The notes under the pieces were generated by a model. It had not been told where the DNA came from. It did no database searches and saw only the letters and a program-made list of their open reading frames with translations. A stretch of 64,000 nt of DNA, from contig NW_015971539.1 in the NCBI RefSeq assembly GCF_000182565.1, forward strand, positions 1,744,295 to 1,808,294. The letters run 5' to 3'. Every line of letters begins with the position of its first letter. The first letter of the stretch is position 1. The stretch comes from Spizellomyces punctatus DAOM BR117 (taxonomy: Eukaryota > Chytridiomycota > Chytridiomycetes > Spizellomycetales > Spizellomycetaceae). Both the position numbers and the translations under genes were made by a program. Below are positions 1-64,000 of this stretch, piece by piece.

Positions 1-2000
1 GTCTGGGTCGAGTCGAATGGCTTTACGCAATAAATGGGCAATTCTACGAGCATGATCGAGACATATTGCGTACGCCGCGCCAGCAGACTCTGACAATCCA
101 TTCTCGCTGGGATGATAATGGGATTCGAGTACAGTTGGAAGATGGAGAAGGATAAAGCCACAATGATAATATAAATGCGCGTGGAGGGTGTTCCAGGGTG
201 GAGGTGATTTGGACACGAGAGAGAGAGCAAAGTGATCCCACTTGTCAATGTTATGGAACCAACTTGGTGTCGAGTTCATCCAGTTGACTAATGCTTGTTC
301 AAGCTCTGCCCGCGTTTTGCGACGTTCTTCTAGAATCTTCGCAAGCGCCTCTGGGCCGCCCGCAGGGCTCACCTGTTCGTTGGCCATGCGATCTCGCCGG
401 CCGTCGTCGATAGCCCGTTGCACCATCGTGCCAATCGTTCCTGCAAACTTGAAAGCCTTGGTCCATATTTGAACCACAACAATCCATAATGTCATCGAGT
501 CAGGCTCAGTTTCATTCGATACGGGTGGCTCGTCGTTTTCGTCCATGATGCTCTGCCACGTCGACTCGGTGCCCGGAAACTTTACAGCCCAGTGATGCAC
601 AGAATCACCAAAGCGAGGGACATTATCTATTTCAACCACCGGTTTATCCTCATCCTTGATAATAGGTGGCAGATCCATCATGCTCGTGTCAACAGCTTCC
701 AAAAACCAGAGACAAGACCAAATCCGCCGACGAGTTTCCTTTTGCAGAAACGTCAACGGACCATGCACCGAAACAATATCTGGATCCACGTTCAAACGAA
801 GTTCCATTGCCATTCGAATGCACAAAGCGAGGATTGAATTCCGAGCACTGACTGTAGAGATTCATTCAGATAAAGACGAGCATAGGAAAGGGAGTTTCAC
901 ATTGCTCACCTAACCCGAGCGTGTTCGCGGAACTGGAAAGCATTCCAAGCCCTAAAACGGTGTCAAGGTTCGGTGTCTCTAGCAATTGTGGGATCATCGA
1001 ACGTGCTTTCCAAAAGAAATATTCTGCGGCGATGTACGGTGGCAAGCCTCTTGCTTCGGCGTACGCCTTGAGCGCCGGATGGTCAGATAATGGTGCTGCG
1101 CAGGCACATATCGACATAACCACAAACATGGGCTGTCGATGTAACGATCGCATAAACGTTGCCTCATGAAACGGTAGCATGGTGGCGGCGCTGTAATAAC
1201 ACTCAAAGAACACTTGGGCTAGGTGTCTGATCACTTCTGGCGATGAAACACAGTCGGCAATCGGTCCTTCCAGTATTGGGCCCACAGCGTAAGGGCACAT
1301 CATGTTATAGGGGACGTTACTCGCAATGAGAGCAGGGGAGCGGATGGAGAGGTTCGAGACTCCTGCAACGATCGCATCGTTCCCGTCTAAAGCGGTCTCC
1401 GGGCCCGTGACGCTGATCGGCGGACAGGTCGCGTTTTGTGGCTTCTCTGATACCAAGGTATCATTTTCGCCGCTCTCCCGGCTAGTGTCACTACTACTAC
1501 CGATCAATATTTCCTCCAACTCTCTCACCTGAAAAGACATGCATGTTTTATACTCTGAGGGATGACGGAAACCAAAATTTTAATTTCTCACTCTGGACTC
1601 CAGCATCCGGATATAGGCCGTTCGATCATAGCGTCGGCCTCCCCGATTCTGACTTCGACTTCCGCTGGCCCCACGGTCCCGAGAGCGACTATGTGGACTA
1701 TACACGCATATCTAATCACATGACCAATATTCAGCTTTGTAGCAGATACTTGTCGTTATCCCCAGCTTCAACCAACCCTTCCACGGGCCGCACATGCTCC
1801 ACATGATGGTCTGGCCGAGTCACACTTTCTTCGAATCCGATAACCTGTGCGCGAACAAGTTTTGTACAGTCAATTGCTGTGAGCCCTATTTACGGAGCAT
1901 GCATCATACATCTGTCGCACGCCCACACTTCGTCCGGTTTCTCTGCAAAAGGTTTATGCTTCACTTTCTGCGTGCTCCTCGAAGCACCCGACTGCTCCAT
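1..2000 (-). CDS. Zn2Cys6 transcription factor with fungal MHR domain (partial, runs off left edge)
   Basis: Sequence-specific nuclear regulator, target unknown. Five exons can be joined in frame: 2000-1910, 1844-1777, 1711-1592, 1528-910 and 851 to the window edge. The binuclear zinc cluster is rebuilt only after splicing: ACDRC ends exon 1, exon 2 supplies three more cysteines plus RIRRK, and the sixth cysteine (RICVYS) opens exon 3, with the usual C-x2-C-x6-C-x6-C-x2-C-x6-C spacing. A short heptad-like linker (YIRMLESRVRELEEIL) spans the exon 3/4 junction. Downstream lies the fungal-specific MHR region, seen as ETRRRIWSCLWFLEA and the LPPII segment near 500-850 on the map. The start at 2000 is the first ATG in frame with the cluster. 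The family call is strong; the regulated pathway cannot be inferred. The C-terminus lies outside the window. Confidence 0.88.
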
Positions 2001-2625
2001 GTCCAAACCGCTTGACAAATGACGAACAGCTGTGCACCGCGACAAAGGGCTGTTTCCTGACCCCGCGGACTTGAAGTATTGGGCGAAAATGTCGCACTAA
2101 TGGCACGTGATTGTAATTTGTGGAAAGCGGCTTGCTGGGGCATCGGAGCCTTTCTTACGCCATTTTAACTTTTTGTCCCGCTTTATGCAAGTATTGGGGA
2201 TTTCATTCCAAATCAAACAAATGGAAGCACGAGTAGATCGCATGCAGATATTCAATGCAAGGTTGATCAACCATTTTTTGTTAGATTCGGCTATGGACGC
2301 TCGTTTGCAGACTTGGCGATGCATTTCCTGCTCTGGCCATCCCCCTGTCTACAAGACGTAGTGTGTGCGGCCGCGTGAAGAACAAGAGCCCCAAAGGATC
2401 CGCAGGTTCCGGCGGTTGCGGGCGTTCATCTACCGTCGTTTTTTGGCTGTATGATCTCGCCCCTTTTTGAACCTTTGCACCCAAGCGGACTTTTGATTAG
2501 ATGCGCAATGTGTACGTAATATCATCACCATGGCAACATGCCAAAGGGACTAAACCACCGGCTGCCACAAAGTCGATATCAATTAGCACGTAACGACATC
2601 ACCTTAGCACACACACAAATTACCA
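2001..2625. other. Divergent intergenic region (625 bp)
   Basis: Lies between the start codons of the Zn2Cys6 regulator (minus) and the complex I subunit (plus), so it should hold both promoters. Open frames here are short, overlap on both strands and show no recognisable domain. No clear motif or RNA gene was seen. Confidence 0.5.
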
Positions 2626-3171
2626 ATGCTCGGAGTACGCACACTCGTACGTGCTTCGCCGCGGGCAGTTTTCGTTCCTGTTCGAAGGGGCCACGGACAT
2701 GCTCATGCACCGAGGGGTTTCGAGCCTTCTGGGTACTTTTTGGGAAGGCCGGTAAGTTGGTGGACGGCACTGAATGGCGTGGCAAAACTGTGCAAAATGT
2801 CTGTTAGCACAGGAATTGACTTGCGGATATTGCACGACCGCTGCCAGAGAACCTTTGTTAACTTGTAGAGACTAACTCCTAAATTTATAGAACGGAACCA
2901 AACGTGATTGGTACTGGTGGGAGCCTCTCTGGTATTTTGGCTACTACGGCACATTTGCAACCTTTTTCATCTTCCAAGCTTTCTCCGCACGACCTACGTA
3001 AGCGCTGAATCGTACTCCCGACGCTAGAGTAACATGGAACTTACAGTAATCGTTTTCAGACCTACCGAAGCAGCCAAACTCGAGGCCCATCGCCGTCTCG
3101 CCGAGCGCGGGGAAACATTCGGATGGCCTTTCCCAGCTGACTATGGGTTGGTGAAGAAGGACGCTAAATAA
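2626..3171 (+). CDS. NADH:ubiquinone oxidoreductase ESSS/NDUFB11-type accessory subunit
   Basis: Small single-span accessory subunit of the membrane arm of mitochondrial complex I. Three exons (2626-2751, 2891-2997, 3060-3171) give 114 residues with all phases closing. Intron 1 has a textbook actaact branch site near 2871. The N-terminus is rich in Arg and lacks acids (a likely matrix presequence), followed by HGHAHAPRGFEPSGYFLGRP; the GH-rich stretch and PSGY-x-G are typical of ESSS proteins. Exon 2 codes KRDWYWWEPLWYFGYYG and the hydrophobic span. The C-terminus has the family RLAERGETFGWPFP-type tail. Length fits the family. The call rests on remembered family features, not a search. Confidence 0.8.
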
Positions 3172-3630
3172 ATTCTTTTAAATGAAAGGAATGGGGAAGG
3201 AGATAAAGATATGGTTCCGGGAAACTTTGTAAAACAGTGGATACACCCGGAATAGATGAGCATTGGAAAGGCCTCATACTGGGCGAATATTAGGCATTTG
3301 AGCAAATGCCGCTTGTCATGTGGATGGTGAAGAGGCGTGCATAACAGACTAGATTCAAGGCACTGTGAGTTTCGCATGAAGCAAGTCCTCATTCAGAGTG
3401 TGCATCGAGTCATGTTCAACACCATTCAAACATCGGACATGCATCATCAATTTTGCCCCGGTTGATATTGACTTGCGAACACAATGTTATACTCCCGGTA
3501 GAGCGAGCCAGACGAAAGAAAACGCTGCAATGGCAATAATTCACGCGGACTGTTGCCCGTAATACCACAACAAAAAGCTTGCTTCACACAGACTAGTCAA
3601 TCCGCATCATATATTTATCAAATATAAGAA
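3172..3630. other. Convergent intergenic region (459 bp)
   Basis: Lies between the 3' ends of the complex I subunit gene and the mitochondrial carrier gene. It should contain both polyadenylation regions. Nothing else recognisable. Confidence 0.5.
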
Positions 3631-4798
3631 TCAAGCTGACATATCATCAAAAACCTCCTTCATCCGTTCATAAATTGGGAAGAACATGGAACAAACACAG
3701 AACCACCAGGTCGACCGCGCCAGTCCACCCGTAAAGAATGCAGTATAAACTCGTGGCCCCACGACTCGTCCCTGTTCGACCAAAACTCGTCTTTGGTCCC
3801 CAACTATTTCCCGGGCAATCTGCCCCATAGTAACTTTTGAGTGATCGGCTCTTGTCATAATCTTGGTTCTGATTACGTCAAAGGGGGTTGTGAGGAAAGC
3901 TGCCAAGGCACCGGCCACGCCTCCAAATAGGGTTGATTTGACGGTTGTAATTGATACTTCCTGCGGTTCCATTGGGTCGAGCATGTAGGTTGGTGGCACC
4001 GAGGAGGAGGAGGAAGAGGGAAGAGAGAGACGGTGATGGAACTGCTTCAAGGTGTCATATGTAGTGAAAAGGATGGCCATGAAAGGCCAGTCCCGAGCTG
4101 TCGTGCTCCAGAAGCCTCTAAACAGGCCCGCTGGCCCTTCTTCCTTCAAAATCATTCGGAAAGCATATATGGCGGTCGCACGGCCTTGCGATGACTTGTC
4201 GTAGTGGCCTGTTTGCAGACGGGCGGTGATAACCTCGCGTGGAACTTTGACTATGGAAGACACAAAGTCACCAGCTATGGCAGAGATTGCGGATGTAGCC
4301 ATGAAGCCAAAGGAGGGAAGGAGAGAGGTATTTGCGGTTGACGCACTGGAAGCTGACGTGATGTGACTTTTGCAAACTTCATATGTTGCCCATCGTAGAC
4401 CACCCTGAATTGGAGATGGCAAGATCAGACATGACAGCTTTATAAATGAAGCTCTACAGCAGCGGAAAACAAACCTGCGGTCCGGCGCCCAAAACACTGG
4501 CCAAAAAGCCTCTTCTCAAAACTCTCATTGTTTCAACATTAAATAGGCCCTTCATATTCGTATTCCGTCCAGACCCGGCCGCAGCCTGCATGCGGGTCTT
4601 GAGAGTGTCCAGCGGGTGCATGACCGCAAAGGACGAGGCTAAGGCGACTGCTCCCGCGCCAAAACTATTGCGGATACGTTGGTATTCGGACAGCTGCACA
4701 CTAGCAATCGCCTCGGAGCTGTACTGCTGTTGCTGCTGTTGGTGGGTGAGGATAGAAGGTGTCGGCATAGTGTATCGGTGTTGGGCAGTCGCGGACAT
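3631..4798 (-). CDS. Mitochondrial carrier family protein (SLC25)
   Basis: Inner-membrane metabolite or ion carrier. Two exons (4798-4475, 4404-3631; 70-nt intron, phase 0) give 365 residues. Three tandem repeats are visible through their signatures: HPLDTLKTRMQA in repeat 1, VPREVITARLQTG in repeat 2 (P-x-E-x-x-x-A instead of the strict form) and TPFDVIRTKIMTR in repeat 3. Repeat 2 continues with GLFRGFWSTTARDWPF, a pattern seen in S-adenosylmethionine and Mme1/YMR166C-like carriers. The N-terminus carries a short glutamine run (about six Q) coded by tgctgttgctgctgt on the plus strand. An ATG at 4999 is also in frame, but 4798 gives a normal carrier N-terminus. The substrate cannot be decided from sequence alone. 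Confidence 0.88.
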
Positions 4799-5088
4799 TC
4801 TGAGACAAAGGGAATCAGGTCCAGGCAGCTTCTCGTGCTTTCGAAAGGGTGACGGTAAAAGGTAGTCAAGCAAGGAGGAACCGTTCGTGATAAAGAGCCT
4901 TGGGGTATAACTTTGGAAATGTCCCAATCCTACAAGAAAACCCAAGAAAACGGGAGGAGAAGATGAAGGAAGGTCGAGGTTGTGCGGACGGTGCCCCAAT
5001 TAAAAAATGCGGAGAAGGACCTGCAGGGGAACGCGGTTGGCGACAAAAGATCTTATCAGTGATGAAATCGGAAAAATATTAAACCACA

Positions 5089-7192
5089 ATGGATCCGGAT
5101 TGCATGACTCAGATCACGGGAAATGAGTCATTCAGCAGCAGGGAAGACACTTTGGCAAATGCACAGTGGTCTGAAGATTGCTTTTCATCCGCCATGTCCG
5201 CCTTTGGTTTTGCAAAATTCGCTGCCGCGGCACGCCGACCGCACATGCCGCGGTTGGACAGTGAAGCCAACCTGTCAGAAGCCGCGGTTGGTGCTATTGA
5301 AGTACTAGATATCACAGATCCAGTTTTGCTAGGTGCATCTTCGTCCTCTGCGGCTGGACCTGCCCTCCCGCAAAGGGATCCAGATCGGCAAGCGGGTAGG
5401 TTGTTCTTACAAACCTTAGTGCGTGGTCGAAGCGCAACGCAGGTCGAGCTAAAACCGAACATGTGTTAGCTTTTACGAACGGGTCCTCATCTCGACCTGT
5501 GCCACCTGCCCCAGAAGCCACCAGAGAACCTGCTTCAAGAGCGTCCCGCTCGTCGCTTCCATATCAACTGCTACCGCGGACAAGTTCTCGGACGTTTGAC
5601 CGAATATCACTGGACGATATAGAGGGAGAGTCGTCCGAGTCTGACGTTGAGGACGCGCCACAGGACGGTGGTCTCGAACACGGTGGACAAGGGGTTAGTT
5701 TTGCAAGCCAATTGATACCATTTCAAATGCTTACTGTCTTGCGGTCAAACCTACTAGTCACTAGGTGGAGCCCACGTATCAAACAACACGATAAACGTGA
5801 GTGTCCGCCATGTAAATCCCCATTCCGTGCAGCATCTCCGCGAAGAAGCGGATTTCGACAATACATTTGAGCCTCCGCACCCTGTTGGCCCAACATCGAC
5901 ACCCGTATCAACACGATCGTCGGGTGTCGCGGACCTGGATTCCTTTGTTCTCAAGTATGTCGCTCCTAAAAACACGTCTATAATTGGTCATTTGACACCT
6001 TTCCTTCACAAAGACCTATACCCATGGGCCAAAAGCTCCAATGTAAAATTATCCGTCGCAAGGAAGGCATCGACAAATTATACCCAAAATATGAATTGTA
6101 CATCGAAGAATCTGAAGAGTCACAAGTGTTCATATTATCTGCTCGAAAGCGGAAGAAATCTAGCTCTTCACATTACATTATTAGTACGACACGGTTTCCG
6201 TCTAAACGTGATAAGGACCATATTGTGGCTTCTGTAAGGTACGATTGTACCATTTTGCAAAACTGGCAGATAATAACGGCATCTGATGTATTGAGTTGGA
6301 TTATCCAGATCAAATTTTTTGGGGACAGCGTTTGCGATCTATGGCGTGGACGGCAGTAATGTAAATGCCACAGATAAAGTGGAGGAACGACGGCAAGAGT
6401 ATGGGGTCGTATTATATGTGGGTTTGCCCGTGTGGTGAGAATGGATTTGACAAGTCTTTTATACTAACATGCCTCATTTTCACAGGAGCCTAATCTTTTG
6501 GGATTCAAGGGCCCTCGAAAAATGACCGTCATTCTTCCGTCCATGACGCGTGAGGGGAAGCGGATTGATATACGACCGTCCGATGTTAGTATATCATCAT
6601 GAGTCTTCACATCATATGTTTAGCACTCACGATACCTTGTATAGGAGAAGGAGACGCTCTTTGGACGATATCGTACTCGAAATGATCGTGATATATTGAC
6701 CTTACACAATAAGGCACCACAATGGAATGATGGTGAGTTCTCACGTATGGGTAGATCATGTACGCAGAGGAAATTTACCGTCTGTATTTGGCGTAGAAAC
6801 GCAATCGTTTGTGTTGAATTTCAATGGACGGGTAACGTTGGCCTCGGTCAAGAATTTCCAGATAGTCCATGATAATGACTGTAAGTAATCTCGCAAACTG
6901 TTCGCCTGTGACATTTTGTTGATGCGGAACTCTGTTTAGTGGATTATATTATCATGCAGTTTGGCAGAGGTAAATTGAGTCCATTGATTGCAATGTGTTT
7001 GCAAATTGACTTACTTTGAGTGGAAATAGTAAGCGAAGATACATTCACCGTTGATTTTCAGTATCCCATGTCGTGCATTCAGGCATTTGCCATCGCGTTG
7101 ACAAGGTGAGTAGCTTAGATACAAGGTGACAGAGAGTTGCCATTTCTTATTCAAAGTTTTGTAGCTTCGATGCCAAGCTGGCTTGTGAATGA
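5089..7192 (+). CDS. Tubby-like protein
   Basis: Phosphoinositide-binding protein; animal TULP3/Tubby carry membrane cargo to cilia with IFT-A. About ten exons could be chained. The N-terminal third is low-complexity, Ser/Ala/Asp-rich. The Tubby beta-barrel starts at about 5930 with DSFVLKPIPMGQ, then [11 protein letters not shown], the [14 protein letters not shown] segment, [41 protein letters not shown]-type and [11 protein letters not shown] motifs, and ends with the highly conserved tail SFDAKLACE followed by TGA at 7190-7192. The RKRKKS loop and the C-terminal helix are the parts that bind PIP2 and form the central helix in known structures. Exon joins were phase-checked at 5395/5470, 5693/5758, 5796/5833 and around the FVLK junction. 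The start at 5089 is the least certain part. Confidence 0.92.
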
Positions 7193-7421
7193 AGTGCACT
7201 CGCTGCAGTCGTATTCATGGTTATCCTGCAAATCAAATGTATGTGTGTCGTTACGTCTGTTACGAAACTCATGTGTTACGTAGTCCAAAGTGGAAGGCAG
7301 TTTGAATCACATTCAATAGCTTTCACTTGGTTTTGTATTATGTACTATAATGCCACTATTTACTGACGACTTAAATACAATATGTAAATACATGAAGGTT
7401 TAAATAACAATTGATGGGGGG

Positions 7422-8701
7422 CTAGATGAACCATGTCAGCGCTGCGAGCATCGCCGAAAACGCTACCAGCGCTTTGGGTACTCCAGTGCCAGCTGCCCCT
7501 GAAGCCAACGCCGTTACACCTCGACTAGCTAACCCTGTTTGACCTAAATCCAAAAAATCCAACCGCCCACTCCCCGCCCCATCATCTCCGGCAATATACA
7601 AGAACGATCCATCTTCATCCATCTCCATTGTGAAGACATTCACAAAGGTCGTAGTGATCTGACCCTTGAGGACTCCCGTTGTGTCATAGATGAGCACGCC
7701 GCCTGCCCCGTACAAGCCCACGTAAATGTCACCAGTTTTGGGGTGTGGAATCACGGAAGAGACCACGGGATGGTCTTGCGGCGGATTAGGATAGGCGGTC
7801 GAGTTGATGCGTATGAGTACTTGTCCCTGGGAGGACGTGAGGTTCCGCGTGCCCCGAAGATCATATCTCCATATATTGTTGGAGCTGTTAAACCACTGTT
7901 GAAGAATAGAGTTTCTTTAGATGGAAAAGTAAGGGACCGCGACAATTCATGCCTACCTCTGCGACAAAGAGGGTTTGTGAATTTTGCATCAACCACATCG
8001 CCTGAACAGTACCCCGGAGCTCCCCGACCATGCTAGAATTGGTATTCCCAGCGCTAGGCGGATCCGCCGTCAGAGGTGTCACCACCGGTACCCACCACAG
8101 CTTGGTCCCTGATGCTGCGTACAATCCGCCATATGCATCAAGGGCACTCAAAGCCGTTACCTCGCCAGTACCGTTCGCTAGTTTGACTTGACGTGGCGGG
8201 CGAGATGCGTCCGGTGTTTCCCGAGGACTCAAGTACCCGTAAGGTAAAACGGTGACGGACGACGTAGACCGGTCCGCCAGAAAGAGGAGGTTTTGAGGAG
8301 TCTGGAGTTGGTGATGTTTCACGGCCAACGCAGTGTAGACGGTATTTGAAGCTCCTTGATCATTTGTGTCTGGAGATGACCATGCCCATGTCCATGACGA
8401 GCTAACGTTTGTTTGAATGGCCCAGACTTGGTTGTTTTGCACTGATGTTGCTCCCGTGATTTTGCTAGGGTTAGCCGGTCCCAAGCAGAGCAAGGCATTG
8501 TTTTCAAGGCCCATTCTGTTTCGCACAAGAGAGTGAATACGTGCAATACAGGAAAAAGTCCTTGTTGACGACAACTTACGAGCGAATAGATTGAAATGGG
8601 TTTGTGCCAAAACCGTACTTTGCCGACCGAAAGTATGCGAGCGACTGTCCTGACACATTGTGTGCCAATGCCACTAGAAGCAATAACAGGAAGAAGGCCA
8701 T
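7422..8701 (-). CDS. Secreted or GPI-anchored beta-propeller-like protein, function unknown
   Basis: Three exons (8701-8580, 8515-7957, 7895-7422) give 384 residues, all phases closing. Starts with a clear signal peptide (MAFFLLLLLVALAHNVSG) and ends with a small-residue stretch followed by a hydrophobic tail (VAFSAMLAALTWFI), the arrangement of a GPI attachment signal. In between are repeating blocks with Val/Ile-rich strands, several NxS/T sites and phrases such as HPKTGDIYVGLYG and DEDGSFLYIAGDD that look like beta-propeller blades. Probably a cell-surface protein. No family is recognised with confidence, and the propeller idea is an inference from blade-like spacing. Confidence 0.72.
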
Positions 8702-8976
8702 TTGCACCTACGGCTGCAATGGGATCTAGGGGGCCGTATCAAGGGCAAGGCGGGCAGAAAGGCGCTTTTTGTTTGGCGCGAGGCGGAGATGGAAAACGAC
8801 TTGCCTTTCCTTTTGCTGCGCAATTGCTGTGCCTCCATTTGAGAGGCGTAGTCACACTATCTGTTGCCATATCAGATGGCTGTGCAGTCTATTTTAGCTT
8901 AATTGGGTTAAAGTACTCAACAGCTTTCGCACACGGCCTTCAAAGGATCTCCGACTATTAGCTCAGGAAATTTCAC

Positions 8977-12185
<3,209 letters not shown>

Positions 12186-13192
12186 CCAATTATCGAACTA
12201 GGCACCGGGATGAGTAAAAAGGGTGAACCAAAAAGGTACGATTGCTGTACCTTTAACCCTGTAATGTACTTGCGCACGAGTTAAACGCCTTGGTTCCTAG
12301 ATTTGTCGCAAGGATACACCAAATCGCTCAACACAGCGGTAATAACCGATTCACGTACGAAAATCTCCACCAAGTAGCTCAAGGTAAATGCTTCTTTATA
12401 CCGTAAAAGTATATAAGGGGGCTGCAGGTCATAACAAATGCATTGACATCTAGAAATGCGTCTCAACTACGATAATTTCCAAACGCTAATAGAGACATTG
12501 AATAATCAAGGTAATCTTTGTCGTTGAAATGGAATACATCGCTGTGCTCAATTGCATTGCTTCTTAGGGTACTTGCTAAAGAAGGGATACAGAATCTACC
12601 AATTGGCGACCATGTAAGGGTGTAATTTGCGAACGAGAATGAATTGTAAATAGTGTTCAATTGTTCAATTTCATGATATCATGTAATGTTTCCTGTAAAA
12701 TACAAGTGCTTCGGCTGATTATGGACTCAAATGTCTTTGGATCTGGTGATGGGCCAAAGGGCCAGGAGCTTAATCTCTCCCAACTCAACATCCTGGGTTA
12801 AGCAGCACGAGAGGTATGTACCTGAAATCGATCCTGGCTGTGATAACATGCAAAGATGGACATACGTGTTGAGTCTGTCGCCTTGCGCCATTGTTGCTGT
12901 AGTTAGAGGTAGAAACAGATACTCGTAGCGCGTGCCGAGCGCAACTAGGCTGAACAGTGCAAAACTGTTCTTGACGTAAGCCTAATCGGCGCAAATGCTG
13001 CCTCTTGACAACTAAAGCTATGAGTTCCATCCGGCGATAGCCCATGCAGATGCTTGTTAATAATAATGATACAAGAAACAGCAATGATGGGTAATGCATT
13101 GACTATACACATTGGGCTATGCTACGATGCCTATAACAAAATAGCTAATCTAAACACAAAGGGAGATTAAATATCCAATGACTATCGAGCTC
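12186..13192. other. Convergent intergenic region (about 1 kb)
   Basis: Between the 3' ends of MCM8 (plus) and TIM54 (minus). The open frames seen (for example near 12785-13099 minus) are short, have no codon bias that stands out and match no family I know. No RNA gene or repeat was recognised. Confidence 0.45.
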
Positions 13193-14224
13193 TTAATTGT
13201 AAATATACAGTTTCTCTCCAACAGTTCTCGGTATCTCCACACTTTCCGCTGACTTCTTTTGCTCCTCGCTCCACTCTTTGTTAACATATACATCTTTCGA
13301 ACCCAAACTGGGATCGTGGTCCACGTCAAACTCTCGCACGCGCCCGAACGCAACTTTTAATGCCTCCTCGCCAATCTCTCGTGCAGTGTCTCGTTCGGTG
13401 AACCATCCGTACACGCGCCTTGGGAAGCCTGTCCAGCCGGATTGGTTTCGCCCGGTAATATAGCCGAGTTGGGGGAGAGGGAAGCTTGGAAGATTGTGTT
13501 CGGAGAGCTCAAGTGGTGGCTCGGGTGTCGCTGTGGCTTCGTCGTTTGGGGTATCGGAGGGCGCGTCCGTTTTCTCTGAATCTGCGTTTGTGGTCGGCTC
13601 GACGGGGGTAACTGCTGCTGGTGGGGGGCGTTCCGCTAGAGCCCCTTCCTTCAATCCCCGTAGCACTTCTCTCCACGCGTTTGGTCCAACCGCTATCAGT
13701 CCTTCATCAGCAGAGTATTTTGGACGTTCCAAAGGGTTCCCCAAGGCAGCATATGGGTTGGGTTCGTATCGGTGGCCGGGAGGGAGTGCTCGCTGCTCGT
13801 CTTTTCCTGTCCATATCAAATCACGAACAGTGTGGTGAATTTGTCCAGCGGCTTTTGGCTCGACGACTTCGTAGTCTAGCGCGGCAGAGTCGAAAACTGC
13901 GACGAGATCACGACAGTAGTTTCAGCAAAATGTCGGCATTGGATATTTGACGACAATTTCGCACTTACCAGGTTTAATATATTGCTTGAACCAATATCTT
14001 GCCCAGTGAGTTGGAGCAACGTATACTTTAACTTTCCTTGGCACCTCCCATGTCTGCATTGGTTCGTTCGCAAGAATGGCTGCCTTTTGGTCCAGCTCTT
14101 TTCTCACATTGCGAAGATGATATTTATCGTAGATTGCGAGGCCCGTGATAGTTGATGTAGTGCCCAAAAATATGCACCAATTTCGAGAGGGTAGTCGGGA
14201 TTTGAGGGACTGGAGGAGCGACAT
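13193..14224 (-). CDS. TIM54: Mitochondrial import inner membrane translocase subunit TIM54
   Basis: Subunit of the TIM22 complex, which inserts multispanning carriers into the mitochondrial inner membrane; a fungal protein. Two exons (14224-13969, 13896-13193) give 319 residues. The N-terminus has the family motif LPSRNWCIFLGTTSTI, i.e. a basic stretch running into one membrane span, followed by a Lys/Arg-rich intermembrane segment, KVYVAPTHWARYWFKQYIKP, and after the intron FDSAALDYEVVEPKAAGQIH and TVRDLIW. The middle has a Pro/Thr/Glu-rich insert. Towards the end are the LGYITGRNQSGW and PRRVYGWF blocks. An ATG further upstream (about 14325) meets a stop after 18 codons and was not used. 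The neighbouring carrier gene at 3.6 kb is the kind of client the TIM22 complex inserts, but the closeness is probably chance. Confidence 0.9.
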
Positions 14225-15374
14225 CTTTGGAGGGCCCTTGTGGGAGGAATGGAGCTTTCTTGAATTTTCAAAGTCGCGGAGTTCGCGCTATGAAAAACGT
14301 CTGTGCCACTGTCGTAGTTGCCATGGCCACCAAGAGTCGACATCCAACCGTGAATTCACTAGAATTCACTAGGAGAGACATCTCTCCGTTCATCAGTCTT
14401 TCATGCTTCACGTTTTTATGTCATTACCTGTAATGTCCAGTGCCTTACCGTAAGCAGCAGCAGCGACCCCATCACGGACAGTAGGAAGAAAAGTCAGACG
14501 TGCTACACCAGGCGTTAGTGGAAAGCAGTCTCTTTGGCCCCATTCAACATTCTCCAGAGCGACTGCCAGAACCAGTCAATGACTTCCATGGCTTTTAATT
14601 TATTGATTTCCCACCTGTATGATATATAGTGGACACGTTTGAAGGTACTCTGCTGTGCGAGGATACATTTGCTATGCAACATCAAAGCTGCATACAGGGC
14701 CTTGCGGGATGAAACCCTTACGAACGGTAACAGCCTTCACCCAACTGACTATTCTGACAGCTACTAAAAGTGTTTAATTACCCTACATCCATGTGAGCGC
14801 GGTCATTATTCGCCTTGCAGTGTGATACCCGACGAAACTAGAATGCAGAAGCTAGCAGCGATGTTTTGATCCTTTAAAATGTCAGCAAACACCCAGTGTT
14901 CCTGTTGCTAGAAAAGGGAGAAACCCTTAACTACCATGAGCCGCAGTTAAATCTTGTTGGGAAGCTGACTTGCATAGTCATTCCGCAAAGGCCATCTTTT
15001 GAATTAAACTCTCAATCCGAGGACCGCTGATATATAGCTTGCAGAAATACGAATTTATCAAATGGTAGATTGCCGCCTTCCATCTAGAAAGTACGTCAGC
15101 AACGCCATCTCCGGGGCTAAAGTATGTCATGCTTATAGGAATCTTGTATACAATAAGAACATCCTACATTAGTCTGGCACTTGACCCTTCAACCTGATCA
15201 TGAACTGCGATACGCTGTCAGTAATGCCCCAGCCCCGGCAGTTTCTCCTAGCTTTTCCAATGATATCAACAAGGCTGGAATTATGCGTCAGCAAAGGCAT
15301 CAGAATATAATCATGTGACCAAGACCGTTCCCAAGAGCCAAACGACATCCTTCCACTCGTCATGATATATTCCT
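14225..15374. other. Intergenic region with unexplained coding-like blocks
   Basis: Lies upstream of both TIM54 (minus) and the DHHC gene (plus). Two or three open blocks on the minus strand could be exons of an unrecognised gene or remnants: about 15363-15169 (64 codons), about 15122-14976 (48 codons, including SPGDGVADVLSRW), and about 14590-14453 (including VEWGQRDCFPLTPGVARL). They could not be joined into a convincing model. Promoters for both flanking genes must also lie here. Confidence 0.35.
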
Positions 15375-17245
15375 TTGGAGGACAAGGAAAACATGAGAAT
15401 ATTATATCAATCCTCGCTGCTGCGATTGGAAGGGTGCATTCTTCGCTGCTTCAACGGTTTCGTATGGATAGCTGGTCCCGCTTTTATACTCATCGCAGTA
15501 GCTCTGGTCGCGCTAGTGGCATATATCTTTTATACCGTCAACCTTCCCTTCTTGTTCCCTACACTTCAAACATCTCCTGGCCAAGATGAGATACCTTCCC
15601 CAGCACAACGCCTAGCTCGACTTGCCACTGTGATATGGACTATCTATCTACTCTCCTGTTTGGCATTTCACTATTACATGTGCATCATGACGGATCCTGG
15701 TCGAGTCGTAGATCGTCCGCGCATTATTGCAAATGACACTGTAAGACGCATGCACTATTAAAGGCTTTCGCTTCGTTTTGATACGGGGCCTCCGATCATC
15801 TGGTTTTCTTATTATTTACTAACAATGTCCAGGAGCGTGACCGTAATTCGGAGGATATGGTCCTGTTCGAAGTCAGAACAGAACCTGTGCAGGAGCAACG
15901 AATACCGCTCAATAGGGATAATCAAGAAGGAGCACCCAAGGGCCGTTTTTGCAAAAAATGTATGCAACTCCCAGTATCCGCTCCAGGTTAACCCTGCCAT
16001 TAGCTCAATCAATGTTTAACCTCAGGCCGCCGACATAAACCCGACAGAGCTCATCATTGTAGCGTTTGCCAAAGGTCCGGATCGCATCCTTAATTATATG
16101 TCTTGTTCTATCCTGATTGCTTGCCGATAGATGCGTTCTTCGCATGGACCATCACTGTCCTGTAAGTCGTGAGGCATTGTAGGGCTTGAGGCGACACATC
16201 TTTGACCAGATCTCACTCAATCGTCACAAATCTCCTCAGTGGATACATAATTGGTAATTGTCCAAGCGATCTGTTCGCCCGAACCTAATGCTACCATTGA
16301 TGGCTCATCGCTCACTGGTCCCCTTCTTTTCCGTACCTAGTGTCGGCTTCTACAACCACCGATACTTCTACTTATTTTTAATGTACATGTTTGTGGCATG
16401 TCTTTACTACTTTGTTGTATCCGTCAATTTCTTTCGCTACGAAATTCTTGGAAGCGGTGGGGTAGGATACTGTTCTTCTCTTGCAGTCATATCAACATGT
16501 CACCAATTTTCTTCCAGTTTAAATGGCCATACGATCAAGCGCGGATGGGCTTTGTGTTCTCTTTTCTCCTTGCTGGCGCCATTGGGCTAGCTATCGGCGG
16601 AATGGCGGGTTGGCATACCTGGTTAATAGCCACAGGTTCGTGCAGCTCTTTAATCACCATTTTGGACTAGGATAAAATGAAGTAATGATATGATTTTCCT
16701 TATAGGCCAGACAACGATTGAGCACTACGGAAACCAGACGTCGAGGGAGATTGCAAAGTCGCGTGGAGATGTACGTTGTATGATCGATTTTGGTGGTATA
16801 TGGCTATTGTTAAACTTACACATTCGATGAATCATTAGATTTTTATTAACGAGGTATGGTTCTGCTTTACGGTGATGAACGCTCTCTATCATTTTTGTAA
16901 TTGGCGATATTTAGTACGATCTGGGGACAAGGCGGAACTTTAAGGTTTTCTTTAATATCGGCAGAAGATAGTGAGTCGACCAGGCGAGTTATCAAGTGTT
17001 TTCGTCGGAATTTTAACTGTAGCTATCTCGCTTAGTAAATGGTGGACAATTCTTTTACCAATCCCAATACCTCCAATGGGTAAGTCGCATTTCGCGCGGG
17101 TAAATATGTGTCGAGAGCCTTATCAAACATTATCTTTTTAGGAGATGGCAGAACGTTTCTTACCAGTCATGCCATGTTATCCTCGTCAGCACGATCGACT
17201 TGGGTGGACGCTAGTGATTACAGGGATATTAATATTGCAGCATGA
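15375..17245 (+). CDS. DHHC-type protein S-palmitoyltransferase
   Basis: Integral-membrane enzyme that attaches palmitate to cysteines of cytosolic protein faces. Two hydrophobic spans appear in exon 1 (about 15450-15540 and 15620-15680). The cysteine-rich domain is assembled from several small exons: GRFCKKC, then RAHHCSVCQR, CVLRMDHHCP (the catalytic DHHC, at about 16130-16165), a 14-nt exon WIHN (16240-16253) and CVGFYNHRYF. Two further spans follow, then the GQTTIEHYGN segment (TTxE motif), a 15-nt exon IFINE (16839-16853), YDLGTRRNF and a tail ending PPMGDG. The order DHHC-CRD, TTxE, YDLG/PPMGDG is that of ZDHHC16/Pfa-like enzymes. Substrate unknown. Stop TGA at 17243-17245. Confidence 0.92.
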
Positions 17246-17397
17246 GCGTTCAGCACAAACTGTATATAAGCGCTTGAAAAACTTGTTCAAAATTCTAACT
17301 TATTTCATGTCCCACAAACAAAATGGTTTACACTGAAAACGAGGTGATTTTTGAGGGTACTCCATCACCCCACGGAGAGATGAATTTATCTTTGAAT

Positions 17398-20594
<3,197 letters not shown>

Positions 20595-20736
20595 TGTGCA
20601 CTGGTAAGCAAATCATCCAAACAGGCGTTCGCGTTCTTGACGCTAACTGGTTCGAGTGCCATCGCCCCTTTGTTCCCAATATCCTTTTTTCGCCCTTTTC
20701 AAAAGCATTTTCAAGAGATCTGTTCAAACATTTGCC
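20595..20736. promoter_or_regulatory. Short divergent promoter between kinesin and transporter
   Basis: Only 142 bp separate the kinesin ATG (20594, minus) from the preferred transporter ATG (20737, plus); if the upstream in-frame ATG at 20656 is used, 61 bp remain. Both genes must share or overlap control elements. No specific binding site was identified. Confidence 0.5.
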
Positions 20737-22246
20737 ATGGCTGCAGGAGTTCCTACGGCGGTGCTCGTTGGTTCCTGGTTCTTCTTTTCAACGGCGCTCA
20801 TTTTCACCAATAGATATATTCTGGTTGAGCTCAAGTTCCCTTACCCAGTTCTCCTTACAACATGGCATCTCTTGCTGGCAACAGCGGCGACTCGCCTATT
20901 ACGTCGCTATACACACTTACTGGACGGCGTAGATGAAGTGAATAAGAAGCTAACGTGGTCCAAATGGGCGACCAGTGTGTTGCCTATCGGGTTCCTCTTC
21001 TCAGGGTCCTTGGTGTGCGGCAACTACGCCTGTAAGCATGGACCAGGTTGCAAGTGGCGCATGAGGACCTAATCTCTAACCTTTTGTACTTTTTGTTTGA
21101 TTAGATGTGTTTCTATCGGTGGTGAGTAGTGGCTGACGGTCTTGTTTCGGTGCAGAGGTACCACTTTTTTCCGTACAGGCGCTAAAGCATTTGACCCCCA
21201 GGCATTTATTCAAATGCTAAAGTCGGCAACCCCAGTGACTGTCCTCCTGACGTCATGGGCATTTGGCACGGAGAAGCCCAACTTGGGAATCTTTTTGAAT
21301 GTGCTATTCATCACATTTGGTATTGCACTGGCGTCGGTGAGTCTTCCCGGCTGAAGGCACTTGCGTATGTCTAATACTAACTCGATTGCTCTCAGTATGG
21401 AGAAATCCGCTTCGTCATGACAGGCTTTGTTCTTCAGGTAAATCACTTTTGGCAGCGGAACATGGTAATCGCCCTTCAGGAGTGGCTCTAACAACCTTCT
21501 GGTACAGGTCGTAGCCCTGTGCATTGAGTCCATGCGTCTGGTTATGATCCAGAAATTGCTCAGCGGACGAGACATCAAAATGGACGCTCTTGTTGGTCTC
21601 TACTACTTTGCTCCAGCCTGTGCAGCAATCAATATCATTACTGCATTCTTGTTGGAGTCGGAGGCTATTGACTTTGCATCCTTGAAGCAGGTCGGGTTTG
21701 GAGTGCTCCTGTTCAATGGTCTAAGTAAGTTGGATAGTTTGTAATTAACAGCGGCTCCTTTGTCATCCAAAGCTGATGGCTAATTTTCATTTCTTCAATT
21801 TATGCAGCTTCCTTCTGCTTGAATGTATCCGCAGTGGTTGTTATTAAAAGAACATCGACCCTCGTTCTGGCTCTATGCGGTCTCCTCAAAGACATTGGCA
21901 TCGTAGCTATCGCAACACTCGTGTACCACACGGGGATGTCCAATCTGCAGGCCTTTGGGTACAGCTTATCGCTGATCGGTCTGATCAGATATAAGACTAG
22001 GAATGAGCCTTTCTGGAAAGATCCGCTGGGAACGAGCTTAGAGTTTTTGCGGAGATATACAGGGTAAGGTGATCTCAGATTTTCCACCGGCGACCACAAT
22101 TTGCTCATATCTGTTTCCTTCCGCCGTCCAGGTCCGCGGCTGCTGACTACCAGAGTCCAGGAAGAGCCCCACGAAGCGCAGCAGATGATGAATGGAAGCC
22201 AAAAGAAGACCATGTCATAGACGTGCAGAAGGAGGACCGCCCTTAG
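20737..22246 (+). CDS. Triose-phosphate/nucleotide-sugar transporter family (DMT/TPT) protein
   Basis: Multispanning solute antiporter of the drug/metabolite superfamily, expected in Golgi or ER membrane. About ten hydrophobic segments can be counted across seven or so exons. Recognisable TPT features are NRYILVELKFPYPVLLTTWH in the first hairpin, MLKSATPVTVLLTSW, SYGEIRFVMTGFVLQ, the ESMRLVMIQKLL segment, and the late signature FCLNVSAVVVIKRTSTL followed by ALCGLLKDIG. The C-terminus is hydrophilic and ends in TAG at 22244-22246. The start at 20737 gives a short cytosolic leader before the first span; 20656 is also in frame. The lysine of the VIKRTS motif is the usual substrate-phosphate contact. 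Which sugar nucleotide or phosphate is carried cannot be told. Confidence 0.87.
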
Positions 22247-22745
22247 GTCTACCTAATTATTTAGTATATTTAGCCCCTGTTTAGGTTAGTTTATTGTTGG
22301 GCATAGTATGTTTTGGAACTTGCTCCTATTATCGCTTATTTTAAATAACGTTGAAAAGGACCTCTGGTCCCGACTTGCCTCTTTTGTAAATTTTATGTGG
22401 CAAAATAAGCCAGAAAGCCTGATATAATGGTCGCTGCCCTTTACAAAGACAGTCAGAGTACGGACAAGTGGGCAAGTGATCCGACTATAGCCAGGTCCGA
22501 AAACGTAGATAGCAATCTCTACCCGAAGGCAATCGTAGCCACAAGGTTCTGTGGATATCTGCATATCTGATAATCAAAGTTAAGGTAAACGTTACACAAA
22601 ATAAGCTTATTTCACATTAAAGCTGATTCGAACCGACAAATGACGCAGTGCCTTGGGGGTGGCTTGCGCGTGATGCGTCCACACGACCCAGCAACTTTCG
22701 CTGCCTCATCTCCCTCATCAAACCCAACAAAACTCGTTAAAAAAC
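22247..22745. other. Intergenic region (499 bp)
   Basis: Between the transporter stop and the hexokinase ATG. AT-rich 3' flank, then the hexokinase promoter. Nothing else recognised. Confidence 0.45.
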
Positions 22746-24569
22746 ATGCCATTGTGGACAGCAGACAACAGAATTCCACTCTTTGTATTCGGTCTGACCA
22801 CTGGTGTAGCTCTGTCGGCCGCCGTCCAATACTTGTTCACCAGTTTGGGTCCCGAGCGATCACCCAACTCCATACTAGACGATGGGCAACCTCACCCATT
22901 GTCTACAAGAAGGCAGGTGGAAACCGCCATCCAGCGGCTAGAAAGAGAGTTCACCATTACTACGTCAATGCTGCATAATCTTGTGAAAGCATTCATGCGC
23001 GATATGGAAAGGTTGGATTTTTTGCCGCTAAGCCGAGATGCACATGAGTCGACTTAACAGTGTTACGTGGTAGGGGACTAAAGCGGGACAATGCAGTCCT
23101 CAAAATGATTCCTTCGTACGTGGTTCGTCGGCCTCAAGGTGACGAGACGGGCACATATTTGGCGCTGGACTTGGGTGGTAGCAACTTTAGAGTTTGCGAA
23201 GTTACCCTAAGCGGGAAAGGCCAAGTTCGGACGCGACAAAAGAAGTTTGTAGTATCCGATGACCTGAAGACAGGACAAGGGACGGACCTTTTTGACTTCA
23301 TCGCAGACTGTGTGAGCCTGTCGATGGATGAATTCAACCTGGACAAGAAGGCTGGGCTGAAGATGGGATTCACGTTCTCCTTCCCGGTAGATCAACATTC
23401 AATCAACAAAGGTTTGTGAGTAAAATCAATGAGGAGTCCTCAGATATTGAGACAACTTCAATTGGATTTGCAGGTGTGCTGATATCGTGGACGAAGGGCT
23501 TCACTGCACAGGGTGTGGTTGGCGAGGATGCTGTTCAATTGCTTCAAGACGCGTTCCACAGAAAGGTAATGATTAAAAACTCTCTCCTACATATGTGCTA
23601 CAATCTGGACGTGCTTGTAACATAATGAGGCATTAGGGACTGGTGATTACCATCACAGCACTCGTAAACGATACGGTGGGAACCTTGGTATCCCAAGCTT
23701 ATCTGGACACATCCACATATCTAGGCGTTATCCTCGGAACAGGTAGTAACGCCGCATACGTTGAACGTGTGGAGAATATCCCAAAATGGAAGGGTGGACC
23801 CACGTCGACTGGACAGATGATCATTAATATGGAGTGGGGCGCGTGGGGCCAAGACGGCATCATTCTGCCCACTACTGAGTACGATCTGAGGGTGGACAGG
23901 GCGTCTCCTAACCCTCGCCAGCAAACCTATGAGAAAATGATATCTGGATTGTACCTGGGGGAAATAACGCGACAGATCATGGTTGACCTGATCTCGACTG
24001 GAGAGCTCTTCAGTGGACGGCGACACGCGGCTCTGGAGGTACGAGGTAGCTTTGATACAGCTCAAATGTCCAGGATCGAGCGGTACGTGTGATTCTCTGT
24101 TCTCATGGTATCCATCGATTCTCTGCTGAAACGCGACACTAGTGACCACAGTATGGAACTAACGGACACTCGAACCATCTTGGAGGACCTGTATGGCGTG
24201 AAGAAAACCACACTTACCGACCGTCGTTTGGTCAAGCGCATCTGCGAGCTAATCGGCACGCGTGCCGCTCGACTCGCAGCAGTCGGAATAGCGAGCATTG
24301 TCACCAAAATTAACAAACTGGACGGCTGTACGGTGGCAGTTGATGGATCAGTATTCGAGCACTATCCCCACTGGAAAGATCGCATGACAGATGCTCTGCG
24401 TGAATTGCTAGGAATCAATGCGGAACATATTCTACTCGTACAAGGTAGGTGGTTGTTGGCTTGCAGAGTAATGATTTGGCCACACTTCTAAATCCCGCTG
24501 GTAGCACGTGATGGGTCGGGAACTGGTGCAGCTTTGATTGCAGCTTTGGCCGAAACTGGTTCATCCTGA
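22746..24569 (+). CDS. Hexokinase with N-terminal membrane anchor
   Basis: Phosphorylates glucose to glucose-6-phosphate at the head of glycolysis. Unlike yeast Hxk1/2 and Glk1, the N-terminus carries a hydrophobic segment (residues about 12-32, FVFGLTTGVALSAAVQYLF), which should anchor it to a membrane. The kinase core shows LDLGGSNFRV (phosphate 1), FTFSFPVDQ and WTKGF (sugar-binding, the latter just after an intron), ALVNDTVGTL (catalytic Asp), LGTGSNAAY (phosphate 2), NMEWGAWG, and a last glycine-rich adenosine block ARDGSGTGAALIAAL near the C-terminus. About five introns of 55-75 nt. The N-terminal arrangement resembles plant type-B hexokinases on the outer mitochondrial membrane. Stop TGA at 24567-24569. 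Confidence 0.94.
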
Positions 24570-24804
24570 TGCCGCAATGCGGTCCATCAAAGGACGACCA
24601 ATACTCTTACAATGCTCAAAAATCAGAATTCACATACTGTGATGGTGCTGTTCATCGTTGGTCTCTTGTCCAAAGGCATACTTTTGTCGGTTCAATTTGG
24701 GACAATTCTTTGGGACATTTCTCCCAGGGAGTTACATAACCATATATATTGAGGTGGTGTCCTCAATATTTTACGTATAGATACCGGATGTTTTTGCTGT
24801 TCTT

Positions 24805-25788
24805 TCAACTTTGTTTCCGCGTCTGCTTCGCGATCTTTATTGCAACATGCCTTTTCAGCTCGTAATCATCCTCATGACCCTCCTTGAAGCATCGATTACA
24901 GTATGGATCATCATCACACTCTTTGCACCGGACGGTAGCGTCATCGTTGCAAATGCCTAAAATGGGCCAAAGAATGAGATAGTGTCCTCCACTATTAGGA
25001 AAGTAAGTCATACGCACAGCACCACATGTCTTCTTCGTTTACAAAGTCATCAAATGATGGCGGAGTGGGTGGAAGACCAAGCTGCGACTTTGGATGGGTA
25101 TCGGATGATTTGCCAGGGCCCTCTTTGCCTGTAACTTCGACGGATGGGCTAGCGCCACGAGACGGAGGCACGAATTCCCGCAAGCCTTTCATTCTTTTCT
25201 CTAATTCACTATCTGCAACACCCGCCACGACACCATACTTCTTCTCCAGCTGAACTTCCTCTTGAATTTCTTGTAGCAAAGAAGCAACAGCAGGGTCGTC
25301 GCCCACATCTGGTCGTTCTAATCTGGATTTTGTCGGCGATGTGAGCAGTAAATTTGTATAGTCGACATATTTCCCGCCATCAGTATTGTTAAAAGCTTCG
25401 TGCCCTTCTCCTGGCACAGGTGTGGGAGGCACACTGATGCGCTCGTTTTCATAAGCGATATCAATATCCACGTCACTCAGTAGGAGAGGTTCTTGGAGTA
25501 GGGCCGCAATTTCAGCTTCAAGATGCCCTGTGTCGCCGACTGTAGAGAAACTTCTCTCTGACGGCAATGGCTGGGGGCGAATGGAAGCTACCGGGTCACT
25601 GCCCGTGAGACTTTTTAGGCGGCTGTACAACTCCTCGTCGCTAGCATGCCAGCAATTCGTAAGTACTCGGAAACCAGAATAAGAAACCGCCAAGAGTAAA
25701 CTTACCTGGGCAACGACTGTGAGCTCTTTGCTGTATCCACTTTTAATTTCTCGAACCGCTCTCGTAGCTCCTTGTCGGGGTCTGTCAT
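24805..25788 (-). CDS. ANCHR/ZFYVE19-like abscission checkpoint protein without FYVE domain
   Basis: Human ANCHR (ZFYVE19) holds VPS4 at the midbody in the NoCut abscission checkpoint. Three exons (25788-25706, 25640-25018, 24956-24805) give 285 residues. Each end looks like ANCHR: an N-terminal SDEELYSRLKSLTG helix of the MIM (VPS4-binding) type, and a C-terminal B-box-like zinc finger, [29 protein letters not shown]. The middle is acidic with short helices (PAVASLLQEIQEEV). No FYVE finger precedes the MIM: the protein starts directly with MTDPDKELRERFEKLKV. The call rests on the paired MIM and C-terminal finger; a search would settle it. Confidence 0.72.
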
Positions 25789-25870
25789 GCTTGTTTGGAG
25801 GGCAAGTTATCCTTTTAGTGTTTGCAGTGTGGGGAAGACGCGCAACTGTACGCCATCTCAGGTCCCCACA
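25789..25870. promoter_or_regulatory. 82-bp divergent promoter
   Basis: Only 82 bp separate the start codons of the ANCHR-like gene (minus) and the GFA enzyme gene (plus), so any 5' UTRs and promoters must overlap. No specific factor site could be recognised. Confidence 0.6.
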
Positions 25871-26400
25871 ATGTCGTCGGCTGACGAGCCCAAATCTCTG
25901 ACGACTGGAGGCTGCTTTTGTGGAGCCGTTACTTACAGTATCCCGGCAGATGCCGAACCAGCTTGGACTGTTTGTAAGTGCAAATTGTTATAAGTCCTTG
26001 AACTGCAAAATTTTGACATGAACAAGACTGCCATTGCTCAAATTGCCGGCGCATTACTGGTGCGCCTTTTGTCCATGACCTCGGCTTCCCTAAAGAATAT
26101 GTGACATTCAATCCTAGCCCTGACAAGGGCGACTTAACATCTTCGATTTCCGCACTCGGGATGTATCCAACAACCGACCATTTCACCAGGATATCCTGCA
26201 CAAGATGTGGTTCAGTTGTTGGCGGGATTGGAACTCCTGGTCAATTTCTGGAAAAGTTTGCGACTATTATGGCAGGTTCCCTACCAGGAGGAAAGGCAGA
26301 GGGAAATTGGGCTGCCAATGGGCACATTTTTTATAGCGAGCGGGTCATGGACGCCCAAGACGAGCTGCCCAAGTGGGAAACATTCCCGAACCCAGAGTAG
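25871..26400 (+). CDS. GFA/CENP-V family zinc enzyme (glutathione-dependent formaldehyde-activating like)
   Basis: Member of the glutathione-dependent formaldehyde-activating enzyme fold. Two exons (25871-25973 and 26027-26400) give 158 residues. Two zinc sites are visible: GGCFCGAVTYSI and, just across the intron, YCHCSNCRRITGAPF; the last pair lies in ISCTRCGSVVGG. The order C-x-C, C-x-C-x2-C, C-x2-C is diagnostic of the fold. The substrate of fungal members is mostly unknown, and formaldehyde-glutathione activity is disputed even for the founding enzyme, so the name describes family only. Exon 1 phase 1 plus AC restores the tyrosine of YCHCSNC, which supports the join. Confidence 0.9.
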
Positions 26401-26571
26401 TCGGTGGACGCTGTACTAGAATAGTGGGACGTTTAGGCTATATAGGTCAGTGTGATTGTCATAGGAGTAAACATTGTATAGGATTGTTCATGAAAACAAC
26501 GTATCAACAACAACTACCACTGCACTCGCTACTACTATTTGCGGCCGCCCACTAATCACCCCAATGTCTTC

Positions 26572-27177
26572 TTACTTCATCATCAGTAAACCTTCGTATA
26601 AATTCTCCACTAAACTGGCCAAGTTCAACATTAGAACCACTAACAGCAACCACAAACTGCTTCGCTGACTATCCCAAGCTTCTGACCCCGTTACGATGTT
26701 GATAGCTACACACGCTGCAATAATCAGCGGGAGTTGCAATATAGCAGTCAAGAAGCGCGTCGTTCGTCTCCATTTCGCTTCTGTCCCAGCAGCTCTATCC
26801 ACCTCTGCATCATACGCCGCAAAACTAATGATCACTGCTGCAGCTCCGCAACATCCCAACTCTGTCCCAGCTAGAAAGCCCTCTGATTTTCCTCGACAGC
26901 TACATGCGAAATGGTAGATCGCGAGCCCAGTGTGGAATCCCAACATCAAAACCGTCAGCAACGCAATGACTGATATGCATCCAAGTTCGGTTGTATATGT
27001 CCAATCTGTAGCGAAATCATCGAAACACGTATACTTGAACCAGGGCTTTTCACAGGGCACACCCGCATACTTTTTGGCGTAGTAGAGGTCCATTGAGTGT
27101 TTTATTAGGGGAAGGAAGTTTGTCCCCGTCAGGGTGAAATAGGATAGGCCGCGGTGGAGAAGGTAAAAGCTAACCAT
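26572..27177 (-). CDS. Four-span membrane protein of unknown function
   Basis: Single-exon gene, 201 residues. Four hydrophobic segments are seen: around residues 8-28 (weaker), 68-90 (CISVIALLTVLMLGFHTGLA), 106-122 (ELGCCGAAAVIISFAAY) and two close ones at 143-163 and 174-190. A cysteine-rich loop (HFACSCRGK) lies between the second and third. It resembles small tetraspan proteins in layout only; no family signature is recognised. The rest of the C-terminus ends with SLVENLYEGLLMMK. Convergent with the GFA gene, with 171 bp between them. Confidence 0.6.
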   Translation of the reverse strand: MVSFYLLHRGLSYFTLTGTNFLPLIKHSMDLYYAKKYAGVPCEKPWFKYTCFDDFATDWTYTTELGCISVIALLTVLMLGFHTGLAIYHFACSCRGKSEGFLAGTELGCCGAAAVIISFAAYDAEVDRAAGTEAKWRRTTRFLTAILQLPLIIAACVAINIVTGSEAWDSQRSSLWLLLVVLMLNLASLVENLYEGLLMMK

Positions 27178-28538
27178 GGTGCCTGAAGTTGCGAAAGGAT
27201 ATCGAGTGCGGTGTCTGATCGGAGGTGTTAATAAGGGTTTAATGGTGGTAATCGACTAGCTGAATCAACGGAACCCACCAATTAATGAGTGCAGACTGAC
27301 GAATAATGCCGCATTTGCGGACTAGTTTGCCTTCGTGCTTGAGGATAGGAATATCTTGCAACAAAAGAGCTCTACTCTACTGTAAGGCTGATTTGCACCT
27401 GTTTGCAAACTAATTGTGCAAAAAACGAGGATAGTCTTACCTTAGGGACCAATCTATTATGGACCAATGTAGATGTTGATTTCAGCAGTTGCTGCCAAGG
27501 CGGAAAATGACATATGGTATGGACGAATGTGAGGTTGTTATTTCCGTCCTTTGCACACTAGTTTTGTTATCGGTGTGATGATGATGGGGCCATGGAAAAA
27601 ACGTGTTCGCGCAGCACACTCCACGCGTTCATCAACAGCGCGCCCCTGTCTCTCCTTACCCCCCCCCCCCCCCCTCTCGTATGTTGTTTTTGGTGTTCCC
27701 GATCTTTGAATTTAGCTGACGAACCGAGAGCAGAATGCGTAAACGGTGGTTGCGTATGTATCTGCATGGCTATTCCACTGTCGAGTTTGACAGATATTTA
27801 ACGTAATTGGAGATAAATGATCTTGGACAGTTGGAGTGCTGGCGGCCTTGCGCCGCGCATTCGCCATTATTCGGCAGCCATTTTTGATCACTCTCGAATG
27901 GTGTGACGTAAGATATCATGTCCGAATTTGAACTTCACAAAATTATCAACGGACTGAGAAATGATGCCAGCTACTACAAGGGTTATGTATTGCAGACAGT
28001 TGGGACATGGCTCATCACTCAATATGCCACTCGGACACGCATCATCCGTTCCTCTAGCCGCAAATTACTGCTCAAAACAGGCCATGCGAGGCCCACCATG
28101 CTGGGACATGTAAAGAAATAGGGTAAAACTCTGGTGGATGTGTGTCGTGCGATCGTTCGCGTTCTCGATGGATTATTTTAGAGGGCGAATTGATGACCGG
28201 CTGCTTGAAGAAGATGTATTTTCTTCGCGAAGATGTCACGTTAACTCGTGCTTGATGCAATCAACAATTGATTAATCGTACTATGCCAGGTGCTAGTCGT
28301 AGGTCAGATGCCTTCAGCGGCTTGATCGCTACTCGAACGTAGATAGCCGGGCGTCCTCCCACATTTCGCGTGTGGTCATGGCATCCCCTGCCCAACTATT
28401 TGCAGCTAGTGATGATTATTGTTATTGAAGGAGAATCGTGTACGCAGCAAGCGATGGAAGTCCCATCAAACTATTTGCCAGGGCAGTTTTCACCAGAGGG
28501 CTAGAGAACGGAGAATCTAATGACATTCTTAGTCAAGA
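27178..28538. other. Intergenic region (about 1.36 kb) with a poly-C tract
   Basis: Upstream of the four-span protein (minus) and downstream of INTS3 (minus). Holds a run of 16 C at 27659-27674. A 67-codon open frame at 27918-28121 (plus) and its antisense shadow were judged weak. No RNA gene recognised. Confidence 0.45.
27659..27674 (+). repeat. Poly-C homopolymer (16 nt)
   Basis: Uninterrupted run of 16 cytosines in an intergenic region, preceded by tctccttac and followed by tctcgt. Likely length-variable; the exact count may be affected by sequencing. Confidence 0.9.
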
Positions 28539-31500
28539 TTAGAAAAGTTTGTCACGCTGGATTTTCGTACCTTCTGAGTCGGCCGGTAAAACCATGTAAT
28601 CAGCCTTCCAGCTAGCTAGATGGTTCAGTAGTATCTGAAGTCGCCCCTGTGTCTCCGCCATTGTGTGGGTGTCCATATCCAGGTCTTTGCAACGAATGAG
28701 CGCGTCAGCCAGAGAGGCACTGAATTTAGTGTGATCTCCACATGTCCACCAATGTTTTAGCAAATCCTGGCCATTTAAATCATGACGAGTAAGAGCTGCT
28801 AGCATGAGACGTGGGGTAGCAGGTGCCGTTTTGCAGAGTTGCATCAACCCATCTATTGTCGCCAATGAATCTAATGTGCGAAAGATCAGTTTATACACGG
28901 CCCTATGATTGATTTCCTTATACTTGACTTACTGCCCAAGTCCGGTAGGTTCGATAATGATTCCATGAAGGCTTCAATTTCGTCGACCCGTCCGCCTTTT
29001 TCAGCTATAAGCAGCTTCCAGAGGAATAGAATATTAAGCTCATCCCAGTTTTCCAAGGAACTCTCTGGAGAAACATGGCTGGTTGAGACCTGCATTTTGT
29101 CCAACCAAAGCACTGCCAATGCCCACTTACTTAACACTTCAAACGGGTTTTTTACACCGAATAATCGATACTGTCCCTTACTAAGGGCCAACGAAATCTG
29201 TGCACACTACGAAAATATGCCTTAGTGTGAGGCAGCGACACTAAGCTGAATATGTGGTCCTACCAAGGGAAAATCTATGATTGACAATGTCACGTCCAAT
29301 AAATCAACATTGGAATGACATTCGTCTGGGAAGAAGCGGCATGCAATGGGCAATATATCGGCATAAAACACGTCCTGCTGCTGCTCGTGGATGACCTGTA
29401 ATATATTTAAGTCAAGAATATCGCAATCGTGCTTTTCTGATGCGCACCTGCATGTCTTTTACTAGTCGGTCACCTAATGACATCCGCATATGGTTTGCAA
29501 GGTCTTTGTAAAGCCCCACCGAGATCTCGGAGGTTTGCAATGCCAATTTCCTAACCGACGAGACAGATCAGTTTTGTAACCAATCGAGTCATTCAAGCAG
29601 CAGGCGTAGCGTACCCCATCACGTAGGTTCCCAAATAGCCACCAAACTTTCGATTTGTAGTGTAACCCCGAAGTAATATGTTCAGAAGTTTGGGCCTGGC
29701 TTCCGGGTAACGACTGTATGCTGCCACCAGGTGATCGAGAAAGGTATCATTCCGCGTCGCTTGCAGCACTGCAAACATATCATCCATGCATTCTGTAGAG
29801 CAGATATCCTACAAGCATTTACAGTTACGCATAAGTATTTCGCTCAAGAGACGTGACGACCTTACCGGCGTAACGAATAGCTGAAATAGCTCAGCGTAAG
29901 TGGCAGGTGCGGCTTGCGATCTCAGCTGCTTGATCTGCGAAGCAAGGGCTTTGAAGGCGACTTCCTGAGCCTCGGACATTCCTGGAGAAGAAGAGGATGA
30001 AGCGTTTCGAGCCTCATCTAAAATGCGTGGATCTCCCACCTTGCGTCGTTGTACGAGTCTGCAGAAACAGAGTGAGACTATAAATGAGACTTGTAGGGGA
30101 AGCGATCTCATCCAATTCTCGAAACAAACCTGTTGAGGGAGTTCACCACTCGTAAGAAGAGAAGGGATAGGTGGACGCTGACCATCGTTCAACTGAGTAA
30201 ATTGTGAAAATAGGTTTTCCAATTGCTCCCGGGTATCCTGTTCTAGACTAGGAGCCGTATAGATTCGTCGCAAAGATCTTCAAGATGGATCAATAAACAC
30301 TTTCCATGATATAGTAGACACTCCAGCATAGTCACCTAACTACGCCCATTTGCACCAAACTAAACATCGCAAATGTCAGGTTTCTTCGGATCTCGGACGC
30401 CATTTTTGGCAGATAATTGTCCACAACGTAATAAAGATATTCGATGCTCGTCGCTGTTATCACAGGATGTTCGGAAGGCGGCTGACACGCCCTTTCCATC
30501 ATCAGCATTGCCGGTTCTGAGCCCGTAAATTAGTTAAGAGAACACGTCCCAAAGACTTCTCGCTTGTAGGGATACCTATATACATGATATTATCATGCGC
30601 AGGATTCCAGAACAGCCAATCAAAGAACAGCGCTAGCTTCACATCCTGAATCGCAACAGAGGTCTGCATCGACAATGAATGAACGGCTCGCTACCTCGCA
30701 ACATTAGCGGGGTACTCCTACCTTCATTCCACTGAGCAGTTTTTGGATGACTTCCCAGCGCTGAACGATTTTCGATCCCAGGATAGTATTTGGCGGCTGT
30801 ATCCCAGTGCAAATAAATCGTATCAGATCTACATAAATGGACTCGTCCGTATTCGAGAGGAACACGTTTCTGTAATTTCGAATGGCCACACTCTTCATTT
30901 TGGTTTTCACCTGTGAGCAAAAGAAAAGTAAGTTCCTGTTACAAGGATCAAATGAACTCTCTGGTAGCATACTTTATCGAGGATGAACCGCATCTTGATA
31001 TCCATTTCCGGAGTTATCCGTTGGGCTATTACGAACGGCGGACTGGGCGTAGCCAACAATTGCTGCACACCTTCACGTAGACATCAGTAAGTCCTTTGTA
31101 TGATTGAGAATACGCCATTCGAAGAGATGTGTATTTACGTTCAAAACTTGGATCAAGCTGCTTCGGGGATATGAACATATCACGTAGTATATCAGAAATG
31201 CCCGGAATGCGGCTCACGGTTAACAGAAGTCGTACGAGATCCCTGCCGATACGTAGACAATCCCGGAACTACGATGCGAAGCATGTCAATATCAACCGCT
31301 GACTCCGATGACACCCAGACTCTAACATTACCCTATTGCGTATCATTGTGCACACATAGTCCACCTCCGCTTGCCGCAGGTCTAGCTCTTGGGAATGATC
31401 AGCTATAAGTCGCAGAAATGAATAAACAGTGGTAGGTATGATATCGCTTCGTGTATCTAATCGCCTCCTGTGTCATTATGTCAGTAAGTTGATGGTTTAG

Positions 31501-32380
31501 GATCTCTGATATGGTACGCTACCAATAGCGATTCAGGATGTTCACTAATCCCCTTGCCAAAGCTATATTTTCCGCGGCTGGATCACCGCCTGATACTGGC
31601 CTGAGCACAATGAGAAACCGTTATGGCAGAGCACTAGTATCCTACTTTTAATATGCCGGGTGAGCAGCATGACGAGAGACTGTACACGCTCCAGATTTGT
31701 TTCGGCAATCTTATCAACAAGCCATACAATCTTACCACAGAGTGATGATTATTAGTGCTTTGCCTGAGGACCACGTCGCCACTAGACAAATGACAGGTAC
31801 CTTAAGACGAACATGAGAGCGTAACATCCGAAACGGTCTCAAGTTAACCAGGTCCACATCCTCGGTGAGAGCAAATAGCTTGGTGATGATGTAATTGAAG
31901 TTGTCTGTCACAACAAGCTGCAGAAGGGTAGCGTACTATGGCAGATTGAACTTGAGCCAACATATTCGCATATCCAGTCAAAACCAGGAAAGAAGTCTCA
32001 CTTGTGAGGACTTCTGCTCTGTCAGAGCACCATACAGGAGGCCGCCATTGATTTGATCATTATTTGAATCAATCTGTATTCAAAGAGCACGTTCAGAGGC
32101 ATGGTTTCTGCTTTTGCAGGCTCCACGGAGTCAAGCAAGGAACGGACCTGTTCGTGTAGCACGCGAAGGAAGTCTCCTTCATTTCTGTTACTGCGAAGTT
32201 CCTGCACAAACTCATATGCTGCACGAAGCTCCTTCAAAGGTGGACAAAAGCAAGCACCAATTCAGCCCGAATTCGTCCATCCCAATCAACGCTCTAAACG
32301 ATCTAGCGTTCAAGCACCTTTTCTCTTGGGTCTTGCTTGTCAACTTTTTCATCAAGGCTAAAGAGCACATGTCGTGCCAT
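28539..32380 (-). CDS. INTS3: Integrator complex subunit 3 (INTS3/SOSS-A)
   Basis: Scaffold of the Integrator complex, which cleaves snRNA and promoter-proximal transcripts, and of the SOSS ssDNA-repair complex. Some sixteen short exons; roughly 950 residues. N-terminus MARHVLFSLDEKVDKQDPRE at 32380, then ELRAAYEFVQEL and INGGLLYGALTEQ. The conserved core is well matched: RIGRDLVRLLL, SRIPGISDILRDMF, AQRITPEMDIKMRFIL, DLIRFICTGIQPPN, RWEVIQKLLSG, KLALFFDWLFWNPAHDNIMYI and a block with EPAMLMME. The C-terminal part has LLKHWWTCGDHTKF, as in the animal protein. The HEAT-like helical character continues throughout. The start was chosen because its spliced reading frame enters the core without a stop. 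Confidence 0.87.
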
Positions 32381-32756
32381 GGTAGAATTGTAGCCCTCTT
32401 ATATCAACAGCTGACCCCCTGCCCTCTGCAACTCTCCAACGAAATCGCTCCATTAAATCATCGCTGGGACAACTTCCCAGCAACAAGCAATTACCAGATC
32501 AGAGCCAATTATATGGCTGTGCCATCATTGTGGCAATGCCATGGAGTTCGACATCAACTCGGCCAATGTCCCAACTTGTCTCCACCAGAGTTTAATCAAC
32601 TGCAGTTGGTCATCTCCCTTTGTCAGCTAAAGGACCGTGCCCATCAGTATCGTTGACCAACCCTTGAACGCTTCTCTGACCCTGCTGGTTGTATTATCTT
32701 ACGTGGCAGCATCATTTTCCAAACGGATTACCGACGTATCGGAGGTCGCTATCAAG
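32381..32756. promoter_or_regulatory. Divergent promoter between INTS3 and cullin-1 (376 bp)
   Basis: Separates the INTS3 ATG (minus) from the cullin-1 ATG (plus); both promoters and 5' UTRs must lie here. No recognisable elements beyond general composition. Confidence 0.5.
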
Positions 32757-35993
<3,237 letters not shown>

Positions 35994-36257
35994 ATAAAAG
36001 CTGTTTCTGTTGGAGTGAAGAACGTGCAAATCGACCTTGTGCTCTGCTTCCCCTTTGTGTGTCTTGGCCATGGCCAGCCGTGGCTCTGTTATCTACCAAA
36101 AGAAACAATAATCATCGAAACAATAATAACTGAACTCGATGAATTTAAACACTGATAGTGATGCTATACTGAGCTACATGCGCTCTGATGCAGCACAGTT
36201 TACTAATGACAGTTCATGCAACAACCAACGAAACAGTAACAACCAAAGCCCACGAGC

Positions 36258-37130
36258 TTAATCCTTTTTGAATTCGCCGCTGGTTTCGGCGGCAATGTCA
36301 TTCAAAGCCGATGTGGCCTTAGTCTGCAATCGATATAGATTAGTCATACGAGAACCTATGGCATTAAACCGGGGAATAAGTACCTTCAGCTTGGCAAAGT
36401 GACCATCAATGACCTTCTCCTCAGAAATCAGGTAAGGGCGAACAAATTTGAAATACAAGAACTGAGCGCCCTGTGCCGTAGAAAAGAAAGCATGAGTATC
36501 AAGCGGGACGGGACTTTGCCGAAACATGACTATTTGTACCTGGAACTGAGGAACTATTTTGGAATGACAGAAATGGCGACCGATGAGATAGAGAAGATGC
36601 GAATACAAAAGAAGATGTACATACGGATAAGGTAGAGGATCAATGCGGCCTTGAATGTGTAGTAGAATGGAATCCAGTAAAGCAACGCATCAGAGAAGAA
36701 TTCCAGCACGTTCAAGAAGCCAAAAACTGTCCAGTAAATGAGCCTGGGTGACAATAAGGCAACCAAGGTTAGACAATTTTCACAAATGGACAATTGGTTG
36801 TGCAAACCACACCATTGAGTATCATCATTCTTGTTCACAGACTCGATAGCTTTGAAGGATGCGTATGCGGGGTAGAGGAATCCCAACAAATTGGTCAACA
36901 AGGAGCCCCATATGTTGAAGAAGATCAGCAAAGCGGCAAAGACACCAACTCCGCCGACTGCGTAAGTCTTGGGGAATCCCGTGCGTCGCTCGATTTCAAG
37001 CGTGATCGGGATTTTGGACAATTCAACATCAAACTATTTTGACATGAATAGATTAGAAGGAGGCCAAAACCTCACTCGCCACCGAGACACAACCCACCTG
37101 TTTGAGGTATTGCTGGAATTTGTCAGACAT
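36258..37130 (-). CDS. YOP1: Reticulon-like ER-shaping protein YOP1 (REEP/DP1 family)
   Basis: Hairpin protein that bends tubular ER membrane. N-terminus MSDKFQQYLKQ in a tiny first exon (37130-37098), joined over a 65-nt intron to FDVELSKIPITLEIERRTG. The TB2/DP1/HVA22 domain follows: long hydrophobic hairpins (AVGGVGVFAALLIFFNIWG, LLTNLLGFLYPAYASF), KAIESVNKNDDTQWL, then IYWTVFGFLNVLEFFSD and ALLYWIPFYYTFKAALILYL and a late GAQFLYFKFVRPYL segment. The C-terminus is hydrophilic and helical, ending at 36258. The DDTQWL-YW and PFYY motifs are strong markers of the family. Confidence 0.92.
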
Positions 37131-37462
37131 ATTGGTATTCTGGATGAACGAGAAACTTGAAGACGATGCGAAGGGTAACTCGGCTTTTTATGTCAATCTC
37201 TTGGAGAAAACAACAATCAAGTTGGAAGCTTCTTTTGCGCGGTAGAACCCTTATTCGCTTGGTTGGAGATACAGGCTGTTTGTTGTTGACTCACCGCCGC
37301 CGAGCCTGTGCGACATTTGATTGGGCATGTCATTTAGCCATATTTGGCAAGTACTTTATTTCTTTTTGGCTTACGAAATGCTGCAAGGGCTGTTGAGTTT
37401 TGACTTTTTGGCTGATCGCTGTTGGGGCATTGAAATTGTCTGCGGTCTGCTCAACTCATATA
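37131..37462. promoter_or_regulatory. Divergent promoter between YOP1 and MRD1 (332 bp)
   Basis: Between the ATG of YOP1 (minus) and the split start codon of MRD1 (plus). The region near 37360-37460 must be transcribed as the MRD1 5' UTR. No specific element recognised. Confidence 0.45.
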
Positions 37463-40400
37463 ATGTATGAGGAATATGGATTTGGTTTTTTATATGTTAG
37501 AACCGCACCGTAACGTTTTGTTCTCAGGTCCCGTCTCATTGTCAAGAACCTTCCAAAGCATTACACATTAGACCGGTTCAAGGAACATTTTAGTGAAAAG
37601 GGCGAAGTAACAGATGCCAAACTCGTGAAGACACCGTAAGTTGGCAAGTATTGTCCTGCTATGTGATCATTTTTCAACGCTACTCTTCCACCAGGGATGG
37701 GGTGTTCCGTCGCTTTGGCTACATTGGGTTCAAGACAGAGAAGCAGGCCAAGGATGCGCTAAAGTACTTCAACAATACATTTGTGGATACCTCAAAGATT
37801 CAAGTTGAATTGGCAAAGGCGGTATGTCTAGGCAAGAGAAATGACATCATCGTGGTTATTTCAGTGTAATAGAGTGCTCTTTTCCTAGATTGGAGATGCA
37901 AGTCTTCCCAGACCATGGAGTCGACACTCTCATGGAAGTTCAGCATTCGACCGCAAGACGCAAGCAGAGGCAGAGGCCCAAAGGCAGCGGGAAGAGCGAC
38001 AGGATCGCTTGCGTCGTCAAAAGGAGGAGACGCAACAGGATATGGAGCGAAAACAAAAACTTTTGAATACTTTATATGCTGACGAGCATGATCCAAAACT
38101 GAAGGAGTTCTTGGAAGTGATGAGGCCTCGGTCTTCCGCCCGTGGGCGGACGTGGGCAAATGATGATGTCACATCTGCACAAGGAACGGCAAATAATGGG
38201 GGGAAGAAGAATAGAGCCAAAGCTACCGTTCTGGCAGTCCCAAATAAGAAGACCGGCGGTGATGGAATGCTAGTTACCAAAACGCATGTGACTTTTGAAG
38301 ATTCTGAGGATGAGCTGTATGACGAGCTTCCCTCTGCCACGAAAGACAATGGTAGTGGCAGTACAAAGGAAGGGACGGAATCGGCGGCAACGATGGTAGA
38401 AGAAGATGTAGAAACGGAAACCGTCGAGGATGCATCTAAACAGAGAAATTCAGCTGCTCACGACAGTAGTTTGTCAGATCTCGATTATCTTCGTTCTAAA
38501 ATGAGAAACCTGAGCAAGGTAAAGGCGCTTGCTGCTGTTGACTCGTCAGCAAAAATGGACACTCACAATGTCTCTAGGATGAAGACGAGGAAATCGAAGC
38601 GCATGAGGACTCGGGGGCGGACGTTGGCGAAGATGATGATGATAGCATGGACGTGGATAAGGCAATAACGCCAACAGACATTAAATCCTCATCAACAATT
38701 GGAGCTGTGCCTTCCAAGATTCATGCGAGTAGAATGGCTCTATTCGATAATGAAGATGACATTGAAACTCCTGCACCGATCGCAACGACGCAAGGTGCTT
38801 CTAATACTCGACCGCCTCCATCAACGGTTTCAGTGCCAAAGGCTGAACAGGGTCCGCCGCCTGCAGAGTTAATCGCTGACACAGGTCGACTGTTTGTCAA
38901 AAATCTGCCATACACTTGCACAGTCGAGGATTTGCACAAGCTTTTTGAGAAGTTTGGACCTTTGTCGGAGGTAAATTGGTACTCTTTCATATCAAGGGTG
39001 TGATTATTCACATGATATCTAGGTTCACATTCCGATAGAAAAAGAAACTAAAAAGCCGAAAGGTTTTGCATTTATCTTATACCTTCTTCCCGAGCACGCT
39101 GTGAAGGCATTTACGACACTGGATGGGCAGATTTTCCAAGGTCGTATTCTGGAAGTATTACCTGGCAAAGAGAAACCGAGACCCGTTGATGACGAAGAAA
39201 ACAGTTCGCAGACGTTCAAGAACCAGCGAGAAAAGCAGAGAAAAGCTAACGCTGGCAATGAATTTAGCTGGAATAGCCTCTTCATGAACGTATGTTCTTT
39301 TATGTGTGACTATGGCATCACATCTGATGATTGGATACCTAACTCGGTGTGCAGAGTGATGCTGTAGCAGAAGCGATGGCAAGAAAACTCGGAGTGAAGA
39401 AGAGTGACATTCTGAATCCGGATGCGGAAAATATGGCTGTACGATTGGCTCTTGCGGAAACCCACATTATTACTGAAACAAAGCAATATCTTGAAGAGGT
39501 ATGTGAAATACTGCGCTCATTTTATTTGCTGACGTGCGTGCTCAGCGTTTTATTCCTTATAGGAGGGAATAGATCTAAGCGCTTTTGAGAAGCGGAAGAC
39601 ACGAAGTAAAAGTATCATTTTGGTAAAGAATATTCCACATGACACAGAAGAAGAGGAGTTGCGCGAGCTTTTTGGCAAGTTTGGTACGATTGGACGGGTA
39701 AGGAAGTCGTCGTTTGGACGTTGCGATCCCCGCGGTTCTAGCGATTGACATCCCAGTATTGTTAGTTGGTTCTTCCGCCTGCAAAAACCATTGCTCTGGT
39801 CGAGTTTTTGGAACTTAACGAAGCGAAGGCAGCATTTCAACGGCTAGCATACACCAAATTCAAACATTTGCCATTGTATCTGGAATGGGCACCAGTGGAT
39901 ACCTTCAAAAAGAAGTATGATCCGACAGAAGTTGCTGAACGTCGGAACAAAAAGGAGACACAAAAAGAAGATAAAACTACTACCGAAGATGTAGAATCAG
40001 AAGCCCCCAGAAGAACTATCAACGAGCTTGCTAGCGCAGACGACGCTACGGAGGATCCGGATGCTATGCCAATTGCCACCTTGTTCGTTAAGAACCTCAA
40101 TTTTGAGACCAATGAGGAGCGGCTTCGAGAAGCCTTCAAAGTTGCCAAAGGCCTGCGTTCAGTTCGAGTTGCCACCAAGTTGGATAAGAAGACTGGCGGC
40201 AAGCTGTCCATGGGGTTCGGATTCTTGGAGTTCAACACAAAAGAGGATGCTATGCGATGCATTAAGTCGATGCAGGTATGCGAACGTGCTGAAGAAATAT
40301 GCCTGTCAAACTTGACCTCTCATTGCATATTCTGCAGAATTTCAAATTGGATGGACATTCTCTTGAGCTCAAGATTTCGAACGCTGCGGCAAAAAGCACA

Positions 40401-40868
40401 GCGCCGTCCAAAAAGCGAGGGTCTGAGGAACCAATAAAGGTCACCGGTACAAAGCTTATTGTACGCAACATTCCATTCGAGGCCACAAAGAAGGATATCC
40501 GACAATTGTTCTCGTAAGTCATCACTTTAGAGTACCAGAATTTTTGATGTTTGTTTGCTGATGCTTCGATATTTTCTATCAGAACATTTGGCCAAGTCAA
40601 GTCTGTGCGTATACCGCGCAAGATGGATGGAAATCACCGAGGTTTCGGTTTCGTAGATTTCTTAACCAAGCAAGAAGCGAAATCCGCGTTTGAAAGCCTG
40701 GCTGCTACTCACTTGTACGGAAGGCATTTGGTGCTCGAATGGGCTGAGGATGTGGAATCAGTGGAAGCTATGCGAAGCAAAACGGCGAGGGGATTCTTTA
40801 AGGATGATGGGCCAAATAAAAAGAGAAAGATTGTGATGGATGATGAAGGGGAAGAAGATGAGGACTAG
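37463..40868 (+). CDS. MRD1: Multiple RNA-binding domain protein MRD1 (RBM19 orthologue)
   Basis: Nucleolar protein needed for early pre-rRNA cleavages and U3 snoRNP release in yeast. Five RRMs are visible in order: [12 protein letters not shown] (about 37530), [12 protein letters not shown] (38885), [12 protein letters not shown] (39610), [12 protein letters not shown] (40075) and [12 protein letters not shown] (40450), each with an RNP1 segment such as FRRFGYIGF and HRGFGFVDF. Five RRMs fit MRD1 rather than animal RBM19 (six). The Lys/Arg/Glu-rich linker after RRM1 is typical. The likely ATG is split: A-T at 37463-37464, an intron 37465-37527 (gtatga...ctcag) and G at 37528, giving MSRLIVKN, the usual N-terminus. 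About ten exons; TAG at 40866-40868. Length about 930. Confidence 0.9.
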
Positions 40869-41031
40869 TTGATGGTTATATAGTTTCAGGCTACATTGTA
40901 TATAGTATATAAACTTTATTTTAGTTCTGATATCATCGTTAAATACAAGCGAGTTTAGACCCACAAGATAAACTGTCGCTCGGTTGTTCGCCTGACGTTA
41001 TCGCTTATGTAAGCCAGATCACAGCTCGATC

Positions 41032-43483
41032 ATGACTCACTGTCCACCACGTCGCTTGCTCTTGCAGTTCCGTCCACCCCAACGTCGAAAAATGCGACTT
41101 CTTCCACCACTCATCCTTCTCTTCTTTGGATTCGGTTTTATTTATTTCCTGTTAGCTCTGAACACACCTTCTCATCCAATTCCCGCACTCCTTGCCGCAT
41201 ATAAAGTACGGTTTCCAGATCTGGTTGAAGAATGGGCAGACCGGGTGGCAGGGTTTGCCCTGGTCGATGGCGGGCAAAGTATGCACGTTGGATGGATGGG
41301 GCATAATAAAGAAAAAGGTGGGTTTACAATCGCTATCGCAGAGGTACCAAACGAGGCCAACTGAGGTGCTGTCTTACGTCACAGGAGTGTTGCAACAGTA
41401 TACAGTACCACTGGCGCTTAATGCGTCGCAAGTCGAAGCCAAGGCAATGAGGGTTAGGGAGATTAATGGCACCGTGACCCATATTGCATTTAATCGACAA
41501 ATAATGCCGGACGCTGGACTAGCTATGATATACAGACACGTGGATGGGGAACATATGAGGTAGGACTTCTGCTATGATTTAACTTATGCCAAGAAGACGT
41601 CTCCATGTTTTGTTATTTTAAGTTATCACATGGATATGACAATATTAAAGTCGGAGGATACTTCGAAGCTCGCTTGCGAGAAAACGAAAGAAGGATGTGG
41701 TGAAAGCGAACTATTTAGTCATCAGTCTTGGGAGTTACCTGGCAATCTGCCATTGACGCGCGCATCGCTCGGATCATTAGGAAAGCTGGTTGCCAGTAGG
41801 TCAGACGGTTACCACACTATGGGCTAGTTTAGCCTGTTGGTTGAAATTGTATTTTGCCCTCCTCTGCAGGAGATATGACTCAAACATGTTTCGGGTGTAT
41901 TTATTTGGAACGGATACCGATGAGAGTGAGCGGTCGGAAGGGACTGGAATTGGAGGGCCATCGATAGGTATGCCAATCAGTTTATAGGATCCGCCAAGAG
42001 GTTGCTTAATGAACGTTTGCAATATTGTCGCAGACCTTTCACTGGGAAGGCAATTGCTCGCTATGGAACTGTACAACCCCATGTAGGATGCCATAGTTTG
42101 AATTTATATCAGGCAGGTCCACTCACCAATGTCGTTCACCTTTTAGAGAACGTCACATTAGCGTATTCTCGGTAACCTTTCAGGAAGTAGATGACTTCTA
42201 CCGAGTGTCGATGTCTATTTTTACATGGGTAGATGGCAAATGGGAACAGGATGAGATCTGGAAGGTGAATATAATTCGCGTGCCGATCGGTTGACGTTTG
42301 ATTTAATTTCGCAACCATAACAGCAATCCTATCTTCCTGTACAGCGAAGCGTGTATTCTCCTGCATTGGGGCACGAAGTCGTCGAAGCTGAGAACGTGGA
42401 TCAACTGTTCTGGCTCGGCACTCCGGTTGTTGGTGAGTTTCTCGTTATAGCGCGACAATCATTTTTGACGTCTATGGTCTGACCCGCACGGTAGCCGCAT
42501 CATTGAATTCAAAGAGCGTCGCATGGGTTTTTCTTGGCCGTATTTTTACACTAGACTACATTGGTGAAGAAGCCAGTGGCAAAAGCCATGGCTACCTGTT
42601 GGACGATTCGAGAATAGTAGACGAGATCAGCCATTCCAATTTAAAGATTCGAGGTGCAAACTTGAATCAGGATGGTTCCATTCTGGCACTGGTTACGGAA
42701 GTGGACGACATTATCGTATTCAAGCGTAACCCGTTGACCAGTGAACGAGAAGCAGAGTCCTCAGGATGGTGGGATGCTGAATCATTTTTTTCGATACCCC
42801 ACGAAGTCGCCTTCTTTTTCGATGGGGCGCTAGAATCTACTCCGATGCGCGGCACGGCGCCCGCTGAGGAAAAAAGCAGCGGGAAAGGGCGATGGGAGTT
42901 GCATAATGTTTGGCTGAATAATATAGACGGTGGCGCCGCTGGACGGGTGAGTCTGTTGTTTCAACAGAAGCATAGGATGATCCCAAGAATGCTAATCGTA
43001 GCACGGTTCGGGTTAGACTGTAATTGCTTTTAGTCTGGTCGATGCGGAGCAGCTACACTTGGATGTGCCAACCAGTTCAGAGTCCGAACAGCAGTGTTAC
43101 ATAGGTAATTACTCGATGTTGCTTTGTCGCTCCCCGTCACTGATGAAATACTAAGCTCAATGTTGGGGGTTTTCACAGTTGTGCTATACTCAAACAACGT
43201 CCTCAACATTCTGGACCTGCAAAGACAATTTGAAGGCTCACACGTCGGAAGATTTTTGACGACGCGATGGCCGATGCTTGTAGGGATGGTGGCTGTTATC
43301 ATTGCTTTCGTTATAAACGAAGTGAGGTGAGCATATGTTCATACAAGCTACTCATCAAATAGGTTTCTGACTCTGACTCGTTCCTTTCCCAGCCATGGAT
43401 TGGGCAGGTACATGTCCTTATTTGGGATAGGATTGTCATTTTGGCTGTTGATGTCGATTGTAATTGTTGGGGAGACGGTGTAG
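41032..43483 (+). CDS. Membrane protein of unknown function, luminal domain with N- and C-terminal spans
   Basis: No family recognised. Start MTHCPPRRLLLQFRPP leads to a basic N-terminus and a strong hydrophobic segment (LLPPLILLFFGFGFIYFLLAL), a signal anchor. Then a long, extracytosolic-looking part of perhaps 600 residues with NxS/T sites (LALNASQ, EINGTVTH), and segments such as FQEVDDFYRVSMS and FTWVDGKWEQDEIW. It ends with two spans, PMLVGMVAVIIAFVI and LFGIGLSFWLLMSIVIVG, and TAG at 43481-43483. Exon joins in 41550-42500 are uncertain. The ends are firm; the middle may lack or contain extra exons. Gene lies 163 bp after MRD1 and convergent with RQT4. Confidence 0.55.
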
Positions 43484-43592
43484 CTGTGGACGGATCAACG
43501 GCTGCCTCCTTACTGTAACTTTAAAAGGGTGACCGGATCTTGCATTATGTACATTTAAACACATTAATCAGAAAATTTGGGACTTCTTCCTT

Positions 43593-45555
43593 TCAACCGC
43601 ACTCAGGCTCATCTGTGTACCCGCCGCCTCCTTCAGCTGCATATTCGTCAAATTCAAACTCTCCGCGCAATTCCTGTGTCCACCCATCGCCTCCTTCCAT
43701 GTCGTGTTGTATGCGAAGCTGAGGTTTCCATCGGTTCTTTTTCGATGTCCCCTTTGCGCGAGGCTTTCGTCGAGGTCTTGCGCCAGCTGTGTTCTGTTCA
43801 CCCCTTGCGCTGTCCGCATCTATCAGTTCATCTTTCGAGAACCTTGCTTCGGCTGCTCGTCGTTGCATCGGTATTTTTGCCGTGCGCTCCACAGTGCCTG
43901 GCTTTACCGGCACATATACCGGTGGAGCGGTTTTCAGTGTTGGATTGCGGAATTGACCGCTGGAGCCTGGATCCTGGGGTGGTGACGCGGGGCGTGGGGG
44001 TTGCGTCTCTACTGAATGGGAATACTGTGAGTGAGCCGTACCGCGCGAAACAAGTAGTCATTACAAAAACCATACCAATTTTGTGAACCTGTGAAATGGG
44101 TGGTTTGGGGGTTGAATCGATAACGCGCTTGTTGACGAGATCCAGCGTAATCACTCGTCGTCGTTTCTGCTCCTCCTCGAGTCTACGCTGTTCTTGCGCT
44201 TTCTTCAAGGCTAAGGCACGCTCTTCGGCACTGAGCCACTTGTTCGATGCATCTTCATCGTAGTTGAAGTCACTTGCTTGGTCTGATACGCCAGAGTTAT
44301 AATCGCAAGTAATCAAGAGGTCACCAAGTATCGTCTTACCATGAACTCTCGTTCTTGCAGTGCTATTCCGTTGGAAATCCAACAGTTTTTCCATCTGGGC
44401 TTCGGCGCGCGCTAACGCCTGTTGATCCTTTTCCGTCATGAGAGTCGGGAACTGAGACTGATCGGCGCCATTGGGTGTCCTCGCAATCGACGCAGCAGAA
44501 GGCACCTGAGCACCAGCTGCCTGTCCGTATCGCGCACCTACATAGGCATCTCTACCCCTCCCTACTTTGGACGAACGAGTAGGAACACCCTTGCTCTTCC
44601 TTTCCTGGACAAGTGTGACCTGTTGCTGTTTAGAGTAAACAGGAGTTCCGCAGCAGGGACAAGGTCCTTCCCCTTCCAATCGGCATATCACTTTCCCACA
44701 TGTCAAACAGTTCGTAATCAGTCCATGGGTTGCAGCTGAATTAAGAGCGGGTAAGAAACTGATGCATTGTCAAAAGCACAAGATACAGGAAGTCTGGCAA
44801 CGGGCCATACCTAAGCATTCACAGACCACACGACCGCCAAATCCAGGAGGGGCATTTCCGACTTTCACCATTCCATCCAGACTATCCAGGGTGGCTGCGG
44901 CTGCAGCTACATTCATTCGTTCCTTCTTTCCCTTCTTTTGTTTATACTTTGGTGCTTGTGTGGACCGATCGTCAATCTTCACTGACGATAGTTTGTCGCT
45001 CAACAATTCTCCCTCCAAAGGACGCGATGGTGCTTTCGGAGAAGGTGCACTCGATGTTTTCGATCCCCTGGTTCTGCAAAGTACATACATGAACTCGGAT
45101 CTCAACCGTACAGCGCGTCATGTTTATCCTACCCCTTGAAATAGTCCTCTTCCATATCAGGTTTTCTGTACACATTTTGTTCATCCTTGAAATGCTTCTT
45201 GAGTTGTGCGGGCGATCCGTTTTTACTAGGAGTTGAAGCCTACTATAACGCTAAGTGTTTGTGCCAAGTCACGGATATCGCTAAAGGTTCAAGCAGGCTG
45301 TACCTGAGCGTCAGTGGTTTTCAGCGGTGCCGTCCAGGCCCCTTTCGTAACCACAGGGGGAAACCGTCTTGTATTGAACTCTTGAATAAACAGCACCGCA
45401 GGCGATGAGTCGCCCAGCATGCCAGTTAGAAATTCGACTACCGCTTCAGGGGAAGTAATTTGCAACAAGTACGCCGTGATTTGCTGCAGTTCTTCCCCGT
45501 CTAGGCCCATCAACGCCGATAGGCGGTCCTGCGCCCATCCGTCCACAGTGTTCAT
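43593..45555 (-). CDS. Activating signal cointegrator 1 / RQT4-like zinc-finger protein
   Basis: Orthologue of TRIP4/ASC-1; the yeast form, Rqt4 (YKR023W), is part of the ribosome-quality-control trigger complex that splits collided ribosomes. N-terminus MNTVDGWAQDRLSALMGLDG then ELQQITAYLLQI, VVEFLTGMLG. The zinc finger C2HC5 is seen at about 44640-44715: NCLTCGKVICRLEGEGPC then CCGTPV. After it: AEAQMEKLLDFQRNSTARTRVH and KWLSAEERALAL, with a C-terminal VITLDLVNKRV. The TRIP4 ASCH domain seen in animals is absent; the protein ends in a basic tail, as in yeast. The zinc-finger and LLDFQR...RTRV blocks give confidence. Other exons were joined by frame. Confidence 0.85.
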
Positions 45556-45858
45556 TTGAGACGATGAGTGCTCCTGGTCCAGAGTGTGCTGTGGGCGAGT
45601 TTCCAATGCTTGACATGAGTCATTGTTGATATAGCAACAGTAGAATACACGTGCCTTGATGATGCAACTCTTTGGAGGCAAGTTCCCGACGACTTTTGCG
45701 TCTTGTCCTGCACCTCCTAAAAGACAATTTGACTAGCAGGTGAGCTATGGAACAGTCGGATTGCGAATGCACTATTGCAAGCAACTCACTATCGACGTCC
45801 CTCCTACTTCAGCCTTTTGCCTGGCTTTCTCTAGAGACCTTTAATAGACGGGGCAGAA
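45556..45858. promoter_or_regulatory. Divergent promoter (303 bp)
   Basis: Between the ATGs of the RQT4-like gene (minus) and the phosphotransferase gene (plus). No distinct element recognised. Confidence 0.45.
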
Positions 45859-47846
45859 ATGGCCTTCTTCACACCACAAGACGTTAAAGCTTTGAAAAGC
45901 TACAAATACAGCGGAGTAGACAAGTCGATAATATCGCGATACATAGTTTGTATCTTCCCGTCCTTGTCAGAACCTTTATTTGCTTCCGTGTAAGCCATAA
46001 CCATTCTCACTTGTGATAGTTGAATCCCTACTGGTGGAACAACTTGGTCAAGATTTTCCCATTATGGTTTGCGTACGTATACTAACAGAGAGAATCCTTG
46101 ATGTGATGCTGGGTCGGTACTGATTGGAACGTAATATCATGTGTAGCCCCAACCTCATAACGCTGACGGGTCTGAGCATTGTTGGGGCCAACGTCATGCT
46201 CCTTCTCTACTACTCGCCTGACCTTCAAGAACCATGTCCGAATTGGGTCTACTACAGGCAAGGAGAGACGAGTATATGAGCTAGTTTGACTCAGATCCTT
46301 AATAGAGAACTAATTCGAGGACTGCCTATAGTTTTGCTGTCGGCCTCTTTCTATACCAGTCCTTCGACTCGATAGATGGAAAACAAGCGCGTCGAACGGG
46401 GACGAGTGGACCTCTCGGGGAGCTTTTTGATCAGTGAGTGTACGAATCGTGATTACCGCTGTCTGCCAGAAAACCTTACCCATGTTTCCGTGCAGTGGTA
46501 TGCATTGTGTGCGCAATTGCCACGCCAGGATTAGTCAACCTATAGCTATCATTTGATATCACAACTAACTTAATTTGTTGTATTAAACCATAGGATGTGA
46601 TGCCCTCAATACCACAGTACGTAGAGTTGGTGCATTCGATTGTCTCATCGCGTCGCTAACCAGGCAAGCTCTACCATTAGTTAGGAGGACTTCTACTTGG
46701 TTCGGCAATGAATCTTCATCAGTCATGGTGGCTGATTTTCAGTTTGATGTCCGGTAAGTCCTTGCATTAGCTCTGTCTTTGAGGATACGTCGCATACCCA
46801 CATGTCGTAGCGCTTGGCAATTTTTATCTGAGTACATGGGAAGAATATCACACTGGAACATTATATCTTAGTTACTGCAGTGGGCCCGTGGAGGGCATTC
46901 TGTTGATCGTGTTCATTTTCATAGTATCTGGCCGATATGGTGAGTGAACGGATATACCGATTTCATACACTGGCATCTTCTAACAATAGTGCAGGGCCTG
47001 AAATCTGGGATCGCCGTATATCTGCCACGTTTCCGAGTGTCGCTTCTCTCCTGCCTTCTACAATTGCGGAATTAAGGCTGAACGAATACTTTCTTGGTAT
47101 TGGTGCGGTGTTTCTTGTATTCAATATTGTCAGCGGGTATGTCGCTTTGTTGTCAAAAAAGGCACTGCTGCAGCCTCAACGTATGTTGTTGTAGGGGATT
47201 GAACGTCTTCCGCGCCTCCGGTGCACGGAAAAGGAGCACCGTTGTTGCTATGCTGGGCCTTCTTCCCTTTGTTGCCTTCACTTTTGGCATTTTCACGTGG
47301 CTGAAACTCTCGCCATCTATTCTAACGACGCATCTAATCCCCTTTTCGTTACTGGTCGGCTGTCTATTTGGTCACCAAGTCGGAAAGATGATTATCGCGC
47401 ACGTCTGTCGGCGCTCATTCCCATACTTTGATTTTCCGATTTTCTTGATCGTAACGATCGGGAACTTGAGTGCCTTTGTTTTCCGTAATTGGGAGCTTAC
47501 GGATGGTGCCAATTCTGGTCCCGTCCTCCGTAGCGCTTTTCCCAATGAGCTGTCTCACTGGCTTCAGGGTCTCTTGGAAAAACTCTTTGGTCACGTGGAA
47601 AGGATTGAGGACGCTGCTTTCATGGAAGGAACTATTGTGCATGTTCTGCTCTGTGTTGCCGTCTTTGCGTATCTGAGATTTGCGTTAAGGGTGATTCACG
47701 AACTGTGCGAGATCTTTGACTGTCATTGCCTGAGGATCAAGAAGAAAGTTATCAAAGTTCATGGAACTGCAAAGTTTCCGCATGGAAAGGTTGGACGGGA
47801 GGGTACCCCTGGGAGGATGGGGGAAGAAAATCGAAAGTTGGAATAG
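45859..47846 (+). CDS. Choline/ethanolaminephosphotransferase
   Basis: ER/Golgi membrane enzyme that transfers phosphocholine or phosphoethanolamine from the CDP-alcohol to diacylglycerol, the last step of the Kennedy pathway. Start [19 protein letters not shown], then [20 protein letters not shown]. The CDP-alcohol phosphatidyltransferase motif DG-x2-AR-x8-G-x3-D-x3-D is complete: [19 protein letters not shown] then HGCD. The last part depends on an unusual splice: GAT CA ends at 46433, a 2-nt exon TG (46496-46497) follows, and GATGTGAT opens at 46594, together giving Asp-His-Gly-Cys-Asp. The rest has about eight hydrophobic spans and a basic C-terminus ending at 47846. Specificity (choline versus ethanolamine) is not decided here. 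Confidence 0.92.
46496..46497 (+). other. Predicted 2-nt microexon
   Basis: Two bases (TG) bordered by an acceptor (ttccgtgcag ending 46495) and a donor (gtatgc from 46498). Including them restores His-Gly-Cys-Asp in the catalytic motif; skipping them creates an in-frame CAG-ATG-TGA stop. Confidence 0.7.
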
Positions 47847-48030
47847 ATGGGATTATCGGTGTAAGGATAAATTACGCTTATAATAGTTGATAGTATACAG
47901 TGGTCAAGAATGATTCTTCTTTCATTGGTGCTTGCCTCGCCACTGATGTATGCGCCAGATGTCATGTCATCTCATTTCATGTACATTGTATTACATATTT
48001 ACAAATGTTTACGGTCATCATGATATATCA

Positions 48031-48644
48031 TCATGCCTTTCTACCCTTCGTTGCCTTTTTTGGCTTTGGTTTTGTCACGCTACCCTTACTTGTACTCGCT
48101 CTCTTCGAAGGAACCTCAGTCCCCTTCTCCCGCCCAACATCCACATCATCCTCTTCATCTGGATTCCAGTCGGATACTGTGACGGTTGTGACTCTCGTTG
48201 CGCTTGGGATGGTGGATACCGTTTCCGGTGTCGCTGCTTCGTCTTTGCTGGCAACGGCTTCTATGCGTTCGAGGTCGGAAACTATAAGGTGGCGCTTATT
48301 CTACGAATGCGAATAAGGTTAGGCTCTTGGGGAGCTCTAGCGCCCAACCCCGGACAAAAAATATCACATCATACATTCTCTTTACGCAATTCTCTCCGCT
48401 CCTCCTTTATTTTTTGTTCATATCGTTCCTTTGCTTTCCGCTTTTGCTCTAGTTTGCGTTTATGGAAGCCTGTCAGAAAGTCTCTGTGCTTGTGCGTCCA
48501 AAGTGAGTGAATTGCAACAATGAAATAGTGGGATTCTTGACGGATTTCGATTTACCTTCGTGCGCTTTCATCGTAGACTAGTTCGGTGAGTTCTGTTGTT
48601 GAGCGGCGGGTGCGAGGTTTGGACTTTAATGTTTTTCGAGCCAT
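48031..48644 (-). CDS. RRP17: Ribosomal RNA-processing protein 17 (NOL12 family)
   Basis: Nucleolar protein; yeast Rrp17 is a 5'-3' exonuclease for pre-60S rRNA trimming. Start MARKTLKSKPRTRRSTTE at 48644, then LVYDESAR joined over an intron to RDFLTGFHKRKLEQKRKAKERYE, the defining NOL12 motif (D-x-LTGFHKRK followed by a long Lys/Arg/Glu helix). A further intron follows near 48385, then an acidic and Thr-rich tail ending SVTKPKPKKATKGRKA and TGA at 48033-48031. The protein is small (about 190 residues), as usual. The middle splice sites were not fixed exactly. Confidence 0.85.
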
Positions 48645-48832
48645 AATGTTCTGCTTTTTTGTAGTGTTGAAAACCCCAAAAATGCAAGTTGAGTTTATGT
48701 TGTCAGCAATGGGCGCGCATCACGTGTTTTACGCACCATGGCAATGTCCGAGAGGGACTGGGGGTTTGGACAAGCCAGCGGATCTTGAGCTTCTTTGTCA
48801 TAAGCATCATTGTTCCAAAAAACTCTACAAAA
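48645..48832. promoter_or_regulatory. Divergent promoter (188 bp)
   Basis: Between RRP17 (minus) and NAA50 (plus) start codons. No distinct element recognised. Confidence 0.45.
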
Positions 48833-49533
48833 ATGACAACGACAGCAACGACTTCACCACCTGACGCAACACCCGGAACCCCCTCATCCACTGACCACGC
48901 AAAATATTTTCGAAAAGCACTGGGAGATGTCACGCCGAATAATATGGGACAGATCAAAGCAGTCAATTTGGTCCTGTTTCCTGTTAAATATAGCGACGAG
49001 TTTTATAAAGCTGCATTGCAGGTTGGGGAGTTTGCAAAACTAGGTGAGTGTAATCGTTTGAAGTAAATTCGTTTTCTGTATGGAAAGAGGCGCTAATGGT
49101 TACGTTTTTTGGGGGTAACTCTCATAGCGTATTTTAATGACGTTTGTGTGGGGGGTGTTATTTGCGTTAAGCAGGCAGATAAGGAGACGGGAGCAAACAG
49201 ACTTTATATTGCAACGCTCGGTGTTTTGGCTGCCTATAGAAGATTAGGACTGGGTATGTATGGAACTTTAGGGGTGCTTGATTATACATTTGTACGCTAA
49301 CGCTACAGGTTCATCTAGGTACGATGCTCCTCGACCACGTCCTTAGGCAAGCTGCCCTGGCAAAAGATAAACAAAAGATATCTGAAGTTTATCTACATGT
49401 GCAGACAACTAATGAGGACGCATTAGAGTTTTATAAGCATCGGGGGTTCGAGGTGACAAGTACGGAGGAGGGCTATTACAAGCAAGGCCCTGATCCAAAT
49501 GCGTATGTTCTGACAAAGAAAATTGCGGCGTAG
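48833..49533 (+). CDS. NAA50: N-alpha-acetyltransferase NAA50
   Basis: GNAT-fold acetyltransferase that acts on nascent Met-starting N-termini, partner of the NatA complex. After a Thr/Pro-rich leader comes the classic start LGDVTPNNMGQIKAVN and LFPVKYSDEFYKA; across an intron AYFNDVCVGGVICV, LYIATLGVLAAYRRLGLGTMLL with the acetyl-CoA loop R-R-x-G-x-G, then YLHVQTTNEDALEFYKHRGFEV and YYKQGPDPNAYVL. All family blocks are in order. Introns near 49044-49127 and 49253-49319. Start 48833 gives the MTTTATTSPP leader; any ATG further upstream would add residues not seen in the family. Confidence 0.94.
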
Positions 49534-49738
49534 ATATTTGGGAATAGAATTGATTGCATTCTGACACTTTAGAGCATTATTTTATTTATACTTGACAATA
49601 AGGGTAAAAATATATTTGATATGGTCCAGAAGTTTGTAACAACAAGTGTCCACTCATGCTAACAGACGACCATCCTACTTACTGTCCAATATCGATCTAT
49701 GAACCCCAGCCCCACCCCATATTAAAGCGAACCCCCTC

Positions 49739-52231
<2,493 letters not shown>

Positions 52232-52868
52232 GGTTTCTTTTTAATGCCTCCTACAAGTCGTAAAAATGGGGTAATTGTGCTGAGATGACAAGAAATTGGA
52301 AATGTATTAAAAGCCGCGTCGAAATGAGGAAAGGGCGGACAATCGTTTGTCACTAGATTGCCAAAGGTGCAACAACATACGTGGAGGCAGGTCTTTTATA
52401 GCCGTTAGTTGATAACCGTACGGAGGGCTGGTTCAAAAAAAAACCAAAGGCGATGATGATGATGCCCCACGTAGAGAGATGTGTGGCTGAACAAGAAACC
52501 TTTCATGAAAGGATTTCCTCAGCGCGCGACGCGGGGACCGTTTTTTGCTTAGCCCATTTTTTTTATTTATGTCTTCCAAATGGGATTTTCTTTACGGCTT
52601 TCTTACTGCGGCCGTTTGACCTTTTAGGATTTGCATACGGTGGACGCTGCCGTGGACCATTGGAAGGGCGGCGGGGAACATTGGCGGGGGAGGCAGTGAA
52701 CATTTGGCCGGAGGCAGTGTATTCTGAAATATCGTTGATGTCCGAAAAGCTGGAAATCTGACGCGCTTCTGATGCTGACTAAGGCGCTATTTCCGCTCTC
52801 GACTTTTTTCCTTGTCGACATCTTGGTTAACTACTCTCTACTTGCGATACACTGATACAATATCCAAT
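52232..52868. promoter_or_regulatory. Divergent promoter between GFA1 and Kintoun gene (637 bp)
   Basis: Head-to-head intergenic region with a short A-rich run around 52433-52446. Holds both promoters. The open frames here are low-complexity and unconvincing. Confidence 0.45.
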
Positions 52869-54798
52869 ATGGCGGCAACGGAAGGAAGGAAGCTAGATAT
52901 CACGCCAGAGGTTGGTACCTGCTGCGCTCATGGCGCGTGAGGACCAATAGCTTGTGTTGACACGCTGCGCAGGAATACAAAAAGATTGAACAGTCGTTGA
53001 AAAATGATCAATTTCGCAGCCTGTTTATGGATTACATGAAGGAAATTGCTGACCCCGAGAACCGCAAGGTGCGTAATTGATCTAATGTTCATCATCGGTG
53101 GTGTTAGCTTAGGTTCTTTTGCATCTCAGTTGTATGAAGCTGAATTGACGCAATTGGAAGCTGAACGAGGCAACAATATCCGCTTTGTGAAACCCACTGC
53201 AGGCTACGTCGTCAAAACGGCCTTTGCACAGGGTGGCGAAAAAGTGTTTATAAATATCTGTACCTCTCCTGAAATTGCGGAAGCCAAACCCAATACCACA
53301 TCTGCCGTTCAAGGAGCCGGACAGAGTTGGTCTATACCTTACAGCCTTGCGCCATCTAGGGAGGACGTTGATCATGGTGAGCCTTTGCATTACGCCAAGC
53401 ATGTTCATTCACAAGATTGTACAGACGATTAACGATGGATATGTGATCAGCTAATAAAAAGTGTACGGTTTATGACTGCGTCTTCCATCCCGAGACGTAT
53501 GCAAAAGGCGTGCGAAATCCAAAATTTGACAAACTGCTCGTGTCGACGGCTATAGAAGGCATCGAACGGCAGTTTAATGTCAAACTGGAAAAAAGTAGGA
53601 ACTAGTTGTTTTTTGGGTTAGATCCGCAGCTTACCAAACACATTTTATAGAGTATAAAACACCAAAGATGAAATTCAAGGGCACCCCTTCTACCACCGTG
53701 ATCCGAACCGCCGACCCAACACTAACACCACAATCTGATACAACAACCCAATTCCTTGAACAGCTCCAATCTGGAGTGAAACCCACATCGACCTCGAAAC
53801 CTGCCACACCCTCCAAACCACTCATTCAAGAACTTCCAGAAACAAGGAAACACGCATCAGCGGCTCCTGCAGCCGAAGTCGTTCCAAAATGCACCATCAT
53901 TCATCGAGGTATTAATAATGACTATCAGCGGTTCACAGAGGAACGGGAAAAACAAGTTGGAGCAAGACCGGATGCGTTGGTGGTCAGGATTGAGTTACCT
54001 GGCGTGGTATGTATCGGATAATACTCTTTTCATTCCTTCAGTCATTGAACCCAACTAACAATTTTCGAACAGTCTACGGCAGCCCAAGTTGATCTCAATA
54101 CCCATCTTCAATCCATCGACCTTGTCGTTCCTCAGAAATATAAACTCAACCTCCCGTTACCCTTCCCTGTCCACCATGATCATGGTACCGCAAAGTTTGA
54201 TCGGACAAGGCAAGAACTAGTCGTAACACTACCTGTCGTACCACCTCCAAAGACATCCTTGGTAAGATATAGACTTTTATACACTGTTTCGATAAGCGTT
54301 AAATGGGTACTTGTTATGTAGCCTGAATCGGATGCACCGTTTGAAGAGGATGAAGTTGGACAAGTTCCGCCCTCTCCGACTTGTTCTGAGCAGTCCGATG
54401 GATGGATTAGAGTAAAGTCTCCCGAGGAGCTTCGGAAGGTGGACCAATGCGATGGGGAAGCGAAGGGAGACGGACAAGATGATGAGGATGCGCTGACTTT
54501 GCAGGGTGCATCCAAATCAGAGCATTTGAGTGCGGGCGAACATAGCATCATGGACGAGGAGGTCTGCGATACACCAAAGGACGTAGAACAAGAGAATGTG
54601 GAAATAGATGGGCATACTGCCATTATTCCTGCGGTACAACCAAACGAAACGACTACTCCTCCCATCTCGCTGGACGAATCCAACGATTCATCAAAGAGCC
54701 AAATTACCTCTCAAGTTGGCAACGACATTAAACAGAAGGCTGTACAACCAGTGTCAGTCCAATTTGTGAATACGCTCATATATGATTTAGATGATTAA
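52869..54798 (+). CDS. Dynein assembly factor Kintoun (DNAAF2)-like PIH1 protein
   Basis: Hsp90 co-chaperone that pre-assembles axonemal dynein arms in the cytoplasm. Start MAATEGRKLDITPE at 52869, exon 2 EYKKIEQSLKNDQFRSLF, then LYEAELTQLEAERG and the PIH1 N-domain GYVVKTAFAQGGEKVFINIC, SWSIPYSLAP and YDCVFHPETYAKGVRNPKF. The C-terminal CS-like half follows: DALVVRIELPGV joined over an intron to STAAQVDLNTHLQSIDLVV, KYKLNLPLPFPV, DHGTAKFDRTRQELVVTLPV. That pairing (PIH1 plus CS with KAKF-D-x-x-x-x-L-VVTLPV) is Kintoun-like rather than PIH1D1. The tail is acidic and disordered. Stop TAA at 54796-54798. Confidence 0.85.
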
Positions 54799-54880
54799 GT
54801 GTGGCCATCTGGGCATAATTTATACAAAAAAAAAAAAAGAAAACTATAGTTTCTAAAATAGTAATATATATAATTTATTT

Positions 54881-56635
54881 TTATCTCCCTCCTTCCTGGT
54901 TTACTGGGGTTGTGTTATTCCCATTTGAATAAAGTTGCCGTCGTCGTTCGATTTCACAACTACATAATCGTCGTTTAGGTTTAGGTTTTCCCCGAGTATC
55001 GGATGACAGACTTGCATCTTTATGCCAATTCGCTTCATGGGTCGTTTTCTCTACATCAATCTCCCTGCATGCAGTACAACAATACATACCCATATTTTCA
55101 GTTGGACTCTTTACAGAGTGCGACTCAAAGCAGGGGGTGCAGCATGTCACCAATAAATGACATCCGGTACCGATACATTTTTGAAGGGCAGCGGTAGGTG
55201 TACCACACTTGTAACAAAACGACACTGCATCCTCGTTCACGTCGTTTTGCACCCCAAGACTCTGCCTAGCATCAAACACATAATTCCTGCCCTTGAATAA
55301 ACTCTCCCCTCCACTTTCCTTGACCCATTCTAAATAATTGTGTATGCCCCCCTCGAGCATGATGACGGGTACTCCCATTTCCTCACTCAACCAAGCCGAG
55401 GCTTTTTCACAGCGGATTCCACCGGTGCAGTAAGTCAGAATAGCCTTTCGGGAGGAAAAGGTTGGCTTGTTTTGGTGAATGTAGGTGGGGAGGGTGGAGA
55501 AGCGGCGGATGGGGGGTAGAACAGCGGATGGGAAATGACCAATGCGCGTCTCGTAGTGGTTACGCACGTCCAGGAGGATATAGTCGTCCTTGTTGTTTGG
55601 GAGGGTTGAGAGGAGGGAATGGAACTCGGGTGGTGCGAGAGCAACGACTTTTGGATCCTTTGATTCGGGTGTAGATGGGTCATATTGATTGGATTCTTCC
55701 CATATCCCTCCTCTCATCCTTTTTGGAACCCAATCTCGTACTCCAAATGGACAAATCTCATCAACGACCTTGACGCTCAACCCATCAAATACATGCACAC
55801 ACCCTTCAGAAGGTTTAAAAAACAACCGTCGTCTCTCTGCATCATTCTTCAATTCTAACCCGCTCAACACCTCATGCTCTACCATGACATCCACATACTC
55901 TGTGATATTCCGCGTTTCTCCCGCAACGGTGATATTCAGCCCCTCGTGTGCAATTCGGAGCTTGCCACTGAGTCCTAACCGTGTACACAAATCTTTTTGG
56001 AATGCTGCAACGTCTTCGGGGTCATGGATGGGGGTGTATCTGTAAAAAAGGAGAACGGTGCCTGATTTGGCGTGGAGGGCGTCGCATGGGAGCGTAACGG
56101 GATCCGACCCGCCTCGTGCTGCTCGACGGGTGTGGAATTGGCATGTATTTTGTGGGGGTTTGACTTGTCGTGGTGGGGATGCGAGGAAATGGGATTCAAG
56201 AGCTGCTAGTTTGTCGGCATGTGCTGTGTGAATGTGTCGGGATATGCTTGAATGGGTCGTAAATGTCTTGGAACAACAGGACCATGTAGGCTCGGTACCA
56301 GTGTCATTGGTGTCGTGAGTCTGGAGTAATGAATGCACAAACTGTTGGACGGCTTGCCGTTTGGCTGCCCGCTTTTGAGTGCCGCTAACAAAAGCGGGTG
56401 TGGGCGACAATGTTGTTGCGGTCATTGGAAGAGTTTTGAACCGTTGGAGAAATCGCAAGAACGATTTGGAAGTTGGAAGTGTTCTTGCAACTTGCCGCTG
56501 TGCCACAATTGGGTTGCTATAGACGACAAATATATTACAAACAATGTCAAACGACCAACACCGCACTCGTTTTAAGCAGTGAACACCTTTCTTTTCCCAA
56601 TATGATGGACTATAATGGACCATAAAAAAGACCAC
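54881..56635 (-). CDS. TSTD2/TrhO-type rhodanese with N-terminal C2H2 finger
   Basis: Rhodanese-domain protein related to bacterial TrhO, which hydroxylates uridine-34 of some tRNAs. Single long exon of 584 codons if begun at 56635; ATG at 56425 (MTATTLSP) is in frame and may be the true start, though the extra leader is Arg-rich like a mitochondrial presequence. C2H2 finger CCSKTFTTHSSISRHIHTAH, then the acylphosphatase-like TrhO half (VLLFYRYTPIHDPEDVA and GLNITVAG), then DYILLDVRNHYETRIGHF and the active-site loop TYCTGGIRCEKASAWL with its catalytic cysteine. The C-terminus has paired cysteines (FCYKCG, CC, CC) suggesting a zinc-binding end, as in animal TSTD2. Confidence 0.88.
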   Translation of the reverse strand: MVFFMVHYSPSYWEKKGVHCLKRVRCWSFDIVCNIFVVYSNPIVAQRQVARTLPTSKSFLRFLQRFKTLPMTATTLSPTPAFVSGTQKRAAKRQAVQQFVHSLLQTHDTNDTGTEPTWSCCSKTFTTHSSISRHIHTAHADKLAALESHFLASPPRQVKPPQNTCQFHTRRAARGGSDPVTLPCDALHAKSGTVLLFYRYTPIHDPEDVAAFQKDLCTRLGLSGKLRIAHEGLNITVAGETRNITEYVDVMVEHEVLSGLELKNDAERRRLFFKPSEGCVHVFDGLSVKVVDEICPFGVRDWVPKRMRGGIWEESNQYDPSTPESKDPKVVALAPPEFHSLLSTLPNNKDDYILLDVRNHYETRIGHFPSAVLPPIRRFSTLPTYIHQNKPTFSSRKAILTYCTGGIRCEKASAWLSEEMGVPVIMLEGGIHNYLEWVKESGGESLFKGRNYVFDARQSLGVQNDVNEDAVSFCYKCGTPTAALQKCIGTGCHLLVTCCTPCFESHSVKSPTENMGMYCCTACREIDVEKTTHEANWHKDASLSSDTRGKPKPKRRLCSCEIERRRQLYSNGNNTTPVNQEGGR

Positions 56636-57150
56636 AATAAAGATCTAAGTTACAAAACGTACTCGTGTCCACTAGCAATGAACAATAAACAATAAACCGA
56701 AAGTCAAAACGACCTGCTCCAACAACCACGAGGGATGACAACATTTATTTTGACTAAACAGGATATGCACCTATAAAGGACCTCACGACAGATCTTTTCG
56801 GTTCATACACAACTCGCTCAACATCGTTCCATGTAATGCACATCTCTAGGTACCGCTTCCCAAATGACACTACGATATATAAACTCAACCATCGTGCACA
56901 CTCAAAGACCTATAGCTCGTCCAAATGTATGCTCCCTCTTTTTAAAATACATGCCATACTAGTGGTTTTGGCAAGTACCAGTAAATGGTCAACGCTATAC
57001 CAAAACACCATAAACACAGCAGCTAAAGTCGACATCACGTAATCCATCACATAATCACTGCGCCATAACCCGCGACATCCTCCTCCGCTACACATCTTTT
57101 CCTACCGACCACCCAACAAAAACCTTGAACCCAAAAACAAACAGTCCACC
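56636..57150. other. Intergenic region (515 bp)
   Basis: Upstream of the rhodanese gene (minus) and the SNARE gene (plus), so it is a divergent promoter region. A 67-codon open frame at about 56836 is unconvincing. Confidence 0.45.
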
Positions 57151-58341
57151 ATGTCCTCCATGCGAGACGCCATGCGGCGCCTCCAGATTATCTACGAGGC
57201 CTGCGCACCCGAACCAACCGCCCAAGAAACAACCCTAGACGAATTCACACGCCTCAAAAAAAAGATTCATGGGGATGTTAAGCAGGTTCGACAAGACCTA
57301 AAGGAACGGGAGGAGATGATGGCTGCTGGTGGGACTACGACTGAGAGTGCTGAAAAGAGTTATCGGATTCGGGTTGCGATTAGGGGGGTTAAAGAGGGTG
57401 TTGCGCGTATGGGTGAGATTGTTGCAAAAGAGGAACGAAAGGTATGCAAAAAAAGAAGAGGAATCTGGTGCATGTGTGTATTTATTGTGTATTTTTTTTT
57501 GGTGGGGATGCTTTTTAGAAAAAAAAAGATCCAGAGTCTGTACAGCGACTTGCTCATCGACGTGAGATCCTCGAACTCGCACAAAAACATATTGAGGAAG
57601 TCGAAAATCTCGAGAAACGAAAGTTTAATGATGGGTATACGGAAGCGCGGGTGGAACTTTTGGCTGGGAATCGAGGAAATCCTGGTATGTGCAAAAAGCA
57701 GATATTCTTAAATTCTCTTTGTTGAATACTTTTATTTTTGTGACAATAGCTTTCAGGGCTCGACCCAATAAAGGCGCACCCGTAGATGAAGATTCCGTAC
57801 CAGACCCATTCACGACGACAGAGCTACCAGATATTGATGTAGAAGAGGACCTAAAACGGATTGGAGAGCGGAATAAAATGATTGTAAGCTCGTATATTCC
57901 CCGTCTCTGTTCCTCCAGTTACGACAACTGTTTTTTGTAGGACCAAGATTTGGATGATATTGGGGCAGGTGTTGCGCGTCTAAAGGATATTGCAAACGAT
58001 CTCGGAAATGTACGTTCATGCAATCGTTTCAAAACCTAAAAATGGGGGGACATTAAGTGATTAATATTTTCTTTATAGGAACTGGACCGCCAAAACGACG
58101 TCCTAGACGAGATCGAAAGAGGTGTAGACACAGCATTAGACAAGGTGGACAATCTCAACATTAAAATGCGGAAAGCTGTCGACGGGGTACGTCATCGCCC
58201 ACAAAAACACCAATAGCAGAAACAATCATATTCACTCGTTTTTGTTAGGTCATGAAAGGCGATCGATTCATGGTGAATTGCGTGCTCATGTGTGTCGTAT
58301 TAGCGCTTGTAGCATTTATAGCGGGGCAATTTGCTACGTAA
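57151..58341 (+). CDS. SYP7-like Qc-SNARE
   Basis: Tail-anchored SNARE of the Qc class, which supplies one glutamine helix for membrane fusion. Six exons. N-terminus MSSMRDAMRRLQIIYEAC with a long helical N-domain (LKKKIHGDVKQVRQ, RVAIRGVKEGVARM). The SNARE motif spans about 57940-58190: DQDLDDIGAGVARLKDIAND, GN, ELDRQNDVLDEIERGVDTA, with the ionic-layer Gln in DRQND. Then a short linker and one C-terminal span, VNCVLMCVVLALVAFIAG, ending TAA at 58339-58341. The layout and QDLD...ELDRQ-x-x-LDEIE pattern are those of plant SYP71-73, a family unusual in fungi. Generic syntaxin-8-like Qc is the alternative. Confidence 0.78.
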
Positions 58342-59914
58342 TGGAATGGGTGGATATTATTCATATTATAATGGGTGGGTACAGTACTGTACTGTACTTG
58401 TACCCGGGATCACGTCTTGTGAGTCATTCGCTCCTTTCCCCCGTGATACTCGGAACATTCGGGATTATCCGGCACGCTTGTGCCACTCATGTGACCTATA
58501 GGGGCTATAAAGACGCGCGCGTTTCCCACGGGTGGGTTTTCTCCATCGTGTCCATCATCTACGTTTCTTTGTTTGGCCCAGCGTCTATCTACCCATATGA
58601 CTATGAAGCGCAAGCAGCATGCTGGGAGCAAGAGGTGAAAAGGTATATCAAGTGGTTGGGTATCCCGAAGCTCTGAGGTCGAATACCAAAAGGTGTCGGA
58701 GATGGACCGTCATCCCGTGGCAGGGTCTGCTGGCTTCAAGCCGGAGGGCACTTGTCTGGCTGTTGTGATGCATGTGCGCAAGCCGACTCTACGCAGCTGG
58801 CCTCAGAGTGGATAAGGCTTGGTGGTACCATTGGTGCCGGAGATGGAATCAGTAACGGGTTCCATCCCGTGGCAGGGTCTGCTGGCTTCAAGTCGGAGGG
58901 CACTTGTCTGGCTGTTGTGGTGCATGTGCGCAAGCCGACTCTACGCAGCGTACAAAGCCTTGGGGATACCAGAGTGTCGTTTTCGCTTGGTTTTTTTTCA
59001 GTTGCTAATATCTTTGAGTTGGATTTTCCACTTGCTAACATCTTTTTATATCGTTTATGGCCCAACTGTGCGAGTGGATACCAGATGAAGGGCGAGCATC
59101 ATGCTAGGTCTGTCGAGTGGTTGGGTATCCCGAAGCTCTGAGGTCGAATGCCAAAAGGTATCGGAGATGGATTGTAACGGGTTCCATCCCGTGGCAGGGT
59201 CTGCTGGCTTCAAGTCGGAGGGCACTTGTGTGGCTGTTGTGGTGCATGTGCGCAAGCCGACTCTACGCAGCGTACAAAGCCTTGGGGATACCAGAGTGTC
59301 GTTTGCTCTGTTTTTTCACTTGCTAATATCTTTTTATATGGTTGAACTTTGCGAGTGGATACCAGTCATCTCTTGGCAAGGTCATTATCGAGATCGCACT
59401 CTTGTATGGCTGTCGGTGAATGCTTTACTAGGGTTTCTCCCTTGAAACTACTGTGTAGAACATTTGTAAATAACAAATCTGTTGCGCGACAAAATATATT
59501 TTTAAAACTTTAACATGACCAACATGAAGTCAATATGCAATGATGAATCCAACATTTCACTCTGCGAAAACATGTCAATATTAACATGAACCCACAAAAG
59601 AGCACAAAAAAAAGCAATCGTGTTTGTTACAGAGAAACCAAAAAGAACAAAATACAAAAGAAAAATCCCTTTCCTCCCCATCCTCTCTCTTTTATCTTTT
59701 TCCTTAACACCCCCTTCCCACTCTTTTCACATTGTTGCATTTGTAAATCCTTTTTACGTGTCCATATCTACAAAAAAAAACACACAAGAGTAACTAAAAT
59801 ACAACCGTTCGGTATGAACTTTGTTGTTCACGTATATCAACAAGCCACCTAAAAAACACACAAAACATCAGTATATAACCCACCAAAAACCACAAAAACA
59901 AGACAAAACCAACC
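58342..59914. other. Intergenic region with nested tandem repeats
   Basis: Lies between the convergent ends of the SNARE and SH3 genes. Contains the repeat block described separately and AT-rich flanks from 59440 to 59914. Open frames in this span follow the repeats and do not look like genes. Confidence 0.55.
58650..59310 (+). repeat. Three-copy degenerate tandem repeat
   Basis: A unit holding catcccgtggcagggtctgc and, a little further, gtgcgcaagccgactctacg occurs three times (about 58711, 58864, 59189 for the first element). Copies 1 and 3 also share a leader, ggttgggtatcccgaagctc, and copies 2 and 3 share a trailer, ccttggggataccagagtgt, with an AT-rich gctaatatcttt stretch after it. Copy identity is high (few substitutions), so duplication looks recent. 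Confidence 0.85.
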
Positions 59915-61879
59915 TCAGTTTCTAAACCCACTCGCATACAAACTCTTTGTCCGCTCCCGAATAACACTCTTGGGTCGTTCCCCATCAACAGAATAATCCA
60001 GCGGTTCCAAACACGTCACAGGGAACGCCCCAATTTCACCCGTAGATTCATTCCGCCCAACACCCCACCCATCATCGTACTCTTCTTCAACAGTAACGAC
60101 ATCGCCAATCATGAGGGAGAGTTCGTCGCCTAGTTGAGCGGCGTAGGCTTCGACGACCTTCATTTGAACGAGGGGTTGGGTGGGTGTGTTGTTGATTGGG
60201 GGGAGAATTGGAGGGGGGGCGGCCGAGTAGACAGAGTAGGCGTTCGTAATGGGGGGTGGGGCATTGTACATGCTGGGAGGGGGAGGAGCATCAGTGTACA
60301 TGCTTTGAGGAGGTGCCGGGTTGGAATAAACGGATTGCATGGCGGATTTCATGGTCGGGTACGAGTTTACTGGTAAAGGCGGTGGAGCCACTTTGGACCG
60401 TCCGCCGAAACCCATGATGGATTGGCGAACGGCGGAAAAGAGGGATGTACGGCGTTTACTTCCAAATGGACCCGTTCCAGCGCCGTTTTTGAGTGTATCG
60501 GCGCGGAGTGGGCCTGGCTCGATTTCCGATGGCGGGGGCTCCGAAGCGGAGGTGGAGGCTTTTTTCCAGGGTTTCATCTTAATGCAAAAGATGAAGACCA
60601 GGGCGAAAAAGACCATGGCGCCGAGTGCGATACCCGAGGCGATCCAGGGGGTGTTGTTGACGGGAGCGAGACCTTTGGCAATCGTTTTCAGAGTTGCGTC
60701 GGTGGCTTCGGCTGCTTTGGCACAGCAGGGGTCGGAGCCATTCGCAGAGCAGTAGGGGGCGACTTGAGCGGCCGTCGAGAAACCACATGTAACAAGTTCC
60801 GTATCCAGTCCACTTTTGCAGCCGCTATTGTCGTTGAGCGTAGCGCAGTAGGCAGCAAAAGGGCTTGTCGAGGGTTGAGCAATGTTGGTCCGCGCGGCAG
60901 TCAGGCCTGCGTCGACCTGCGGTGGACAAGCCGTTCCGTTTTGAAAGATTGTGTTCATCGAGGCGATGAATTGGTTGCATTGCGTTCTACACAATGGCTG
61001 AATCGGTGGGTTCTCTTGGCATCTCCCAAATTGCACGAGCTGTACCGAGCAGGAGCACATTGAGCAAAGCGAGATGGGCGATGCGAGATTGGACGAGCAA
61101 ACAGAGTAAACATGTCGAGCAAAGCGAGATGTGGGATGCGAGAATTGTGACAAGGGGAATATCAGGAAAAAAAAGAGCACAACCCAGCGATTCGAGCGAG
61201 CACGTCAAGAGATTTGCGAGATTTGCGAGGAAATCGAGGGATACCAAAAAAGGAAGCGAGAAGAAGAAAGAAAAACCGTTAGATTCCAATCAATGCAAAT
61301 GTGATGCCGATCTCTCCCTCTCATTCCCTCGCCACTCTTTCCCCACGCACAGCGACAGTTGCCCTCTCTCGCCATAGCTCAATGTCACTCTCCACTAGAT
61401 ACGCTTGTCATCTCTCCATCCCAATCCCAAACCTCAACCAAACGCTAAACCCTGATCCTAACCGCACCTTAAACCCAAACTAACGCTCTCTCTCTCTCAC
61501 ACAAACTTACATAAAAGCACAGAGTGGAAATGTGATACCGCTGACCGAGTCCATCCCAGTTGGGACACCCAAACTGGGACTTGAATCCATTCACATAATC
61601 TGGATTCCCATCGCTCTGGGTCTTTATATAGGCATCAAAAGAATTCACGTCCTGGAAATCGGGCACCTTTTGAACAACTATAGGGAAATTATAAATGAGC
61701 TGAATGTCTCTCTCAATGACGATAATCTCTCTCCCGCTCTTACAAAAGTCTTGGAGACCCGGACAGGATTGAGAACCAGCGAGTTTAAAGCAGTTTTGAG
61801 CAGCGACACGCCCACACCAAGCGATGAGCAAGAGTATAGGAGCGAGAGAGCCTGTGCGTGCCCTCTTCATGACCGGCAA
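59915..61879 (-). CDS. Single-span receptor-like protein with cysteine-rich ectodomain and SH3 domain
   Basis: Two exons (61879-61511 and 61039-59915) separated by a long 471-nt intron, joined phase 0; 497 residues. Signal peptide after a basic start (RARTGSLAPILLLIAW), then an ectodomain with many cysteines (CFKLAGSQSC, SGCKSGLDTELVTCGF, DPCCAKAAEA). One span, SGIALGAMVFFALVFIFCI, then a Ser/Pro-rich region with tandem proline blocks (YTDAPPPPSMYNAPPP) and a C-terminal SH3: VVEAYAAQLGDELSLMIGD, EEYDDGWGVGRN, GAFPVTCLEPL. The layout recalls yeast Fus1/Sho1 in broad terms (span plus SH3), but the ectodomain is different. Likely a surface signalling adaptor. Confidence 0.8.
61060..61145 (+). 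repeat. Imperfect direct repeat in an intron
   Basis: Two copies of gagcaaagcgagatg followed by ggatgcgaga-like sequence (about 61063-61090 and 61116-61143) inside the long intron of the SH3 gene. Confidence 0.6.
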
Positions 61880-62321
61880 GAGAGAGTAGGCGAGACAACA
61901 AAGACAAATGAATGCACTGAATGCTAATCTCCAATGTTCAATGTTGCAAGAATGAAATCAAACTCCAAATCAAAAGACGTGGGAAATGGAGCAAGGAAGA
62001 AAACCGAGTTCCCCCATCCTCCTCTCCCCATTTCCCCTTCTTTGAAACGTTCTTCATACGTGGGAACTTTTGGTGGGAATATTTCCCAATATTCGATTAC
62101 TATAATCATATGGTGAAACATTGCCGTTTTTATGAAACAATTGTTTCAGATTCGAGTCACAATGAGCCGCTCATTGGAGTGTGATTGGAGTGTGATTAGA
62201 GTGTGAATACAGTGTCAAACACTCTATGTTACTCTCGTAATGACCCTACATACGCCTGTCCACTTTTCAGATATCTTAATAGTCCAACAACACACTTTGC
62301 AAATAGTCTGCGTTCTGCAGG
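61880..62321. other. Intergenic region (442 bp)
   Basis: Upstream of the SH3 protein gene and downstream of the nuclease-like gene (both minus). Contains a short array of about 11-bp units (ttggagtgtga-like) at 62174-62215. Otherwise nothing recognised. Confidence 0.5.
62174..62215 (+). repeat. Short tandem repeat (about 11-bp units)
   Basis: Three or four units related to ttggagtgtga, followed by agtgtcaaacactc, a short inverted match to the unit. Confidence 0.65.
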
Positions 62322-63485
62322 TTAACCTATATCATACTCTACAGTACGTTTGAGGATCAAGTAATCCCCGACCGTTGGACCAGTGCCATTCTCCAAGTTA
62401 GCCAGATAATTTGGTGAGAATACGCCAGAGACTATGGAACATTTCCGATGGTGCACCATGAAACCAAACGACTAAAACAGTGAAAAGGTGAAATTAGAAA
62501 CTTGGTCAGATATGGGGAAGGAGATAATACTTGGTCCTTTACTTCGGGCGTAGCGTGGGGGCGCCTAGATTGATTGTACTGGGCCACCGATATGACTTCT
62601 CCTGCGATTTGCGCCAGGATAGCCTGATCAGTTTTCCTATGACAGTGCCTCTTGGCTTCTATAAAGGCGCAAACGGCAGACGAGAGCGTCTTGGCCTTGT
62701 CACCTCTGTCAGAAACGGACAAGTATCCGTCAGTTACGACAGATATACGGCGTCTGCAAAACTGCACGCCATGTTTAATGGGCTCCGTTCTGTTCGGAAA
62801 GCGTTAGAAAGCCCATGGTTGCCATCACCACATGTTCGCGCATACCGAACACTCAAAAACAGTTGGCGTCCTCCAATAGAGAAAACTTTCCCATCATCGA
62901 CCCAGTACCGCAAAAGCTCCCTGAGCATGTCTTCTGAAACACACTCGGCTTTGTCAGTTGCCGTGGACGAGCCAGAACGAGAGCTACTGACACTTGACAC
63001 AGGACTGGTCGAACAAACCGAGCTTAAAGAATCCGTCGATCCCGCCTGTATCACGTTGAGCAAGCGACTGTAGAAACCCCGAGACAAATCTCGGATATTC
63101 TTCAGAACAAAATGCTCAGACTTTAGATCATTGGTGGAGTACATGAACATCTCAGAGTGCATGTCAAGTTCTTAAAGAGAAAATGCCAACCGATGAGCGA
63201 CTTGTAACCCAAAACCAGGCTACACGACATACCCTCATCGGTTGGAAAAAAAGCGTCGGGAACCACGCTTTCAGGTGGTTGGTCTAATGCCAAGTGTACT
63301 TGAAGGGCGTCAAAGTAATCTTGGTTCCACTTGCTAGCGGAAACAAACCCAGAGCGTTTCAGAATATCAAGGAGAGACAAAAGAGGAGAACCATTCCGTA
63401 ACGACTGGAATTCAGCAGAAGCCAACACCTCTGTATTCAATTGGTGAGAGAACGACATGACAGCGAGCAAGGCAAAGAAAGACAA
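62322..63485 (-). CDS. Candidate PD-(D/E)XK nuclease-like protein
   Basis: No named family recognised with certainty. Four exons can be chained: MSFFALLAVMSFSHQLNTEV (63485), ELDMHSEMFMY onward, and, over a 56-nt intron with ctaac, RTEPIKHGVQFCRRRISV, then after a phase-0 intron SFGFMVHHRKCSIVSG to TAA at 62324-62322. The core reads VVTDGYL (Asp at about 62731), CAFIEAKR (Glu near 62659, Lys near 62653), then AILAQIAGEVISVAQYN. D...E-x-K with a following helix is the PD-(D/E)XK nuclease layout, seen in expanded fungal and Crinkler-type proteins. The ATG at 63458 is an alternative start. Function is inferred, not shown. Confidence 0.6.
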
Positions 63486-63574
63486 AACGTGTAAATGTAG
63501 ATGTTTCTAATTTTAAGATGCAGACCATTGATTCACGTGATTCTTTGTGGTTTACGAAAGCGTTTACTCCATCT

Positions 63575-63715
63575 CACCACATTCCCACGCACACTCCATC
63601 TCACACATTACAACATGACATGCACATCAACAGACAAGGTACATGCGCACACATATGCACATTCACATGTGGATTCACATACGCAATTCACTCATTCACA
63701 TGCGCATTCCCAATT
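63575..63715 (+). repeat. CA-rich, ttcacatg-type degenerate repeats
   Basis: Overlaps the first exon and intron of the GGPP synthase gene. Units such as cacat, ttcacatg and ttcacata recur, giving low-complexity His/Thr-rich false frames on the plus strand. Confidence 0.6.
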
Positions 63716-64000
63716 GAAAGATCCTCTTGGAACCGTATCACTACTTGTGCACACACCCAGGAAAGGAAATACGCTCCAAACTCGTAGACGCATTCGGACT
63801 CTGGCTACACGTTCCTCAAGACAAACTACAACTCATTCGTGAATGTGTGGAAATGCTTCATACCGCTAGTTTATTGATTGACGATGTCGAGGATGACTCG
63901 GATTTGAGACGAGGGATTCCTGGTGAGTAGTAATGAGAGAGGGACGCGTTTGTTCTGTCCTCACTCTGTTTTAATCCACTGGCAAGTCGCCCACAAGATA
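63615..64000 (+). CDS. Geranylgeranyl diphosphate synthase (5' part, cut by window edge)
   Basis: Trans-isoprenyl diphosphate synthase making the C20 precursor for prenylation and terpenoids. First exon is only eight codons (MTCTSTDK, 63615-63638); after an 82-nt intron comes [19 protein letters not shown] (63721), the typical GGPPS opening, then [24 protein letters not shown] with the first Asp-rich motif, and GIP at the donor (63922). Exon 3 (63987) starts VAHKI, as in GGPPS. The second Asp-rich motif lies outside the window. Names used elsewhere are BTS1/GGPS1. Confidence 0.88.

What the first reader, a model, noticed from the sequence alone, without database searches (positions are those of the whole stretch)
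46434..46593. A 2-nt microexon inside the catalytic motif of a choline/ethanolaminephosphotransferase
The universal Asp-His-Gly-Cys-Asp end of the CDP-alcohol motif cannot be read with one intron. Direct joining of 46433 to 46594 gives a premature stop. Placing TG (46496-46497) between a good acceptor (ttccgtgcag) and donor (gtatgc) gives exactly His-Gly-Cys-Asp. Exons this small are very rare and are normally missed by gene finders.
Basis: partly seen in the sequence, partly recalled or inferred. Interest (0 to 1): 0.88.

Follow-up and report, generated by a model that had tools for sequence, protein, structure and literature searches.

The report
Two-base exon inside phospholipid enzyme gene
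A chytrid fungus gene for an enzyme that makes major membrane lipids appears to contain an exon only two bases long, which completes the enzyme's proposed catalytic histidine; without it the reading frame breaks, so ordinary gene-finding is likely to lose the active site.

Summary
At 46434-46593 a CPT/EPT-type choline/ethanolaminephosphotransferase gene (45859-47847, + strand, 457 aa) cannot be joined by one canonical intron. Direct joining reads ...FDQM-stop, and the only open one-intron GT/GC-AG solution deletes the motif. Of 155 two-intron GT/GC-AG structures, 10 stay open and 1 keeps the CDP-alcohol motif: the TG exon at 46496-46497. It also has the best splice score, 18.4 against 9.2. Its acceptor and donor lie at the 75th and 41st percentiles of 418 introns predicted in the same genome. 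In 524,588 nt there are 206 AGYGGT words, and only this one has both sites this strong. TG supplies the last base of His118 and the first of Gly119. His is present in all 300 of 307 listed relatives that have an intact motif, and is a proposed catalytic residue (PMC10182977). A Spizellomyces relative's model (96% identical where it aligns) lacks the N-terminal half. No RNA and no relative's DNA was reachable. One-nucleotide exons are known in Arabidopsis and Fusarium, so this is a new, very small member of a known kind, probably spliced as two short introns one after the other.

The parts
45859..47847 (+). Choline/ethanolaminephosphotransferase (CPT/EPT-type) gene, 10 coding exons, 457 aa
   Evidence: Spliced by homology; PF01066 44.3 bits, cut-off 22; solved structure chain 8ul9_A, Cholinephosphotransferase 1, E=7.4e-72
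46332..46433 (+). Exon 4, encodes ...[19 protein letters not shown] and ends in CA of the His118 codon
46434..46495 (+). Intron A, 62 nt, GT-AG; donor 16th, branch point CCTTACC 11th, acceptor 75th percentile of 418 predicted introns
46496..46497 (+). 2-nt microexon TG: third base of His118 codon and first base of Gly119 codon
   Evidence: only motif-keeping structure of 155 two-intron combinations
46498..46593 (+). Intron B, 96 nt, GT-AG; donor gtatgc 41st, branch point ACTAACT 80th, acceptor 59th percentile
46594..46616 (+). Exon 6, 23 nt, encodes rest of G-C-D-A-L-N-T-T
46258..46331 (+). Neighbouring GC-AG intron (donor CAG|gcaagg)

Best explanation
This is a working CPT/EPT-type phosphotransferase gene of a Spizellomyces-like chytrid, in which two ordinary short U2-type introns lie 2 nt apart and leave a constitutive 2-nt exon (TG). 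The likely mechanism is intron definition with sequential removal. The spliceosome pairs the sites of intron A (62 nt) or intron B (96 nt) rather than spanning 160 nt. Once one intron is out, TG belongs to a larger exon and the second intron can be removed. If A goes first, the new donor context CATG|gtatgc scores higher than before. Shown: the sequence anatomy, the frame need, the uniqueness of the solution among those enumerated and the quality of the sites. Inferred: that splicing happens this way, that inclusion is constitutive, the order of removal, and that failed inclusion yields only truncated transcripts.
For: Only 1 of 155 two-intron GT/GC-AG structures keeps the motif, and it scores 18.4 against 9.2 for the next. 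The one open single-intron solution deletes the motif. Both sites are ordinary for the genome; the donor rises from the 41st to the 61st percentile after removal of intron A. So strong an AGYGGT occurs once in 524,588 nt, namely here; 0 of 20,000 shuffles hold one. His at this place in 300 of 300 motif-bearing relatives, out of 307 listed; His133/Glu129 of xlCHPT1 are proposed as catalytic (PMC10182977, passages). The rest of the gene is open, with 66% identity to a Thoreauomyces protein over 94% of its length. The paralog in the same genome carries FDHGVD uninterrupted. The Spizellomyces 'palustris' model is 322 aa, has no PF01066 match and lacks the N-terminal half.
Against: No RNA read, cDNA or protein across the junction was reachable, which admitted fragments of about 83-262 aa, listed nothing above 69% identity among its best 120. 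Intron A's branch point is weak (11th percentile), and other introns of this gene also have weak parts, e.g. intron 1 with donor at the 7th and branch point at the 1st percentile. My crude gene finder does not predict this gene correctly even with tiny exons allowed: its best model scores 1.4 nats and the curated gene -11.0. Elsewhere it of 361 internal exons at 15 nt or less, so splice scores alone prove nothing. No DNA of a relative was available, and three related chytrid models (P0001-P0003) read straight through the motif, which does not show whether they have the introns.
Confidence: 0.9

Rival explanations
1. Assembly or sequencing error: two bases lost at an exon edge, so that the true gene has one intron of about 160 nt and the internal TG is coincidence.
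For: No read data were available. A contiguous TG beside either edge would restore the frame.
Against: The coincidence would need an AGYGGT with both sites this strong inside the intron: 0 of 20,000 shuffles, 1 in 524,588 nt, namely this one. The separately annotated Spizellomyces 'palustris' model is broken in the same gene, which is suggestive only.
Confidence: 0.05
2. One non-canonical intron or a nested twin intron (stwintron) is removed as a block, with another residue in place of His.
For: A GT...AT removal of 46434-46591 would give D-Q-G-C-D in frame. Stwintrons are known in fungi (PMC6616335, PMC8469720; starts of abstracts in a search listing).
Against: All 5 block removals found that keep the Asp spacing and stay open have non-canonical ends and give Q, L or I instead of His. 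His is in 300 of 300 motif-bearing relatives. No block removal can insert TG.
Confidence: 0.02
3. The gene is a decaying pseudogene.
For: The frame fails without the microexon, several splice sites of the gene score low, and a paralog in the same genome could cover the function.
Against: All other exons are open and join in frame at GT-AG or GC-AG sites. The 3' part is 96% identical to a second Spizellomyces species, and the strong TG site would be coincidence.
Confidence: 0.03

Closest known systems
1-nt exon of Fusarium CYP621A genes (PMC12940212; abstract, introduction, results and discussion read)
   Same: Fungal gene; tiny exon inside a conserved motif; needed for phase; flanked by AG and GT within an over-long apparent intron (139 nt there, 160 nt here)
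   Different: 1 nt, not 2; in a P450; supported there by orthologs and 18 SRA reads; no RNA support yet here
1-nt exon of Arabidopsis APC11 and plant VPS55 (PMC4674806, PMC8831610; passages read)
   Same: Ultra-small exon restoring the frame; the APC11 authors propose intron definition combined with recursive-like stepwise removal
   Different: Plants, 1 nt, validated experimentally and widely conserved
Recursive-splicing ratchet points (PMC4674806 discussion passages; PMC8605326 start of abstract in listing)
   Same: Acceptor and donor nearly touch; the donor is used after the first intron has gone
   Different: Ratchet points have juxtaposed sites in long introns and leave nothing in the mRNA; here 2 nt stay and both introns are short
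Trichoderma Xlr2 20-nt microexon switch (PMC11121469; passages read)
   Same: Fungal microexon inside a functional domain, missed in annotations
   Different: 20 nt and regulated by glucose; here 2 nt, regulation not tested

Membership tests
CDP-alcohol phosphotransferase (PF01066), CPT/EPT type | Pfam match over the curated cut-off | tested here: met
   44.3 bits against 22 for the microexon-spliced protein; the 119-aa skip product still scores 31.6 over a shorter stretch
CDP-alcohol phosphotransferase (PF01066), CPT/EPT type | Motif D-G-x2-A-R-x8-G-x3-D-x3-D with the eukaryotic Glu and His | tested here: met
   Only in the TG-exon structure; Glu/His extension from PMC10182977
CDP-alcohol phosphotransferase (PF01066), CPT/EPT type | Choline- or ethanolaminephosphotransferase activity | not testable with these tools
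   Needs an assay; substrate preference unknown
Ultra-small (1-5 nt) spliceosomal exon | Flanked by credible acceptor and donor, two introns of viable size | tested here: met
   75th and 41st percentile sites; 62 and 96 nt
Ultra-small (1-5 nt) spliceosomal exon | Required for reading frame and conserved residues | tested here: met
Ultra-small (1-5 nt) spliceosomal exon | Seen in mature mRNA | not testable with these tools
   No RNA data held; among the best 120 listed in each no protein near-identical across the junction appeared
Ultra-small (1-5 nt) spliceosomal exon | Conserved in orthologs | tested here: inconclusive
   Models are broken here in Spizellomyces 'palustris' (P0004) and Fimicolochytrium (P0005) but not in Thoreauomyces, Geranomyces or Phlyctochytrium; no DNA seen
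Stwintron (nested twin intron) | Whole intervening stretch removed, outer exons joined in frame | tested here: not met
   Joining with canonical ends gives a stop; 5 block removals stay open with the Asp spacing, all with non-canonical ends and without His

The most novel reading that the evidence does not exclude
An old intron near CATG|G (hinted at by gene models of other early-diverging fungi that go wrong just after D-H-G) was joined by a second intron 2 nt upstream in the Spizellomyces lineage. The resulting 2-nt exon is conserved there, removed in a fixed recursive-like order, and its inclusion acts as an on/off control on phospholipid synthesis, since each of the four mis-spliced or unspliced products examined ends or leaves the frame within the active-site motif.
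Probability: 0.1. Interest if true: 0.7.

Novelty: new member of a known kind. Interest (0 to 1): 0.52.

Why it matters
It would be among the smallest exons proposed in any gene, in a chytrid fungus and at the proposed catalytic residue of a core lipid enzyme. It gives a sharp test of how a spliceosome handles an exon probably too small for acceptor and donor to be bound at once. It also warns that an apparently missing or truncated conserved gene can be an annotation artefact: the Spizellomyces model found lacks the half that carries the catalytic motif. The method used here (protein motif plus splice enumeration) can be applied to other over-long introns with frame failures.

Tried and rejected
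One-intron solutions with GT/GC-AG ends (donors 46400-46479): 1 open, motif lost. Two-intron solutions (first donor 46405-46519, introns of 40 nt or more, middle exon under 90 nt): besides the TG structure, 9 are open, with middle exons of 2 (TG after another donor), 5, 17, 20, 38 or 54 nt; none keeps the motif and all score 9.2 or less. Block removals with any ends, including stwintrons: none gives His.

Training splice models from pairs of long open frames failed: too noisy, one script crashed, and one search showed no clear branch-point signal. In the discarded model intron B's acceptor stood only at the 3rd percentile; I set that model aside because its consensus had drifted (branch-point and donor columns no longer looked like splice signals), not because of this value. 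A small self-trained gene finder on 262,294 bases worked (418 introns, canonical consensus). Its introns are predictions, and a length limit of 170 nt was built in. That finder does not recover the target gene.

A scan of the prokaryote genome contigs gave 7 pattern matches, none confirmed as a relative. Two protein searches that could have shown a separately annotated N-terminal half listed nothing above 69% and 80% identity in their best 120. Searches for print: microexon + fungi + 2-nt 0 papers, microexon + Spizellomyces 0, six phrasings of a 2-nt exon 0, microexons + fungal + introns + tiny exons 0, microexon + chytrid 3, judged from the listing only. The library holds open-licence papers only, and PMC12940212 itself cites 2-5 bp exons in Arabidopsis, Drosophila and humans.

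Full report
What is there. The finding lies in a + strand gene whose exons I rebuilt from homology: 45859-45945, 46020-46072, 46147-46257, 46332-46433, 46496-46497, 46594-46616, 46681-46753, 46811-46939, 46995-47136, 47195-47847. They give a 457-aa protein. It matches PF01066 at 44.3 bits (cut-off 22) and the solved Cholinephosphotransferase 1 chain 8ul9_A at E=7.4e-72. Its best listed relatives are chytrid proteins, such as Thoreauomyces at 66% identity over 94% of the query; a 322-aa Spizellomyces sp. 'palustris' protein is 96% identical over 63% of the query. The genome (24.0 Mb, 29 contigs) is therefore inferred to be Spizellomyces or close to it; no tool names it.

The frame problem. Exon 4 ends in ...GELFD plus CA. 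Joining 46433 to 46594 reads D-Q-M-stop. Keeping intron A, or the whole stretch, reads D-Q-stop. Keeping intron B alone runs out of frame to a stop. Of the one-intron GT/GC-AG joins tried, one is open and it removes the motif. Of 155 two-intron joins, 10 are open in frame and exactly one keeps D-G-x2-A-R-x8-G-x3-D-x3-D: the TG exon after 46433. Its summed site score is 18.4 bits; the next is 9.2. Block removal with any ends near the two edges has 5 open solutions that keep the Asp spacing. All have non-canonical ends and give Gln, Leu or Ile in place of His. This also disposes of a nested twin intron.

Are the sites real? A small gene finder trained on 262,294 bases of this genome (window plus 20 stretches) yielded 418 predicted introns with a clear AG|GTAAGT, CTRAY, YAG consensus and a median length of 67 nt. 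Against these, intron A has its donor at the 16th, branch point at the 11th and acceptor at the 75th percentile. Intron B has 41st, 80th and 59th. Other introns of the gene are no better as a group: intron 1 has its donor at the 7th and branch point at the 1st percentile. Lengths of 62 and 96 nt are typical, while only 10 of 418 predicted introns are 160 nt or longer, under a 170-nt limit. In both strands of the sample (524,588 nt) AGYGGT occurs 206 times, and only at this place are both flanking sites at least this good. Requiring only that both exceed the 10th percentile of intron sites gives 9 cases, 0.0027 per 160 nt. None of 20,000 dinucleotide shuffles of 46434-46593 reproduced it.

Why those residues matter. 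TG gives the last base of His118 and the first of Gly119. Searches list 307 distinct relatives (the best 120 of each, out of 3345, 981 and 2030 matches). Of these, 300 have the intact motif and all 300 have His there; Cys is less fixed (HGC 147, HGV 140). The Glu four residues before His is present in 293 of those 300. In Xenopus CHPT1 His133 and Glu129, which by motif spacing correspond to His118 and Glu114 here, are the proposed catalytic residues, and the authors add them to the eukaryotic signature (PMC10182977, passages). The paralog on contig C1 carries FDHGVD without interruption, much as an intronless P450 served as a yardstick in the Fusarium paper.

Relatives. Seven of the 307 lack the motif: P0004, P0005, P0057, P0063, P0065, P0094 and P0303. 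P0004 (Spizellomyces 'palustris') lacks the N-terminal half. Its first residues (MPSI...) correspond to the ATG in window exon 6 read in another frame (the correspondence is my reading). P0005 (Fimicolochytrium) jumps from F-D-Q over the stretch H-G-C-D-A-L-N, as expected if an intron starts after CA. P0063 and P0065 depart right after D-H-G, P0094 after D-H, and P0057 has one extra residue after D-H-G, which hints at an old intron at about CATG|G. P0303 was not examined. Thoreauomyces, Geranomyces and Phlyctochytrium models read straight through. Without DNA these are hints only; wrong models have many causes. No near-identical separate N-terminal model was listed: nothing above 69% identity in the best 120, nor above 80% in those.

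How it works. The acceptor of A and the donor of B are 2 nt apart, so they are unlikely to be occupied at once (inference). Short introns favour pairing across the intron (general knowledge). After removal of A the donor context becomes CATG|gtatgc and rises from the 41st to the 61st percentile. Removal of B first would be equally productive. The authors of the Arabidopsis 1-nt exon paper proposed the same combination of intron definition and stepwise removal (PMC4674806, passages). Order and efficiency are untested here.

Known or new. One-nucleotide exons are established in Arabidopsis APC11 and plant VPS55 and, with RNA reads, in Fusarium CYP621A. The latter paper cites 2-5 bp exons in Arabidopsis, Drosophila and humans. 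I found no paper on a 2-nt exon by the phrasings, and none combining microexon and Spizellomyces; (microexon, chytrid) gave 3 papers seen in listing only. So the kind is known and the instance appears new. RNA proof is the missing piece.

Limits. The splice reference set is predicted, not verified, and includes the window. The same gene finder of 361 internal exons at 15 nt or less (genes scoring 12 or more, both strands, overlaps not resolved) and does not recover the target gene: its best local model scores 1.4 nats, the curated gene -11.0. So splice scores alone are weak evidence. The case rests on the motif, the frame and the scarcity of such a site taken together.

Noticed in passing
46258-46331: Neighbouring intron of the same gene is of GC-AG type with a strong donor context (CAG|gcaagg).
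   Followed up: partly
L006 (match G000:C1:1922047-1922475, minus strand): A second CDP-alcohol phosphotransferase in the same genome, 45% identical over residues 74-216, with FDHGVD uninterrupted by an intron.
   Followed up: partly
L001 1501-1776 (G000:C1:252363-252638): Another CDP-alcohol phosphotransferase (PF01066, 83.3 bits), probably cardiolipin synthase; that name is my reading, no call names it.
   Followed up: no
L006 2954-2970: Short interstitial run of TTAGGG-like repeats upstream of the paralog.
   Followed up: no
Window - strand about 45714-45716, 20262-20265, 19122-19132 and 36540-36553; + strand 6866-6880; L015 7051-7052: My gene finder calls further tiny exons here (6 of its 11 calls of 15 nt or less), one of them also 2 nt (L015); unverified and probably mostly false, but each could be checked against protein relatives.
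   Followed up: no
P0063, P0065, P0094, P0057, P0005: Gene models from several other fungi go wrong at or just after the D-H-G of the motif, hinting at a shared intron near CATG|G.
   Followed up: partly
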